Origin: Oceanicoccus sp. KOV_DT_Chl
GTDB lineage: Bacteria; Pseudomonadota; Gammaproteobacteria; Pseudomonadales; Dasaniaceae
Length of the DNA: 64,000 bases
NCBI RefSeq assembly: GCF_900120175.1
Contig: NZ_FQLF01000001.1
Location: 186,001-250,000 of the forward strand
Direction of reading: 5' to 3'
In this document: one piece after another, positions 1 through 64,000 of the stretch
Layout of the letters: every line of letters starts with the position of its first letter
How positions within the stretch are numbered: position 1 is the first letter of the stretch
Position numbers and translations under genes: made by a program
Notes under the pieces: model-generated
What the model was told of the DNA's origin: nothing
Database searches by the model: none
Seen by the model: the letters and a program-made list of their open reading frames with translations, nothing else

Positions 1-61
1 CTGAGTATTTCAAAACCGGTGATTAACATTTTTATGGTCGCTGACTGCGGGTAATTACGCG
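1..61. other. Window edge, no assignable gene
   Basis: On the plus strand, frame 1 is open from the first base to a TAA at 52-54, so this could be the last 17 codons of an upstream gene. It is too short to identify. The region also carries the leader of the SDR gene that starts at 62. Confidence 0.3.
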
Positions 62-859
62 ATGTTTACAGAATATATTTTAGAAAATAGAACGGCATTT
101 ATCTCCGGTGGCACCAGTGGGATTAACTTGGGTATTGCGAAGGGGCTTGCAAAGCTTGGTGCAAGGGTCTGTGTCATTGGGCGCGATCTGACAAAAGCGC
201 AAAAGGCTGCGACAGAAATTATGGCTGAGTCTGGCGTCGAGGCTATCGGCCTGTCTGCTGATGTTAGAGATTACGAGGCGGTCGAAGGTGCGATGAAAAT
301 TGCCTGTAATCGTTTCGGCGAGCTGGATATCGTGATTGCCGGTGCCGCCGGTAATTTTTTTGCACCTGCGGTTAGTATTAGCTCAAAAGGTTTTAAAACC
401 GTTGTCGATATTGATTTGATAGGTACCTATAACGTATTTAAAGCCGCTTTTGATTGCTGTAAAAAACCCGGCTCCTCTTTTATTGCAATTACTGCAGGGC
501 AGGCTGTTAATCCGATGCCTTATCAAGCCCATGTTTGTGCAGCTAAGGCTGGTGTTAATGCCCTGTTAAAAACGCTGGCAATGGAGTGGGGTGCTGCTGG
601 TATTCGGGTGAACGGTATTTCTCCAGGGCCTATTGAGGGAACTGAAGGTGTTGAGCGGTTAGCACCAACCGATGAAGAAAAGAATGCGATTATAAAAAAA
701 ATTGCGCTGCGTCGTTTTGGGCAAGCTGAGGATGTTGCGAATGCGGCTATTTTCCTCAGTTCCTCATTGGGCCAATATGTAACAGGGGCTATTTTTGATA
801 TTGAGGGTGGATTTCAGCTAGGTGACTCTTCTATGGATTGTCTTTCCCCAACACGTTAA
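62..859 (+). CDS. SDR oxidoreductase, 2,4-dienoyl-CoA reductase-like
   Basis: A 265-residue short-chain dehydrogenase/reductase. The dinucleotide-binding turn GGTSGINLG (residues 16-24), GAAGNF (94-99) and PGPIEGTEG (188-196) match the NADPH-dependent 2,4-dienoyl-CoA reductase (DECR) branch, which removes a double bond from dienoyl-CoA during oxidation of unsaturated acyl chains. The usual YxxxK pair is absent: the position four before Lys162 is Val. DECR enzymes also lack that canonical arrangement, so this supports the assignment. The gene starts an operon: an enoyl-CoA hydratase begins 25 bp downstream and an acyl-CoA dehydrogenase follows. The fold is certain. The substrate is inferred and could be a branched, aromatic-derived or steroid side-chain acyl-CoA. 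Confidence 0.85.
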   Translation: MFTEYILENRTAFISGGTSGINLGIAKGLAKLGARVCVIGRDLTKAQKAATEIMAESGVEAIGLSADVRDYEAVEGAMKIACNRFGELDIVIAGAAGNFFAPAVSISSKGFKTVVDIDLIGTYNVFKAAFDCCKKPGSSFIAITAGQAVNPMPYQAHVCAAKAGVNALLKTLAMEWGAAGIRVNGISPGPIEGTEGVERLAPTDEEKNAIIKKIALRRFGQAEDVANAAIFLSSSLGQYVTGAIFDIEGGFQLGDSSMDCLSPTR

Positions 860-884
860 CACAAAAAATTGATGGAGCTGTACA

Positions 885-1679
885 GTGGAAAATAAATTTA
901 TAGATATTGTTGAGTATGAAGGTGTTAAGGAAATCATACTTAATGATGAACACAGTTTAAATAGTCTGTCTGAAAATTTGTCCCGTGAACTATTGGCTGA
1001 AATTAACAGTGCCGAGGCTGATCCAGACGTAAGGGTTCTGGTGATTAGTGGGCGCGGTAAACTGTTTTGCTCAGGCGGTAATCTGAAAGAGTTTTTAGCT
1101 GCCGGTGATCAAATAGCGGTTTCTATCGATCGATTGATTGAAGAGGTATATAACCCGTTGGCGAGTTGTATTCGAAATTTATCCAAACCGGTGTTGTCGG
1201 CGATCAATGGTTCAGTAATCGGTGCAGGGGTTGGCTTGGCGTTATGTGCCGATGTGGTTTACGCCTCTGAAGAGGCTTCATTTACTTTGCCGTTTGTCCC
1301 TCGTATGGGATTAGTACCCGATTTCGGTAGTTCCTGGTTATTACCGCGTTTGTTGGGCGGGAGTAAAGCGGCGGCGATGATTTTGACCGGAGAGTCGATG
1401 ACGGCGGCTGAAGCAGAAAAAGCCGGAATGATTTGGAAAGTAGTAGCAAAAAATGAACTGTCTTCGGTAGTGAGAGAAGCGGCTATCAAATTATCGAAGT
1501 TGCCACCAGAGGCGGTTGCACTTGCCAAACAGGCTCTGAATGCCGCCCAGACAAATAGTTTTGATGAGCAACTAGAGCTTGAGCAAGAGTTACAAGTGGC
1601 CTGTTTTCGTGGGCGCGAAGTGCAGGAAGGGATTAGTGCTTTTGCCGAGCGTCGTGAACCCAATTTTAGTGAGCTATAG
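885..1679 (+). CDS. Enoyl-CoA hydratase/isomerase family protein, PaaG-like
   Basis: A 264-residue crotonase-fold protein starting at GTG 885, with GGAG at 874-877. The oxyanion-hole loop FCSGGNL (61-67) and GAGVGLAL (113-120) are present. The first catalytic Glu position of classical hydratases is not Glu, while GLVPD with Asp146 is retained. That pattern resembles PaaG-type isomerases more than simple hydratases. It probably hydrates or isomerises an unsaturated acyl-CoA in the cytoplasm together with the neighbouring reductase and dehydrogenase. Its TAG stop overlaps the GTG start codon of the acyl-CoA dehydrogenase (TAGTGATG), so translation is probably coupled. The exact substrate is unknown. 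Confidence 0.85.
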   Translation: MENKFIDIVEYEGVKEIILNDEHSLNSLSENLSRELLAEINSAEADPDVRVLVISGRGKLFCSGGNLKEFLAAGDQIAVSIDRLIEEVYNPLASCIRNLSKPVLSAINGSVIGAGVGLALCADVVYASEEASFTLPFVPRMGLVPDFGSSWLLPRLLGGSKAAAMILTGESMTAAEAEKAGMIWKVVAKNELSSVVREAAIKLSKLPPEAVALAKQALNAAQTNSFDEQLELEQELQVACFRGREVQEGISAFAERREPNFSEL

Positions 1680-3472
1680 TGATGGCAGTTTATAAAACAC
1701 CTCTTCGTGATATGCAGTTTGTAATGAACGACGTCTTGGATTGCAATTTACACTATCAAAATATTGGCGCTGAAGACACGACGCCCGAGATTGTGGAAAC
1801 GGTATTGGAAGCAGCAGCAAAATTTATTGAAAATGAAGTCGTTCCTTTATATCGCAGTGCGGATGAGCAAGGTTGCCGTTGGGATAATGGCCAAGTTGTT
1901 ACACCAGATGGTTTTATAACGGCTTACCAGCAGTTTATTGCTAACGGGTGGATGGGACTGTCACAGCCGGTTGAGTATGGCGGGCAGGGTTTACCTTTTT
2001 CTTTAAATTATGCAGTGCAAGAAATATTATTGGCAGGGAATCCTGCCTTTAGTACTTACCCGATTGCTTTATGGGGGGCTATCAGTACGGTCTGTGCCCA
2101 CGCGAGTGAGGAGTTGGTAGAGCGTTATGTTCCTTCAATGGTATCAGGTGCCTGGGGGGGAACCATGTGTTTGACTGAGTCCCATTGTGGTTCTGATCTC
2201 GGCTTATTAAAAACCAAAGCTGAACCCGATGGAGATGATAGTTATCGTATTACTGGTACTAAAATATTTATTACCACGGGCGAGCACGATATGGTCGAAA
2301 ACATTGTGCATATTGTGTTGGCGCGCTTACCAGACGCACCATCTGGAGTGAAAGGAATCTCTCTATTTATGGTGCCTAAGATAAATGTTAATGATGACGG
2401 CAGCCTTGGGTCACCAAATAAGGTGGCTTGTGGCAGTATTGAACACAAGATGGGGCTAAATGGCAGCGCCACCTGTGTAATGAATTTTGATGGGGCTAAG
2501 GGTTACTTGATCGGTGTGCCTAATCAAGGTCTCAATGCGATGTTCACGTTCATTAATGAATCTCGTATGGCCGTTGCGCAACAGGGGCCAGCCACTATGG
2601 AGCGTGCTTATCAGGGTGCATTAGCTTATGCCAAGGAGCGACTACAAATGCGAGCTCCTGTGCGAAAACTCCCTGACCAACCGGCAGATCCTATCCTCGT
2701 TCACCCTGATGTTCGCCGTATGTTGCTAACTCAAAAAGCGCTGGCCGAAGGAGGGCGTTTGATGACGTTTCAATGTGCACAATTGTTGGACGTGGTTAAG
2801 GATAGTGTCAAACCTGATGACGTGGCATTGGCAGAAAAGCGCCTTGCACTATTAACGCCTATTGCCAAAGGTTTTCTCAGTGAGTTGGGGCAGGAAGCTG
2901 CGGCTTTGGGGGTGCAGGTTTTTGGTGGCCACGGTTATATCCGCGAGTGGGGTATGGAGCAAATTATCCGCGATGCTCGCATAGCGACTATCTACGAAGG
3001 TACGACTGGTATTCAGGGGTTGGATTTATTAGGTCGAAAAGTCCTAGCTGGCGAGGGCGCGTTACTTAATCTTCAGGTTGAAGAAATGCGAGAATGTTGT
3101 CTGCGTTGCGCAGATACTCCGAGACTTCAATATTTCACGAGTATTCTCAATAGTAAAATACAGGATTGGTTGCAATTAACGGCGAAAATTGCAGAAAAAA
3201 GCCATGATTCCAACGAAATAAATGCTGCTGGTGTCGATTACTTGATGTTTTCTGGTTATACCTTGATGGCCTATTGTTGGTTGCTTATGGCTGAGGCAGC
3301 CCAGCAGGCTATTGATCGAGGTGACGAAAGTGGCTTCTATCATTCGAAGCTAAAAACCGCGCGTTTTTATTATGAACGAATTCTGCCTCGCACTTTATCG
3401 CACGCCCAAGCGGCGCTCTCTGGAGCTGAAGGCCTGATGGCATTTGAAGATGAGGATTTTTGCGCTGAATGA
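1679..3472 (+). CDS. Long acyl-CoA dehydrogenase (DmdC/FadE5-like)
   Basis: A flavoprotein of about 597 residues that introduces the alpha-beta double bond into an acyl-CoA. It is longer than the ordinary 380-residue enzymes because of an N-terminal extension and a C-terminal helical domain, the layout of the family often labelled 3-methylmercaptopropionyl-CoA dehydrogenase (DmdC) or FadE5-like. The motifs MCLTESHCGSDLG (substrate/FAD side), FGGHGYIREWGMEQ and the catalytic Glu in ATIYEGTTGIQG (about residue 439) are intact. Either GTG 1679, overlapping the previous stop, or ATG 1682 can start it. DmdC labels are widely over-applied, and the fatty or branched acyl-CoA context makes a general acyl-CoA dehydrogenase role at least as likely. 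Confidence 0.9.
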   Translation: MMAVYKTPLRDMQFVMNDVLDCNLHYQNIGAEDTTPEIVETVLEAAAKFIENEVVPLYRSADEQGCRWDNGQVVTPDGFITAYQQFIANGWMGLSQPVEYGGQGLPFSLNYAVQEILLAGNPAFSTYPIALWGAISTVCAHASEELVERYVPSMVSGAWGGTMCLTESHCGSDLGLLKTKAEPDGDDSYRITGTKIFITTGEHDMVENIVHIVLARLPDAPSGVKGISLFMVPKINVNDDGSLGSPNKVACGSIEHKMGLNGSATCVMNFDGAKGYLIGVPNQGLNAMFTFINESRMAVAQQGPATMERAYQGALAYAKERLQMRAPVRKLPDQPADPILVHPDVRRMLLTQKALAEGGRLMTFQCAQLLDVVKDSVKPDDVALAEKRLALLTPIAKGFLSELGQEAAALGVQVFGGHGYIREWGMEQIIRDARIATIYEGTTGIQGLDLLGRKVLAGEGALLNLQVEEMRECCLRCADTPRLQYFTSILNSKIQDWLQLTAKIAEKSHDSNEINAAGVDYLMFSGYTLMAYCWLLMAEAAQQAIDRGDESGFYHSKLKTARFYYERILPRTLSHAQAALSGAEGLMAFEDEDFCAE

Positions 3473-3541
3473 TGTAGAGCGTATGACATTGCTGATTAAG
3501 ATGTTTTTATGCAACGTTAGTCTGTTTCTTCATGAGGTGGT

Positions 3542-3581
3542 GGGAAAATTAAAATTGCAGTTTCAAAAAATAAATTTTCCC
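3542..3581. other. Inverted repeat between acyl-CoA dehydrogenase and MaoC genes
   Basis: GGGAAAATT (3542-3550) and AATTTTCCC (3573-3581) form a perfect 9-bp stem with a 22-base A/T-rich loop. No T-run follows on either strand, so an intrinsic terminator is not obvious. It could be an operator or a processing hairpin in the 160-bp leader of the MaoC gene. Confidence 0.4.
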
Positions 3582-3647
3582 TTATGCATATCGAAAATGT
3601 GATTGCCGTGAAGTTTTAATGATTTAATTGATAAGGTGGAATTCAGT

Positions 3648-4127
3648 ATGCAAGAAAACAGTTCAGGTAGAGTGCGAATCATTAAACGTGATGAAATAGC
3701 GGATATTGTTGGTCACCAAAGTAAAGCATCAGAATGGTTTACGGTAACTCAGCATCAGATTAACCAGTTTGCTGATTGTACTCTTGACCGACAGTTTATT
3801 CACGTCGACCCTGAAGAGGCAAAAAATGGGCCTTTCGGCACTACCATTGCGCACGGATTTTTGACCTTGTCGATGTTGACGCATTTTATTTCCTTTTTTT
3901 CCATAGTCATTGACGGTGTGCATACCCAGGTTAATTATGGTTTTGATAAAATTCGATTTTTAACCCCGGTCAAAGTTGATAGCCGAGTTCGTGCTCATGC
4001 AACCTATACTGCTATTGAGGAAAAAACGCCTGGTCAATTTATTTTACATATGCATGTGACAGTGGAGATTGAAGGTGAAGTTAAGCCAGCCTTGATTGCT
4101 GAGTGGATCACTATGCAAATGCTATGA
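3648..4127 (+). CDS. MaoC-like (R)-hydratase / NodN-type dehydratase
   Basis: A 159-residue single hot-dog-domain protein of the MaoC/NodN group, which hydrates trans-2-enoyl-CoA or related thioesters. The hydratase-2 motif is clear: Asp47, His52 and Asp54 in the segment DRQFIHVDPEEA, followed by GTTIAHGF with His69. I prefer ATG 3648, because AAGGTGGA at 3633-3640 sits at ribosome-binding distance. An in-frame GTG at 3636 lies inside that site. The gene lies 175 bp after the acyl-CoA dehydrogenase, on the same strand, so it probably acts in the same acyl-CoA pathway, perhaps from its own promoter. Confidence 0.87.
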   Translation: MQENSSGRVRIIKRDEIADIVGHQSKASEWFTVTQHQINQFADCTLDRQFIHVDPEEAKNGPFGTTIAHGFLTLSMLTHFISFFSIVIDGVHTQVNYGFDKIRFLTPVKVDSRVRAHATYTAIEEKTPGQFILHMHVTVEIEGEVKPALIAEWITMQML

Positions 4128-4415
4128 TTGCTAATCAAATTTCCCTGGTGGTTAATTTGGATACGATCTTGCCTGTAATATTACTAAACATGGTTGTGTT
4201 GATGTTATTTTGTTAGGCCTCGGAGACTTAATAATCAACCCGAACTTAAGCTTGTTGGCGTTGTGTTGTAGTAGTTGCTATGCTTGATCGATCGGGGTTT
4301 TATTCTAGCCATAAATTGTTGAGTTAAAAGGAATTTTAAAAAAATGGAGGGATGACTCAGCTGCTATATTTTATAAATTATTAGTATAAAGAAGTAAGGT
4401 CGGGGGCGATAATAA

Positions 4416-5360
4416 GTGAATAAGCTAACAGGGTCATTGGTGGGTCGTTGGGCTGGTATTGATGAGTTTATTCAAACCGTCGAAACCGGTAGCTTTACCT
4501 CTGCTGCAGCGAAATTGGGTGTTTCTAAATCTTATGTCAGTAAGCAGGTGAGTCAACTGGAAGAGCGGTTGGATGCACGCTTGCTACAGCGTACAACCCG
4601 CCAGTTAACATTGACTGATATCGGAGACCTTTTCTATCGACAGTGCCTGGAGATGTCTGAACAATATGATAGATTGGAATCTGACATTTCTGAACTTCAG
4701 CAAAAGCCTAGAGGTACTCTCAAACTATCGCTCAATAGTCGGTTTGGTGTGCACTATATGGCTGGCGCGGTGGCTGCGTTTGCGCAATTACACCCTGAGC
4801 TTACTATTGAGGTTCACTCCAATTTCCAGGAGATTGATTTGGTTGCCGGAGGTTATGACCTGACGATACGTTACGGTGAACTTGAAGACTCCTCGTTGTA
4901 TGCAAAGAAACTGGGCGCTTATGATTTGTCTCTGTATGCTTCCCCAAGTTATTGGAAGGCGAATCCGCCGCCGGAGTCACTCGAAGATCTTGCCGCTCAT
5001 AACTGTATAGTGATGCCAGAACGTTATTGGTTGCTTGATGTTGATGGAAAGGCTACCAGGATTAAAGTCAGTGGTAATTGGGTTAGTGACAATGGCGCCA
5101 CATTGTTTGCAGCGGCCTGTGAAGGGATAGGAATTGCTCAGATGCCTAATTTTTATGCCAAGGAAGCAGTGGAGGCGGGTAAGCTAGTTAAACTTCGTCA
5201 GCCTTGGAGTGGTTACAGCCAAGCGTCATGGGCCGTTTATCCTCATAATCGTCATCTATCTGCAAAGGTGGCATTTTTTATTGATTTTTTGAAAGAGTAT
5301 GCGCTTAAAGAATGGATACCGAATTCAGACACTTTTTTGAATCAAAGTCCTTTAATATAA
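4416..5360 (+). CDS. LysR-family transcriptional regulator
   Basis: A 314-residue LysR-type regulator. The N-terminal winged helix-turn-helix covers about residues 14-75 (FTSAAAKLGVSKSYVSKQVS) and is followed by a LysR substrate-binding domain of about 200 residues. The start is GTG 4416; no ATG precedes the HTH, and the ribosome-binding site (AAGTAAGG near 4392) is distant, so the start is uncertain by a few codons. It lies downstream of the acyl-CoA operon in the same direction and upstream of the acetoacetate-decarboxylase-like gene. Control of either is plausible but not shown. No effector can be deduced. Confidence 0.88.
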   Translation: MNKLTGSLVGRWAGIDEFIQTVETGSFTSAAAKLGVSKSYVSKQVSQLEERLDARLLQRTTRQLTLTDIGDLFYRQCLEMSEQYDRLESDISELQQKPRGTLKLSLNSRFGVHYMAGAVAAFAQLHPELTIEVHSNFQEIDLVAGGYDLTIRYGELEDSSLYAKKLGAYDLSLYASPSYWKANPPPESLEDLAAHNCIVMPERYWLLDVDGKATRIKVSGNWVSDNGATLFAAACEGIGIAQMPNFYAKEAVEAGKLVKLRQPWSGYSQASWAVYPHNRHLSAKVAFFIDFLKEYALKEWIPNSDTFLNQSPLI

Positions 5361-5931
5361 ATCGAGTAAATGGGGGCGAGTTGATTACCCCTATCACAGC
5401 TCTATAGTAAATATCTCAGCACAAGTTCTACTACTCTCTATATTTAGGTCTAGCGTCAAGATGTTATCGAAAGTTTACATGGCAGCTACAAGCTAGAAAA
5501 AACGGCTAGAACACAACTCTCATCCCCATTTTTATACTATTACTGATATCAGTGGGACAAAAAGTATTGGTGAGCTCTTACCAGGCATGTAATAACAATT
5601 GGCGCATTCGTGGTGGTATCTAAAGATATACGGCGTGTAGTCTAGAGAGTGTGTCCAAGCAATAAAAACATTTCGAATAAGCAGTAATTATACTGTGATG
5701 CTAACCTACGCTGATTACTAACCACCCGTGGACAATCAAATTCCAATCAGCAACTTCTCTTTTGTCAGTGCTAAGTCTAGAGTGTTTTACACACCGGATT
5801 GAGACTGCTCTCTCGCTGGATACCGCGCCAGAGTGTAATGCTCATTTGATGGCTGCGGCTGGTCTGATGCCATTTGCAGCTCCAAGCTTAACTCATAGAA
5901 TCCCAATCATAAACTTAAGGATATCATTCAC
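5361..5931. other. Intergenic, 571 bp, no gene seen
   Basis: Stop codons are frequent in all frames and no RNA gene or strong hairpin is visible. AAGGAT near 5917 is the ribosome-binding site of the downstream gene. The length and lack of coding sense suggest a decayed stretch or a long promoter region. Confidence 0.6.
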
Positions 5932-6711
5932 ATGACTGACACTTATAGAGGTCCCTTAACCAGCCCTGGTGAACTTGCACAGTGGCCAATGCTAAAAATT
6001 GTTTACCGTACTGATCCCGACAAAATTGCAAAGTTGTTACCTCCCGGGATAGAGGTCAGTGAAACGGCTAATGTTAACCTGACGATATACAACTTGCCGG
6101 TCAAAGAGGAGCCAGAGTATGGAATTTTGATAACGGTTGATGCCACTTACGATGGTATTGCTGGCGAATATGCAATGGGTTACGGGATTGATCAGGAAGC
6201 TGCTATTTTCATCAGTTTGTTAAAAGATGGTCAACCCAAGTTTCCCTGTGAAACAACGTATTACCGACTGGGTGATAAAGTCACTGCACGTTGCAGCCAT
6301 CAAGGCTATACGTTTGTAGAGTTTGAAGGGTTGTCTGCAGAGGAGGATCTTTTAGACGACGGTGGATTAGAGCGTCACGAATGGTGGGTGAAAGTTTCTC
6401 GTCAGGTTGGTGGTGAGCAAGGCTATGATTTTCCCCCTCATGTCGTGCATGTTCATGGCAAATATGGACCAGGTTATCGATTGGCTGTGAATGGAAAGCT
6501 TACCCTGCGAGAGAGTCCATGGGACCCTATTGCTGAGCTACTGCCCATGCGAGAGCAAATTTCCGCTCACCTTTGGTGGCCAGAATATCGTAGCCGTGAC
6601 GTTACTCTTTCTGGTGCACTGGATCCGGATAAATATTGGCCCTTTATTGATACGATTAGTGGCAGTAAGTGGCCTGGCTACTTGGGCGGCCCCATACCTA
6701 AAAAAGATTAG
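5932..6711 (+). CDS. Acetoacetate decarboxylase-like (ADC fold) protein
   Basis: A 259-residue member of the acetoacetate decarboxylase superfamily. It opens with the usual pattern PGELAQWPMLKIVYRTDP and LLPPGIE and ends with a Trp/Pro-rich strand region. Lys103 in QPKFPCE lies where the Schiff-base lysine of this family is expected, so imine chemistry is possible. Known ADC-like proteins include true acetoacetate decarboxylases and others with aldolase-dehydratase or hydratase activities, so the reaction is not assignable from sequence. It is monocistronic and convergent with the sulfatase gene. The nearby acyl-CoA operon suggests work on beta-keto or related intermediates. Confidence 0.75.
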   Translation: MTDTYRGPLTSPGELAQWPMLKIVYRTDPDKIAKLLPPGIEVSETANVNLTIYNLPVKEEPEYGILITVDATYDGIAGEYAMGYGIDQEAAIFISLLKDGQPKFPCETTYYRLGDKVTARCSHQGYTFVEFEGLSAEEDLLDDGGLERHEWWVKVSRQVGGEQGYDFPPHVVHVHGKYGPGYRLAVNGKLTLRESPWDPIAELLPMREQISAHLWWPEYRSRDVTLSGALDPDKYWPFIDTISGSKWPGYLGGPIPKKD

Positions 6712-6757
6712 CAATAACGGAAGTGTTATCTCAAAGCTATTTTCCTTAGCTTTAGTC

Positions 6758-6791
6758 CAGGGCCTATTAATGTATTAATTGATGGGCCCTG
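6758..6791. terminator. Possible bidirectional terminator between convergent genes
   Basis: CAGGGCC (6758-6764) pairs with GGCCCTG (6785-6791). The intervening bases include the palindrome ATTAAT-GT-ATTAAT, which would extend the hairpin. The two flanking genes converge here. There is no strong T-tract, so efficiency is doubtful. Confidence 0.4.
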
Positions 6792-6910
6792 CAGCTCGAA
6801 AAATTCTGTAAGAAATTGTCTTTGAAATACCGCTGAGCGTCTAAGGATAGAGGGGCTTGACAGGTTTGCGCTACGGATCCCCCTTTGCGTTCTCTTAATA
6901 GAGTTTTGAG

Positions 6911-8545
6911 TTAAAAGTCGATCACATTATTTTTAATTTTGTAGTGCTGCCACAATTTTAGTAGCTCTTTGCGTTTTTCAATATGGATGAGAGATAGGTC
7001 AGTCATTTCTGCTGGATCTTTTTCCAGATTAAACAGTTGCCAGGCTCCCGAGCCTAATGGTGGTGATAGAAGGACAATTTTCCACGGCCATGAAGTGTAG
7101 GCTTTATTACCAAATATTTCTGTCCCGAACTGATTGGCACCTTTATAGGCTTTAGATGTTTTGCCCGAAAGTAATGGAAGTAACGTTTTTCCCTGCAGTG
7201 GTAGAGTGGCTCGCCTGTTTATTTGGTGGATGGGAGAGATGCCAGCAAGATCAAGTAAGGTCGGCATGATATCGCGAATACTGGTAAATTCCGCACTTAT
7301 ATTCCCTGCATTTATCATCTTGCCAGGAAGTTTTACCACCAATGGGGAGAGTGTACCGCCTTCAGTGACAATGCTTTTAAATAGTCTATGTGGTGTCATG
7401 CTGGCCTGGGCCCAACCGGCACCCATATCAACATAAGAATTGGTTAGCCCGCTGTTTTCAAGGCTATTATCGAAGCTCGCTAAATAATCACCTGTTTGAT
7501 TAGGGTATGTGGTATTGGGTGCGCCGTTCGCGCCATTATCAGACATAAAGATAATGATGGTATTGTCATACTGATTACTTTGGCGTAAATAACTAAGTAC
7601 TCGACCAATTTGCTCATCCATATAGTCAATCATGGCGGCATATATTTCCATTCTTCTTGCATAGGTTTTTTGTTGTTCTGGAGGAAGCGAGTGCCATGCA
7701 GGTACAAAGTGCAATCTGGGAAAAGGCTTGATGCCAGGTTCGACCATACCTATTCGCTTTAGACTATTAAGGCGTTCTCGTCTAAGGGCGTCCCAGCCCT
7801 CGTTGTAAGTTCCTTTGTATTTGTCGATATACGCCTTAGGTGCGTGCAAAGGATTATGGGGGGCCATGTAAGACAGGTAGGCGAAAAACGGTTTGCCGTC
7901 ACCTTCGGATTCTTTTAGTTTGCCCAGCATAAAGTCGGTGAAATTGCGAGTAGAATAAAAATCTTTGGGTAGTTTAGGCACTGTGCGCCCATTTTCGGTG
8001 TAGCGCATTTTCATCGAAGGTGAGAGCGGCTTTTGGTCGTACCAGTGACTACCTCCATTCGTCAATAGCGAGAAGCTCTGCTCAAAACCTCGAGAGAAGG
8101 GGTCAGTTTTTTGGGTTTCACCCAAATGCCATTTTCCTGCGATATAGGTGTGATATCCGTTCTTATGTAGTAACTCTGGAAGAGTGGCGACTTTAAAATT
8201 CAGTTGGCCTATATAGCCTGGATGTCCTTTCATGGCAGGAGTAATAAGCTCGCTAAGAGTCCCCATTCCCGCTAGGTGATTATCGACACCCGACATCAAT
8301 ACGGCGCGCGTTAGCGAGCAGGTTGGCTGAGTATGGAAGTTGCTAAGGCGCAGCCCTTCCGAGGCTAGCTGATCAATAGTTGGCGTTGAAATTTCGCCGC
8401 CAAAGGCACCCAGATCAGAGAATCCAAGATCGTCGGCGACAATAAGTAGTATGTTCGGCTGGGCTTGAGAAAACACATAAGTACATGCAAGCAGCTGAAT
8501 TATGAGTGTTGTCAGATACGTATAGAGTCTATTTCTTAAATACAT
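6911..8545 (-). CDS. Exported arylsulfatase-type sulfatase (S1 family)
   Basis: A 544-residue sulfatase with an N-terminal signal peptide (about 27 residues, ending near FSQAQP). Metal-ligand residues Asp38-Asp39 (ADDLGFSDLG), GKWHLGE and FMSDNGANG are typical of type I arylsulfatases such as the Pseudomonas AtsA group. The segment DNHLAGMGTLSELITP also matches that subgroup. The formylglycine motif reads C76-S-L-T-R, with Leu where Pro (or Ala) is normal; the codon is CTA, one base from CCA. Whether the Cys is still converted is uncertain. Hydrolysis of sulfate esters from algal polysaccharide, aryl or steroid sulfates in the periplasm is the family role. Substrate is unknown. Confidence 0.9.
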   Translation of the reverse strand: MYLRNRLYTYLTTLIIQLLACTYVFSQAQPNILLIVADDLGFSDLGAFGGEISTPTIDQLASEGLRLSNFHTQPTCSLTRAVLMSGVDNHLAGMGTLSELITPAMKGHPGYIGQLNFKVATLPELLHKNGYHTYIAGKWHLGETQKTDPFSRGFEQSFSLLTNGGSHWYDQKPLSPSMKMRYTENGRTVPKLPKDFYSTRNFTDFMLGKLKESEGDGKPFFAYLSYMAPHNPLHAPKAYIDKYKGTYNEGWDALRRERLNSLKRIGMVEPGIKPFPRLHFVPAWHSLPPEQQKTYARRMEIYAAMIDYMDEQIGRVLSYLRQSNQYDNTIIIFMSDNGANGAPNTTYPNQTGDYLASFDNSLENSGLTNSYVDMGAGWAQASMTPHRLFKSIVTEGGTLSPLVVKLPGKMINAGNISAEFTSIRDIMPTLLDLAGISPIHQINRRATLPLQGKTLLPLLSGKTSKAYKGANQFGTEIFGNKAYTSWPWKIVLLSPPLGSGAWQLFNLEKDPAEMTDLSLIHIEKRKELLKLWQHYKIKNNVIDF

Positions 8546-9218
8546 GTTGCCACCCCGTTGTTGCGCTTTTGCCCTTATCCGTAGTTAGCAAATTTTCGCA
8601 ATTTAGTGCTTGGCAAGTGCGCCCGGATGCAAAGCTCTAGGTGGTTACATTTATTATATTTTTATTGATCATTGCCAATGTGAATTATAAAGGATAAATA
8701 TACGCGTAGTTAGGTTTGTTTGGGTTAACTGTGTTTCTATGCAGGCCATATTAGTGCATGGTAAGTGCGCTCGGATGCGAATCTCTAGTTGGAAAAGTTC
8801 ATCATATTTTTATAGGGCTTTACCAAAGCGAACTATGGGAGGGTAAGTGCATATTTAATCAAGCCTGCTTGGGATAACTGTGTTTCCATTTGGGTCATAA
8901 ATAAGTGTTTTTATCATCTGTTTTTTTCAAAAGGTTAGTTTGTAATTATGCTATAGAAATTATCATTTCGTTAAATGATATATGCCTATCTGGTAACTAA
9001 ATAATAGTAATAAATACACGAAACATTTTTAAACTAAAAATAGATTTTTTATGTCATTTTGTGTCGAGTATCTTGACAGGAAAAATTCTGTTTGCACTAA
9101 ATTTAAAACGTTTTTAACCTCTTCTTGAAAATTTACTGAATTATTGAAAATCGTTTATTGACCTCTGGCCGGCTTAGGGAATAAGTTGCTCCCCGTCAGG
9201 TCGATATTTGGTCTGAAG
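8546..9218. other. Intergenic, AT-rich, contains a tandem repeat
   Basis: Upstream of the sulfatase (minus) and of the riboswitch-led gene (plus). It holds the two-copy repeat listed separately (8603-8899) and then A/T-rich DNA to about 9170 that should contain the promoter of the riboswitch transcript. No ORF of coding character was found. Confidence 0.6.
8603..8899. repeat. Imperfect tandem direct repeat, two copies of about 148 bp
   Basis: Copy 1 spans about 8603-8750 and copy 2 about 8751-8899. Shared blocks include TTAGTGC, AAGTGCGC-CGGATGC, CTCTAG, ATATTTTTAT, TTGGGWTAACTGTGTTTC and the ending TCATA/CCATA. Spacing between matched blocks is constant at 148-149 bp, and divergence is roughly a quarter of positions. 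The copies are non-coding. They could be duplicated promoter or operator DNA for the divergent sulfatase. Confidence 0.65.
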
Positions 9219-9322
9219 TTTTAGGAAGTAGGAAAAAGCTGCACTCGACGTGAGTCGAGGTCGGAAAGCTAAGGGTCTTCGTAAAGTCGGTAACATTAGA
9301 AGATAGCCTGGCTGCCCTAAAA
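9219..9322 (+). promoter_or_regulatory. Cyclic-di-GMP-I (GEMM-like) riboswitch
   Basis: The leader of the VPVPA-tailed gene folds like the GEMM/c-di-GMP-I class. The closing stem P1 is TTTTAGG (9219-9225) with CCTAAAA (9316-9322). A hairpin CTCGAC (9244-9249), GNRA loop GTGA (9250-9253), GTCGAG (9254-9259) corresponds to the tetraloop stem. It is followed by CGGAAAGCT, in the position of the class motif CGCAAAGCC. A third stem GTCTTC (9275-9280)/GAAGAT (9299-9304) leads into AGCCTGGCTGCC, matching the class 3' end (AGCCGGGTTGCC type). The A-rich AGGAAAAAGC (9230-9239) stands for AGGGCAAACC. The start codon lies 29 bp beyond. Several conserved bases differ from consensus, so ligand preference (c-di-GMP, cGAMP or degenerate) is open. 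Confidence 0.75.
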
Positions 9323-9351
9323 ATAAATTATAAAATTATAGGTGACCTCTC

Positions 9352-10095
9352 ATGAGAAAAATAAATTTAATTAGCGCGGCAATTATTTCTACATTTGTTG
9401 CAAGCGCTGCAAGCGCCGCTACTTACACAATCAGTTCAGATGTGACTAATAGCTCTGTTATGCTTGGCACAACTGACAACATCCCCGGTGTTAATCCAAC
9501 CAATCTAACTATTTCCGGTGAGCTTGATATCGATGTTTCTGGCGGTACTTATATTATTAACAGTGGTAGTGTTACAGTCGATGGTACGATTGGTTTTTTT
9601 GCTGGTGCCCCGATAGAGTTATTATTTAACGGCGTGACGTCTGCCTATAATAACGGCGTTTTGTTCGATGGAAGTGGTGCTGGTGGTATTGCTTTTGAAG
9701 TTAATGGTAATGGTGTTAATAATATCGATCTTACCCAAAGTGCAGTTAGTGGCGTAATCGGCGACGCCAACCATCTTGGTTTGGCGCAGTATGGTTTAAA
9801 CTTGGGTGGCGGTACGGTTAATGGTGATGGCACTATTTCACTTGGATTGTGTGGGGCCCCTGATGCCGTAGGATTTGCTTTGTCTCCTACTTGCCTTGGA
9901 GATAGTAATACTGCAGGTGTATTCGGCGACAATACATTAGGTGCTACCGTGCTGGGCTCGTCAGCCAGTATTTATTTAGCCGGTAATATCACCCTAACGG
10001 AAGTAGCTGCTGTTCCAGTTCCTGCAGCTGCTTGGCTTTTTGGTTCGGCTTTATTGGGTCTGTCAACTGTAGGTCGTCGTCGCGTTAAGAAGTGA
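9352..10095 (+). CDS. Secreted protein with VPVPA/PEP-CTERM-type sorting tail
   Basis: A 247-residue exported protein with a cleavable signal peptide (about residues 1-23, ending ASAASAA). A low-complexity Gly/Asn/Ser/Thr-rich body follows, with the look of beta-strand extracellular proteins. The C-terminus is tripartite: VPVPAAAWLFGSALLGL, i.e. motif plus hydrophobic helix, and then an Arg/Lys tail. This is the VPxPA variant of PEP-CTERM sorting signals recognised by exosortases, which couple cleavage and anchoring to exopolysaccharide export. No exosortase lies in the window. It is preceded by a c-di-GMP-type riboswitch and closed by a strong terminator, so it is regulated alone. A biofilm or matrix role is inferred. 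Confidence 0.85.
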   Translation: MRKINLISAAIISTFVASAASAATYTISSDVTNSSVMLGTTDNIPGVNPTNLTISGELDIDVSGGTYIINSGSVTVDGTIGFFAGAPIELLFNGVTSAYNNGVLFDGSGAGGIAFEVNGNGVNNIDLTQSAVSGVIGDANHLGLAQYGLNLGGGTVNGDGTISLGLCGAPDAVGFALSPTCLGDSNTAGVFGDNTLGATVLGSSASIYLAGNITLTEVAAVPVPAAAWLFGSALLGLSTVGRRRVKK

Positions 10096-10110
10096 TTCAT
10101 TAGTTGTTAA

Positions 10111-10140
10111 AAAATAAGCGGGCGTTAGCCCGCTTATTTT
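10111..10140 (+). terminator. Intrinsic terminator after the VPVPA gene
   Basis: A 13-bp perfect stem, AAAATAAGCGGGC (10111-10123) with GCCCGCTTATTTT (10128-10140), has a GTTA loop and ends in a run of T. It lies 15 bp after the stop and separates this gene from the lipoprotein gene. Confidence 0.93.
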
Positions 10141-10195
10141 TTGTCTGTTTTAAGCTGCTATATGTTTGATAAAAAAAATAATTAGAGGTTTGGTA

Positions 10196-11803
10196 ATGAT
10201 GTTTTTTCGTAGTCTATTTATTTTGTGGTGTATTTTACAGCTAGCTGCTTGTGGTGGCAGTAGTGACGCGAATACAACGCCAAGCAGCGAAACCGAGTTG
10301 CAGGGAATGGCTGTCAAAGGGCCAAGAGTTAACGCAGAGGTACGTGTTTATCAAATTGATTTTGGCGGTGATGAGATAAAAGGACGGCTTATCGGCGAGG
10401 GAGTTACCGACAGTGCCGCTAACTTCTCAGGTGTATTTGTCAAGAGTGAAACACTTAATAAAGGCCCGATATTAATCGAGGTTTCGGGCGGGGCTGAGTT
10501 GAACGGAAGTGTTCCGGTGATTGATACCCTGTCGGCAATAATCAGCCCATCCGCATTACTTCGAGGTGATAGAGTCTACCCTACACCTTTGACCACAATG
10601 GTGGTACATAGGACTTTGCTCGACGCAGCAAAACTAGAGCAAATAGACAGCCAACAGTTTGGCGAACTTAAAAAAGCAGCAGTAAACGCCGTTATTACAT
10701 CATTAGGCCTTGGTATTCTTGATGATATTGGATCAACAGCGTTGGAGAGAACTTCTCCAGTAAGTCTTGATGGCAGTGGGTCAGATGCAAGCCTGGCGTA
10801 TCGAACTGTCATCGAAGTGTTTAGCGCGTTGGTAGTGCAACTTAAAGAGTTTGCTCCCAATACAAGTGGAGATAATCTTTTATTGGGTATTGTTAAAGAT
10901 TTGTCTGATAATAATTTAGATGGTGTAAGTGATGGTGAAGGGGTGCCAGAGCTGCTTGAGTTGACAGTTGAACAGATCCTGAGTGTAGCAACACTCAATA
11001 CTGAAGCTTTATTGGCGCTCAATATCCCCGGTACCGAAACACCAATTAGTATGCTCGGTGAGTTTTTGCAGACTGAGGTCGCTGAGTTGGGTGGGGTGCC
11101 TTCACAAACGGCACTGGCTGTCCCTGAATTTTCTGCTCCTGTATTGGTGCTGGACAGTGATGGTGATGGTTATCCAGATATTGTTGATGCGGACCCTGCC
11201 GACCCACAAGTTACGGGTGATGTAGATGGTGATGGGGTTGATAATTTAATAGACCTCTATCCAAATGATGGATCTGAATCTCAAGACTCGGACGGCGATA
11301 CTGTAGGCGACAATGCGGATGATTGTCCGTTTGATAAGGATGTGCAGAGCCTTGAGAGTGGCGATCTTTGCCCATCAGATAGTCTCCCGGTGCAACTCGG
11401 TTGCGGAGATGAAGGTACTATAAGCACTATATTTCTCTGCTCATATGAATACAGTTCGAGCTTGCTAGTGAAAGTGAGTGCTTTTGCTGAGCCAAACTCT
11501 AATGCGGTGATTACCTCTTATCAATGGCGGGTGATAGATGTACCTGACGGCTCTTTGATAACAACGGATAGTTTGGTGATTGGGGACAGTGGTTCTAGTG
11601 TTTCATTTTTAGCGGGGCTGCCTTTAGATATAGGGGCATATATCCTCGAGTTAACAGTTACCACGGAAGAGGGAGTAGAGGTATTAGAGTATGGTGTCGA
11701 TATAAATAAGTCCTTACCTACACCCGGAGAGATGATATTTTTTAGCTTGGGATTACTATCGCTTGTTGGTTTTAGAAAAAACAAAAATAAAGCGAACCGG
11801 TAG
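10196..11803 (+). CDS. Lipoprotein with calcium-binding TSP3-like repeats and C-terminal membrane tail
   Basis: About 535 residues if started at ATG 10196, which has AGAGG at 10184-10188; an in-frame TTG at 10166 is a weaker option. The lipobox LQLAAC followed by GGSS predicts a lipid-anchored protein. A central domain resembles lipoproteins with carboxypeptidase-regulatory-like folds (GMAVKGPRVNAEVRVYQ). Residues about 320-390 hold thrombospondin type 3-like Asp-rich repeats (DSDGDGYPDIVDADPADP, DVDGDGVDNLIDLYPND, DSDGDTVGDNADDCP). A short beta domain follows, and then PTPGEMIFFSLGLLSLVGF plus a Lys/Arg/Asn tail, which looks like a sorting or membrane anchor. Having both an N-terminal lipobox and such a tail is odd. 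Function unknown; surface location expected. Confidence 0.75.
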   Translation: MMFFRSLFILWCILQLAACGGSSDANTTPSSETELQGMAVKGPRVNAEVRVYQIDFGGDEIKGRLIGEGVTDSAANFSGVFVKSETLNKGPILIEVSGGAELNGSVPVIDTLSAIISPSALLRGDRVYPTPLTTMVVHRTLLDAAKLEQIDSQQFGELKKAAVNAVITSLGLGILDDIGSTALERTSPVSLDGSGSDASLAYRTVIEVFSALVVQLKEFAPNTSGDNLLLGIVKDLSDNNLDGVSDGEGVPELLELTVEQILSVATLNTEALLALNIPGTETPISMLGEFLQTEVAELGGVPSQTALAVPEFSAPVLVLDSDGDGYPDIVDADPADPQVTGDVDGDGVDNLIDLYPNDGSESQDSDGDTVGDNADDCPFDKDVQSLESGDLCPSDSLPVQLGCGDEGTISTIFLCSYEYSSSLLVKVSAFAEPNSNAVITSYQWRVIDVPDGSLITTDSLVIGDSGSSVSFLAGLPLDIGAYILELTVTTEEGVEVLEYGVDINKSLPTPGEMIFFSLGLLSLVGFRKNKNKANR

Positions 11804-11927
11804 TTTCGGGTGCTGCGCTATTTTCTCTTTAGGTAGAGCCATGGAAGGCCTCCTTGATGGTTGAATTGTAATTGGCCTGTAAGGAATACAGGTAAATTAA
11901 TCAGAATATGATAATAACAGGAATACT

Positions 11928-14414
11928 ATGAAATATCGTTTCCCTCCTCTTTTTACATTGATGCTGCTTCCGGTAGTTACTCAAATACCGGTTTTATCGG
12001 CACAGGAATCGTCATTTGCATTGGAAGAAGTTGTTGTTACCGCGCGTAAACGAGAAGAAAGCCTGCAAGAAACTCCGATTGCGGTTTCAGCTTTCAATTC
12101 AGAGATGTTACGGGATGCTCAGATTAACTCTGTTGAAGACCTGACCAGAGAAGTTCCTGGGCTTACCAGACCTGGCGGTCGAAAGTCAGCGGACTTATCA
12201 ATCAGGGGTGTGGGCACTCGTAAGAATGATGTTCGTGTCGAGCCGGGTGTCGGTGTCTATATTGATTCTATCTATATCCCTCGAAACGATACCCAATTAG
12301 TCGATGTTATTAGTATGGAGTCAATTCAAGTTCTGCGTGGCCCGCAAGGCACGTTATTTGGAAAAAACACGGTTGGCGGTGCGGTGTTACTGACCACTCA
12401 GAAACCCGATGGTGAGTTTAGTGGTTTTGCTCGCGGTGTGGTGGGTAATTTTGATCGGCAAGATGCACGCTTGGCGGTGGATGGACCATTAATAGAGGAC
12501 ACACTATATGGCGGTGTTATTTTAGATTCGGCTAATTCGGGAGGCTATCGTGAGGATGCTTTTACAGGCAGAGAGTATGGCGATATTGATCGACAATCAA
12601 TTTTGGCGCAGCTGCGATATGAGTCAGGTGGAAGTATGGTGGCAGACTTACTGATGTTCTGGAATAAGCAGCGAGAGAATGCAGCACCGGTTAATTGCTT
12701 TTTGGTGTCAGCCGAGGGAGACCTTGCTTCAAGGACAACAAAAGCCCCCACACTGGGAGACTATGCTGATAACGGAATAACCCAGCAGGATTTTCTCGCC
12801 GCGGGGGCGGATGTTAGCGGCTTGGCTGCTGGCGATGCGCCAAGCTTCGCAGATGCTTGTAAGCTCAGCGAAAACTTAAGTGATGATAAAAAAGTACTTC
12901 AGGATATCGATGAAAATGTTTGGGAGGTTGATAACTTTCTTACCGGGCTGACAGTCAGTTGGGATTTAGGTGATATAACCGTTAAAAGTATCACCGGCTA
13001 CCTTTACCAAGACAATATTATTCAGTCTAGTGACTCGGATGCTTCTAACATTTTCTCGATTAGAAATTTCTCTGTTGCTCAAGCAGCGTTTGAAGCAAGT
13101 GGTATTGATGCCGATAAGCAGGTGCGTGAGTTTGCTTCGCAAGAATTCCAGTTCCTGGGTTCTGCTTTTAATGGCTCAATGGACTACGTGGTAGGTATGT
13201 TCTACTCCAGCGAAGTCTTGGATAATCTGCCTGTTGGGATTGCTCTCGGGCCCAATGGCTGGCTCGGTCAGGAGAATTCTCAAGGGGTAGCGACGCTCGA
13301 CTCAGCTTTTGCTGGTCTCAACGGGATGTCGATGATCAAGCTTGACAATGATACAGCTGCCGCCTTTGGTCAGGTGGTTTATAACTTTGATGAACAGTGG
13401 CAAGTCACCATAGGGATGCGCTATACAGCGGAAACTAAAAAGGCTACTCAAGTAAATTACAACTCAGTATCTGAGTCCAGAGGCACTATCGGTCGGGACG
13501 AGTTTAATGCCTTGCCTTTTCCAACGTTGGCATTTTCTGTAGCAGCGCCCTTTACCGAAGCTGAGGAGGACTGGGAGGTATTTTCTCCTGCGTTGACGCT
13601 GACGATGTTTACACCGGGTGAGTGGCAGAATGACTACTTCGATGGTGGTATGTTTTATGGCAGTGTGAGTGAGGGGTTTAAGGCAGGCGGCTTTTCGCCT
13701 TTTGATAACCAGTTAGTAGCCTTTGAACCAGAGAAGTTAATTACCTATGAGTTGGGGTATAAATTGGCATTCTTGAACAATAGGGTGCGCGTCAATGGTG
13801 CGGTTTATCAATCAGACTACGATGATATCCAGCTGTCGATTGTTCGCTCTGTTGGTCCCCTTAATGTTCAGCCATTAACTTCCAATGCCGGTAAAGCGTC
13901 TATCGAAGGCGCTGAATTAGAAGTTACCTACCTGCCATTTGAAAGTATGTTGACAGGGGTGTCAGCCGCTTATACTAATGCAAAATACGATGAGTTTATT
14001 GATGAGCCCAAAGATCCTGTTACTGGCGAAGGGATTCTCTATGATCGTTCTAATGAAGAGTTTCCGTTCTTACCGCAGAAAACGCTAACAGCGTACATGC
14101 AATATGAATGGGCCAGCGAATTTGGCTCTGTAACACCTAGGCTCAGTGGTAGCTATATGGATGGGGTATTTATAGGTGCCAGCGCATTCGATGCATTAGC
14201 CCCGTCTTCGTATATACCTGGGTACACACTTTGGACGTTCCGTTTAGCGGTTCGCCCTTTACAGGTAGATGGTTTTGAAATTGCTGCTTTTGTTAATAAC
14301 TTGACTGATAAGGAATATATCGCATCTGGTACGCCGCAAGGCAATATTGGCTCGGTCACTTATAATTACGGTAAGGAACGTACCTTTGGCTTAGAGGTTT
14401 TTTACGAGTGGTAG
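11928..14414 (+). CDS. TonB-dependent outer-membrane receptor
   Basis: An 828-residue receptor with a signal peptide ending near LSAQ. A TonB-box/plug start follows (EEVVVTARKREESLQETPIA, residues about 30-49), with plug signatures IRGVGTRKNDVR and VLRGPQGTLFGKNTVGGA, and a long beta-barrel that ends in aromatic residues (LEVFYEW), as barrel proteins do. It is the type common in marine proteobacteria for uptake of unknown organic ligands (the IAVSAF group), rather than a clear siderophore receptor. The gene follows the lipoprotein on the same strand after 124 bp. RBS AGGAATAC lies just before ATG 11928. Ligand unknown. Confidence 0.92.
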   Translation: MKYRFPPLFTLMLLPVVTQIPVLSAQESSFALEEVVVTARKREESLQETPIAVSAFNSEMLRDAQINSVEDLTREVPGLTRPGGRKSADLSIRGVGTRKNDVRVEPGVGVYIDSIYIPRNDTQLVDVISMESIQVLRGPQGTLFGKNTVGGAVLLTTQKPDGEFSGFARGVVGNFDRQDARLAVDGPLIEDTLYGGVILDSANSGGYREDAFTGREYGDIDRQSILAQLRYESGGSMVADLLMFWNKQRENAAPVNCFLVSAEGDLASRTTKAPTLGDYADNGITQQDFLAAGADVSGLAAGDAPSFADACKLSENLSDDKKVLQDIDENVWEVDNFLTGLTVSWDLGDITVKSITGYLYQDNIIQSSDSDASNIFSIRNFSVAQAAFEASGIDADKQVREFASQEFQFLGSAFNGSMDYVVGMFYSSEVLDNLPVGIALGPNGWLGQENSQGVATLDSAFAGLNGMSMIKLDNDTAAAFGQVVYNFDEQWQVTIGMRYTAETKKATQVNYNSVSESRGTIGRDEFNALPFPTLAFSVAAPFTEAEEDWEVFSPALTLTMFTPGEWQNDYFDGGMFYGSVSEGFKAGGFSPFDNQLVAFEPEKLITYELGYKLAFLNNRVRVNGAVYQSDYDDIQLSIVRSVGPLNVQPLTSNAGKASIEGAELEVTYLPFESMLTGVSAAYTNAKYDEFIDEPKDPVTGEGILYDRSNEEFPFLPQKTLTAYMQYEWASEFGSVTPRLSGSYMDGVFIGASAFDALAPSSYIPGYTLWTFRLAVRPLQVDGFEIAAFVNNLTDKEYIASGTPQGNIGSVTYNYGKERTFGLEVFYEW

Positions 14415-14437
14415 AGTAATAATGCTTTGAAAAGCTC

Positions 14438-14479
14438 GCCGGCTACATATTATATGGATATGTGTATAGCTGGCTTTTT
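14438..14479. terminator. Probable bidirectional terminator
   Basis: GCCGGCTA followed by an AT-rich interior and TAGCTGGC, then TTTTTT, forms a hairpin between the convergent TonB receptor and AraC genes. Pairing is imperfect in the middle. Confidence 0.5.
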
Positions 14480-15357
14480 TAATTCGATTTGCGATCAAGT
14501 AGTAATAGGCGCTCTCTATATTGTTTGGGCGTCTCTTTTTTAATCTCAAAGAATTTTTTGTTGAAGTAAGATAAATTATTAAATCCGCATTGCTGCGCGA
14601 TATTTGTTAGATCGCCATCAGTTGATAATATCTGTTGGCAGGCTTTTTCTATACGTGACCAATTGAGATATTGGACAAAAGTGTAGCTTGTCTCCCGTTT
14701 AAAGTAGCGACTAAAGTATTGAGGAGAAACGCCAATGAGTTCAGACATATCTGATTGTCTAATATCTGTTTGCAAATTTTCGTGAATATAGTTGATAACA
14801 GGTAGTAACTTCTTACTGAGTTCAGCTCTTTTTGAATGCAGGGGGTGGCGATAGGTGAGTCGTTTGGCGACTTTAAGCTCTCCCAGTGAACTTAACAGGG
14901 TGACTAATAAAGGAAATTGTTCTCTGCAATGACTGGTTTGGAATGCGAGTAGTGTCTGCTCGATAGCGGACCCCGCCTCTATCTCAAATAGGAGGCCTTG
15001 CTGAGCATTCTTCATCATTCCTGCCACCATATTGAAGCCGGGTATATTCATTAAGTTGAATCCCTGTCCTAGCGGATTAAAGTGCAAAACAATAGCTTCA
15101 CTTTGATCTTGATGCTCGCTCCCATATAATTTCCAACCGTGACGTACGTTGGGAGCAATCAAGGTAAGGTCACCGGGTTTGAAGCTTTGTGAACAATCAT
15201 CGATATAGCGATCACCTTCACCACGAAGAATATAACAAATCTCAAATTCTTTGTGATAATGCCAGCCGCCTGACTGTTTGCAAGAAGAAAGGCTCCCTCT
15301 GTCAAAATGAACAGTGGAATTACCTTCAAACTCTATCATTTTTAGTACTGGACTCAT
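14479..15357 (-). CDS. AraC-family transcriptional regulator with cupin sensor domain
   Basis: A 292-residue regulator. The N-terminal cupin-type ligand domain covers about residues 15-110 (WHYHKEFEICYILRGEGDRY, LTLIAPNVRHGW). Two AraC helix-turn-helix units lie in residues about 185-285, including SDMSELIGVSPQYFSRYFKR and IAQQCGFNNLSYFNKKFFE followed by ETPKQYR. It converges on the TonB receptor gene and may control that receptor or the preceding cluster, but no operator can be identified. The ATG start at 15357 gives a complete cupin domain. Confidence 0.88.
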   Translation of the reverse strand: MSPVLKMIEFEGNSTVHFDRGSLSSCKQSGGWHYHKEFEICYILRGEGDRYIDDCSQSFKPGDLTLIAPNVRHGWKLYGSEHQDQSEAIVLHFNPLGQGFNLMNIPGFNMVAGMMKNAQQGLLFEIEAGSAIEQTLLAFQTSHCREQFPLLVTLLSSLGELKVAKRLTYRHPLHSKRAELSKKLLPVINYIHENLQTDIRQSDMSELIGVSPQYFSRYFKRETSYTFVQYLNWSRIEKACQQILSTDGDLTNIAQQCGFNNLSYFNKKFFEIKKETPKQYRERLLLLDRKSN

Positions 15358-15926
15358 TAAATCATTGCCTATTTACACGCTCTGCAGTCTGTATGTCAGC
15401 CCGCTTTTATTATAGCTATGGCGCTAGTTGTGCTGGTTCTTACCATAGGACGGCAAACTCCTTCGAATATAGCGAAATCACTTCAAATGATAAGTGTATT
15501 TTTATGGAATCATTTGTTCTGAATACAGCACTGTTGTTTATTTGGGTTGCATATCTTTCAACTATCACTGGATATAAATAAACCATCTGGATCAAATAAT
15601 ACTTTTGAGCCTGAGCTAGTATTCATTGTGACAAAAAAATGCAGCTCTCATGAAAGGCTGTTAGTCTTGGTGATCTAACAGTCTTTGAAAGGTGAGATCT
15701 CTGCGTTTCAATATGAATGATGTTTAGGCTGTTAATAAAACAGGCTTGAATACCTTTGGTCACAAAATTTTGTCCTATTGTTTATTCAATATTTTGACGT
15801 TTTAGACTGTGGGAGAATTGTGGGAAGCTCACCGACTTTCATGGACTTCTGTGTACAAAATGGCTGTTGGGTGTCCAGATATAAACTTATATAAATCAAT
15901 AAGTTATATATTGTATTGAATGCTGC

Positions 15927-15967
15927 CAGTGTTGAGGTCAGCGGTTCGATCCCGCTAGGCTCCACCA
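15927..15967 (+). other. Partial tRNA (alanine-type 3' half), attachment-site-like remnant
   Basis: From the anticodon loop onward the sequence reads as a tRNA: stem strand TGTTG, variable loop AGGTC, T-arm AGCGG-TTCGATC-CCGCT, acceptor strand AGGCTCC, discriminator A and CCA (15965-15967). This closely resembles the 3' half of gammaproteobacterial tRNA-Ala(GGC). The 5' half is absent; upstream DNA cannot form the D-arm or the acceptor partner. Such 3' fragments are typical of integration ends whose crossover lies in the anticodon loop. No integrase is present nearby, so it is a relic or the distal end of an element. Confidence 0.7.
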
Positions 15968-15986
15968 AATAACGTTGTTAAATCGA

Positions 15987-16018
15987 CGACTTAGAAGCCC
16001 GCTTGATTGGGTTTTTTT
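15987..16018 (+). terminator. Terminator-like sequence after the tRNA remnant
   Basis: AAGCCC and GGGTTT can pair around a GCTTGATT loop and are followed by a T run. This is the usual layout directly after tRNA genes. The stem is short. Confidence 0.45.
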
Positions 16019-16231
16019 GTGGGTGATGATTTAAGTCGATATGAAGTCCAAATAATTTCTAACAGCAGGGTTTATAGTGCTTGTGTAACTAATCTGGTCA
16101 GCAAATTGAAATGAGTTTTTGGTTTGTCAGGTAAATGGCTTTGTGAGGAGCGCGCGCGGTTTAGATGTGAGGCGCAAGCCTGGCCTGTCAGCTTGGTTCT
16201 TAAGTATTAGAATGTATTAGTTTGTTAAATG

Positions 16232-16281
16232 GAAAAGGGCTTTGACCCCTTTAATAGAAAAGGGCTTTGACCCCTTTAATA
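16232..16281. repeat. Two adjacent exact copies of a 25-bp palindromic unit
   Basis: The 25-base unit occurs at 16232-16256 and again at 16257-16281. Each contains AAAGGG ... CCCTTT around CTTTGAC, so each copy can form a small hairpin. It could act as a terminator-like or REP-like element 3' of the minus-strand gene ending at 16301. Confidence 0.8.
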
Positions 16282-16300
16282 TGAATGCATTGTAGATACC

Positions 16301-16789
16301 TTACCTTAATTTATTGGCCATTTCTTCCAGCTCTTCGTTCGTGGCCGCTTCAGGTGTGGAGTATTTATCTGGTTTTCCATCTTTGTTTTCTGGGAATATA
16401 CAGGTGCCGAGGCCTTTTTCGGCACAGGCTGCTATATCTTTGCCATAATTTACTAGCCCTTTTGCGGTGGTGAGAATTGGGACGCCAGCATAGATAATGT
16501 CAGGTCCTTTTTCCAAAGGCCTATTCTCTTCTTCCGGCTCAGTTAATTTGAGTGTATTGAGCGATTTAGAATCTGTTATCTCAGGTGGTGGGCTTGGCAA
16601 GTTGACGCAGGCATTAAAACTTTTACCAATACATTGTGAGCGGTGTGACAGTTTGTCTGAATATTTCTCATAAATAGTGCCTTTTGAGATGATCATAATT
16701 GATTTCGAAGAAGCGTCATTCTGCAATTTTTCGCTATATGCTTTTGAGCAAAGAAGCAGTATGCAAAGAAAAATATAAATTATTCTCAT
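16301..16789 (-). CDS. Exported hypothetical protein
   Basis: A 162-residue protein with an N-terminal signal peptide (about 19 residues ending SKAYS) and four Cys in the mature part (CIGKSFNACVN, CAEKGLGTC), suggesting disulfides in the periplasm. I do not recognise the family. It starts 2 bp after the stop of the PEP-CTERM gene (16792), so the two are very likely co-transcribed and translationally coupled. The function may relate to that surface protein. Confidence 0.6.
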   Translation of the reverse strand: MRIIYIFLCILLLCSKAYSEKLQNDASSKSIMIISKGTIYEKYSDKLSHRSQCIGKSFNACVNLPSPPPEITDSKSLNTLKLTEPEEENRPLEKGPDIIYAGVPILTTAKGLVNYGKDIAACAEKGLGTCIFPENKDGKPDKYSTPEAATNEELEEMANKLR

Positions 16790-16791
16790 CG

Positions 16792-17316
16792 TTAACGCTT
16801 AGATATTCTACGGAGTATTAGGCCGCCTAAACCTAATAGCAGTAATAGTGCAGAGCTTGATTCTGGTACTTCAGAGTAAGATATTTCTATGTCATACCAT
16901 GCCGCCCCACCATACAAGTAATCATCGAACTCAATTTCCATGCGATGCCCATTTAAATCTGTTGGTGCCTCTATCAAGGAAGCCGGGCCTCGACCACTTA
17001 TTAAGTTTAATGAAATATCCCTTAAACTACTGAGCGCAGGGAATAACCCCGATATGGATGATGATTCGCAGTTGCAGAAATCATTACGACCCTCTTGTGG
17101 CCAGATAGGCTGCCAGTTTATGCCATTTACTATGGTTGGGTAATCATTATCCGACCATCTTCCGGGAGCGGCAAATGCGGAGTGATGCCAAAACATTGTG
17201 TCATCTTCGATAATTAATTCAGATTTCCCGTCGATAAAAGCGCTGACTTGAATGATTCCAGCATTTGCTGTTGAGGCGCATATTGCGAGTGCTAGTGTTA
17301 AAAGAAAGTTTTTCAT
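16792..17316 (-). CDS. PEP-CTERM-type sorting-signal protein
   Basis: A 174-residue exported protein with signal peptide MKNFLLTLALAICASTANAG. The body is a small beta-rich domain. The C-terminus VPESSSALLLLLGLGG followed by LILRRISKR is a PEP-CTERM-like tripartite signal (motif, hydrophobic helix, basic tail), different from the VPxPA type in the proteins at 9352 and 45745. It is probably handled by an exosortase encoded elsewhere and displayed or released at the surface. It is first gene of a two-gene unit with the exported protein downstream. Confidence 0.8.
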   Translation of the reverse strand: MKNFLLTLALAICASTANAGIIQVSAFIDGKSELIIEDDTMFWHHSAFAAPGRWSDNDYPTIVNGINWQPIWPQEGRNDFCNCESSSISGLFPALSSLRDISLNLISGRGPASLIEAPTDLNGHRMEIEFDDYLYGGAAWYDIEISYSEVPESSSALLLLLGLGGLILRRISKR

Positions 17317-17640
17317 GTAAGACTCTATGTTCGATTATTAGTGTTAACACTGGGGATAAAAACCAGTCGCTATATGCCCCCAAAATAGTAGGAGCAACAG
17401 ACTGTCGGTATGTTCAGAATTAGAAGAAATTGCTGGCTGGTATACGTATCCTTAGCAGAACCCATGAATCCCTTCCTGATATTATAATTTTTCTATTAAA
17501 ACGGATAATACCTTTTAATCAGTCAATTTCAAACGGGATATCTACTTTAATTTTGACTATCTCAGCGACTCGCTGAATTTTCCAGGGCTGGAGCACATAA
17601 TGTGACATTGATAATCGTCATAACCATCTTAGGCAGAAAA
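17317..17640. other. Intergenic, 324 bp
   Basis: Holds the promoter side of the minus-strand PEP-CTERM gene and the 3' flank of the DUF2721 gene. TAACACTGGGGATAAAAACC is near 17345. No ORF, RNA or convincing terminator seen. Confidence 0.5.
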
Positions 17641-18132
17641 TTAATAATCGTCCCTTCGGGTAAAATCCATAATCAAAATTTCACTGCGCATTAACCCTTT
17701 ACGCATGGCGTGGGTAGCGATAAAGACTTCCATTATAAACATCCATAAGGCGATGATGAGCAGTGTCATGCAGAGTATAAATAGCAGGGCAATAGCGGTA
17801 GAAAGATTGGTGCCTGCCAGCTTGCTTAGAAATAATGTGATGATAACGAGGCAGACTAACAGTGCGCTGCAGGCAGCCATGTTAATAGCGATATTGATAA
17901 AGTGGCCGCGTTTGCTGAGTTGGTACATCTCTTTATCAATTTGCTCTTTGGATTTAACATCAATGACGCCTTTTAGGCCGCGCTGTAAAATTCGTGATCG
18001 GTCAATGATTCGTGCCAACCGGTTGGTCATTACCATTAATAGCCCGGAAATACCTGCCAATAGAAACACCGGTGCAACGGCGAGTTGAATCACCTGCCCT
18101 ATGGTGGTGGCATCAGATAATATGGTTCCCAT
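17641..18132 (-). CDS. DUF2721 family inner-membrane protein
   Basis: A 163-residue protein with three predicted membrane helices (about 15-35, 75-95 and 110-135) and the conserved segment VAPVFLLAGISGLLMVMTNRLARIIDR that defines DUF2721. The role of the family is unknown. The gene stands alone between the PEP-CTERM pair and the hipA gene, all on the minus strand. Confidence 0.85.
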   Translation of the reverse strand: MGTILSDATTIGQVIQLAVAPVFLLAGISGLLMVMTNRLARIIDRSRILQRGLKGVIDVKSKEQIDKEMYQLSKRGHFINIAINMAACSALLVCLVIITLFLSKLAGTNLSTAIALLFILCMTLLIIALWMFIMEVFIATHAMRKGLMRSEILIMDFTRRDDY

Positions 18133-18311
18133 AATTGACTCAGTGTGTTGTTGGTATCAGTGCTCAAGCATAGTGAAAATTGGGGGCAGAGTAAAAACCT
18201 ATCGTTTTGGTTTGACCTAAAAAAAATCAGGTGGAGAAGTTAAACAATAACCAATGGTGTTCATTTTTAGTGCTATAGCATGTCTTAAGCGCAGCTTAGC
18301 CGCGGTGTTAT

Positions 18312-19625
18312 TTAAATATCCAGTCGTAAGTTTTTACTGATTTCCTGTTGTAACAACGGGAATGCGCCTGCCTTACCGGCATAGTCGTCCCAGCGTGAAA
18401 CAACGTCGATGACCTCGTCAATAATACCGTTGGCGTCTTTGCCTATTCTTGCAATGTTATTACTTACGGCTAATAAATCCTCACGCACAAAGTCATTACG
18501 TTTGCCATTGATAGTGAGTTGGTGGTCGGCTACCCAAATACTGTCTTTTCTATAGCTGTAGGCGATGTCAAAGGCAGGTGCCAAGCGCCATTCACCGTCG
18601 GGGTTGATGATGAAACCGAAGTTTTTGCTGTGGTCATCCTGGTTTCTGGCGATAACGTTGAATACCATTCGGCGATACAGCTCGATAGCATCGGGGCGTG
18701 GTAATTTTAATTGGCGCATAAGCTGCAATAATTCTTCATAGCTGTATTGGCCGCCAGCTTTGTAATCGACATGGGCCATGGCGCACAGGGATTGGTAGTG
18801 CAGTTTGAGTTTTCCCTGGCGGTCAAAGCGTTTGGTCATGAAGTGGGCTAGGCCATCGCGCTCCAGTAATTCACTGGGCATGATGTTGATGCCTGCCGCT
18901 TTTGCCATTTGGTAGTAAGCATATTCCATCCGTCCATAGCCCTGGGGGTCATCAAAGGTCTCCTGGCCTTTGTTTTTGTCGCTCACGCCGTCAAATTTAA
19001 TCAGGTAGTGTTCGTAGCCGGGCGGGGCTTCTATCTGTCCGGAGAGCACTGAGGTTCTTTCTTTGTTAATGCTGATTACCGCTTTGGCTCTGGCGCCGCC
19101 GGCGGAGGTGCCAATTTGGAACAGGGCTTCCAGGTTACTGTCTCTCTCGCTGTTGATATCCAGCGTAAACTGTTCGCGTTCCGACACAATTTTTTGCGCA
19201 AACTTCACCATATTATTGAGTTCAATTTCTGTGCTGGCCATTGCTTGCACAGGCATGGCGGGTGCATATTCCAGTGCGCCCATGCCGCGATTGCCGGTGT
19301 AGAGCAGCCGCTCGACGGGAGAGAAAGAAGCGGTATCGCGTCCGCGCGAGGCCAGCCAGGCATTAATCACGGCGTTGCCAAAATCGTCGGGCAAGGTGTC
19401 GGCCAGGCCTGGGGGTAGGCCCTTGAATGTCGCTCGGGGTAAATTATTGAAGCTGTAAATTTCAGTGCTTAATGGCATATGAATAGGGAATAGTTCAATG
19501 CCTTGCTGCAGCCATTTGCTATCGTATTCAAAACTGCCCAGGCCGCTGGCGCGATCGAAACTGAGGGCGCCTACGGTCACTCCCCACACTATGACTTCGG
19601 CTATGTCGTGGCTTGCGGTTACCAT
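18312..19625 (-). CDS. hipA: HipA-type serine/threonine kinase toxin
   Basis: A 437-residue HipA-family kinase, full length with the N-terminal coupling domain (residues about 1-110, including LPPGLADTLPDDFGN) and the kinase core. The ATP-site loop GTSAGGARAKA (172-182), LIKFDG (208-213), catalytic Asp330 in RNQDDHSKNFG and the metal-binding Asp353 in APAFDIAYS are all present, so it should be active. In Escherichia coli HipA phosphorylates glutamyl-tRNA synthetase and induces growth arrest; the target here is not known. The antitoxin gene hipB lies 40 bp upstream. Confidence 0.92.
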   Translation of the reverse strand: MVTASHDIAEVIVWGVTVGALSFDRASGLGSFEYDSKWLQQGIELFPIHMPLSTEIYSFNNLPRATFKGLPPGLADTLPDDFGNAVINAWLASRGRDTASFSPVERLLYTGNRGMGALEYAPAMPVQAMASTEIELNNMVKFAQKIVSEREQFTLDINSERDSNLEALFQIGTSAGGARAKAVISINKERTSVLSGQIEAPPGYEHYLIKFDGVSDKNKGQETFDDPQGYGRMEYAYYQMAKAAGINIMPSELLERDGLAHFMTKRFDRQGKLKLHYQSLCAMAHVDYKAGGQYSYEELLQLMRQLKLPRPDAIELYRRMVFNVIARNQDDHSKNFGFIINPDGEWRLAPAFDIAYSYRKDSIWVADHQLTINGKRNDFVREDLLAVSNNIARIGKDANGIIDEVIDVVSRWDDYAGKAGAFPLLQQEISKNLRLDI

Positions 19626-19665
19626 GCTTGATCATCCTGATCTTTTTCGGCGACAAAATTCTTCA

Positions 19666-20010
19666 TCAATGTTTTGGCTGGGTTGTGTCGTGTGCCTTCC
19701 CTGCGTGCCCGCTTTTTTGATACGCGTTGTTTGGGGGGGCGGTGTTGGCTAGCAGTGCTATTGGGCTGAGCTTTGCGGCGGGCAATAGCAGGTTCAGTGC
19801 CTCAAGATCGTTAAAGCTTCGCAGGATGGCGATAAGCAGGCTGAATTTCATGTCGCCTTTTTCGGCGCGGCCATAGGTTGGGGTAGAGACGCCCAGGCGT
19901 TCAGCCAGCTCCTGCTGTGAGAGCTGTCTGGCGATGCGCTTTTGTTTAATACGCCAGCCCATCTCTTGCATAACGGCGGCATCGGTCATAGCATAGCTTA
20001 TATCTGTCAT
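19666..20010 (-). CDS. hipB: HipB-type antitoxin, XRE-family DNA-binding protein
   Basis: A 114-residue protein with an XRE/HTH_3 domain at residues about 18-75 (IKQKRIARQLSQQELAERLG) and a Pro/Ala/His-rich tail. It precedes hipA by 40 bp, the standard antitoxin-first order. HipB neutralises HipA and autoregulates the operon by binding upstream operators. Here the upstream region carries a pair of 29-bp near-identical direct repeats that could be those sites. The C-terminal tail (after about residue 85) is longer than in E. coli HipB. Confidence 0.88.
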   Translation of the reverse strand: MTDISYAMTDAAVMQEMGWRIKQKRIARQLSQQELAERLGVSTPTYGRAEKGDMKFSLLIAILRSFNDLEALNLLLPAAKLSPIALLANTAPPNNAYQKSGHAGKAHDTTQPKH

Positions 20011-20492
20011 GGCTCACCTAATACAAAGTTTTGTTAATATTAATACCTTTTTTTGGGTTATGTATAAAGCTTTTTTTATATTGTAGTATGATTTTATCTA
20101 ATATTAAAATAATATTGTATTATTTCCTATAAATGCATTTAATACTAACTTTTTGTTATATTAATAGGTTCGGCGTGGTCGGGTTGGTGAGATGGTCTGG
20201 GGGGGAGGTTCCGGAGATTTGGGTCGCCGGGTACTAACAGTCGGCTCGCTTAAGTCGGCGATAATATCCCGCCATAATGCCAGATGCTGACCACGGGGCA
20301 GTGATTATAAGTGTGCGACATGTGGCTGCAATAAAGTCTTTTTAAATGAATAAATTAAGCCGAATGGAAAAATATTGCTGAACGTCAGCAATCATGCTAT
20401 CTAACGAAAATTGTGTGCAGGTTACACTGCTCAAGTTTTGCCGGTGGAATTCAGGCGCAACGTCTCCCTCCTTTTTGGAAAATTTTATCAAC
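20011..20492. other. Divergent regulatory region between hipB and ptsP
   Basis: The first 160 bp are extremely AT-rich and contain the hipB-proximal repeats. From 20170 onward the composition returns to normal and no gene is seen before the ptsP start. The promoter of ptsP is not identifiable with confidence. Confidence 0.5.
20019..20168. repeat. Pair of 29-bp direct repeats upstream of hipBA
   Basis: TAATACAAAGTTTTGTTAAT continuing ATTAATACC (20019-20047) recurs as TAATACTAACTTTTTGTTAT continuing ATTAATAGG (20140-20168), with about five mismatches and start-to-start distance 121 bp. The DNA between is AT-rich and contains further TAATATTA palindromes. Candidate HipB operator sites; the binding is inferred. 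Confidence 0.6.
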
Positions 20493-22732
20493 ATGAAGAA
20501 TGTCATTTTAGAGCTGACTCATATTGTGCAGCAGGTTGCTTTGCTGGATTCGCATCAAGCACAAGTAGAGTTGATTGTGGATTCAATCAGCCAGGTAGTT
20601 GGCATTGATGTGTGCAGTTTATACCGCGCCGATGAACATAAAAATATGGTGTTACTGGCCAGCCATGGTTTAACCGTGGATAAAGAAATTGTTATTCCTG
20701 CCGGTAAGGGCCTGGTTGGATTAGTGGCGCAGTATCGGCATACGGTGAATGTGGCAGATAGTGCCAGTCACCCGAATTATTACGCCATCACCAATATCAA
20801 TGAAGAGCAGTTCAAAAGTTTTTGTGGTGTACCGCTGGTGAGTTTTGGTGAAGTCATTGGCGTGCTAGTGGTGCAAGGTAAAAACCAACAGAAACTCAGT
20901 GCTGAAAATGAAGGGTTTTTATTTACGCTTGGTTCACAGCTGGCTTTTATAGTTGCCAATATTATTCCTAATAAAAAAGCCGCCACCACTAACGAACGAC
21001 TTCAGGGGATTAAGGGCGCACCGGGTATTGGTATTGGAATAGTGAGGCTGTGTGGTAATAGCGACCTGTACAATGTCATTGATGCGCCCTGTTTGGATAT
21101 TGAGCAAACCCTGCAACAGTGGGTGGCGTTGTTGGCAGCTGTTAAACAGGATATTCGCGAGGAGCAACAAGCATTAGGTGATGCCATCTCTAGCAGTGTC
21201 GCTGCTATTTTTGACTCCTACTATATGTTGTTATCGGATCAGGCGTTGAGCAGCAAGGTTGAAGCTGAAATAAGAGCGGGCACTGGTTACCGAGTGCGTT
21301 GCGCGTGAGCATCCATTATTTTTCTGAAGTATTTAGAGCCATGGATGATCCTTACTTAAAAGCACGGCATGAAGATATTCAACATTTAGGTAATAAAATT
21401 TTTAACGCCTGGCGTGGCAATAACGATGCTGCTAAGGCGCTTGCCGGGATAGATGGTCCGGTAGTGTTAGTGGGTGAAATGGTCAGTGTCTCTGATATAG
21501 CTGCAATTCCTGTTGAGTACTTAGCCGGTATCGTATGTTTTGCAGGTTCGGGCTTGTCGCATACAGGTGTGTTAGCCAATGCGATGGGGGTGCCGGCGGT
21601 AATGGGCGTGGGGGACTTCTGTTCCTTGCAAGGTGGCGAACAGATTATTGTTGATGGCGATGACGGTCGGATTATTATTCAGCCCAGTAAAGCGGTGGTC
21701 AGGGAATTTAATAAGCTGATTACCAAGCAGCAAGCATTAAGTGAAAAGCTGTCGGAGTTGCATGACCAGCCCGCCACTACGATGGATGGCCATCGGGTAC
21801 GCTTATTTACCAATACTGGTTTGTTGGCTGATATAACGCCGGGATTAAAAAATGGCGCGGAGGGTGTCGGGCTTTATCGGACCGAAATTCCGTTTATGAT
21901 CAGGGATAGTTTTCCCACCGAAGATGAGCAGGTCAATGTGTATCAACAGGTGTTCGCAGCCTATGCGGGCAAGCCTGTGTATATTAGAACGCTAGATATT
22001 GGTGGCGATAAACAGCTGCCATACTTTCCCATTACCAATGAGGAAAACCCTGCCTTGGGCTGGCGGGGGATACGTTTTAGTCTCGATAATGTGCAGCTGA
22101 TAATGACTCAGGTAAGAGCGATGATCAGGTCTGCAGAGGATGCGGGCGACCTGCATATTCTATTGCCGATGATTAGCTCGACAAACGAGTTGGATACCTT
22201 TATCAAATTGTTGGATGATGCTTGTGCGCAATTATCAAGCGAGGGTTTTGCTATTCGCCGCCCGAAAGTAGGGGTAATGGTTGAAGTGCCGGCGGCAATT
22301 TCACAGTTACCTTTTTGGGCGAAGAAGCTGGATTTTATTTCTATCGGCTCTAACGATTTAAGTCAGTATTTATTAGCGCTGGATAGAAATAACTCGCGGG
22401 TGGCAGATCGCTATGATCATTTACACCCCGCAGTGCTACATGAAATTAATCGTATCGTGAAAGTGGCTAGGGCGCATGATTTGGCATTAAGTTTGTGCGG
22501 CGAAATGGCGTCTGATACAGCAGCGGTTATTTTGTTAGTAGGGATGGGGGTGCGCACCTTAAGTATGAGTGCGGCAAAATTACCCAGTATCAAGTGGGCG
22601 ATACGATCATTGTCGGTGGCGAAGGCTGAGGCGGTTTTACAGCAAGCCCTCACGCTTGAAAATGTCAGCGAGATAAGAGCATTGTTGGCAAAAAATATCG
22701 CTGAACTGGAATTTTCAGAGCTTGTTCATTGA
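20493..22732 (+). pseudogene. ptsP: ptsP, phosphoenolpyruvate-protein phosphotransferase (EI-Ntr), one frameshift
   Basis: PtsP starts the nitrogen phosphotransferase chain by taking phosphate from PEP and passing it to NPr. Residues 1-160 form the GAF domain (ISQVVGIDVCSLY ... FCGVPLVSFGEVIGVL), followed by the EI swivel and PEP-binding domains (GLSHTGVLANAMGVPAVMG with the active-site His, LDIGGDKQLPYF, SLCGEMASD). The frame breaks at about 21295-21299: GTGCG replaces an expected GTGGCG, a single missing G. Adding it joins AGTGYRV to ALRVSIHYF, gives an uninterrupted family alignment and 746 residues, the usual length. I prefer ATG 20493 over 20394, because it yields the conserved N-terminus. 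Sequencing error and genuine inactivation both fit. Confidence 0.85.
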
Positions 22733-22828
22733 TGGCGTTGAGTCATCAGACATAAGTAATTACTAAAATCAGGCTGTAATTTATATGCTAAGCTGCTCGA
22801 GTGTGTATTTCCTACCGATAGGCATTGT

Positions 22829-23443
22829 ATGCTAGATATAAACGCTTTTAATAATACCCCGCTAAAGCTCGTCCCCTATCCATATATGGTAGTGAAACAT
22901 TCCCTTAGGCAGGAGTCGGTTGCGCAACTATTACAGGATTTCCCTAAGCTGGATCATGCTGGCAGCATTCCGGTTGAAAGCGTGGACTATGGTGTCGGCT
23001 TTGAGGCACTGCTAAATGATCTCAACAGTGATGAATTTCGGCAGGCGGTGGCAAAAAAGTTCGATGTGAATTTGGATGAATATCCCATTATGACCACCGT
23101 GCGCGGCGTTATGCGGCAAAAAGATGGTCGTATTCATACGGATTCAAAAACCAAAGTCATCACTATACTGATCTACTTTAATGAAGAGTGGGAAGACGAT
23201 AGTGGTCATTTGCGGATTTTGAAAGATGGTCAGGATATTGAAAACTTTGTTGAAGAAATCCCTCCCAGTCTCGGTACGATGGTGGCCTTTAGGGTTACCG
23301 ATAATTGCTGGCATGGCCATAAGCCGGTTGTTGGCAAGCGCCTGTCGATACAAATGAATTATTTGGTGGGTGAGACGGCCAAGGGCAAACATCAGTTCTT
23401 TCATGGTTTGAGCGCCAGGCTTAAAAAAATGTTTTCTAAATAA
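22829..23443 (+). CDS. 2-oxoglutarate/Fe(II)-dependent oxygenase
   Basis: A 204-residue 2OG-Fe(II) oxygenase of the prolyl-4-hydroxylase-like branch. The facial triad is visible: His103 and Asp105 in GRIHTDS and the distal His162 in NCWHGHKPV. Arg171 in KRLSIQMNYL binds 2-oxoglutarate. The substrate is not known; members modify proteins or act in surface polysaccharide pathways. The gene follows ptsP with a 96-bp gap and precedes an MgtC-like gene, with no clear functional link. Confidence 0.82.
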   Translation: MLDINAFNNTPLKLVPYPYMVVKHSLRQESVAQLLQDFPKLDHAGSIPVESVDYGVGFEALLNDLNSDEFRQAVAKKFDVNLDEYPIMTTVRGVMRQKDGRIHTDSKTKVITILIYFNEEWEDDSGHLRILKDGQDIENFVEEIPPSLGTMVAFRVTDNCWHGHKPVVGKRLSIQMNYLVGETAKGKHQFFHGLSARLKKMFSK

Positions 23444-23499
23444 AGCGTTAAGTTGTGCGTCATTAAACAATAGCTAAATCGTAAGGAGTTAAAAACAGT

Positions 23500-23997
23500 A
23501 TGCCTTGGTCTGAAATATTTTCGGTTGAACCTTTCACTTGGAATGCAATTGGTGCGGCATTGTTTTGCAGCACTATTATCGGCCTTGAGCGTCAATTGCG
23601 TGGTAAGCCGGTGGGTATTCGTACCTCTGCATTAATTACATTGGGAACTTATTTGTTTTTGGCGACAACTTTTCAGATGGAAGGCACGATTGTTGACCCT
23701 TCACGTGTAGTCGGGCAGGTAATAACAGGGATCGGATTTTTAGGGGCTGGTGTTATGTTGGCTAAAGATGGCGCTGTTGTAGGGGTTACTTCAGCGGCCA
23801 CGATATGGGTGTTGGCGGCCTTAGGTGTGATTATTTCCAGTGGCTATTTATTGGTTTCTATCAAGCTGTCTATTCTTGTGGTGGTTATTTTATACGGTGT
23901 GGATTTGTTGGAGGAGAATACACGGGTAATGAGTCGTGGGGTGCATGCGCATGTGAAGCGATTTACTGACCGAAGAAAAAACACGCCGTCTGAATAA
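23500..23997 (+). CDS. MgtC/SapB family membrane protein
   Basis: A 165-residue inner-membrane protein with four predicted helices covering the MgtC/SapB signature: GLERQLRGKPVGIRTSALIT, GAGVMLAKDGAVVGVTSAAT and the conserved Gly-rich turns. It lacks the longer soluble C-terminal domain of virulence MgtC, so it is the short SapB-like type. In other bacteria MgtC acts during magnesium limitation by inhibiting F-type ATP synthase; its role here is inferred only. RBS TAAGGAGT is at 23481. A magnesium transporter (MgtE) lies 600 bp away. Confidence 0.85.
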   Translation: MPWSEIFSVEPFTWNAIGAALFCSTIIGLERQLRGKPVGIRTSALITLGTYLFLATTFQMEGTIVDPSRVVGQVITGIGFLGAGVMLAKDGAVVGVTSAATIWVLAALGVIISSGYLLVSIKLSILVVVILYGVDLLEENTRVMSRGVHAHVKRFTDRRKNTPSE

Positions 23998-24606
23998 ATA
24001 CGTCATGACAACGATTTGATCTGGGTCCTGGCTCCGGTCGGTACAAAGGTAAAAAGGTGCAAAGTAGGTTGAGCGCCTGCTTTATCAAGACGGCCGCAGG
24101 GTAAGCAGAGCATATAATCCAGTGCTTAAACATTCTCGTCATCGCGCAGGCGCATTGCTGTCCAGGATAAATTAGTCTTACCCGCGAAAAGCCTGCCCTC
24201 GAAAGATTGAATCGGGGGCGGGTATCCAGTTGCGATTAATGATCAAAATTTCGCGAACTCTTTTATACACGGCAAAAACAGAGTGTTTTACAAGTGACGA
24301 CTGTGTGCACTCCGTAGCTCTGGATTCCACGCCCCCGCCTAAAGCATACGGGGGCAGGCTCCGCGCGTAGGATGACGACCTGGAAATCAAGTTTCAACTT
24401 TGCATTTCATAGAGTTAGCCTTGTATTTATAGGCTCAAGCACTACAAACGACATTTTATCCCGGACAGTAGTGCGATCAAGTCGAGGATGATTTCGGCTT
24501 ATTTATGGTGTTTCAGATTTATCCAGAGTAGTGTGCGGCATGGCAGTCATTGCTGCGAAATACTATTTTCAGAATGAGTATTTAAAGTGAGAGCGTTATA
24601 AACATC
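23998..24606. other. Intergenic, 609 bp, degenerate repeat-rich
   Basis: Convergent flank of the MgtC-like and mgtE genes. It contains the degenerate inverted element listed at 24128-24376 and no gene. The remaining sequence has no coding character. Confidence 0.5.
24128..24376. repeat. Degenerate inverted element (MITE/REP-like)
   Basis: The left end reads TTCTCGTCATCGCGCAGGCG ... CTGTCCAGG, and the right end reads CTCTGGATTCCACGCCC ... GTAGGATGACGACC. The interior has CGGGGGCGGGTATCCAG. These are recognisable as eroded versions of the widespread GTCATTCC-CGCGAA-type intergenic repeat whose ends are inverted. No transposase is present. Confidence 0.5.
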
Positions 24607-25977
24607 TTATATACTTACAAAAACCACGCTAGCCAGCGCCAAAAATACAAAGAATCCAACCACATCCGTCACCGTTGTCAGAATCACTGAGGCAGACACA
24701 GCCGGATCAATTTTAACTTTCTTCAGCAAAAAAGGAATAATCGTTCCCGATGTGGCGGCTGCTAAGCTGTTGACTGCTATGGCAATGAGAATAATCAACC
24801 CCAGGAGTTTTGAATCAAACCACAGCGAGACAATGACCGCGACCACCGTGCCCAAAATAAGGCCGTTTAAAATAGCGATTTTGGATTCCTTCAGGAGTAC
24901 CAATTTTATATTGGCATCATTCAAGTGATTTAAAGTCAGGCCGCGCAGGGCAACCGCAAGCGTTTGGCTGCCGGCAATGCCGCCCATGCTGGCGACAATA
25001 GGCATTAATATGGCCAGCGCGACGACTTCTTGTAGAGTGGCTTCAAACAGTCCAATAACCCAGGATGCTAAAAAAGCCGTCATTAAATTAATGGTTAACC
25101 AAATAGCTCTGGTCTTTGCAGCCTGTGGTACCGGGGTAAATAGATCTTCTTCGCCGCTGGACGCTTCATTGCTATTGGCATTCAGTGTTTCATCTTGTAA
25201 TTCAGACAGCAGTGACCACACCGAAACAGATCCTAGCAGTTTGTCGTCGCGGAATACCGGGAACCAATCCTTGTTATCAGTAAATGGCAAGCCTAGTGCA
25301 GACTCTTTGATATTGTCCAGATGGTCGAAGGAAGAAATAGGGCTGGTAATTTCTTTTACCTTTTTGACATCTTGCTCCATGAAGAATTTTTTAATCGGTG
25401 CAGTACCTAAAAACTCCCCCTCTCTATTAATGACATAAACAGCGACGATATCCGGGTTTTGTTGGAGCTTGATTGCTACGCTGGCCACGGAAAAACCGGG
25501 GCGAACCGTCAGAAATGATTTATTGATATAGCGGCCTAACTGATCATAGCTATAACTTAAGGCTTGTTGCAGTTCTTCGGCTTCACCGCGATCCAGACTG
25601 AGTATAAAGGTGTCAACTAACTCATCGGGCAAGGCGTCGGCCAGTGCAATAACATCTTGCGCTGAGGCCGTTGCTTGCAGCAGTTTGATGGTGTCTTCAT
25701 CAAAACTTTCAACAATGTGGGTAACGGTATCTTCTTGCAGTTCAATTAATATGGGCCAATAGCGCTCAGCGGGTAGTGCTGCCCAAATAAAGCTACGAAC
25801 GGAGGCGGGAACGGATTCAATAACTTGCACGACCAGATCATCGGCATAGTCGAGCAAGAATGAATAATCCGGGGCCTGATCGACTTCCAGATCTTTAATC
25901 GCATTTAGAACGTTTTTTAAAACATCCCGTTTTTCAGATTCATCGGTAAGATTGATCAGGTCGATATCAGCTTGCAT
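24607..25977 (-). CDS. mgtE: MgtE magnesium transporter
   Basis: A 456-residue MgtE: N-terminal cytosolic superhelical domain (residues about 1-130), two CBS domains (about 140-255) that sense magnesium, and five membrane helices in the C-terminal half, with the selectivity signature ILMPIVASMGGIAGSQTLAV. It imports Mg2+ through a channel gated by intracellular magnesium. The length and domain order are standard. The gene is followed by none on its strand and preceded by the MscS gene on the same strand. Confidence 0.92.
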   Translation of the reverse strand: MQADIDLINLTDESEKRDVLKNVLNAIKDLEVDQAPDYSFLLDYADDLVVQVIESVPASVRSFIWAALPAERYWPILIELQEDTVTHIVESFDEDTIKLLQATASAQDVIALADALPDELVDTFILSLDRGEAEELQQALSYSYDQLGRYINKSFLTVRPGFSVASVAIKLQQNPDIVAVYVINREGEFLGTAPIKKFFMEQDVKKVKEITSPISSFDHLDNIKESALGLPFTDNKDWFPVFRDDKLLGSVSVWSLLSELQDETLNANSNEASSGEEDLFTPVPQAAKTRAIWLTINLMTAFLASWVIGLFEATLQEVVALAILMPIVASMGGIAGSQTLAVALRGLTLNHLNDANIKLVLLKESKIAILNGLILGTVVAVIVSLWFDSKLLGLIILIAIAVNSLAAATSGTIIPFLLKKVKIDPAVSASVILTTVTDVVGFFVFLALASVVFVSI

Positions 25978-26083
25978 GCGTACATCCAGATGAAATGGCT
26001 GTTGTGGGGTGTTGCTTTATAAGGCCAAGCAACCGGTAAGGCGATAACAATGATAGTGGGTAAAAGCGAAGGTGTATGCCAAA

Positions 26084-26902
26084 TTAGTCATCAAAGTTAA
26101 CCAATTTTTTAATATATAAATCCCGCTGCGGGAAGGGGATTTCAATACCATTTTCTCTAAAGGCGTCATCAATTGCCCACAGGTATTCAGAGCGCAGAGC
26201 CGTCGGTTTGATGACGGCGTCATAATCTACCCATACACCAAGCATGAACTCCAGGCTGCTGTCGCCAAAGCCGGTAAACCAGACGCTGGGTTTGAATTTC
26301 TCATCGCGAAAGGTGTGGCTAACCGACATGGCCGCATCCAGTACCGATTGCCTGACCAGTTCCTTGTCGCTAGCATAGGCTACGCTAAATGGAATGCGAA
26401 AGCGGGCCCGTGATTCTTTCAGGGTCCAGTTGATAACACGATTGGTGACCAGTTCGGCATTGGGCACTAAAATATCGATGTTATTATTGGTGCTGATTAA
26501 GGTGGCGCGGAAGTTAATCTCTTTAACAATATCGAAAACGTTGGATTCCAGTTCAATAAAGTCACCGACCTTCAGGGATTTCTCCAGTAGTATCACGATT
26601 CCCGACACAAAGTTTTTGACCAATTCCTGTAATCCAAGACCAACACCAATACCCAGTGCGCCAGCAACAATCGCCAGTTTGCTCATATCGATACCGATGA
26701 AAGACAGGGCAATGAGAATGCCAAAAAATATCATCAGGTAATGAATAAAGCGGGTAAAGGTATAGATTTGCTGAATATCGATCCATATGGACGCTGTGGG
26801 GTCTTGTTTCCATTGGTCAATTAACTCAGCGCCGCCCTGTTGCATGGGGCCGTCTTGTGGCAAGAGATTTGCCCGAATCATATCAATGGCTCCGCTGTTC
26901 AT
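26084..26902 (-). CDS. MscS-family mechanosensitive channel
   Basis: A 272-residue small-conductance mechanosensitive channel. The pore helix GALGIGVGLGLQELVKNFVSGI is the classic Gly/Ala-rich TM3, followed by the beta domain (VGDFIELESNVFDIVKEINFRAT) and the C-terminal vestibule. Two N-terminal membrane helices precede it, with a short amphipathic extension. It releases solutes during hypo-osmotic shock. The gene lies 106 bp upstream of mgtE on the same strand and may be co-transcribed with it. Confidence 0.88.
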   Translation of the reverse strand: MNSGAIDMIRANLLPQDGPMQQGGAELIDQWKQDPTASIWIDIQQIYTFTRFIHYLMIFFGILIALSFIGIDMSKLAIVAGALGIGVGLGLQELVKNFVSGIVILLEKSLKVGDFIELESNVFDIVKEINFRATLISTNNNIDILVPNAELVTNRVINWTLKESRARFRIPFSVAYASDKELVRQSVLDAAMSVSHTFRDEKFKPSVWFTGFGDSSLEFMLGVWVDYDAVIKPTALRSEYLWAIDDAFRENGIEIPFPQRDLYIKKLVNFDD

Positions 26903-26999
26903 TATTTATAAGCACCTATATATGGGGCAATACGTTAGTGCGGTTGTAGCGTTAATTAAAGGGTATGGCAGAAATTTATCAGCGTAATGGCTAAATTGG

Positions 27000-27389
27000 T
27001 TATTCGCCTTCGCTGAAATACAGTCTAAAAGGAAGCGTTTGTTGTTTATTAATATACAGAATCACTCCGGTAGCTTCCCCATCAATATTTTTTTGTACGC
27101 TGTAAGGTTTGGCTTGTTTAATGGTTTTCTCATTAGCGTCTTTTATTTTAATGGTATGTAATTGTTGTTCTGTTTGCGGTACGAGCACAATAATTTCAGT
27201 CAGCTGATTATCGTTGTCGTAACTGACCTGCTTTACTGTTGCGCCCACTTCGTTACCTACATAGCCCGCCTGGGGTATCAGTAGTCCGGTTTTCTCAATC
27301 CTGGTAGCCATACAACCAGACAGGAGTAACGTGGAGATAAGGATTGTCGTGAGGCTAAAGAGGTTATTTATAATGTGGTTATTTGGCAC
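27000..27389 (-). CDS. Putative small lipoprotein
   Basis: A 129-residue protein starting at GTG 27389 with a hydrophobic N-terminus and lipobox LLSGC (Cys about residue 26), so it is probably lipid-anchored. The mature part is beta-rich with no recognised family. It is upstream of the MscS gene on the same strand, separated by 97 bp. Confidence 0.55.
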   Translation of the reverse strand: MPNNHIINNLFSLTTILISTLLLSGCMATRIEKTGLLIPQAGYVGNEVGATVKQVSYDNDNQLTEIIVLVPQTEQQLHTIKIKDANEKTIKQAKPYSVQKNIDGEATGVILYINKQQTLPFRLYFSEGE

Positions 27390-27850
27390 GTTTATAGCGC
27401 TCCCCTGATATAAAGCCGCTTGCAGCTAGTTGTCGATGCTAAAGCATACGTTACCACATTGCCCGTTCAAGCTAATAGTGAGCTGTGGGTCTGTTGTTAA
27501 GAATAGACCGTGAAAATAAAGGGGGCAGTGATGGTAAAGTTTGTTGACGGTGTTAGACAAGTAGTTCAAAAAGCACCGTCATTGGGGGCGAGGGTGTAGC
27601 GCCCGCTTGCAATAGCGAGTTTTAGAGCAGGGATTAGCTGCTATGCCGCTTGTTAAGCAAGATGTGGTCGCTATAATCACCGTGGTTTATCGGCTGGCGG
27701 CGCCGAGAGGTCTGGGGCCCCAGGTTATCTAAACGTATTGGGATCAGAAAATTATCCCTATTTCCAAGCGCTCGCCTGATAATAAGCTTGCATCATTGAT
27801 GAGTTAACCGACATTGCCTGAATGTCAGGCTGATTGAAAAGTAGTAGAGA
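27390..27850. other. Intergenic, 461 bp
   Basis: Divergent region between the lipoprotein and the second MscS gene. It contains the perfect palindrome CTGGGGCCCCAG (27713-27724) and a degenerate repeat, AGCGCTCCCCTGATATAAAG (27396-27415) and AGCGCTCGCCTGATAATAAG (27767-27786), both followed within a few bases by GCTTGCA. Each copy is directly upstream of one of the divergent genes. No coding sequence seen. Confidence 0.45.
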
Positions 27851-28762
27851 GTGAGTATAGAAAACGACATTATGGAAATTATGAGCGGCTTTTTAAATGA
27901 AAATAAACTGATTGCCTCGCTGACGTTGATCGTCGCGATGTTAGTCGTGCGGACGTTATTAGGGCGTTTACTGGAGAAAAAAGCGGGCGATGATGCTGAA
28001 CTGGCCAAACATTGGGCCAATACCTTAAATAATACGACGCAGTTACTGATTGTTTTAGGTTTGATGATTGTATGGGTGACAGAGTTACGCTATGCCGCGT
28101 TGTCGGTAGCGGCTTTTATTGTGGCCATTGTTATCGCTACTCGCGAATTTATTCAGAACTTTTTGGGGGCATTGTATATTGCCAGTTCACGCCCATTTTC
28201 CATTGGTGACTGGGTTAGTATCGATAACCACGTCGGTGAGGTCGTTCGCAGCGATTGGTTGACCACAACCATGCTGGAAATCGATGTTGAAGATAAGTCC
28301 TATGCTTATTCGGGTCGCACACTGGTGGTGCCAAATAATCAGTTTGTTACCAAGACTACGCTAAACCTCAATTATATGCGTCGCTATATCTCCCATTCTT
28401 TTGCGTTAGTTCGGGACCCTGATGAGATCAATTTATTCGATGCAAAGGATATGATACTGGCAAAAGCTGAAGACTATTGCCGTTCATTTAGCGATGTGGC
28501 TGAGCGCTACAACTCCAGAATTGAAACTCGTATGGGTGTGGCCATCCCTGGGCCAAAGGCGAGTGTCCGGATATCCACATCTATCCTGGGTAAAAATGTA
28601 TTTACGGTTTCGATATTCTGTCCAACCGAAGAAGTGGTGAATATTGAGCAAAAAGTTACCGAAGATTTTATGGCGTACTGGTATGCCGCTAGCAAGAAAG
28701 CAAAGTCAAAAAAGCCCGAAGCCCGTATATCGCGACGATTAAATCAGCAAGATGGGTTGTGA
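27851..28762 (+). CDS. MscS-family mechanosensitive channel, short form
   Basis: A 303-residue channel. Three N-terminal hydrophobic segments (LTLIVAMLVVRTLLG; LLIVLGLMIVWVTELRY; AAFIVAIVIATREFIQNF) are followed by the MscS beta domain (IGDWVSIDNHVGEVVRSDWL) and a C-terminal alpha-beta domain. The start is GTG 27851, with a purine-rich stretch just upstream; ATG 27872 is an alternative. It is more divergent than the minus-strand MscS, so gating properties cannot be inferred. Confidence 0.82.
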   Translation: MSIENDIMEIMSGFLNENKLIASLTLIVAMLVVRTLLGRLLEKKAGDDAELAKHWANTLNNTTQLLIVLGLMIVWVTELRYAALSVAAFIVAIVIATREFIQNFLGALYIASSRPFSIGDWVSIDNHVGEVVRSDWLTTTMLEIDVEDKSYAYSGRTLVVPNNQFVTKTTLNLNYMRRYISHSFALVRDPDEINLFDAKDMILAKAEDYCRSFSDVAERYNSRIETRMGVAIPGPKASVRISTSILGKNVFTVSIFCPTEEVVNIEQKVTEDFMAYWYAASKKAKSKKPEARISRRLNQQDGL

Positions 28763-28836
28763 CTACAGCTTGAGAATATTGACCCGCCTAAAGCGGATAT
28801 AAAGATCACCACAGCAACTCCAGAGCATCGTATATT

Positions 28837-29898
28837 ATGAGAAGTAAACCATTTGAAATAGGTGGCCATGTCATTCAGCCCGGGGAACAAAAAACCATTG
28901 ATATTCCGCTGGCGGCGATGGCGACACATAATACGATAGACATGACTGTGCATGTTATCCATGGTAAGCAGGAAGGACCTCGATTATTTATTAGTGCAGC
29001 GATTCATGGTGACGAGTTGAACGGCGTAGATATCATTCGACGCATGCTTAAGCAAAAACAGCTCAAGCGAATCAAGGGCACCATTATTGCGATTCCAGTG
29101 GTTAACGTGCATGGGTTTATTACCCATTCGCGTTATTTACCTGATGGTCGTGATTTGAATCGTAGTTTTCCTGGTAGCAGTAAAGGTTCCTTGGCAGGTC
29201 GTATGGCGAATACTTTTCTCAAAGAAATTGTTCAAAAATGTACCCACGGTATCGATTTGCATACTGCCGCTAGACATCGGGATAACTTACCGCAGATTCG
29301 TGCCGATTTAAGCAGCGAAGTAGTGAAAGCCATGGCGTTAAAATTTGAATTGCCGGTTATTATTGATTCTAAAATTCGTGATGGTTCATTGCGGCAGGCA
29401 GCAGGTGATGCGGGTATACCAATTATTTTGTACGAGGCGGGGGAAGCGCTACGTTTTAATGAGGTGGCAATCAGGGCGGGTTTGCGCGGTATTATTGGTG
29501 TGATGCGCGAGCTCGGTATGTTGCCGAGCCTGAAAAAGAAAGAGGTGAGCAAGCCTTCCATTGTTTCGACAAATACCTCATGGGTGCGCGCGCCTTATAG
29601 TGGTATTTTGCGAGCGCTGGTGCCGCTCGGTGGTAAGGCAGAAAAAGGCAGTATATTGGGCGTGATTGCAGATCCGTTGGGCGAGAACGAGTATCAAGTG
29701 GTAGCACCGGAAGACGGTATCGTTATTGGGCGCACAAACTTACCACTGGTTTATGAAGGTGATGCGCTATTTCATTTGGCCTATTACCACCAAAAAGTGG
29801 ATGCGGTTTTAGATCAGGTTGAAAGCTTTCAGGAGAAACTGGAACCAGATTACTCGATGAATGCGCCTCTCGATCCAGAAGGGTTTCCCATTCAGTAA
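28837..29898 (+). CDS. Succinylglutamate desuccinylase/aspartoacylase family hydrolase
   Basis: A 353-residue zinc-dependent hydrolase of the M14-like AstE/ASPA family. The metal ligands are evident: HGDE in SAAIHGDELNG and the later His in GIDLHTAARHRD. The presumed catalytic Glu is in YEAGEALRFNE. It hydrolyses N-acyl amino acids or related amides; the substrate is not deducible. It lies 74 bp behind the MscS gene on the same strand. Confidence 0.85.
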   Translation: MRSKPFEIGGHVIQPGEQKTIDIPLAAMATHNTIDMTVHVIHGKQEGPRLFISAAIHGDELNGVDIIRRMLKQKQLKRIKGTIIAIPVVNVHGFITHSRYLPDGRDLNRSFPGSSKGSLAGRMANTFLKEIVQKCTHGIDLHTAARHRDNLPQIRADLSSEVVKAMALKFELPVIIDSKIRDGSLRQAAGDAGIPIILYEAGEALRFNEVAIRAGLRGIIGVMRELGMLPSLKKKEVSKPSIVSTNTSWVRAPYSGILRALVPLGGKAEKGSILGVIADPLGENEYQVVAPEDGIVIGRTNLPLVYEGDALFHLAYYHQKVDAVLDQVESFQEKLEPDYSMNAPLDPEGFPIQ

Positions 29899-30076
29899 TA
29901 GAATACCGCCTTGAATGTATGGTTGTGTAGTGTCGGGTTGATAGCGGCTCGGCACGACCATGTCACACTTTTTGCCATAACCAAATACTATCGCTCCTAT
30001 AGTAATATAATATTTTATCTATTAATCCTGTTTCCCTACAATGTGACTTCAAGCTGATTAATCAGGAGTTTTAGCA

Positions 30077-30649
30077 ATGACAACAATTACTAAAGTACCA
30101 AATGTAGTGTTTAAAACACGGGTGAGAGATGAATCGGTAGCCGGTGAAAACCCTTACCGCTGGGAAGACAAAACAGCGCAGGATCTTTTTGCGGGTAAGA
30201 AGGTGATTGTGTTTTCACTACCCGGCGCTTTTACCCCGACCTGTTCCTCTAACCACTTGCCACGCTATGAGGAGTTATTTGAGGAGTTTAAAGCGCAGGG
30301 CATTGACCAGATTATATGTGTGTCGGTGAATGATGCTTTTGTAATGTTCAAATGGGGTAAAGAGCAGGGTGTTAAGAATATCTTCCTGCTTCCTGACGGC
30401 AATGGTGAGTTCACTCGTAAAATGGGTATGTTGGTCGATAAATCCAATATCGGTTTTGGTATGCGTTCATGGCGTTATTCGATGGTGGTGGATGATGGCA
30501 ACATTGAAAAAATGTTTGTCGAGCAGGGTTTTGAAGACAACTGCGCGACTGATCCTTTCGAAGTGTCTGATGCCGATACGGTCATGGCTTATTTGAAGGG
30601 TGAAGAAGCGGCGGGTGTATCGAGCCCACGTAAAGCGTTTGTAGGTTAG
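30077..30649 (+). CDS. Peroxiredoxin, Prx5/AhpE-like
   Basis: A 190-residue thiol peroxidase of the peroxiredoxin-5 group. The peroxidatic Cys56 sits in [14 protein letters not shown], and the active-site Arg and the pattern [16 protein letters not shown] are conserved. An additional Cys in EDNCATD may be the resolving residue. It reduces hydrogen peroxide and organic hydroperoxides. It is monocistronic with a good terminator downstream. RBS CAGGAG lies just before ATG 30077. Confidence 0.92.
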
Positions 30650-30671
30650 CCATAGTCTGTAATACTTCGTT

Positions 30672-30714
30672 AGGATCAAACTTCAAATCACTAAATTGGT
30701 TTGGGTTTGATCCT
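30672..30714. terminator. Bidirectional terminator between peroxiredoxin and binding-protein genes
   Basis: AGGATCAAAC (30672-30681) and GTTTGATCCT (30705-30714) form a perfect 10-bp stem, with an additional CAAA/TTTG pairing inside the loop. It lies between convergent genes. Confidence 0.6.
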
Positions 30715-30727
30715 GCGTTTGTATTAT

Positions 30728-31582
30728 TTATGGCTCACTAAGTTTAAGTTTTTGTGTTGTTTTTTTAAGGTTTTTGGGACATTTCATTTCGCGTTCTGCA
30801 AACCATAACAGTAAATAATTTTTATCAAGAAAGTCCATGAGACCGGATTCGTGTGCTTTCTTGATTTCTCGATTAATTTCTGGCATTCGCTCAGCAAGTC
30901 TAGAGTTTTCGCTCACAGAAAAATAAAAGCTGGTTATCGGCTCTTCTATATCAAAACTCTTGAAATTTCCTTTGATTAGCAATAGCGGGCTATATTTCCG
31001 TGACATCAAATAATCAATTTTACCTAATTTCAAAGCCTCAACCCCTGCTGCTTCGGATGGCACGAGTATGAAAGGTATCTGATTAGCTTTAAGGTAGCGT
31101 TGCCCAATGCTGAATTTTGTTACTTTCATACTAGGGGTGATAACGCCAGCTTTAAGTCGCCTTAGGTCTTCAAGGTTGGAAATAGATACTGCATCACTTA
31201 AATAAAAGGCTGACATTATGACGCTGGAAATGGCTGATTCACTATAGAGGATGCCATCAAGCTTATTGACGTCGTTGGTTGATCTTGCGTCCAACTCTCC
31301 ATTTAGCATCATTAAATTGTATTTAACTATGACTTCAGGGCGGTATGCTGATAGTGGGCTGTATTGATAGTCGATAGATAAGTTCTTAAATATTCGGTCA
31401 ATTAAATGGGGGAGGGAGCCTGTTAGCTGACCGGTGCATCTATCGAACCAGCGATAGGGTGGGCTTTCAATATTCACTCCGCCACTAATGATCACAGTGT
31501 CAGTTTCACTAAGGCCTGGCTGAGCGCTGCATAGCGCTATAACAATCCAGATATAGAGGTACTGTTGGCGGAACATTGTCAT
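30728..31582 (-). CDS. Periplasmic substrate-binding protein (SBP_bac_3-like)
   Basis: A 284-residue protein with a signal peptide (about 26 residues ending PGLSE). The fold resembles the small amino-acid-type binding proteins (family 3), with two lobes, here including the motif ISGGVNIESPPYRWFD near the N-terminus. No transporter gene is adjacent, so it could be an orphan receptor feeding a sensor or a distant permease. Ligand unknown. Confidence 0.65.
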   Translation of the reverse strand: MTMFRQQYLYIWIVIALCSAQPGLSETDTVIISGGVNIESPPYRWFDRCTGQLTGSLPHLIDRIFKNLSIDYQYSPLSAYRPEVIVKYNLMMLNGELDARSTNDVNKLDGILYSESAISSVIMSAFYLSDAVSISNLEDLRRLKAGVITPSMKVTKFSIGQRYLKANQIPFILVPSEAAGVEALKLGKIDYLMSRKYSPLLLIKGNFKSFDIEEPITSFYFSVSENSRLAERMPEINREIKKAHESGLMDFLDKNYLLLWFAEREMKCPKNLKKTTQKLKLSEP

Positions 31583-31881
31583 TGGCGCCCATTATAATTA
31601 TGGTATTGTGCCTTCACTATGTATTTTACTGACAATATCCAGAGTGACAATGTTTTTATTGTACGCTTAAATAGCGTGTTAGTTGGGCGATGAAATGTTG
31701 GTTGATCACAGAGGCAGATGTAAGGGACTGTACTCTTGTTGGTATAACTCCCAGCAGCTTATCCTTAAGTCAAGTCGGTGAGAGGTGGGTTTCTTGCTAG
31801 CCATATTATCTTTACCAGAAGCATTTAATTCATTGCTTTGGTTTTAAACTATTCCGGCAACCCCTATTAAATAAATTAAGC

Positions 31882-32769
31882 TCAGGAATTTCTCTGCACA
31901 ATACCCATCATCTTATAAGTCAGCAGCGCCGCTGAAAATTCATAAGCATGAAAGCCTCTTATGGGCGCAAACTCCATGACATCAAAGCCAATAATAGTGC
32001 ATTGCTTTGCTGCGGATTCAAATAGTGCAAGTGTTTGGTACCAGCCCAAACCGCCTGGGACGGGAGTGCCAGTAGCGGGGAAGACGGAAGGGTCCATGCC
32101 ATCAATATCGAGCGTGAAAAAGACCTTGTCTGGAAAGTCGTCCGGTAAATCCAGCGTTTGTATATTGCGCGGGACTAAAATATCGGCATCAATATGTTTT
32201 ACGCCGTGCAGCTTGCGCGTTTTCATTTCTTCTTCGCAATAGGCGCGAATACCCAATTGGAAAAGGGGTATGTCTTCATCGACGATGCGCTTCATTACCG
32301 AGGCGTGGCTATAGGGGTTGCCTTCGTAGGCTTCGCGTAAATCAGCGTGGGCGTCAATTTGGATTACGCCAAAATCCGTTTCGCCGGCTGCGATCAATCC
32401 TTTTATCACCCCGTAGGTCACGGTGTGTTCACCGCCGAGTACAACCGGGTAGGAGCCGGATCGAACAATGTTTTCAGTTGCATCAGAAATGCGTTGAATA
32501 ACAGTTTCTGCATCACCTTGCGTATCTATAGGCGGTAGTGTGTGAATGCCCATTTGGCTGGGGTTGCTCTTGCCGTCCCAGGTTTCTAATTGCCAGGAAG
32601 CACCAAGAATTGCTGCCGGCCCCTCAGCAGTACCGCCACCATAAGAGACTGATTCTTCATAAGGTACCGGTAACACATGAAATTTAGCTGCATTGGCGGC
32701 TGGATGCTCAAATTCTGAGCCAAGAAAAACAGGGTAGCCCGGTGCGGCGAGTTGAGTAAAATCTTCCAC
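31882..32769 (-). CDS. speB: Agmatinase
   Basis: A 295-residue arginase/agmatinase-family enzyme. The binuclear Mn motifs GGEHTVTYG, DAHADLRE and SHASVMKRI, and FTLDIDGMDPS are all present. It converts agmatine to putrescine plus urea. It is the last gene of a four-gene minus-strand operon, 43 bp after nspC, in which speA makes agmatine and the next two enzymes turn putrescine into spermidine. Agmatinase is preferred over arginase by context. Confidence 0.9.
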   Translation of the reverse strand: MEDFTQLAAPGYPVFLGSEFEHPAANAAKFHVLPVPYEESVSYGGGTAEGPAAILGASWQLETWDGKSNPSQMGIHTLPPIDTQGDAETVIQRISDATENIVRSGSYPVVLGGEHTVTYGVIKGLIAAGETDFGVIQIDAHADLREAYEGNPYSHASVMKRIVDEDIPLFQLGIRAYCEEEMKTRKLHGVKHIDADILVPRNIQTLDLPDDFPDKVFFTLDIDGMDPSVFPATGTPVPGGLGWYQTLALFESAAKQCTIIGFDVMEFAPIRGFHAYEFSAALLTYKMMGIVQRNS

Positions 32770-32812
32770 GATTGTCTCTCTTTATTTCTCTATTTCAGTA
32801 GTGTCACCTTAA

Positions 32813-33981
32813 TTACGACAGGCGACTCTTAAAAGCTTCGTAGCCGAATTCTTTCACCATTTTTAAACTATTGGTAGTGGAATTCCAACAGGCAATGCTA
32901 GGTAATTTAATGCCATTAAAAGTTGAGGTTTTTACCATGGTGTAATGAGTCATGTCATCAAACATCAACCGTTGGCCGATACTCAGTGGTTGATCGAAAC
33001 TGTAGTCACCCATGACATCGCCAGATAAACAGGTTTGGCCGCCTAGTCGGTAAGTGTGGTTTTTTTCTTGCGGTGCGCCGCTGCCAAAAATCTCGGCCCG
33101 GTAGGGCATTTCTAATGTATCGGGCATATGACAAGTAGCTGAGGTGTCGAGGATGGCGATGTCGATACCGTTATGGGTAATGTCCAGCACTTCACTGACT
33201 AGCACGCCGCTATGGAGTGCTGTGGCTTCACCGGGTTCCAGATATACCTTAAGGTGTGGGTAGCGCTGACGGAAGTCTTTGATCAACGAAATCAGTCCAT
33301 CGACATCGTAGTCGGGTTTGGTGATGTGGTGACCGCCACCAAAGTTGACCCAGGACAGTTGCGGAAAAAATTCGACAAACTGTTGCTCTACTGCTGCCAG
33401 TGTTCGTTGTAGCGCGTCAGCACCTTGCTCACAGAGAGTATGAAAATGCAGGCCGGAAATACCCGTTAGAGCCTGTCCGTCAAAGGCTTCACGAATGATG
33501 CCTAGGCGCGAGCCCGGTGCGCAAGGGTCATAGATCGCAGTCGTGCCTTCGGAGTGTTGAGGATTAATTCTTAAGCCCACTTTCAGCTGGGGCGAATGTG
33601 TTGCTCGGCTTCAACCTGAGGACGAAATTGCTGCCACTGATTAAAACTGTTAAACACCACATGATCAGATAATTGCAGAATTTCAGGCATATCCTGTGGC
33701 GTAAACGCGGCGCTAAACGTGTGTATTTCTCCACCGTACTCCTCACGCCCCAATTGAGCTTCATGTAAACCACTGGCACAGGCGCCGCCTAAATAGCGCG
33801 AAATTAATGGCGCCAAGCTGAACATGGAAAACGCTTTCAGGGCAATTAAAATAGTGGCGCCGGATTGCTGTTGCACGCGATCTAAAATTTTAAGATTGCG
33901 TTCAACGGCGACTTCATCCACGACAAAGCAGGGTGAAGGCACCCGGCTAGGGTCAAACTTGGAAAACGTATCGCTATTCAC
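32813..33981 (-). pseudogene. nspC: nspC, carboxy(nor)spermidine decarboxylase, one frameshift
   Basis: A PLP-dependent alanine-racemase-fold decarboxylase that converts carboxyspermidine or carboxynorspermidine to spermidine or norspermidine. The N-terminal part has LDRVQQQSGATILIALKAFS with the PLP lysine and the rest has the barrel end and beta domain (PHLKVYLEPGEA, GQTCLSGDVMGD). Frames split at about 33589-33592: a run of four G (CCCC on the coding strand) where five are needed. Adding one base gives IRPQLKVGLRINP, the family sequence, and 389 residues. It sits between the dehydrogenase gene and speB with short gaps. Confidence 0.85.
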
Positions 33982-34022
33982 AGAAAGTTATTACCGCTTT
34001 ATTGAGTCGTTAGATGGTTTGC

Positions 34023-35218
34023 TTAGATTAGGTCAAAGCCGGGTTCTTCAATCACCTGCCAAGGGAGGCCGTAGCGATTCATGTCTTCCATAAATGGGTC
34101 CGGGTCCAGCTGCTCCATATTCCACACGCCCGCTTGCATCCAGGTGCCTTCCACCATCATTTTGGCGCCAATCATGGCAGGTACGCCGGTGGTATAGGAG
34201 ATGGCTTGCGATTTGACTTCGCCGTAGCAATCCTGGTGGTCTTTGATGTTGTATACATAAACGGTGCGCTGTTTCCCATCTTTAATGCCGGTGACCACAC
34301 AGCCAATACAGGTTTTACCTTTGGTGCGCGGACCTAAAGTGGAGGGGTCAGGCAGCAATTGCTTGAGGAATTGGATGGGCACAATTTCAACACCGTTAAA
34401 TTCCACCGGTTCAATACCGGTCATGCCGACGTTACCCAGTACTTCTAAATGTTTTAGATAACTTTCGCCGAAGCTCATCCAGAACTGCGCTTTTTTCAGG
34501 CTGGGATAATGTTTGGTTAAGGACTCCAATTCTTCATGGTACATGCGGTAAATGTTGTAGGTGCCAACGCCATCGGGGCAAGTAAAAGATTGCTTTAATG
34601 ACATGGCCGGCGTAGTGACAAAGTTGCCATCCTGCCAGTGACGACATTCGGCAGTGACTTCGCGAATATTAATTTCCGGGTTGAAGTTGGTCGCAAAGGG
34701 ATAGCCGTGGTCGCCACCGTTGACATCAATAATATCCAGTGTATGTATTTCATCAAAATAATGTTTAGCGATATAGGCCGTAAACATATTGGTGGCACCG
34801 GGATCAAAACCTGAACCAAGCAAGGCCATTAAACCGGCTTGCTTGAATTTTTCCTGATACGCCCACTGCCAGCTGTATTCAAATTTAGCCGTGTCCAATG
34901 GCTCGTAATTGGCTGTATCCAAATAATGTACGCCAGTTTCCAGACAGGCATCCATAATGGTTAAGTCCTGATAGGGTAGGGCGACATTGATAACCATAAA
35001 CGGTTTTATCTGATTAATTAATGCCACCAGTTCTGGTACGTTATCGGCGTCTACTTGCGCGGTTTCAATGGGCGTTGCAGTTGCGCAGCGATATTTTTGC
35101 ATTTTTCTTCGGTGCGGCTGGCTAACACGATGCGGGTAAATACTTCCGGTAGCTGCGCGCATTTATGGGTAACAACCTGGCCGACACCACCTGCACCAAT
35201 GATTAAAATAGTAGACAT
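34023..35218 (-). pseudogene. Carboxy(nor)spermidine dehydrogenase, saccharopine-dehydrogenase-like, one frameshift
   Basis: A NAD(P)H-dependent reductase (saccharopine dehydrogenase fold) that condenses putrescine with L-aspartate-semialdehyde to carboxyspermidine. The Rossmann motif IIGAGGVGQVVTHKCAQ is at the start (ATG 35218, with AAGGAA upstream) and GSGFDPGATNMFTAYIAKHY is in the body. The C-terminus contains WNMEQLDPDPFMEDMN. The frame breaks near 35075: coding-strand CAACGCCC lacks one A. Adding it restores AQLQTPIETAQVDADN and 398 residues. The preceding gene speA ends 10 bp upstream, so they are in one operon. Carboxynorspermidine activity would be possible if diaminopropane is available. 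Confidence 0.83.
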
Positions 35219-35228
35219 AGTGTGTTCC

Positions 35229-37133
35229 TTATATTTCGTCTTTTTCGTAATAAGTGTAGCCTTGTAGACTGGCAGTAAACGCTTTAATAATTTGCTGGCG
35301 CTCACGCGCGTTGATCCGTCCTTCCTGTACGGCGCGTTCGGCGGTGTTACGGTAATTCAGCTGCACGTTTTTGGTATCGTATTCCACATAGCTCAGTACA
35401 TCGGCAATAGTGTCGCCGTGAATTTCTTTAATAAAATCAAAACCACCATTGTTATTAAGCCGGACACTGACCACATTGGTATCGCCAAATAAATTGTGTA
35501 GATCGCCTAGCGTTTCCTGATAGGCGCCCACTAAGAATACACCCAGATAATATTCTTCATTATCGTTCAAGCGATGTAGTGGTAGTGTCTCGCGAAAGGG
35601 TTTATCCATATCGATAAAGCGGTCTATTTTGCCGTCACAGTCACAAGTGATATCGGCCAGGATGGCTTCGCGGGTGGGTTTCTCATCCAGTCGGTGCACC
35701 GGCATAATCGGAAATAATTGATCTATTGCCCAAATATCCGGTAACGATTGAAACAGGCTGAAGTTGCCGTAGTAAATATCGGCCAGTGACGTTTTTAAAT
35801 TCTGCAATTCAGTGGGTACGTGTTCCATGGTCTCGGTCATTGCGGCCACTGCTTGAAGAATCTCCAGGAATAAGTTTTCAGCAACTGAGCGGGTGCGCAA
35901 AGTAATTTGTCCACGACGAAATAATTCGCGAACTTCCTGCCGATAAAAATGTGCATCGTTAAAACATTCCTGAACAGAGGCTTCGGTTAATTCCTTGAGC
36001 AGGTTGCGCATATAAATCAAATGCGGATGATCTTCTTCCTCGGTGATAGCGATATGCGAAGGCTCAAAATTATTGACGTCGAGTACGTTGAATAATAATA
36101 CTGAAGAGTAAGCGACAGTAGCGCGACCTGATTCTGTGACGATAGTGGGATGAGGCACCTGATACTCGTCCAGAGTATTCTTGATGGTATCGACCACATC
36201 GCTGCAATATTCTTCTAATGAGTAGTTGCGGCTTTGTTCATCAAGACTGCGCGCGCCGGTGTAGTCCACAGCCAGGCCGCCCCCCAAATCAATATACGAT
36301 AACGCTGCGCCCTCATTGTTGAGATCGACATAGTAGCGACAGGCTTCGACAATGCCGCGACGAATATCACGGATATTGGGGATTTGTGAACCCAGATGAC
36401 AGTGCAGTAATTGTAAACAGTCCAACATCTGGTTTGCTTTTAAGCTGTCTACCACATTAATTAACTGTGTTGTGGTAAGCCCAAAAACGCTGCGATCACC
36501 ACTGGTGGTGTTCCAATGACCAGAAACTTGAGTGGTCATTTTTACGCGTACGCCTATCATGGGTTTTATCCCCATGGCTTGGCTGCGTTCAATAATAATG
36601 GGTAATTCAGTGGGGGTTTCAATAACGAAAATACACAAGAAACCTAGTTTGATGGCGTGTAGCCCTAGTTCGATAAATTCGGCATCTTTGTAACCGTTAC
36701 AAATAATCAAACTGTTGGGTTCTTTTAAGGTTGCCAGCGCGGCAATCATTTCCGGCTTACTGCCTACTTCAAAGCCGTGACCATAGCGCGAGCCAAAGTC
36801 GGCTATTTCTTCCACTACCTGTGCTTGTTGATTAACCTTAATAGGATAAACGCCGCGATAAATGTTTTGATAGTCGTGCTGTTTAACTGCCTCGCGAAAA
36901 GCGTTATTTAAACGGAATAGCTGGGCATCCAGAATATTCTCAATCCGCACCAGCACTGGCATCTGTAAATCCCGCTCCGCCATACCGTTGATGATGTCTT
37001 GTAGCGGTACTTCGGTATTAAGGGTCTTAGCAACCACCTGTCCCTGTTGGTTGAGGCTAAAATAATCGTTACCCCAGCGGTCGATGCCGTATAAATCGGC
37101 GCTGTCTTCAATAGTCCAGGTTGGTGATTCCAA
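35229..37133 (-). CDS. speA: Biosynthetic arginine decarboxylase
   Basis: A 634-residue PLP enzyme that converts arginine to agmatine. The PLP-lysine region GVYPIKVNQQAQVVEEI, the GHGFEVGSKPEM motif, the LGSQIPNIR stretch, YIDLGGGLAVDYTG and the LHRLNDNEEYYLG end are diagnostic of the SpeA family, as is the length. It is the first gene of the polyamine operon, and the product is passed to agmatinase (speB) and then to the carboxyspermidine route. Confidence 0.95.
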   Translation of the reverse strand: MESPTWTIEDSADLYGIDRWGNDYFSLNQQGQVVAKTLNTEVPLQDIINGMAERDLQMPVLVRIENILDAQLFRLNNAFREAVKQHDYQNIYRGVYPIKVNQQAQVVEEIADFGSRYGHGFEVGSKPEMIAALATLKEPNSLIICNGYKDAEFIELGLHAIKLGFLCIFVIETPTELPIIIERSQAMGIKPMIGVRVKMTTQVSGHWNTTSGDRSVFGLTTTQLINVVDSLKANQMLDCLQLLHCHLGSQIPNIRDIRRGIVEACRYYVDLNNEGAALSYIDLGGGLAVDYTGARSLDEQSRNYSLEEYCSDVVDTIKNTLDEYQVPHPTIVTESGRATVAYSSVLLFNVLDVNNFEPSHIAITEEEDHPHLIYMRNLLKELTEASVQECFNDAHFYRQEVRELFRRGQITLRTRSVAENLFLEILQAVAAMTETMEHVPTELQNLKTSLADIYYGNFSLFQSLPDIWAIDQLFPIMPVHRLDEKPTREAILADITCDCDGKIDRFIDMDKPFRETLPLHRLNDNEEYYLGVFLVGAYQETLGDLHNLFGDTNVVSVRLNNNGGFDFIKEIHGDTIADVLSYVEYDTKNVQLNYRNTAERAVQEGRINARERQQIIKAFTASLQGYTYYEKDEI

Positions 37134-37343
37134 GATGAGTTTATCTCCACAAATTTGTCAGTTAAAGGATCTGCTGCTGCCACTCACTGTTGCTAGTTAG
37201 TGGGCGGACAATTCTGCAACAGAATGAGCTGTGCTGCCAGAGGAAAATAGCATTGTTTGCAGCTTGTGTTGTATTTAACGGGTAATTTTTACAGTACTAC
37301 TTCGCGACTGCTTCCGGTCTTTATTCCACGTTACCAACAGTGT

Positions 37344-37748
37344 TTAATTTCCGCTGCTATCACTATAGTTTGACGCTTTCCAATTTTGTGGAATCGCTGT
37401 TGATTGTCTGGTCTCGGTATCAAAACCTACATTAACTACTGAGCCTTTTGCTACTAATCTGCCATTGGCAAAAATTTCATTGCAAACGGTTAGGCTTTTA
37501 TTACCAACGCGGGAACACCAACTCAGTACTTCGATGTTTTCACCATAGCGACATTCACTAATGATATCGACATTGATATTAGCCACTACGGACGCTTGGC
37601 TATGGCCAGTTTGCGCATGGATTTGCTGAAAGAAGTCCAATCGGCCTACTTCCATAAAAGTTACATAGGAACCAGAAGACATATGACCCATTGCATCCGT
37701 ATCGGAGTAGCGTGCCTGCACTGGCGTGCGTGTGACGGGTAATTGCAT
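37344..37748 (-). CDS. 4-hydroxybenzoyl-CoA thioesterase-fold acyl-CoA thioesterase
   Basis: A 134-residue hot-dog-fold protein. ARYSDTDAMGHMSSGSYVTF is the 4HBT signature with the catalytic Asp in the DTDAMGH stretch. It hydrolyses an acyl-CoA thioester; the acyl group is unknown. It lies 210 bp upstream of speA on the same strand but with its own gap, so a separate promoter is likely. Confidence 0.85.
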   Translation of the reverse strand: MQLPVTRTPVQARYSDTDAMGHMSSGSYVTFMEVGRLDFFQQIHAQTGHSQASVVANINVDIISECRYGENIEVLSWCSRVGNKSLTVCNEIFANGRLVAKGSVVNVGFDTETRQSTAIPQNWKASNYSDSSGN

Positions 37749-38155
37749 GTGTTTACCTTTTTAAAAAAGTGAGAAGAGGTGCGGCGGTTAGTATTTGGAT
37801 CTAGGTAAATAACCGCTATTACGCCACGACCAGCTAAAGACGGGGCATGTTAACAAACTGTGAGTACAGAATTTGTGAAATTAAAAAAATGTTTCAAGGG
37901 CAATGAATCAGGAGTTATAGAGGGCAGGCGATGACTATTTTTGACCTTTTCCAGTGTGTGATATGGCGGCGAACCTGAATGTTCGAGGTGATAGTTCCGG
38001 TCTACGAAGAGCGGTATGTTTATGTATATTTTTGTTATTCTAAATGATAATGGTTTGTATTCAGCTTATTATTTGCGTATAGTCCGGCCCAAGATCAACC
38101 AGGCGCTATACGTTTACTGCGCCTTGGATAAAATTTAATCACCAAGGGTTTCAAA
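37749..38155. other. Intergenic, 407 bp, leader of a TonB receptor
   Basis: Upstream of the thioesterase (minus) and the FecA-like receptor (plus). No gene. A candidate Fur-type site is listed separately. Confidence 0.5.
38037..38062 (+). promoter_or_regulatory. Weak candidate Fur-like site upstream of the FecA-like receptor
   Basis: AAATGATAATGGTTTGTATT contains one exact GATAAT hexamer (38046-38051), but the second half matches the ATTATC arm poorly. The position about 100 bp before a siderophore/citrate-type receptor is suggestive. Without a genome-specific matrix I cannot confirm it. Confidence 0.25.
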
Positions 38156-40338
38156 ATGAGCAATAAGTTTGCAGTAAATTTGCTAGCACTGGTTGTAGCT
38201 GGTGCCGAAGTAGCGGTTGCTGGTGAGGGCGACTATTCCGAGCGTTTGGAAGAAACAACGATTATTGGTACTAAATCAGATGCGAAAAAAGTGGCTGGTT
38301 CTGCGTACGTGATTGATCAATCTGATCTCGAGATATTTGCTTACAGCGATATCAATCGTATTTTGGCACAGGCCCCGGTGTTTATGTTCGTGAAGAGGAG
38401 GGGTATGGCCTGCGTCCTAATATTGGTATCAGAGGATCAGGCACCGATCGTAGCGGCAAAGTGACTGTTATGGAAGATGGCGTACTGGTTGCACCTAACC
38501 CCTACGCTAATCCGGAAGCGTATTATTTTCCTACTGCTGGCCGCATGGAGGGCGTTGAAATACTAAAGGGCACTAATACCTTGCGCTACGGCCCTGCAAC
38601 TGTCGGTGGTGCAATCAATATGATTACTACTGCTATTCCTTCAGAACTGGGTGGAACTGTTGTTACCGAGGTGGGTGAAGATGGGGAGAGTCGTATCTTT
38701 GCTAATGTCGGTAGTGGTGCTGAGGAGGCATTTGGCTGGTTACTTGAAACGCATCAGCAACGCGGTGAAGGTTTTAAAAATATTGATCGCAGTAATATCG
38801 ATGCCAGTATTAATAAAGAAGATTATATGGCGAAGTTCCGTATTCAAAATGATGAGAGTTCAGCAAGGCATCAGCGTTTGGATTTGAAGCTGAGTTATGC
38901 GACCGAAGAATCAAACATGAGTTATTTAGGTTTGAGTGATGTTGATTTTTCAGCTGATCCTAATCGCCGGTACGGACTGACAGAAGAAGATAAAATGCAA
39001 AACCGGCATGTATCTGCCGTGGCAAATTACTTTTTGGCGGTCAATGAAAATATCGATTTACACGGTATGGTTTACTATAACAAGTTCCATCGGGACTGGT
39101 TTAAAATCGATAAAATCAACGGCCAGGGGCAGAGTGATATTATTGCTGATGCCAATGCGAATAATATGAATGCTATTGGAATCTTGCATGGCGACATCGA
39201 TAGTGAAGTTAACATTAAGCACAATAACCGTGATTACATTTCGCAGGGTGTACAGCTGGATCTCGATGTCGATTTTACAGCGATGGGTTGGCAGCATGAT
39301 TTAAATATCGGTAGTCGGTTTCATCAGGAAGAGATGGACCGGGTGCAGCCTACTGAAACCTGGCAGCAAATCAATGGCAGCCTGGTTTTCGAAAGTGAAA
39401 CACCTGTGGCATCACTAACGGGTAGTAATAACCGTTTTGAGGAGTCGGATGCGATTGCCTTGTGGGCTGTCGACCAAATCGCAATTTCTGAAAATTTACA
39501 GCTGACATTGGCGGTGCGTTTTGAAGAGTGGGAAAAGGATCGCGCGGATATCCAATCTGACGGCAGTAAAAGCAAGCGCAGTGATAAAGGCAGCGAATGG
39601 CTACCAGGGGTTGGGGTTACTTATCAGTTAAACGATAGTTGGCAATTGTTAGGCGGTGTCTATAAAGGTATCGCACTTGCTGGCTTTTCCGACAGTGAAG
39701 ACCCTGATCCAGAGGAAAGTATCAACTATGAGGCGGGTTTTCGTTTTGCTCAGCAAAACGTTAATGCTGAATTGATCGCATTCTACAACGATTATAGTAA
39801 CTCGGTACAGAACTGCTCGGCTCAGCGGCCTTGTGATAATGGCGCTGACACAGGCAGCTTACAATTAGGTGAAGCTGAAGTTCAAGGGATAGAAGCGGTG
39901 CTAGGTTATACGCTGAGTAGTGCTAATTTAACTTGGCCATTGAAAGCTACGTATACCTATACCGATACTGAAATCACCAAAGACGCCGATGGTGCTAGTG
40001 GAAAAAGTGGTGGTCAGTTGGCTTATATTCCTGAAAATCAATTGTACCTGGGTGCGGGCGTTGTAGGGGTAAAATGGGATGCGTTTATAAGTGCCCGCTT
40101 TACAGATGAAGCTTGTACCGCTGATGCCTGCGATAATCAGGCTGATGATAGTTTGTTAATGACGGACAGTTTATGGGTGCTTGATTTCGCTACCCATTAC
40201 CAACTGAATGAGCAGGCGCAGGTGTATTTAAAAGTCGATAACCTAATGGATGAGCAGGAAATCATTTCACGAAGTCCTTCCGGTGCTCGTGCGAACAAGC
40301 CACGTACTGCGATGATCGGATTAAAAGTGAGTTTCTAA
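38156..40338 (+). pseudogene. TonB-dependent receptor, FecA/siderophore-type, one frameshift
   Basis: An outer-membrane receptor, 727 residues when repaired. A signal peptide is followed by the plug start ETTIIGTKSDAKKVAGSA, then RPNIGIRGSGTDRSGKVTVM and ILKGTNTLRYGPATVGGAIN; the barrel ends MIGLKVSF. These are close to the FecA/FepA-type metal-siderophore group. The frame is lost at about 38377: GCCCCGGTGTTTATG lacks one G compared with GCCCCGGGTGTTTATG. The corrected reading gives QAPGVYVREEEGYGLRPNI. The two open pieces (38156-38464 and 38461-40338) are otherwise intact. A short terminator lies downstream. Confidence 0.88.
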
Positions 40339-40354
40339 AGCAGAATTAGTGATT

Positions 40355-40389
40355 AAAAAACCGCGCTTTGATAGTAGCGGTTTTTTTTT
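40355..40389 (+). terminator. Intrinsic terminator after the FecA-like receptor
   Basis: AAAAAACCGC (40355-40364) pairs with GCGGTTTTTT (40377-40386) around a 12-base loop, and more T residues follow. Confidence 0.85.
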
Positions 40390-40611
40390 GCGACATTATT
40401 TTTGTTTTACGCTTAGCCTGAAAGATTTTATGGCATTGGGTTAAGGGTATTACCCAGGGTCGCGTTGCGTCATGTTACTTATCATGGTGATAAGTGAAAG
40501 ATACAAAAAGTTTCCAATAATTCATTGATTTTTCGCTGAGTTGCTAGTGTTACTGCCGCGGTCAAGTGTTACAGTGGTGCTATTGTTTAGTTTGTAGAAT
40601 CATCCACGCTT

Positions 40612-42099
40612 ATGGATCTCACCATTAATATTTCATTCGATAATAGTTATATTCAGGTAGCTGATACGCTATTTAGCCGACAACTTCCGACAGCTGTTAG
40701 CCAGCCCGATTTAATTCGCATTAATGATGCCTTGGCGAATTTTTTATCGATTGATCCCGCCCAGCTAAATACTCCGGCAGGCATTGAGGTGCTGGCCGGA
40801 AATCGTATAGCAGAGGGATCTGAACCCATAGCGACCGTCTATGCCGCTCATCAGTTCGGTCAATGGAATCCTCAGCTGGGTGATGGCAGGGCGATTTTAT
40901 TGGGCGAGGTTATTGGTGCTAATGGCTTGCGTTACGATGTGCAATTAAAGGGTTCCGGGCCAACACCTTACTCCCGCGGTGGTGATGGTCGCTCGCCTTT
41001 AGGTCCAGTGTTGCGTGAATATATTGTGAGCGAAGCGATGTACGCTTTAGGTGTGCCGACTACGCGCAGTTTGGCGGCGGTGAGTAGCGGCGATACAGTC
41101 ATTCGAGAGCAGGGCTTACCCGGTGCTATATTGACGCGAGTGGCACGCAGTCATATTCGTATTGGTACCTTTCAGTTTTTTGCTGCCCGGGAGGATTGGG
41201 ATTCTGTAACGCGGTTGGCGGATCATGTGATTGCCAGGCATTACCCTGACGTACTAAGTGCAGAAAATCCTTACCTGGCATTGCTGTCTGCAGTAATTCA
41301 GGCACAAGCCGAGCTTATTGCGCGTTGGCAATCTCTAGGTTTTATTCACGGCGTCATGAATACCGATAATATGTTGGTCGGTGGTGAAACCGTCGACTAT
41401 GGCCCATGTGCCTTTATGGATGAATACCATGCTGGTCGCGTGTATAGCTCGATTGATCACAACGGCCGCTATGCCTACGGTAATCAGCCCGCAATTGCGC
41501 ATTGGAATCTATCCTGGTTAGCACAATCATTATTGCCACTAATTCATAGCGATGAAGAAACCGCCGTCGCATTGGTGCGCGCTGAACTGGATGCTTTTGC
41601 TGACATTTATCAGCAGTATTATGAGTGTATGATGTGCCAGAAAATTGGTTTGCCAGTGGTGAGCGAAAAAGGCAATGAGTTGGTATCGGAGTTATTGGCA
41701 TTGATGCAAGCACATAAAATGGACTTCACATTAATGTTTGCCGGGCTGGCAGATTATCTCGATAAGAGTGGACCAGCACCTGATTCAGTTGCGAATTTAT
41801 TTTCTTTACCCGCGGAATTACAAGCGTGGTTGCAAGAGTGGCAGTACTATTTACAACAGCAATCCGGTGTAGGGCTAATTGCAATTCAGCAGCAAATGCG
41901 AACAGTGAATCCGGTTTATATTCCCCGAAATCATTTAATTGAAGAAGTCATTCAAGCGGCTAATAGTGGTGATTTGGTACCATTTCACCGGCTAGTTGAT
42001 CGCTTGGCACACCCATTTGACTATTCTATCGATGATCAAATATATGCCTTGCCGCCACGCCCTGAGCAGGAAGTGGCGCGTACTTTTTGTGGTACCTAA
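40612..42099 (+). CDS. selO: SelO/YdiU family protein adenylyltransferase
   Basis: A 495-residue SelO (UPF0061) protein, a pseudokinase that transfers AMP to Ser, Thr or Tyr of target proteins and protects against oxidative stress. The diagnostic motifs YAAHQFGQWNPQLGDGRA, KGSGPTPYSRGGDGRSPLG and the region HGVMNTDNMLVGGETVDYGP are all present. The C-terminus is RTFCGT, the ordinary cysteine form. Length is normal. Start ATG 40612. Confidence 0.92.
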   Translation: MDLTINISFDNSYIQVADTLFSRQLPTAVSQPDLIRINDALANFLSIDPAQLNTPAGIEVLAGNRIAEGSEPIATVYAAHQFGQWNPQLGDGRAILLGEVIGANGLRYDVQLKGSGPTPYSRGGDGRSPLGPVLREYIVSEAMYALGVPTTRSLAAVSSGDTVIREQGLPGAILTRVARSHIRIGTFQFFAAREDWDSVTRLADHVIARHYPDVLSAENPYLALLSAVIQAQAELIARWQSLGFIHGVMNTDNMLVGGETVDYGPCAFMDEYHAGRVYSSIDHNGRYAYGNQPAIAHWNLSWLAQSLLPLIHSDEETAVALVRAELDAFADIYQQYYECMMCQKIGLPVVSEKGNELVSELLALMQAHKMDFTLMFAGLADYLDKSGPAPDSVANLFSLPAELQAWLQEWQYYLQQQSGVGLIAIQQQMRTVNPVYIPRNHLIEEVIQAANSGDLVPFHRLVDRLAHPFDYSIDDQIYALPPRPEQEVARTFCGT

Positions 42100-42207
42100 T
42101 GGCAAGTGTCCAGGGAATGAATAAAGTTAGAGGCTTTTAATGTAACTGTCGCGATTAACGGTTTTTGCTACCTATTCGCGATATAGTTGGTTCAATAAAA
42201 TAAATAG

Positions 42208-43056
42208 TCAGTGACCAAATTTACTATTTATTATCTTCACATATTCCGCATAGTGTACGTGTAATTGCGCTACCTGGTTACTACTAATGGGTAGCCATTT
42301 AGCCCACAGTAAATCTGTTCCAATATCAAAGGAGCTAAGACTATCTATCACCGCCGTTGCCGAGAGTGGATCGATATTCTCTCTGGCTATCAAGTAGCCC
42401 TGTGTGTTGGTTTTTACCCGCTGCAGAATACGTAGTTTACCTTTAATGACTCGCGAGTATCCGTTGTAAATAGGTGCCAGGATTACGCCGGAATCGACCT
42501 GGCCTTCAAGCAGTGCATGAAGTACCGCATCGTGATTGGAAAACTCCAAGTAACGGGGTATCGCTGATGGTTGAGAGGCATAGAATTGCTTTGCAAATAA
42601 CGTCACCAGTGCTAGCGGGTCGGGGACTGCAATAATGGCTTTGGCTGAATCATCAATGGATTCAATGGTTGAGTCAAGGCGGGTTACAAAAAGTGTGTCG
42701 CCGTCCCATTCTCCTTGCGCTATCGCCGTGAAGCCATGGTGCAATATCAGATAGCTGGCAATATGAGCGGGGACATGGGCGATGTCAAAATCACCGACAA
42801 TCGCTGCTTCAATAAATTGTTCAAAATTTCGGGCACTTTTGAAACTTAATTCGATACAGGAAGTGTCGTCCAGGTGCCGGCTAATTTTTTTTGACCATAG
42901 ATGGGTAAGTGATGCTGAGGTCCAGGGTATCGCGCCAAGTGTAAGTCTAATGACTTGCATGCATTCTGGAGGCTCAGCTTGTTGCTGTGACTGTGCAGAT
43001 GCTGCATGAAGAAGAATAAATAGTAGTAAGAGCTTGCACCTGACGGTAAGGGGCAT
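42208..43056 (-). CDS. PhnD-like periplasmic binding protein
   Basis: A 282-residue protein with a signal peptide ending near AASAQ, followed by a phosphate/phosphonate-type binding domain (VIRLTLGAIPWTSASLTHLW, DFDIAHVPAHIASYLIL, VDSGVILAPIYNGYSRV). No permease or ATPase lies beside it, so the ligand and partner are unknown. Such orphans may serve a sensor protein rather than transport. The gene is convergent with selO. Confidence 0.7.
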   Translation of the reverse strand: MPLTVRCKLLLLFILLHAASAQSQQQAEPPECMQVIRLTLGAIPWTSASLTHLWSKKISRHLDDTSCIELSFKSARNFEQFIEAAIVGDFDIAHVPAHIASYLILHHGFTAIAQGEWDGDTLFVTRLDSTIESIDDSAKAIIAVPDPLALVTLFAKQFYASQPSAIPRYLEFSNHDAVLHALLEGQVDSGVILAPIYNGYSRVIKGKLRILQRVKTNTQGYLIARENIDPLSATAVIDSLSSFDIGTDLLWAKWLPISSNQVAQLHVHYAEYVKIINSKFGH

Positions 43057-43441
43057 GTAATGGCTCCGCGCTGTTGATACTGCTCAGTCTAGCTTAATAT
43101 GGTATGAGGAGATACTGACAACTATTGTTAATAAGGGCGGGCGCCATGGCAGTAGGGCTTACTGTCTTAAGTAAATGACATTGCCAGCATCAGTCTAGTG
43201 CTGGCAGAAATAGCGAAGGCTGGTTGAGTATATTGGAGGTCTTGTGTTTGCAATGCCTGTTGTTTGCGCATTGGGCCAAGGTAATCTGGATTTTCCTCGA
43301 ATTATAGACAGTTGTGTAGCTAGCGATGTTCAAATTATGGCAATAGAGCAGGCGACGAATACGCCCTTTGAATGTGTGTGACAAGTGTGGCGCATCTTCG
43401 AAGATTAGGTTATGACGGGCTTTTTTAGGCTTTTTCTGTTG
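43057..43441. other. Intergenic, 385 bp
   Basis: Between the nhaA 3' end and the PhnD-like gene start, both on the minus strand. A 64-codon minus-strand open frame (43190-43384) lacks a ribosome-binding site and family resemblance and was not called. No clear terminator. Confidence 0.5.
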
Positions 43442-44818
43442 TTATGTGTTTTCTCTGCCGCCTTCAGGAACCCAGATAAAGGCCAGTGCGCCTAAGGTCC
43501 CAGCTATTAAGGATCCTATCAGAATGCCTATCTTGGCTTGAGCTATCAGCTGTGCTTGCCCTGAAAATGCCAGTGCGGCGATAAAAAGAGACATGGTGAA
43601 ACCAATGCCTGCCAGAAAACTTAAGCCAATAATATGTCTAAAAAGTAGTCCTTCTGGCAAGGTTGAAAAACCACTTTTAATCATAAGATAGGCAAAGCTG
43701 GATATGCCAATAGCTTTGCCGGCAACTAATCCCAGGCACACTCCTAAGGTTACTGGCGCGGTAACAAGTTCATTAAGACTATCTGGAATTAGCACTCCTG
43801 CGTTCAGAAAAGCAAAAAGTGGTAGGATAGTTAGGCTGACGGGTTTATCGAGTACACTGCCCCAATGTTGTAATGGTGTTGTCGTCCTGTTGGCGATATG
43901 GTGCGTCTGTTCGATTAATTCATGTTGGTTTTCTTGCTCGAGAATGGACCGGTTTGGTTCGTCTAATTCTTCAAATTTGCGCAATATCCGGCGCATTTGA
44001 CGAATAAATAAACCGGTTTCTGCATAAGGTTTTGTTGGTACAGCCAGAGCGGCTAAAATACCAGCCGTGGTCGCATGGATGCCCGATTGAGAAATTAGCC
44101 ACCACAGCACGAGGCCGCCAGTGATGTAAAAAAGAGGCTTTCTGATACCCAGCAAATTACCCAATAATAAAACTCCCATGACACCAGCAGCCCATAGCAG
44201 AGATTCAGTTTGAAGTTGTTCTGTATAAAATAAGCCGATCACCAGGACTGCGCCTATATCATCAATAATGGCTAGCGCCGACATAATGACAGCTGCAGAT
44301 CGTGGTGCTCGACTCCCTAGCAGCGCCAATATTCCCAATGCGAAAGCGGTGTCGGTTGCTATTGGAATTCCCCAGCCTTGCATTGCCATATCACCATCAA
44401 TGCTGGCAACTGCAGCATATATTAGCGCTGGAAAAATCATACCACCAGCAGCCATGCCTAATGCCAGCGACGCGTGACGAATATCCCTGAGGTCTCCTGC
44501 CAGGCATTCGCGTTTAATCTCTAAGCCGAGTACAAAGAAAAAAAGCACCATAAAACCGTCGTTAACCCAGTGTTGTAGTGAGTGACTGATGCTCCAGTCA
44601 TCTAGTGATACGGTCAGTGTTAAATGACTGATGGCTTGATAATGTTCTTGATAAGACGAGTTAGAAAAAAATAGGGCGGCAATGGCAGCCAGCACCAACA
44701 GAATTCCTGAGGCTGACTGGCTTTGAAAGAAATTTTCGAAAGGCGTGAGGAGCGTTTGAAGTCCTTGCTCCAGTGGTGCGTGATCCCGCTCATGTTCTTT
44801 AACATCAACATTTGGCAT
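43442..44818 (-). CDS. nhaA: NhaA Na+/H+ antiporter
   Basis: A 458-residue antiporter that expels sodium in exchange for protons. The catalytic Asp pair Asp186-Asp187 (AIIDDIGAVLVI) corresponds to Asp163-Asp164 of E. coli NhaA, and Asp156 in IPIATDTAFALG to Asp133. It has 12 expected membrane segments plus an N-terminal extension of about 25 residues and a charged central loop (residues about 280-310, EELDEPNRSILEQENQ). The coast or sea habitat would require such a pump. RBS is not strong. Confidence 0.93.
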   Translation of the reverse strand: MPNVDVKEHERDHAPLEQGLQTLLTPFENFFQSQSASGILLVLAAIAALFFSNSSYQEHYQAISHLTLTVSLDDWSISHSLQHWVNDGFMVLFFFVLGLEIKRECLAGDLRDIRHASLALGMAAGGMIFPALIYAAVASIDGDMAMQGWGIPIATDTAFALGILALLGSRAPRSAAVIMSALAIIDDIGAVLVIGLFYTEQLQTESLLWAAGVMGVLLLGNLLGIRKPLFYITGGLVLWWLISQSGIHATTAGILAALAVPTKPYAETGLFIRQMRRILRKFEELDEPNRSILEQENQHELIEQTHHIANRTTTPLQHWGSVLDKPVSLTILPLFAFLNAGVLIPDSLNELVTAPVTLGVCLGLVAGKAIGISSFAYLMIKSGFSTLPEGLLFRHIIGLSFLAGIGFTMSLFIAALAFSGQAQLIAQAKIGILIGSLIAGTLGALAFIWVPEGGRENT

Positions 44819-44863
44819 AGAAGGTGTCCGTAGGTATTAAGGAAAAGGTTGCCATTCGATTGA

Positions 44864-45187
44864 TTACCTATCTTTGGCGAAAAACCTCCAGTTGTCTACC
44901 GTAATTTTTGAAGCCTCAATCCGTAAGTTTTCTGCTGATTGTTGATTGCGGCGTATAATGGACTGCCATGCGAAGTCGTGGTCTTTTTTGCGTTCCCGAT
45001 AGAGTTGGTCTATTTTTTCTTCGAGTGAACGAGCTCTGGACTCTGCGTGAATGAGGCGTGTTGTTGTGTTTGGGAGGTGATTGGTATAGCCGATATTGCT
45101 AGTGAGCTTCTCCCGGTTTAATTTTATTGGTATTTGAGTCGGTATTAATTTAAGTGTTCTACAGTGGTTTTTCCGCTGTGGTTGCAT
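44864..45187 (-). CDS. Possible small coiled-coil protein
   Basis: A 107-residue open frame 46 bp upstream of nhaA on the same strand, with a Glu/Arg/Lys-rich stretch (LEEKIDQLYRERKKDHDFA) that could form a coiled coil. No family recognised. Low confidence that it is translated. Confidence 0.25.
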   Translation of the reverse strand: MQPQRKNHCRTLKLIPTQIPIKLNREKLTSNIGYTNHLPNTTTRLIHAESRARSLEEKIDQLYRERKKDHDFAWQSIIRRNQQSAENLRIEASKITVDNWRFFAKDR

Positions 45188-45744
45188 AGTGAATACATAT
45201 TCCTCTTCGAGTTAAACGTTAAAGAAATAGGCGGTATACCAAGAAAGTGATTGATGACTAGCACCCGTTAGATATCGCCTTATATTGTCACTTTTCTAGG
45301 ATTAGTGGGGTTGTTACTAAAAATTCTACACCCTATTATTTAGGTTGTTCATTTTTTCATAAGTTCCTTATTGCATTTAATTCTGATTGGGAGGGTTAAT
45401 AATCAATTCAGTAGTAGAAAATATTCTTTAAGTTTATACAGGCTGTATTGGTGAATCCGGCGATAAAATAGAGTGTAAAGTTGATAGTTTTTCGATGGTG
45501 TATTTGATTTTTAGAGAGTAATCGGGGCGTGTTTTTGTGATCATGAATTTAAATTGGATGCCTATTGTATCGCTAGTGGTGGTCTTACACAACGGCATAC
45601 TATAGGGGCAGGGTAAATACAGCACCTGTAAATTTTAATTGCCGGTGAGCGGCAGAGGTAGGTGGTGATGGCCTGACTATTCTATAGCTCCATCGACAGG
45701 CAAATAAATAAAAGGCTCTGCCGCCAGCAGAGCCTCATAAATAT
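45188..45744. other. Intergenic, 557 bp
   Basis: Between the possible small gene and the VPIPA protein gene's 3' end. It contains the terminator at 45713-45735. No gene is apparent; short open frames have no family resemblance. Confidence 0.5.
45713..45735 (-). terminator. Intrinsic terminator of the VPIPA protein gene
   Basis: AGGCTCTGC (45713-45721) and GCAGAGCCT (45727-45735) form a perfect 9-bp stem with a 5-base loop. Downstream on the minus strand is a T-rich tract (TTATTTATTTG). It starts 10 bp after the stop at 45745. Confidence 0.85.
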
Positions 45745-46773
45745 TTATTTATTGCGCTTTACTCCAATTAGTCCGACTAATGCTGAGCCAAATAACCAGG
45801 CCGCAGCAGGTATTGGTACAGCACTCGGCGCAATAGTAAAGCTATAAACATTATTTATTCCTGAGGAAAAATCTTCCCAAACTATTACTGTATTACCAAA
45901 TTCATCAGTAGAAACGGTGATATCTTCAACCTTTGAACCATTTAAAAATGTAGAGCATGAATCGAGTGCGTTGGTAATTTGGCACTGAATATTTGAGGTG
46001 TACAATTTGCTTTCTTCTAAATCAATAGCCCAGTCAGCACTATATTCCATCGCCGCCGGAGAGTTGTCCTCTACCAGAGTAACTTCTCCGGAAATTATAG
46101 TTTCCCCGGTCAATACTCCTTCAGCCAGAGTGAATTCAATAGGTGTATCAGTGAAAATATTCGAAAATTTTGCACCAATCAGAGCAAAGCTGTTCCCATC
46201 CTGAACGGGGGGCATAACGACTGGAGGCTCGGGTTCAGGTTCGGGTTCAGGATCCGGTTGTGGTAGCTCTGTTCCTGAAAAGCCAAAAGTATGAACATTA
46301 TTTATTGGATTTAGTTCATCATAGGTCGCTGAAAAACTATCACTGCTATTAAAATTTATATCAACACTTGTGGAAAAGCTGTTTATACCTGCGCCAAAAA
46401 GACCGGTGCATCCATTAAGTGCTGCACTGGCAAGTTGCGTGCAGGTACTATTCAATGTTTCTATTTGTCCTGTTGCCAGGTTGATAGTCCAGTCAGATGA
46501 ATAATCAACACCTGCAGGAAAGCCGATACTGTCAGAGACTAGATTTACTTGACCGCTGTAGCTATTAAAACCATCAAAAACAAGTGCACCTGATGCATAA
46601 AAAGGCTCGCCACCACTACCCCCGAAGATATTTGTCAGGCTCCAGGTGTTTAGATAAATGGTGTCATTAGGAGGGGGTTCGCTGCTGGATTCATCGTGCC
46701 CGCTGGCTAATGCGTTAGAGGCTAGCGATGAAAAAATTACGAATGTTGTTAAAATTCTTATAAGAGGTAGCAT
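45745..46773 (-). CDS. Secreted protein with internal duplication and VPIPA sorting tail
   Basis: A 342-residue exported protein with signal peptide (about 24 residues, ending ALASG). It is built from two related halves. The first (about residues 30-160) contains SGQVNLVSDSIGFPAGVDYS and SDWTINL; the second (about 190-310) contains SGEVTLVEDNSPAAMEYS and ADWAIDL. A PDPEPEPEPEPP linker lies between. Each half has one Cys pair. The end VPIPAAAWLFGSALVGL plus a short basic tail (KRNK) is the VPxPA-type exosortase signal, nearly identical to that of the protein at 9352. Function unknown; probably a surface or matrix protein. Confidence 0.82.
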   Translation of the reverse strand: MLPLIRILTTFVIFSSLASNALASGHDESSSEPPPNDTIYLNTWSLTNIFGGSGGEPFYASGALVFDGFNSYSGQVNLVSDSIGFPAGVDYSSDWTINLATGQIETLNSTCTQLASAALNGCTGLFGAGINSFSTSVDINFNSSDSFSATYDELNPINNVHTFGFSGTELPQPDPEPEPEPEPPVVMPPVQDGNSFALIGAKFSNIFTDTPIEFTLAEGVLTGETIISGEVTLVEDNSPAAMEYSADWAIDLEESKLYTSNIQCQITNALDSCSTFLNGSKVEDITVSTDEFGNTVIVWEDFSSGINNVYSFTIAPSAVPIPAAAWLFGSALVGLIGVKRNK

Positions 46774-47472
46774 TGCTAAATCCTTTTTAACTATTTTTAT
46801 TGTTGTTTTGTATTGTCTACATAGTTTATTTATTAGTCAATACAGTTGAGGCGTTATCCTAAAAATTTTCACTGTTTTTTATTGTCTGCCCCACGGGAAT
46901 TTTTTGTTTACATGTAAGGTAGTTTGGGCGTTTTTCGGCGGGCGTGACATAAGATAAAAGCGGCTGTCTATCATAATTGAAGTGTTGGGTATATCTTTTC
47001 GAGAGGCGAGTTAGAACACTTCAAGCTTGTGTTAAAAAATGCAGGATTATTTATAATAACATCGTTTCTGAGTGCGATTATTCTAGTAATAGAATATTTA
47101 GATAAATAAAATTTCCCGATAAAAATTAATACAGTAAAAATGGCATCCACTAGCTGATAAAAGCTGATCACTAGTGTATATAAATTTTTTATGCTTAACT
47201 TCATTGCAGTCGATTCAGATTGGGTGCCAGTTAGCCTATCCCGTTATAAATATTCTGCAGCCTGCGCTGCGGTAGTCGCTGTGGTAATAACGCCCCTTAT
47301 ATCTTATTTGAGCTTAGTTGATTGTACCCTTAGCTACAGTCGTGGTAGCAGCTAGTAGTGCTAAGTTGGTGCATATAGCTTTTTCTTGTCTAATTGATAA
47401 TAAAAGGTGTGTATCCCCATATTTTTGACTAACCTTTTACTTAAGAAGCCTAATATAGGGGGATATCAATTG
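46774..47472. other. Intergenic, 699 bp
   Basis: Divergent region between the VPIPA gene and the second TonB receptor. AT-rich, with no convincing gene; a 77-codon minus-strand frame (46971-47204) has no start signal or family resemblance. RBS AGGGGG near 47457 precedes the receptor. Confidence 0.5.
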
Positions 47473-49689
47473 ATGCATCATAGAATTCTTCTAAGCAATT
47501 ACCTTTTACAGGTTTTTCGGCTGTTCATGCTGCTAGTTGGTTTTATTGGTGTTACTACCGCTGCGACCGATGAGTCCTTGGATATATACAGCTTGTCCCT
47601 GGAGGAGTTGAAAAAAATTAAAATTGCTGGCTCTGCAGTGCGCAAGCTCAGATTTGATCTCAGTCCCGCTACAGCTAACTCACTACAATTGGATGGGGCC
47701 AGTACCTCTGGGTCAATAGAAATACTCGATAGCAATACGATGGAAGCGCGCGGGTTAAAAACAGTCGTAGAAACGCTTGAGAATATGACTGGGGTGCTGT
47801 CCGGAGAGTCACCTTCTGAGCCGTATAGTTTCAGTATGCGTGGTTTCACTCGCTACTCGGTAAATGTGCTTTATGATGGTATTTCGATGGGCTTATCTAT
47901 TCTGAATATGCGTCCCCAAAGTACATCTATGCTTGATCGGGTAGAAATTGTTAAAGGGCCTTCAGTGTTAGCTCATGGTCAAGGCGCAGCCGCTGGTACG
48001 GTAAATCTGATAGGTAAACAACCGAGTTTAAGCCAGCAGCACCATATTAATGAAGGGCTGATCTCTTATGGCACGCATGATACCTATTCTGTCAGTGCCG
48101 GTTTTACTGGCCCAATAAGTAACCTGGCGGCCTACCGTATTGATATAAATCAGAAAGCTTCCGATGGTTGGGTGGATGATACAGATTCTAAATCAACCAA
48201 CGCCTACGTTAAGCTACTCTGGCGTCTGAAGCCTGAAGTTGATTTATCGTTTACGCTAAATTACCTTGACGATAATCTGCCAGCTTACTGGGGTACGCCG
48301 CTCATTCCAGCAGTAGATGTCAATAACCGTTTGGGCGGGGTGATTAAAACTGACGACAATAAAACATTAGAATCAGCTACTCGTTATAACAACTATAATG
48401 TTCATGATCATGTGATTGCCTCTAGTAGTTTATGGACCAGAGCCGACCTTACCTGGCGATTGTCAGATAGTGTTGAAGTAAATGGTACGTTGTATCACTT
48501 TAAAGCTGATCGCAACTGGAGGAATGCCGAGAGTTACATATACGATTCAGGTAGCGGGTTGATTGATCGGGATCGATTTCTGATTACACATGATCGTGAT
48601 ATCTGGGGTTTTCGCTCGGGATTGCTATTGCAAAATCAATTGCTGGGTTTGCCAAATCGGTTCTCCGTATTATTGGAGCATACCGATACTGATTTTGATC
48701 GAGAAGTTGGCTTTGATCTGGATACATTTTTTGTAGATCAAGTAGATTTTTTAAATCCTCTGCCCGGCACTTTCGGGAATGTCGATATTCGTAATGAATC
48801 TTTTGATACCCAAATTAGTGCGTTGGTTTTTGAAAACCGTACAGATCTCACTGAGCGTCTGCATTTGGATTTAGGTGCACGTTTGGAGCGTAATGCGATA
48901 GATAAAAAGCGTTATAATTTCTCCGGTACATTATCTGCGCGTCAATCGCTTGAAAAGGTCTTTCATCAACAAAGTTATAGGTTAGGGATGGTCTACGACT
49001 TTGCTGATCAGATATCCGGCTACGTACAATTTAGCGCTCAGCATGATCCTGTTGAGGCTGATTTAACCTTCGTATACGAAGCTTCAAACTTCAAACCATC
49101 GGATGTTACACAAAGCGAAATTGGTATTAAAGCTACGCTGGATAATGAGCGGGTGGAATTGTCATTAGCATTATTTGATATTGAGAAAGAAGCATTATCA
49201 CAGCAGAATGGGCAGCAAATTCAAAAGAATATACAAAAATCAACAGGTTCCGAGTTTGCCATCCGGGCCAGTTTAACTGAGCGGATTAAAATTGGCGGCA
49301 GCATTGCTCATATCGATGCACGCTACGGATATTACTTTGATGCTGAAACTGGCGTTTTAGCCAGCAACAATACACCGGTTAATGTGCCTGAGACTATGGC
49401 CAATCTCTGGCTTAGCGTAGATAAAATTGCCGGTTTGTCATTGGAAGCGGGTGGAGGCATTCATTATGTATCTAGCCGCTATGCCAATTTAACGAATACT
49501 GCCACGCTTCAGGGTTACACACTGTTCAATCTTTTCACCGCTTATACTCTTGAAAATTATCGTTTTGCTTTACATGCTCGAAATCTTACTGATGAGATTT
49601 ATGCTCAATGGAGTGATGTTAACTATTCTGATCAGGTGTTGTTAGGAGCGCCTCGAACTGTTGAATTCAGCGTACAGGCCAGATTTTAA
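47473..49689 (+). CDS. TonB-dependent siderophore-type receptor
   Basis: A receptor of about 738 residues. I take ATG 47473, with AGGGGG about 11 bases before it, giving a clean signal peptide that ends near TTAATD; an in-frame GTG at 47407 would add 22 residues that lack signal-peptide character. Plug motifs ETLENMTGVLSGESPSEPYS, FSMRGFTRYSVNVLYDGI and RVEIVKGPSVLAHGQGAAAG resemble the FhuE/FpvA-type ferrisiderophore receptors, and the barrel ends TVEFSVQARF. The ligand is inferred. It stands alone and is convergent with the next receptor. Confidence 0.88.
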   Translation: MHHRILLSNYLLQVFRLFMLLVGFIGVTTAATDESLDIYSLSLEELKKIKIAGSAVRKLRFDLSPATANSLQLDGASTSGSIEILDSNTMEARGLKTVVETLENMTGVLSGESPSEPYSFSMRGFTRYSVNVLYDGISMGLSILNMRPQSTSMLDRVEIVKGPSVLAHGQGAAAGTVNLIGKQPSLSQQHHINEGLISYGTHDTYSVSAGFTGPISNLAAYRIDINQKASDGWVDDTDSKSTNAYVKLLWRLKPEVDLSFTLNYLDDNLPAYWGTPLIPAVDVNNRLGGVIKTDDNKTLESATRYNNYNVHDHVIASSSLWTRADLTWRLSDSVEVNGTLYHFKADRNWRNAESYIYDSGSGLIDRDRFLITHDRDIWGFRSGLLLQNQLLGLPNRFSVLLEHTDTDFDREVGFDLDTFFVDQVDFLNPLPGTFGNVDIRNESFDTQISALVFENRTDLTERLHLDLGARLERNAIDKKRYNFSGTLSARQSLEKVFHQQSYRLGMVYDFADQISGYVQFSAQHDPVEADLTFVYEASNFKPSDVTQSEIGIKATLDNERVELSLALFDIEKEALSQQNGQQIQKNIQKSTGSEFAIRASLTERIKIGGSIAHIDARYGYYFDAETGVLASNNTPVNVPETMANLWLSVDKIAGLSLEAGGGIHYVSSRYANLTNTATLQGYTLFNLFTAYTLENYRFALHARNLTDEIYAQWSDVNYSDQVLLGAPRTVEFSVQARF

Positions 49690-49733
49690 TAATGGTTAGA
49701 ATATTTTTTTGGTTTGTTTCTACTGTTTTTCGA

Positions 49734-51887
49734 TTAAAAATAGTAATCAAGTGTTACACCGTAAGTTCTGGGTGCACCTGGAATTGAGCTTCGAAAACCT
49801 TCCAGGCCTACTTGTGCAAGGTCATTTTCAAAAACAATATAGTCTTCATTAGTTATATTCTTGCCCCAGACACTAATCTGCCAGTGCTTGTCCGGGAGAG
49901 TCATGCTGGCTCTTAAATTGATTAAGGTGTGATTGTTGCCAGCTGCATTGGCATTGTTAGATGAACTGTAAAATATCTGGTCCTGATAGATTAAATCTGT
50001 GCGTAGTACTAGCGCTATGCCATTGCTCATATCGGCGTTATATTCTGCGCCAGCAGTGTAACTATGCTTCGGTGCGCGCTGTAATCGATTCCCGCTAAAG
50101 TCAGAGAGTTGGGTGATGTATTCATCATACGTCGCATCTAAGTACGCATAAGTAGCAAATAGTTCTAAACCGCTTACCGGTTGATAGTTAATATCCAGCT
50201 CTGCGCCTTTTGAGGTGGCGGTGGCGTTAACGATAAAGAAAGTTAAATCTGGCTGCGAGTCAAAAATTTGGATATCTTCATATTGAGTATGAAATATCAC
50301 CAGATTCGTACGTAGACTGCGTTGTAACCAATGCAGTTTTACGCCTAGTTCCACTTGCTCTGATAGCTCAGGGTCTAAAGGTGTTTCAGCTTGCGCAGCA
50401 GTTGAGGCGAAAGCATTAAAAGCTCCCGATTTAAAACCTTCCGCGTACGATAGATAGACCATGCCCTGATCCCAGCCACTATAATCCAAGCTAAATTTTA
50501 ATGAAGTGTTTGACCAGTCTTCCTCTGCATCCGCGCCTACTGTGAGTTGCTCGAAGCGTTTTTTTTCATCGGTATAACGCGCGCCTAAGGTGAGATTCCA
50601 TTGATCTTCCGCCCCCAGAGCTTTGGTCAGCTGAGCAAAGACCGCTTTGCTAGTAGTTTCATTGCTAGCATCTGCCTGCCCGGCTAAGTATTCGCTGCGT
50701 TTAATATCATCGGCAAAATAATACAGCCCAATGGTCCAGTCCAGCCCCCACTCCTCCTGGTAGCGGTTCATGCGAAATTCTTGTGATCGCTGTTTAGAAT
50801 GTTCTTCTGCGCTATTGGTGGCAAATTGTTCAAAAAATTCAGGAAAGCCCAGTGGTACAAACGGTGTGATATCAAAGGGGAGTAGGGGGTCAACAAATGT
50901 ATAGTCATTATCGCGGTAGGCCGTGATAGATGTGAATTTTGTGTCATCTACTTCGTAATTGAGTTGTAAGCTGCTTCCTTTGGCGTCACGTTCCATTAAG
51001 CCATTGGTATAAGTGCTCGTTTTGGCATAATTGTTAAAATGCTCTGGCGTTGGAAAAAAGCTGGCTGGCCCCGGTTTGGCTGCTAAAGCGACACGCCCCG
51101 TACCGTTATTGTCATCCTTTGATTGATCCAGATTCCATTGCACGTCAATGTGTTCATTCGGTTTCCAGAGCAACGCGCCCCTGAATGTAGTGACATCAGC
51201 ATTATTGACGTCGCCACCGATACGACTGTTTTCAATATAACCATCGCGCTGTGATTGTGAACCGGCGATCTTGCCCATGAGTTTGTCGTTTAGTGGGCCA
51301 TTAAAATAAAAGCCTGCTTGTTGGAGGTTATAGTTACCTGTGGTTGCTGAAAGGCGGCCTTCGAATTCTGAACCGGGTTGGCGTGTCACCATAACGATAG
51401 CACCGCCGGCAACATTTTTACCCCATAGTGTCCCTTGTGGTCCTCGTAGCACTTCGATACGTTGCAGGTCGAATAATTGGGTGTCAAAACTACCTGGTCG
51501 TGAGATATACACATCGTCGATAAATATAGAAACTGATGGGTCATCTGCAACGTGCGAGTTATTAGTGCCAATGCCGCGAATATAGACGGCAGGGGTGGTT
51601 TTATTATATGAAGATAGTGCGAGCCCGGGGGTCATCTGCGCTATATTGGTAACACTGACAATGCTCGCATTCTCCAGCATTTTTTCACCAAACGCTGTTA
51701 TTGCAATTGGTATATCGTTGATGCTTTCCATGCGTTTTTGTACCGTGACGACTATCTCTTCCAATGCCAGGCTTTCTGCCTGAATACGCGGTGAGTTTAT
51801 ACTTATCAAGGCGCTGATAAAAATAAGTGTTAATAAACTAGGTGTTGCTTGATTTAAAAACAATTGAAGCGTAGATCGCATGCACAT
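49734..51887 (-). CDS. TonB-dependent outer-membrane receptor, kinase-linked
   Basis: A 717-residue receptor starting at ATG 51887 with GGAGA six bases upstream; an in-frame TTG at 51899 overlaps that site. Signal peptide ending near IQAES, plug start LEEIVVTVQKRMESINDIPI, then YIRGIGTNNSHVADDP and VLRGPQGTLWGKNVAGGA, and a barrel ending TYGVTLDYYF. Its start is 17 bp after the stop of the histidine kinase gene, so the two are in one transcript. Receptor and kinase may therefore serve one ligand. Substrate unknown; IAITAF-type receptors take up varied organic compounds. Confidence 0.9.
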   Translation of the reverse strand: MCMRSTLQLFLNQATPSLLTLIFISALISINSPRIQAESLALEEIVVTVQKRMESINDIPIAITAFGEKMLENASIVSVTNIAQMTPGLALSSYNKTTPAVYIRGIGTNNSHVADDPSVSIFIDDVYISRPGSFDTQLFDLQRIEVLRGPQGTLWGKNVAGGAIVMVTRQPGSEFEGRLSATTGNYNLQQAGFYFNGPLNDKLMGKIAGSQSQRDGYIENSRIGGDVNNADVTTFRGALLWKPNEHIDVQWNLDQSKDDNNGTGRVALAAKPGPASFFPTPEHFNNYAKTSTYTNGLMERDAKGSSLQLNYEVDDTKFTSITAYRDNDYTFVDPLLPFDITPFVPLGFPEFFEQFATNSAEEHSKQRSQEFRMNRYQEEWGLDWTIGLYYFADDIKRSEYLAGQADASNETTSKAVFAQLTKALGAEDQWNLTLGARYTDEKKRFEQLTVGADAEEDWSNTSLKFSLDYSGWDQGMVYLSYAEGFKSGAFNAFASTAAQAETPLDPELSEQVELGVKLHWLQRSLRTNLVIFHTQYEDIQIFDSQPDLTFFIVNATATSKGAELDINYQPVSGLELFATYAYLDATYDEYITQLSDFSGNRLQRAPKHSYTAGAEYNADMSNGIALVLRTDLIYQDQIFYSSSNNANAAGNNHTLINLRASMTLPDKHWQISVWGKNITNEDYIVFENDLAQVGLEGFRSSIPGAPRTYGVTLDYYF

Positions 51888-51903
51888 TGCTTTCTCCAAA
51901 ATG

Positions 51904-54675
51904 CTAATTTTTCATGTCAGAATTTGAGCTGATAAGTTTTAGAAAAACAGTATTTAATTCAGATTGGTTTACCGGTTTTGTTATGTAGTAGTTCATTCCT
52001 TTGGATAGTGCTCGTTCCTTAAACTCGTCAAGGGCATGTGCGCTTAAGCCTATAATAGGTATAGCTGGCTTAACTTGGTTTTTTATTTCGTGTTCTCGAA
52101 TTTTTTCTGTGGCCGTATAGCCATCCATTACGGGCATTTCGCAATCCATTAGGATGGCGTCATACTTATCATCCTTTTTTTCAGCGGATTGTTGATACTT
52201 TTCTAATGCTAATTTTCCATTCTCGACTAGATCACAATCTATTCCCATATTACCTAGCAGGCTTTTAATAACCAGCTGGTTTATGGTGTTATCTTCCGCT
52301 ATAAGAATCTTTATATTTTCAAATTGGGTGGGGCTATTGTCTTCGATGCTGGTATCTTCATCGTCTGAAAGCTCCAGATAAATGGCTTTTGCCATTGATG
52401 AAAATAAAATAGGTTTCATCAAGTGCTGTTGAATGCCTAGTTTTTTCATTTCTTTTGTATCAGGAATAATACTGCCGGCGCCAATAGAGATGATTTTTAA
52501 ATTTTGGTTTTTAGACAGTTTTCGAAATTTCAGACAATATTCTAATCCATCGCCATCAGGTAATACGTTTTCCAGAAATATTAAGTCGTAATAGTGTGTG
52601 GATATCTTCTCTAGTGCTAGTGTGTTAGTAGCGGCAATATCTACATTGAAGCCCCAGGTTTGTAAGGTTTTTTGCATGGCTATACTAAATGATTGATGGT
52701 CATCAATGAGTAGTATCCCCATATTGTTAAACTGACTTAGTCGGTATTTTTTGTCAGCGGTAGGCGTGTTATTACCCACGGTCAGTGGTAATAGAAAACT
52801 GAAGGTAGAGCCTTTACCTAAGACGCTTTCCAGACGAATATTTCCTCCCATGGCTTCAACTAACTGTTTACTAATCGCCAGCCCTAGTCCGGTGCCGCCA
52901 TATTTTCTTGAAATTGAATTGTCCGCTTGTCCGAAAGGCTGAAAGACCATTTTTTTGGTTTTATCGTCGATTCCCAGTCCGGTATCCTTGATCGAAAAAC
53001 GAATGTAGTGAGCATCTCCCTGAAACTCTTCTTCTACCTCTAAAGAAATGTTACCTTGCTCGGTAAATTTAAACGCGTTGCTAAGTAGGTTTATCAGTAC
53101 CTGCTTTATTTTTGATGGGTCGCCAATGAAATTGGCCGGCAGATTGGCAGAAATATTGGCCGAGAAGTCCACCGCTATATTTTTTTGTGATCCGGAAAAA
53201 ATGGCTATACATTCGTCGATTAGACTTTCCAAATTGATCGATATTGACTCAATGCCGATGTTGCCTGACTCCAATTTTGAAAAGTCCAGGATGTCATTGA
53301 TAATGGATAACAGCGATTTTCCTGATGTCTTAATGATATCTAGATATTGTTTTTGATTATAATCTAGCGGGGTTTCTTTCATTATTTCAACCATGCCGAG
53401 AACCCCATTCATTGGCGTTCTTATTTCGTGGCTCATGGCGGCTAAAAAACTGCTTTTAAACTCCGCTGTATGTTGTGCTAATTCAGCTTCTTTTTGTAAT
53501 TTTTGGGCATCATTTTTCAGCCTATTCATACGCTGCCCTATGCTGATAAAAAATAAGCATACTGGCATAAGTAGAATGAAGCGGATAGACGATTCGCTTC
53601 GTGTTAAGTCGACGAAAAAAAATGCTAGCATTAAACTTTGCATAATCCCAAAATAGATTGCAAATTCCAGGGCGTATTTGTGGTTGTTGCGATATACGCG
53701 TAATCCAGAAGCTACGCATAAGATGGTAAGAGCAAGCGCTATCAGGGGGAAGATTGCGTAAATGCTGGATAGATCAAAAAACAGTGGCGAGAAACATATT
53801 ATTACCCCTAATATAATAAAAGTAGAATGGATTTTTAGCCAGATGGGTTCATAGTTTTTTAAGTTCAAATAACTTACTGTGAAGACTGATAATGTCATTA
53901 TGCTTAAGCCAGACAATGAGTAAAAGAGAGTGGTGGGGAATGCTCCAAGCCAATAATATGGCCAGATCAGATAGATATACCCGTCGCTGGCAGAAATTAG
54001 TAATGACCAGCTTGAGAGGAAAATCCCAAAAATAAGATATTGGATTTCCTTTACATAAAAAGAAAAAATCGCACTATAGAATATGAGGCCTAGTAAGACG
54101 CCATAAAATAGTAGTGCATTAATGTCTTGTTTTTTCTCGGCATGAAAATAGACAATAGGCTTAAATAAAACTGGATCTGATTTGATTATGTAGTGAGAGT
54201 TAATTCGCAGGTAGAGATCTATTGTGGATGCTGGCTTTATATCTAATGGAAAAGTAATAGAGATAGAGGCAAGCGGCCGTTGGCTGAAATCTTTACTGAT
54301 ACCGCCGATACCAGACTCCAGTACTGCTCCAGTGGTGTTTTCTACTAAAAAATACTCAACGTTTTCATTATGGATATACCCGGAGTCGAGAATCAATTTC
54401 ACTCGCTCTGAGCTGTCATTATGTAACTGTGCTTTAATCCATATGCTGCCAGAACGGTGTCCAAATATGGGTGATGTCATGGGTTGAAATTGCTGGTTCT
54501 GAGCGTCCTGGATAGACCAGGCGGAATACTCGTCATACCCCACTTGGCTATAAGGTAGAAGAATTAATTCCTGAGTGTTTTGGTCAACAATTGCTGTTTG
54601 GTTTGCTAATAGCGCCGAAGGTAGGGCTAAAAGAAATAAAAAACAGCTTAGCACTAATCTGAGCTGGAATTTCAT
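51904..54675 (-). CDS. Hybrid sensor histidine kinase, 7TM-DISM type, two receiver domains
   Basis: A 923-residue membrane kinase. ATG 54675 is chosen because AAGGAA lies just upstream and it overlaps the stop of a small upstream gene. Order: signal peptide; periplasmic 7TMR-DISM-type extracellular domain (about 35-180); seven membrane helices (about 185-385); HisKA with His416 in AAMSHEIRTPMNG; HATPase with IINDILDFSKLESG, LLSNAFKF, DTGLGI and GGTGLGLAISKQL; two receiver domains at about 651-770 and 786-920. In the second, the Asp (844) of LMDCEMPVMDG is intact. In the first, the equivalent position (702) is Glu (LIFLENVLPDGDG), so this receiver should not be phosphorylated. It probably senses an external carbohydrate-like or lipid ligand. 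Confidence 0.9.
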   Translation of the reverse strand: MKFQLRLVLSCFLFLLALPSALLANQTAIVDQNTQELILLPYSQVGYDEYSAWSIQDAQNQQFQPMTSPIFGHRSGSIWIKAQLHNDSSERVKLILDSGYIHNENVEYFLVENTTGAVLESGIGGISKDFSQRPLASISITFPLDIKPASTIDLYLRINSHYIIKSDPVLFKPIVYFHAEKKQDINALLFYGVLLGLIFYSAIFSFYVKEIQYLIFGIFLSSWSLLISASDGYIYLIWPYYWLGAFPTTLFYSLSGLSIMTLSVFTVSYLNLKNYEPIWLKIHSTFIILGVIICFSPLFFDLSSIYAIFPLIALALTILCVASGLRVYRNNHKYALEFAIYFGIMQSLMLAFFFVDLTRSESSIRFILLMPVCLFFISIGQRMNRLKNDAQKLQKEAELAQHTAEFKSSFLAAMSHEIRTPMNGVLGMVEIMKETPLDYNQKQYLDIIKTSGKSLLSIINDILDFSKLESGNIGIESISINLESLIDECIAIFSGSQKNIAVDFSANISANLPANFIGDPSKIKQVLINLLSNAFKFTEQGNISLEVEEEFQGDAHYIRFSIKDTGLGIDDKTKKMVFQPFGQADNSISRKYGGTGLGLAISKQLVEAMGGNIRLESVLGKGSTFSFLLPLTVGNNTPTADKKYRLSQFNNMGILLIDDHQSFSIAMQKTLQTWGFNVDIAATNTLALEKISTHYYDLIFLENVLPDGDGLEYCLKFRKLSKNQNLKIISIGAGSIIPDTKEMKKLGIQQHLMKPILFSSMAKAIYLELSDDEDTSIEDNSPTQFENIKILIAEDNTINQLVIKSLLGNMGIDCDLVENGKLALEKYQQSAEKKDDKYDAILMDCEMPVMDGYTATEKIREHEIKNQVKPAIPIIGLSAHALDEFKERALSKGMNYYITKPVNQSELNTVFLKLISSNSDMKN

Positions 54676-54982
54676 CGTTTTCCTTGAGTCGGTTGGCTGA
54701 TAATCCAAGCGTTATAATATTGCCTAAAGGGGTCTGGTAATAATAGCAGCTATTGGGGTTTCTTCTTGATGCTTCAGTCTCGCAGTGGACAATTAATAAT
54801 ACTTCCTTGGAGCTGGCTTCAAGTCTGAGGGTTCCCGGGAAGTCGCTTATTCGATGCTGAATTGATTCAAATCTTGCATCCTTGAATTGCTCGTTTCCAA
54901 GACCGATAATTCCGGATTCCACTACATCGCCAAAAAACTTCCAGTAAACACCTGTACTCTCCCAGACTACAGTGCATGGTAT
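54672..54982 (-). pseudogene. Small STAS-like protein gene, apparently frameshifted
   Basis: The minus-strand frame from 54982 encodes PCTVVWESTGVYWKFFGDV, then GNEQFKDARF and QHRISDF. This resembles the N-terminus of short STAS-like proteins common in marine gammaproteobacteria. The expected start is occupied by ATA at 54982-54980, correctly spaced from AGGGAG. An out-of-frame ATG lies at 54977. Near 54745-54756 the reading must move by one base (one base missing) to end ...FRQYYNAWIISQPTQGKR, whose TGA overlaps the kinase ATG as ATGA. Corrected length is about 103 residues. This is partly an inference; a decayed gene or sequencing errors would both explain it. Confidence 0.5.
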
Positions 54983-55051
54983 TCTACTTCTCCCTTATGT
55001 TATTTTTCCTTTAATGGCTATATCGCAAAATAACGCTTTTGATTAGTGGTT

Positions 55052-56197
55052 TTAGCCTGTGGTTACAAGCTCAATCTTTTCTAAGCTAGGGGTCGCTAAT
55101 TTAATCCCTGACATAACGGCTGATGTGTACACTGCTTCATTTACTTTTAAGCGGGTGCTGACGATGTGTTTGCGAATAGTCGAGGTGACCTTGGTGTTTG
55201 GTATGCGTTCAAGATAAATCCATAGCGTATATTCGAGTGCATAATCTCCGGCATTGGTTATCGCCCAGTCGAATACTTTGTTATTATTGATTTTGATAGC
55301 AGTGTTTTCCAGGCAATTCTCATAAGCTTTTTTGAACATGTTATCAATTTTTGTTTTAAACGCACTGAGGGCTTGCTCTCTTTCTTCTGCAGGTAAGTCT
55401 TCAATAGTTGGATAGCCAATATTAAAGGTGATAGATTGACGAACACCCTCAGTGCTGGCTATGCGGCTGAGGTTATCAATTTTACTTTGGATGAATCGGT
55501 TGTTTCTAATCAGTGTTCGATGGTTGTTTCTGACATCGTAAAGAATGATATAGATCAGTGAAACTTTGTTGATAATGTACTCATCTTTGTAGCCTTCAAT
55601 AACGACTACGTCGCCGTCCTCCAGCATTTGGCTGTTTAAAATAATTAACCCGCTGATAATGTCGGGCGCCCAGATGCTGCTGGTAAAGGCGAGAAAAGCG
55701 GCGATGATACCGAATATCCCCGTCGTTTCCAGTAGACTGTTGGCGCCCCAGATAATAATAAGTGCGTAGATGGTAGAAAAAACGACAATGGCAAAAAACA
55801 GGATGTTGACGATGCGGGTACTGTAAGTATCAAGATAAAGTGTTTTATCGTCGATGGATTTTTCGTGACCGAAGCGCTTTCTTGAAAAGTAGGTAAATAT
55901 TGAGTAGCTAAATAATGCTGAATATAAACTCAGAAGCGATAACCCAATATTGATAAAGTAGCTTTCGTAATCACTACTGACTCTGAGTACCAGGATGTCC
56001 AGAATTTGGGTGCCAAGAATCAGGATACTAATAAATTGAAAGGTTTTATTCTTTGAGTCTATATCCTGTCCGTGTTCGGTTATGTTAAGTACGGGTTTGG
56101 CTAAAAAGAATAATGCAAAATTGATAATAAATATGGTGAAGTGGGCGAGCCATTTTGAGGTGCTTAAAGAGGGAAGTAGCCATTCTAGCTCGGTCAT
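55052..56197 (-). CDS. MscS-like mechanosensitive channel, variant
   Basis: A 381-residue protein with an N-terminal set of four to five membrane helices and a MscS-like pore segment (ETTGIFGIIAAFLAFTSS) and beta domain (MLEDGDVVVIEGYKDEYIINKVSLIYIILYD). Its long helical N-terminus and C-terminal cytosolic part identify it as a divergent MscS member. Whether it is stretch-activated is inferred. On the same strand as the kinase operon, 70 bp upstream of the small STAS-like gene, so co-transcription is possible. Confidence 0.78.
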   Translation of the reverse strand: MTELEWLLPSLSTSKWLAHFTIFIINFALFFLAKPVLNITEHGQDIDSKNKTFQFISILILGTQILDILVLRVSSDYESYFINIGLSLLSLYSALFSYSIFTYFSRKRFGHEKSIDDKTLYLDTYSTRIVNILFFAIVVFSTIYALIIIWGANSLLETTGIFGIIAAFLAFTSSIWAPDIISGLIILNSQMLEDGDVVVIEGYKDEYIINKVSLIYIILYDVRNNHRTLIRNNRFIQSKIDNLSRIASTEGVRQSITFNIGYPTIEDLPAEEREQALSAFKTKIDNMFKKAYENCLENTAIKINNNKVFDWAITNAGDYALEYTLWIYLERIPNTKVTSTIRKHIVSTRLKVNEAVYTSAVMSGIKLATPSLEKIELVTTG

Positions 56198-56252
56198 GTT
56201 GTTTCCTGTTATTGTTAGTAGGTGGCAGGCTGGGCGGTGGCTTGATAGGTGA

Positions 56253-56729
56253 TCAGTAAGGTACAGTGATGTTGAGTGTCTCTTTTACTTGTTCCATCAC
56301 TACGTAACTAGTCGATTCTTGTACCCCTGGTAATGTTAACAAAGTTTCCCCTAATAATAAGCGGTAGGCGTTCATGTCCGCGACGCGAGCTTTGATCAGA
56401 TAGTCAAAATTCCCCGACACCAAATAGCACTCCTGTACTTCATTCAGCGCGATAGCGGCTTGTTTAAACTCTTCGAAAATATCCTGTGCGGTTCTGGTTA
56501 GGCGGATTTGTACAAACACCACCAAGCCCGCTTCCAGAAACTCTGGATCCAGCAAAGCCGTGTAGCCCTGAATGATGCCTTCTTTTTCCATCTTCTTTAC
56601 CCTTTCCATGCAAGGCGTGGTAGTAAGCCCAACCCTGCGCGCCAGCTCTGCATAGCTCATGCGGCCGTCTTTTTGTAGCTCACGGAGGATATTGCTGTCG
56701 ATTTTGGAAAGCGGTTTATTTGGTTTCAT
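56253..56729 (-). CDS. Lrp/AsnC-family transcriptional regulator
   Basis: A 158-residue regulator. The N-terminal helix-turn-helix (residues about 10-60; ILRELQKDGRMSYAELARRV, TTTPCMERVKKMEKEGI) is followed by the RAM amino-acid-sensing domain (LVVFVQIRLTRTAQDIFEEF; YLVSGNFDYLIKARV). It is close to Lrp itself. It lies directly downstream of the aminotransferase gene (167 bp gap), a common arrangement for local control of amino-acid genes. Confidence 0.88.
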   Translation of the reverse strand: MKPNKPLSKIDSNILRELQKDGRMSYAELARRVGLTTTPCMERVKKMEKEGIIQGYTALLDPEFLEAGLVVFVQIRLTRTAQDIFEEFKQAAIALNEVQECYLVSGNFDYLIKARVADMNAYRLLLGETLLTLPGVQESTSYVVMEQVKETLNITVPY

Positions 56730-56895
56730 TGACGATATACCAGAGTAATTAACCAGATTTTATATAGAAAATAGGCCATGAAGCTAGGCAAGTCTATTTT
56801 TAAGGTTATTTGATTGCAGGTATATCCATATTTTGCCGCGGATTAATCACACATTTTGCTGGCAGGTGTGGGCCTGCCAGCGAGAAGGGAGGCAT

Positions 56896-58233
56896 TTATC
56901 TGGATGACGGTTGCATGTCCAGTGCGTCATTTAGAGCCAGGGTCAGCTTGCTGATAATCTCATCGATATTTTCGGTGGTGGTTATTAGAGGAGGGCAGAG
57001 TGCAATACTGGTGCCGGCGACTGGACGCACGATTAAGCCATGGTGCTGACAGCGTTGCGCAATATAGGCGGGTAGCGCAGTATCGGCCAGAGTGTTGTTG
57101 TTTTTATCAGAGACAAACTCCAATGCCGCAATTAAGCCCTTGCCGCGTACTTCACCCACTAGCGGGTGTTGAATAAGTGGCTGTAATTTTTTCTGCATGT
57201 AGTTGCCGACTGTTGCAGCGTGTTGAAAAAGATTTTCCCGTTGATATATCTCCAGAGTCTTCAGTGCTACTGCACATCCCACGGGGTGGCCGCTATAAGT
57301 ATAGCCATGTCCAAAAATGCCCACCTTGGCGCTGGGTGCAATCATCGCTTCATACATATCGCCTTTAATCAGTGCTGCGCTGATCGGGTAATAGGCGGAA
57401 GATAATTGTTTGGCGAAGCTCATCATTGCTGGTTTTTTTATTCCCATAGTGGTGCAACCAAAATCATTACCGGTACGTCCGAAACCGGTTATGACTTCAT
57501 CGGCCCAAAACAAAATATCGTATTTTTCCAGCACTGCTTGTACTTTTTGGTAGTAGCCTGCAGGCGGTACGATGACGCCACTGGCGCCAGTAATGGGCTC
57601 GGCAATAAAGGCGGCAATGGTTTCCGGGCCTTCCCGCAAAATAAGTTGTTCCAAATTATTTACAATGCGATCGACGAATGCAGCTTCACTTTCATTGTTT
57701 TGTTGGCCGCGGAAGTAGTGCGGGTGGTCGGTGCGTAAAATTCCCAGTGCTTCCAGTGGTGCATCAAAGTGGGTAAGGTTTGCAGCTAAACTGGTTAAGG
57801 AGCCGGCGGCTACAGTGACGCCGTGGTAGGCGCGTTCGCGGGTAATGATTTTTCGCTTCTCGGGCTTGCCGATCGCATTAAAATAATAGCGCAGCATTTT
57901 AATATGGGTGTCGTTAGCATCCGAGCCAGAATTGCCAAAAAAAACTTTGGCATTATCCATGGGTACCATGGCAGCAAGTTTGTCAGCCAAATCTATACCT
58001 GGCTGGTGTGATTTGCCGCCAAACATGTGGGTATAGGACATTTTTTCCAGTTGCCGGGTGGTGGTTTCGATGAGCTCCTTATTGCCATAGCCTAAGGAAG
58101 TACACCACAGGCCGGCCATACCTTCGATGTATTGTTTGCCGTTATTATCGTAGACATAAATGCCTTCGCCACGATCGATAATCATTTGTTCTGTTGCGGC
58201 TAAATTAGTAGTGGGGTAAATGACTGCGCTCAT
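56896..58233 (-). CDS. Class III aminotransferase, polyamine/omega-amino-acid type
   Basis: A 445-residue PLP-dependent enzyme. Asp245 (WADEVITGFGRTG) binds PLP and Lys275 (MMSFAKQLSSAYYP) forms the Schiff base. Sequence features such as GMAGLWCTSLGYGN and HGYTYSGHPVGCAVAL match the omega-amino-acid:pyruvate and putrescine/spermidine:pyruvate (SpuC-like) transaminases. It is 40 bp upstream of gabD on the same strand in reversed gene order (gabD first), so both are read from one promoter. It should yield aldehyde from putrescine, GABA or beta-alanine and feed the dehydrogenase. Confidence 0.88.
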   Translation of the reverse strand: MSAVIYPTTNLAATEQMIIDRGEGIYVYDNNGKQYIEGMAGLWCTSLGYGNKELIETTTRQLEKMSYTHMFGGKSHQPGIDLADKLAAMVPMDNAKVFFGNSGSDANDTHIKMLRYYFNAIGKPEKRKIITRERAYHGVTVAAGSLTSLAANLTHFDAPLEALGILRTDHPHYFRGQQNNESEAAFVDRIVNNLEQLILREGPETIAAFIAEPITGASGVIVPPAGYYQKVQAVLEKYDILFWADEVITGFGRTGNDFGCTTMGIKKPAMMSFAKQLSSAYYPISAALIKGDMYEAMIAPSAKVGIFGHGYTYSGHPVGCAVALKTLEIYQRENLFQHAATVGNYMQKKLQPLIQHPLVGEVRGKGLIAALEFVSDKNNNTLADTALPAYIAQRCQHHGLIVRPVAGTSIALCPPLITTTENIDEIISKLTLALNDALDMQPSSR

Positions 58234-58273
58234 GTTGTGCTCCGAAATGACAAACTAAATACTGTTTAACAAA

Positions 58274-59734
58274 TTATTGGTTGATGCCGCCCATGCAGAG
58301 ATATTTTATCTCGACATAATCATCCAGTCCGTATTTGGAACCTTCGCGACCATTGCCCGATTCCTTGACGCCACCAAACGGCGCGACTTCAGTGGAGATA
58401 ATACCTTCATTGATGCCGACAATACCGTACTCCAGTGCTTCCCCTACGCGCCACACGCGACCAATATCCCGCGAGTAAAAATAAGCGGCTAAACCTACTT
58501 CCGTATCATTGGCCATTGCAATGGCTTGTTGCTCGGTGCTGAATTTAAATAGCGGTGCCACCGGGCCAAAAATTTCTTCCCGAAACACCCGCATATCGGT
58601 AGATACATTAGTCAGTATAGTAGGCTCGACGTAACTGCCAGCTAAGTTTGAGCGACCACCTGTGACCAGCTTTGCGCCTTTGGCAATGGCGTCATCGATA
58701 AAATTACATACTGAGTCAGCGGCTTTCGAATCAATCAGCGGCCCCATAGTAGTTTGGTTATCAGTGCCATCGCCAAGTTTTAATTGGGCAACGGCGGCGG
58801 TCAGTTTTTCAGTGAAGGCATCGTAAACACCTTCTTGTATCAACATCCGATTGGCGCACACGCAGGTTTGACCGGCGTTGCGGTATTTGGACGCCATCGC
58901 ACCGGCTACGGCCGCATCAAGGTCGGCGTCATCAAAAACAATGAAGGGCGCGTTGCCTCCTAGTTCCATTGATGTGCGTTTTACAGTTTGGGCGCATTGC
59001 GCCATTAAATGTTTTCCTACCGGGGTCGAGCCGGTGAAGGTAAGTTTTCTAATAACCGGGTTGCTGGTCAGCTCGTCACCAATTGCGCTGGTATTACCGG
59101 TGACAATATTGATAACCCCTGCCGGGAATCCTGCGCGCTCTGCCAATACCCCGAGGGCATAGGCGGATAATGGCGTGGCGTTGGCGGGTTTACACACCAC
59201 GGTGCAACCTGCTGCTAAAGCGGGTCCGATTTTACGGCTGAGCATCGCGCTGGGGAAATTCCACGGGGTGATGCAGGCGACTACACCGATGCCTTGTTTG
59301 ATCACCACGATGCGTTTGTCACCTTGGGGGGCGGGTATGGTGTCGCCGTATAGCCGTTTCCCTTCTTCCGCAAACCATTCGATAAAGCTGGCGCTATAGG
59401 CGATTTCAGCACGTGCTTCGGCTAACGGTTTACCTTGTTCAGCGGTGAGGATTTGGGCCAGGTCTTCCTGGTTTTCCAGCATTAAATTAAATAATTTACG
59501 TAACATTGCGGCGCGTTCTTTCGCCGTGAGTGCCAGCCAGGCCGGACGTGCGGCTTCAGCAGCAGCAATGGCGCGCCGGGTTTCCTCGCTACCGCAATAA
59601 GCTGCTGTATATACCAGCTCGCCAGTGGCCGGATTGTTAACCTCCAGTGTTTTACCGTCATCAGCGTTGACCCATTGGCCAGCGATATAGGCTTTATCTT
59701 GCAGCAAGCTCGGGTCATTCAGGCGTAGCGACAT
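58274..59734 (-). CDS. gabD: NAD(P)-dependent succinate-semialdehyde dehydrogenase
   Basis: A 486-residue aldehyde dehydrogenase. I use ATG 59734, which begins MSLRLNDPSLL; the longer frame adds 69 residues with no family counterpart. Catalytic Glu lies in MELGGNAPFIVFDDADL and catalytic Cys in NAGQTCVCANR; the GabD-specific end VAPFGGVKESGNGREGSKYG is present. It oxidises succinic semialdehyde to succinate, the last step of GABA/putrescine use. It shares a transcript with the aminotransferase gene behind it and is divergent from the LysR gene, whose product probably controls this promoter. Confidence 0.92.
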   Translation of the reverse strand: MSLRLNDPSLLQDKAYIAGQWVNADDGKTLEVNNPATGELVYTAAYCGSEETRRAIAAAEAARPAWLALTAKERAAMLRKLFNLMLENQEDLAQILTAEQGKPLAEARAEIAYSASFIEWFAEEGKRLYGDTIPAPQGDKRIVVIKQGIGVVACITPWNFPSAMLSRKIGPALAAGCTVVCKPANATPLSAYALGVLAERAGFPAGVINIVTGNTSAIGDELTSNPVIRKLTFTGSTPVGKHLMAQCAQTVKRTSMELGGNAPFIVFDDADLDAAVAGAMASKYRNAGQTCVCANRMLIQEGVYDAFTEKLTAAVAQLKLGDGTDNQTTMGPLIDSKAADSVCNFIDDAIAKGAKLVTGGRSNLAGSYVEPTILTNVSTDMRVFREEIFGPVAPLFKFSTEQQAIAMANDTEVGLAAYFYSRDIGRVWRVGEALEYGIVGINEGIISTEVAPFGGVKESGNGREGSKYGLDDYVEIKYLCMGGINQ

Positions 59735-59869
59735 AATTATTTCTCGATTAATTGCAGTGTTGGTATGAATGGCGCTAAGCTTAGCGTCTGTTTTTCTCAC
59801 TGCAATCGATAAAAATTTACTATTCTGGTGAGATTTTCTCCACAAAGATTGAGGCTTACCGTAGTTGCT

Positions 59870-60760
59870 ATGAAGCTTACCCGTAGAAACCTGCCATTGA
59901 ATGCCATGCGCGCCTTTGAAGCGGCGGCCCGTCATTGTCATTTACGTAAAGCTGCAGAGGAGCTGGGAGTAACCCATGGTGCGGTGAGTCGTCAGGTCAA
60001 ACAGTTGGAGCAGCAACTGCGTGTTGAGCTTTTTGACCGCGGCCATAATAGGCTGGCACTGACCTCTGCGGGTCAGCGTTTACTGCTCGGGGTGCAGGAG
60101 GGGTTGGATAAAATTGCCGCCAGCGCATTATATTTGGATCCGGAGTCAATGGCCGGTCGATTGACTATTGCTTCAACCCCCTCTATTAGCGCCGGTTGGT
60201 TGGTGAGGTTGATGGGGGGCTTTAGTCGGCAGTTTCCAGAAATAGAATTGCATTTATTAAATATTGCCCCGCAACAACGTGAGTTGCCCTCGGAAGTTGA
60301 TGTGGCGATTTGTTACGGTCGTCCAGAGGCCAAGCAGCGTGAAATCGTAGAATTGTTTAGGGAGCGCTACCTCCCTGTTTGTAGCCCGCAGTTATTGGAT
60401 GCTGCCAAACCGTTAGATAATCCTGAACAATTAATGGGGTACCCCTTATTGCACGATCGGCACGGTCATTGGTTGCGCTGGTTTGCCGCAGTGGGCCTGG
60501 GGCAAGAGCGGGCGCTACAAAATATGTATTTACAGGATGCGTTTCAGGTTATTAGCGCTGTCCGTGAAGGCTATGGTATTGGCTTGATTGATGCTATTGA
60601 AATTGAGACGGATTTACAGAAAGGAACCTTGGTCACTTTATTTGAGCAATCGGTATTGGCAGAACAAGCCCATTTTCTAGTGACCGAGCAGGTGCAAAAA
60701 ATGACCGTGCGGTCGCGCTTATTTGTCGAATACTTGCAAAGTGCATTACCCGAGAAATAG
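59870..60760 (+). CDS. LysR-family regulator, GcvA-like
   Basis: A 296-residue regulator (ATG 59870; a GTG at 59828 would add 14 residues). HTH at residues about 6-65 (RRNLPLNAMRAFEAAARHCH, ELGVTHGAVSRQVKQLEQQL) and a substrate-binding domain follow. The PLNAMRAFEAAAR start is typical of the GcvA subgroup. It is divergent from gabD, 135 bp away, the standard position for controlling that operon. The binding site is not obvious. Confidence 0.85.
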   Translation: MKLTRRNLPLNAMRAFEAAARHCHLRKAAEELGVTHGAVSRQVKQLEQQLRVELFDRGHNRLALTSAGQRLLLGVQEGLDKIAASALYLDPESMAGRLTIASTPSISAGWLVRLMGGFSRQFPEIELHLLNIAPQQRELPSEVDVAICYGRPEAKQREIVELFRERYLPVCSPQLLDAAKPLDNPEQLMGYPLLHDRHGHWLRWFAAVGLGQERALQNMYLQDAFQVISAVREGYGIGLIDAIEIETDLQKGTLVTLFEQSVLAEQAHFLVTEQVQKMTVRSRLFVEYLQSALPEK

Positions 60761-60782
60761 GCCCAGTAAAGTTTAGTGAATA

Positions 60783-61304
60783 ATGAATAAGCAACAGTTA
60801 TTTAATATCAGGCCGGGTGTGGAGACTGATCTGGATGCGCTTGCGGAAATTTTTCAGCAGTCTATTCAGCAGCTGTGTAGGCACGATTATGATGCTGGCG
60901 TGATTGAACTGTGGTCAAATTCGGTACCCGCCAGTGCGCGTTTAAAGGCTATTGTGGCCGGTAGTTTATGGGTGGCTGAAATAGAATCCGTTGAACTGGA
61001 GCCTAAGGTTTGCGCGTATATGGTTGCACAGCCAGGCGAATTAGTGGCATTGTTTGTTCATCCGTCAGTGGCAGGTACAGGTATAGGTCAGGCGTTAGGT
61101 GAGTTGGCTATCCGGTTGGCGGCGGTGGGTGCTGATAATGGAATAAGTGTAGAGGCGACATTAAACGCTGTGAATTTTTATGAAAAGTTAGGGTTTGTTC
61201 GAGTCAGTTGCGGATTTTTTACCGGTGGTAATAATAATGTTGAAATTCCCGTAGTTAATATGCATCTCAAAATAACGCGTGATCATAAAGAGTTAATCGT
61301 TTGA
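60783..61304 (+). CDS. GNAT family N-acetyltransferase
   Basis: A 173-residue acyltransferase with the GNAT acetyl-CoA motif (ELVALFVHPSVAGTGIGQAL) and the terminal FYEKLGFVRVSC segment. Its substrate may be a polyamine, amino acid or protein. It is 22 bp behind the LysR gene and overlaps the MocR gene by 4 bp (TTGA), so it is translated with both. In polyamine loci such acetyltransferases often act on the amine. Confidence 0.83.
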   Translation: MNKQQLFNIRPGVETDLDALAEIFQQSIQQLCRHDYDAGVIELWSNSVPASARLKAIVAGSLWVAEIESVELEPKVCAYMVAQPGELVALFVHPSVAGTGIGQALGELAIRLAAVGADNGISVEATLNAVNFYEKLGFVRVSCGFFTGGNNNVEIPVVNMHLKITRDHKELIV

Positions 61305-63130
61305 AAATAGAAAAAACCCTGATTTATTTAGACCCGGATAGCTCGCTTAACTTGCAGAGTCAGATTCGCCAGAAGCTGGTGGAGGCGATTATGTTGGGCT
61401 CCTTTCCTCCGGGCCGTAAATTACCTTCCTCTCGCAAGCTCGCAGATCAACTCGGGGTGGCACGCAATACGGTAGTATTGGTTTATCAACAATTAATAGA
61501 TGAAGAATATTTAGTAAGCCGTGAGCGTAGCGGTATTTATGTTAACGAAAAAATCATGGAGGGGCGGGTAGGTTTTGAGGGTAAGACAGAAAAAAATAAC
61601 ACACGAAACTCGGAATGGGATAGACGATTTAAAGGCTCCTTAGTTACCGAGAAAGAGTTTGCTGCACCGCCAAACTGGCAGCAGTATCCGTTTCCGTTTA
61701 TTGATGGTCAGTTCGACAATAGTTTATATCCGGTGAAGGAGTGGCGCGAAGCGAGTCGCTTAGCCTTGGGCGTGCGCGAAATAAACCAGTGGGCGGGCGA
61801 AACCGGTGATGCTGATGATCCGATGTTGGTGGAAGAAATTCGCACAAAAATCCTACCGCGCCGAGGTATACAAGCCGGACCGGACGAAATATTAGTTACG
61901 GTTGGTACTCAGCATGCATTGTATTTGGTCTGCCAGCTATTGGTTGATGCATCGGTTTCGGTTGCCGTCGAAGAGCCTGGTTATCCTCCCATGAGGCAAT
62001 TGTTAGCCCAGCGTGGAGCGGCGTTAGTGCATCAGCCGGTAGACAAGGAAGGGATGATAGTGGATGACAATCTTAATCCATGTCAGTTGGTTTGTGTTAC
62101 ACCCAGCCACCAAACGCCCACAGCAGTGACCATGAGCATGGCGAGGCGTGAAGCCTTGATCAAAAAATCCATTGAATATGATCAATTAATTATTGAGGAT
62201 GACTTTGAATTTGAAAGTAATTATTTAGGCCATCCGCACCCGGCGTTAAAAAGTATCGATACCGAGAATCGTGTGTTGTATATGTCTTGCTTATCCAAGG
62301 TGTTGTCACCGGGTTTGCGTTTGGGTTTTTTGGTGGCCGCTCCGGAAGTGATCGCCGAAGCAAGAAAACTTAGCCGTTTAATGGTGCGTCACCCGCCGCT
62401 GAATAATCAACGTACTGCCGCTTTTTTTCTTTCACTGGGATATTACGACACCTTCTTACTGCATTTGCACGAGACTTTTGAACAACGTTGGATTGCTCTG
62501 CGGCGCGCGGTTAATTATTACATGCTGCCCTATGTTGAAATTACCCCGGCACAAGGGGGGACGGCGTTATGGATAAAAATATCCAAAGACATCAATATGA
62601 AATTTTTGGTGCAGGAGGCAGCTAAGCGCGGTGTGCTGATTGAACCCATGGAGCACTATTACGCTGCTAGTAAGGTTTCAGAAAATTGTTTTCGTATGGG
62701 TGTCACCAGTATTCCCGCCGATAGAATCCGGGAAGGTGTCGACCAGTTACGCGACCTGATTCATGATTTAACGACCCATGAGATTGAAAGTTTTGATAAC
62801 GCTGAAGGCAGTCAGTTACTGGGTGATGAGCTACTTGCGACCATGGCTAACTCCATAATGTTGACCCCTGTTGCTTATGGTGAACCCTGCAGTATAGAAA
62901 TTTATGGGGATGGCAGTTTGGTTGGTAAAGCCGGCTATGCTAATGAAGATTGTGATATCGGAAAGTGGTGGGTAGAAGGTGATCAGTGGTATCGGCAATG
63001 GACGCGCTGGGCATGGGGTGATGTGGGTGTCTATCGGGTGATTATGGATGGCGAAATTTTCAAGCTGTTTGATGAAAAGGGGCGGCTGATTGATCAGGGT
63101 GTGCTGAAAAAAATGGAGGACGCCCTTTAA
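61301..63130 (+). CDS. MocR-type (GntR-aminotransferase) regulator with extra C-terminal domain
   Basis: A 609-residue regulator starting at TTG 61301. The GntR winged helix (residues about 12-80; FPPGRKLPSSRKLADQLGVA) is joined to a class I aminotransferase-like domain (about 120-485), with the PLP lysine Lys333 in MSCLSKVLSPGLRLG. Typical MocR/GabR/PdxR proteins end near residue 480. Here about 100 more residues follow, with Gly/Trp-rich SIEIYGDGSLVGKAGY, GKWWVEGDQWYRQWTRW and YRVIMDGEIFKLFDEKG. That segment resembles small beta domains found in exported proteins, which is unusual for a regulator. It probably senses PLP with an amine or amino acid and controls the neighbouring catabolic genes. 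Confidence 0.88.
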   Translation: MKIEKTLIYLDPDSSLNLQSQIRQKLVEAIMLGSFPPGRKLPSSRKLADQLGVARNTVVLVYQQLIDEEYLVSRERSGIYVNEKIMEGRVGFEGKTEKNNTRNSEWDRRFKGSLVTEKEFAAPPNWQQYPFPFIDGQFDNSLYPVKEWREASRLALGVREINQWAGETGDADDPMLVEEIRTKILPRRGIQAGPDEILVTVGTQHALYLVCQLLVDASVSVAVEEPGYPPMRQLLAQRGAALVHQPVDKEGMIVDDNLNPCQLVCVTPSHQTPTAVTMSMARREALIKKSIEYDQLIIEDDFEFESNYLGHPHPALKSIDTENRVLYMSCLSKVLSPGLRLGFLVAAPEVIAEARKLSRLMVRHPPLNNQRTAAFFLSLGYYDTFLLHLHETFEQRWIALRRAVNYYMLPYVEITPAQGGTALWIKISKDINMKFLVQEAAKRGVLIEPMEHYYAASKVSENCFRMGVTSIPADRIREGVDQLRDLIHDLTTHEIESFDNAEGSQLLGDELLATMANSIMLTPVAYGEPCSIEIYGDGSLVGKAGYANEDCDIGKWWVEGDQWYRQWTRWAWGDVGVYRVIMDGEIFKLFDEKGRLIDQGVLKKMEDAL

Positions 63131-63339
63131 GTAATAATCGATTTGCTAATTTTTATATTGGGTTTCTTCCACAGGGTCACTATTTAGTAAAATAATAAAC
63201 TGGCCTAATCTGTTGTTTCCAACTGGCTCTATGCCACCTGCCTGAATATTCATTACATTGACAACATAATAATGCTGCGCTGTAGATTTGTGCTGTTTAA
63301 GTACTTAACACCTGATCGCGGCAGTTAAAGGGGTAAATA

Positions 63340-64000
63340 ATGAGTCATTTTTCAATTGCCGGTCTGCAATTAGAACTGTCAGCGCAGGATAATTTGGCAC
63401 TGATAAAAAAAGAAATAGAGAAAACAGTTAGAATTTTTCCCTGGGTCGATATGCTGGTGTTAGGGGAACTGAGTAGTTTTGGTCCGGATCCCGCTAACGC
63501 CCAGACGATGCCGGGACAAGCAGAGCAGTTTTATTGTGAGTTAGCAAAAAAACATAATATCTGGTTAATTCCTGGTTCAATATTTGAGCAGGACGGTGGC
63601 AAAATTTATAACACTGCTCCGGTCATTAATCCTGCAGGCGAAGTCGTTTCTCGTTACCGCAAAATGTTTCCCTTTTATCCCTACGAGAAAGGCGTGGAAG
63701 CCGGAGATCAATTCGTTGTCTTCGATGTGCCAGCTGTCGGCCGTTTCGGTCTGTCAATCTGCTACGACCAATGGTTTCCTGAAATTACCAGAACCCTTGC
63801 CTGGATGGGGGCGGAAGTCATTATTTGCCCAACCATGACTAACACTATTGATCGCGATCTTGAGTTATCAATCTCCCGCACCAATGCCGCTATTGGCCAA
63901 TGTTATTTTTTCAATATCAATGTAGCTGGTGGCGTGGGCAATGGTAAATCGATTGTCGTTGGGCCAGATGGCACGGTAATTCATCAGGCTGGCAATGCGA
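63340..64000 (+). CDS. Carbon-nitrogen hydrolase (nitrilase superfamily), truncated by window
   Basis: The first 220 residues of a nitrilase-superfamily amidase; the end lies outside the window. The catalytic triad is present: Glu43 (VLGELSSFGP), Lys108 (YRKMFPF) and Cys141 (GLSICYDQWFPE). Start ATG 63340, with AAGGGG at 63328. Members hydrolyse amides such as N-carbamoylputrescine, omega-amides or beta-ureido compounds. In the polyamine-like context an amide of an amine or amino acid is likely, but the substrate is unproven. Confidence 0.88.
   Translation, partial: MSHFSIAGLQLELSAQDNLALIKKEIEKTVRIFPWVDMLVLGELSSFGPDPANAQTMPGQAEQFYCELAKKHNIWLIPGSIFEQDGGKIYNTAPVINPAGEVVSRYRKMFPFYPYEKGVEAGDQFVVFDVPAVGRFGLSICYDQWFPEITRTLAWMGAEVIICPTMTNTIDRDLELSISRTNAAIGQCYFFNINVAGGVGNGKSIVVGPDGTVIHQAGNA

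Follow-up and report, generated by a model that had tools for sequence, protein, structure and literature searches.

A c-di-GMP-I riboswitch aptamer with a reversed P1b pair upstream of an exosortase-substrate gene, one of six such riboswitch-gene pairs in Oceanicoccus sp. KOV_DT_Chl

Introduction

Vibrio cholerae has the c-di-GMP-I (GEMM, RF01051) riboswitches Vc1 and Vc2, and the ligand in Vc2 is contacted by G20, A47 and C92 (PMC4744006). G21 and C46 have been counted among the ligand-binding or energy-contributing residues (PMC7288161, PMC9049102), and the change G20A has been linked to cGAMP (PMC6274999). The pairing of a c-di-GMP riboswitch with a PEP-CTERM gene is already published for Methylophaga nitratireducenticrescens GP59, as a 2025 paper lists 7 c-di-GMP riboswitches there and remarks that 4 have a PEP-CTERM or VPLPA-CTERM gene beside them (PMC12530212). 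In Bacillus thuringiensis, the sorted surface protein CbpA is turned on by c-di-GMP through a c-di-GMP-I riboswitch (PMC7423583). In the literature searched, outside which most subscription papers lay, no account of the riboswitch/PEP-CTERM link broader than Methylophaga was seen, and the reversal of the pair 21-46 described below was not mentioned, which is weak evidence of novelty.

Here, we analyzed a stretch of 64,000 nucleotides of contig NZ_FQLF01000001.1 (hereafter the window). Its aptamer shares with Vc1 and Vc2 the RF01051 match, G20, A47 and C92, a GNRA-capped P2, P3 and a short P1, but differs in a P1b reversed to C21-G46, a wobble at 22-45, a deviating internal loop and an exosortase-substrate target. 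Whereas the GP59 riboswitches are clustered in an exopolysaccharide region, the six of the present genome are scattered (PMC12530212; the comparison covers position and targets). CbpA is a Gram-positive LPXTG/sortase protein under transcriptional control, in contrast to the exosortase type of the window (PMC7423583).

Results

The aptamer belongs to the c-di-GMP-I class

The features of the locus are as follows.

9219..9225, + strand, UUUUAGG, alternative pairing partner for 9316-9322 (read from sequence)
9229..9320, + strand, c-di-GMP-I (GEMM) riboswitch aptamer (RF03167 60.6 bits, RF01051 52.6 bits)
9244..9259, + strand, P2 hairpin with GUGA (GNRA) tetraloop (sequence and covariance-model alignment)
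9316..9322, + strand, CCUAAAA, P1 3' strand (read from sequence)
9340..9345, + strand, AGGTGA, ribosome-binding site, 6 nt 5' of ATG
9352..10095, + strand, exported VPLPA-CTERM protein of 247 aa, signal-like N-terminus, tail residues 221-245 (TIGR03370)
10108..10143, + strand, terminator-like hairpin of 16 pairs

A preliminary description of this DNA had placed the leader in the GEMM/c-di-GMP-I class, and had named the lack of a covariance-model hit and the lack of a conserved fold as observations that would count against it. The cmscan of the whole window gave RF03167 (c-di-GMP-I-GGC) at 9229-9320 as the sole gathering-level match (gathering score 59, E 7.8e-12), one overlapping same-clan match of lower score being omitted from the table with RF03167 as clan winner, and the RF01051 search of the genome scored the same aptamer well above its gathering score of 35 (E 3.6e-9). 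The GNRA-capped stem was found as described, with strands CTCGAC (9244-9249) and GTCGAG (9254-9259) around the loop GTGA (9250-9253), as were the core element CGGAAAGCT at 9262-9270 and the 3' element AGCCTGGCTGCC at 9305-9316; P2, P3 and the P1b helix are all present. These elements are far beyond chance, and the riboswitch is real and a member of the known c-di-GMP-I class, while ligand binding itself is predicted from its sequence.

The closing stem needs a correction. TTTTAGG at 9219-9225 can pair with CCTAAAA at 9316-9322 as had been proposed, but the covariance model places its closing pairs (9231-9232 with 9316-9317, plus 9229 with 9320) nearer the core, and UAGG 9229-9232 is pairable by eye with CCUA 9316-9319. 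TTTTAGG is therefore an alternative partner for the same 3' strand.

The fold is conserved among 21 reversed, PEP-linked aptamers (33 of the 35 introduced below were candidates, 22 were chosen, and one misaligned sequence was removed). Pairing was found in 88.2% of cells vs. 76.6 in shuffles, 12 pairs changed on both sides vs. 8.6 (reached by 3 of 500 shuffles), and the covariation score was 0.426 vs. 0.209 in shuffles and at most 0.144 when the alignment was slid; additional pair types were not unusually many (33 vs. 30.2, 63 of 500 shuffles). By helix, pairing was 100% in P1b, 98.4% in P2 and 91.4% in P3, and 49.2% in P1.

Deviating core bases are confined to P1b and its internal loop

In the covariance-model alignment, Vc2 positions 20, 47 and 92 correspond to G9238, A9265 and C9315, the numbering being our own register from the window cmscan alignment. 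Adenine at position 20, the mark of cGAMP-type GEMM aptamers, is absent from the window aptamer. The deviating bases lie in P1b (21-22 with 45-46) and the adjoining internal loop: the pair 21-46 is reversed, with C9239-G9264 in place of G21-C46, the pair 22-45 is a U9240-G9263 wobble, and the loop deviates at 23-24 and 43, so that unusual bases fall at 22-24, 43 and 45 overall.

RF03167 gives the best Rfam score of the window, yet its consensus has G at model position 37 (equal to 47), where the window has A. The name "GGC" presumably refers to positions 20, 47 and 92. Among the 390 genomes of the order survey, the RF03167 cut-off was passed in 11, by three reversed and eight other aptamers, and RF01051 was reported for all five reversed aptamers compared (L002, L005, L007, L053, L218) as well as for the canonical L004. 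A riboswitch survey also noted that these models tend toward recognising the same RNAs (PMC9943018). As RF03167 passes reversed and canonical aptamers alike, it is a poor guide to ligand subtype, and we rejected the reading of a ligand variant from the Rfam label.

At another locus (G185:C1:1739317-1763549; L099, L100), five GEMM aptamers lie within about 24 kb, with A at position 20 in three and G in two, and cGAMP-like and c-di-GMP-like types may occur there side by side.

The window gene encodes an exosortase-type surface protein

The product of 9352-10095 carries the sorting tail VPVPAAAWLFGSALLGLSTVGRRRVKK, which TIGR03370 (VPLPA-CTERM) recognises at 26.9 bits against a cut-off of 25.35, bearing out the exported, exosortase-tailed protein proposed earlier; the strong terminator predicted after the gene is the hairpin at 10108-10143. 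With its tail removed, the protein had no NCBIfam match at E 0.01, and a search of 36 other genomes gave no orthologs at E 0.001; a riboswitch-linked protein of genome G507 shares 34% identity with it over 163 aa, tail included. Assignment to the flocculation protein PepA (NF033554) was rejected, as the whole protein scored 23.3 bits against a cut-off of 80 and the similarity is confined to the tail.

The + strand showed no promoter-like site ahead of the leader. On the opposite strand of this upstream region, 6911-8545 encodes a sulfatase-family protein (PF00884, 205 bits), and GACCT and AGGTC within 9160-9203 form a possible hairpin upstream of the aptamer, GACCTCT occurring again at the ribosome site (9344-9350). 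The next two window genes encode a lipoprotein-like protein (10196-11803) and a TonB-dependent receptor (11928-14414). Their relatives (35% over 304 aa, E 3e-49; 27% over 305 aa, E 2e-18) adjoin another riboswitch-linked VPVPA gene of the same genome (L016 6323-11546), and a second VPIPA-tailed protein (L016 5365-6141), which looks closely related to the product of that VPVPA gene, is encoded directly 3' of it.

Six scattered riboswitch-gene pairs in one genome

In the 4.83-Mb genome of 7 contigs, RF01051 has seven matches, six of them above the cut-off, and RF03167 matches the same seven places, one above its own cut-off. Six of the seven aptamers lie ahead of a gene whose exported product carries a VPVPAAAWLFGSA tail:

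VPVPA-linked aptamers: that of the window, C7:56219, C2:2214353, C2:1244536, C2:1879388 and C2:1074057

Downstream of the seventh (C7:134040) lies a gene for a 165-aa protein that lacks this tail. The TIGR03370 cut-off was passed by all six tails in the genome search and by four of the six whole proteins in hmmscan; tails of this type are not rare across the genome, 58 matching at E up to 10 and 27 lying above the cut-off. If up to 2.5% of genes are tailed, an assumed rate rather than a count, six of seven linked genes would arise by chance with a probability near 2e-9. A covariance model built from the 21-aptamer alignment (R1) recovered these six aptamers and nothing else in the genome up to E 1. 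Thus the single controlled protein of the preliminary description holds locally, where one gene is followed by a terminator, but is too narrow at the genome level, the window holding one of six riboswitch-gene pairs.

After 25 N-terminal and 30 C-terminal residues had been cut, the six linked proteins gave no mutual blastp match at E 0.01, which means that duplication of a single gene does not simply account for the set, and this explanation was rejected. Two exosortases are encoded in the genome, among them the VPLPA-CTERM-specific XrtD (TIGR04152, 572.5 bits against a cut-off of 400), whose neighbours include ORFs that we read as exopolysaccharide genes, and GGDEF matches number 47.

The reversed pair is linked, mainly in Gammaproteobacteria, to PEP-CTERM-type genes

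RF01051-positive genomes numbered 50 of 390 in the order survey and 67 of 369 in the class survey, with stricter filters and the loss of some weak matches. We classified 188 rows from 116 genomes, of which three were untypable; rows of our own genome were counted once, and the class rows G399:C124 and G750:C18 were left out. Tails were called by a regular expression rather than a curated model, and we discarded as spurious three short calls that overlapped at canonical aptamers.

Across the two surveys, a PEP-CTERM-type gene lay downstream of 35 of the 53 C21-G46 aptamers vs. 1 of the 132 G21-C46 aptamers (Fisher p 2.9e-23). The link held per genome (reversed 26/36, canonical 1/84, p 4e-17) and per family (12/18 vs. 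1/55, p 1.2e-8), all of these p-values ignoring shared descent save what the family count removes. At loci where the longest ORF was closed, the counts were 35/47 and 1/81. Two of the 35 linked genes (G709, G750) are uncertain, with starts some 350 nt beyond the aptamer.

The other 18 reversed aptamers lack a PEP-type gene. Among them are six of a single genome (G605; L334, L338, L339, L341, L344, L345) that precede no PEP-type tail, and four of family f29 (G157, G274, G292, G344) that lie 5' of a gene whose exported product, of about 340 aa, has no PEP tail. Aptamers in tandem, with starts about 220 bases apart, were seen at G442:C36:975-1279 and G661:C7:719338-719649.

When named bacterial genomes were scanned with a strict pattern for the reversed type, at least 118 matches in at least 116 stretches were obtained. 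Among the matches listed, a PEP-type tail was called downstream in 24 of 118, with at least one call false (L201), at least one real-looking tail missed (L166) and less than 700 nt of downstream sequence at 15 of the 118; Desulfobacterota and Campylobacterota were frequent among 80 of the records listed. This result indicates that the PEP link is mainly gammaproteobacterial, and that the reversal as such occurs widely as a natural variant.

The expression platform

The start codon lies 32 nt 3' of the aptamer, and no terminator-like site was reported between them. CCUA 9316-9319 has three candidate partners, namely UAGG 9229-9232 (P1), the UAGG within 9219-9225 and UAGG 9339-9342 at the ribosome site, and this three-way pairing is the basis for the switch proposed below.

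Thirteen PEP-linked leaders of the same genus were folded (six from G000, three from G005, two from G004, and one each from G002 and G003). In eight of them (four of G000, three of G005, one of G002), the predicted accessibility of the ribosome site was 0.00-0.01 with the P1 3' strand free and 0.02-0.40 once this strand had been removed. This pattern fits translational ON, with moderate support, since the closure was matched in 0 to 48 of 200 shuffles and the rise in 15 to 130 of 200. For the window leader, predicted accessibility changed little (0.53 to 0.67), with 143 of 200 shuffles at least as closed. Closure was likewise not predicted for C2:1244537 (157-nt platform), G003 and G004:20598, and no ribosome site was recognised in the leader G004:19689.

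In L087 and other Marinobacter-type leaders (G270, G375), the ribosome site (CCGGAG) has a complement, CCGG, in the 5' flank, which points to a platform of another kind.

Discussion

Considering the above results, we think it probable that a c-di-GMP-I riboswitch controls one exosortase-sorted surface protein gene in the window, as one of six such pairs in the genome, with c-di-GMP as ligand and translational ON as the mode of control. In the proposed model, binding of c-di-GMP would close P1 and hold CCUA 9316-9319, which in the unbound leader would be free to pair with the ribosome-binding site; at high c-di-GMP, translation would thus be turned on and more exopolysaccharide-associated surface proteins would be made, and the product, once exported, would be sorted by an exosortase, most likely XrtD. 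Translational ON is suggested by the sequestration, on P1 closure, of a CCUA otherwise able to pair with the ribosome site; it is the likeliest mechanism, though argued more weakly than the ligand, and the direction of the switch in the window would follow from the sister leaders, as folding does not show a switch for the window leader itself.

That last observation leaves some room for the same riboswitch and ligand acting in the OFF direction, or through transcription, Rho or mRNA decay instead of translation, and this room is widened by the Marinobacter-type leaders (G375, G270), whose ribosome site is predicted to be closed by upstream sequence, and by Vc1 and Vc2, whose mechanism has itself been described as unclear (PMC4744006). 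Such control nevertheless appears rather unlikely, given that no terminator-like site was found from aptamer to start codon and that the closure pattern of the eight same-genus leaders points to ON. The deviating core bases raise a different question, about the ligand. The preliminary description had suggested from them a variant such as a cGAMP aptamer, and the deviation in P1b and its loop is indeed there; as G21 and C46 stand on the lists of ligand-binding or energy-contributing residues (PMC7288161, PMC9049102), the reversal and the U-G at 22-45 could possibly affect binding, and the top Rfam label is that of a variant family. G20, A47 and C92, however, are retained, the change linked to cGAMP being G20A (PMC6274999), and the label belongs to a model that mixes subtypes and has G rather than A at position 47 in its consensus, so that specificity for cGAMP or another cyclic dinucleotide is very unlikely. 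The same wobble and odd bases at 23-24 and 43, together with the weak expression platform, might instead be taken as decay of an aptamer that has lost switching. Against this stand intact contact residues, GNRA loop, P2 and P3, and a window aptamer with the top RF03167 score among the seven of its genome, and we give decay hardly any weight.

A further proposal is that C21-G46 defines a functional sub-class of c-di-GMP-I riboswitches, distinct in affinity, kinetics or dinucleotide preference, by which Gammaproteobacteria would make exosortase substrates of unrelated structure respond to a common c-di-GMP threshold; in this full form we consider it unlikely. The reversed pair as a mark of exosortase-substrate targets is the part worth following. 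The reversal is a simple, testable mark in the sequence.

PEP-CTERM/exosortase systems are associated with the formation of exopolysaccharide and flocs, but the literature searched says little about direct control of the substrates of these systems. A set of riboswitches placed on proteins that share only a sorting tail would connect the composition of the cell surface directly with c-di-GMP, in parallel with the c-di-GMP riboswitch that acts on a sortase substrate in Bacillus.
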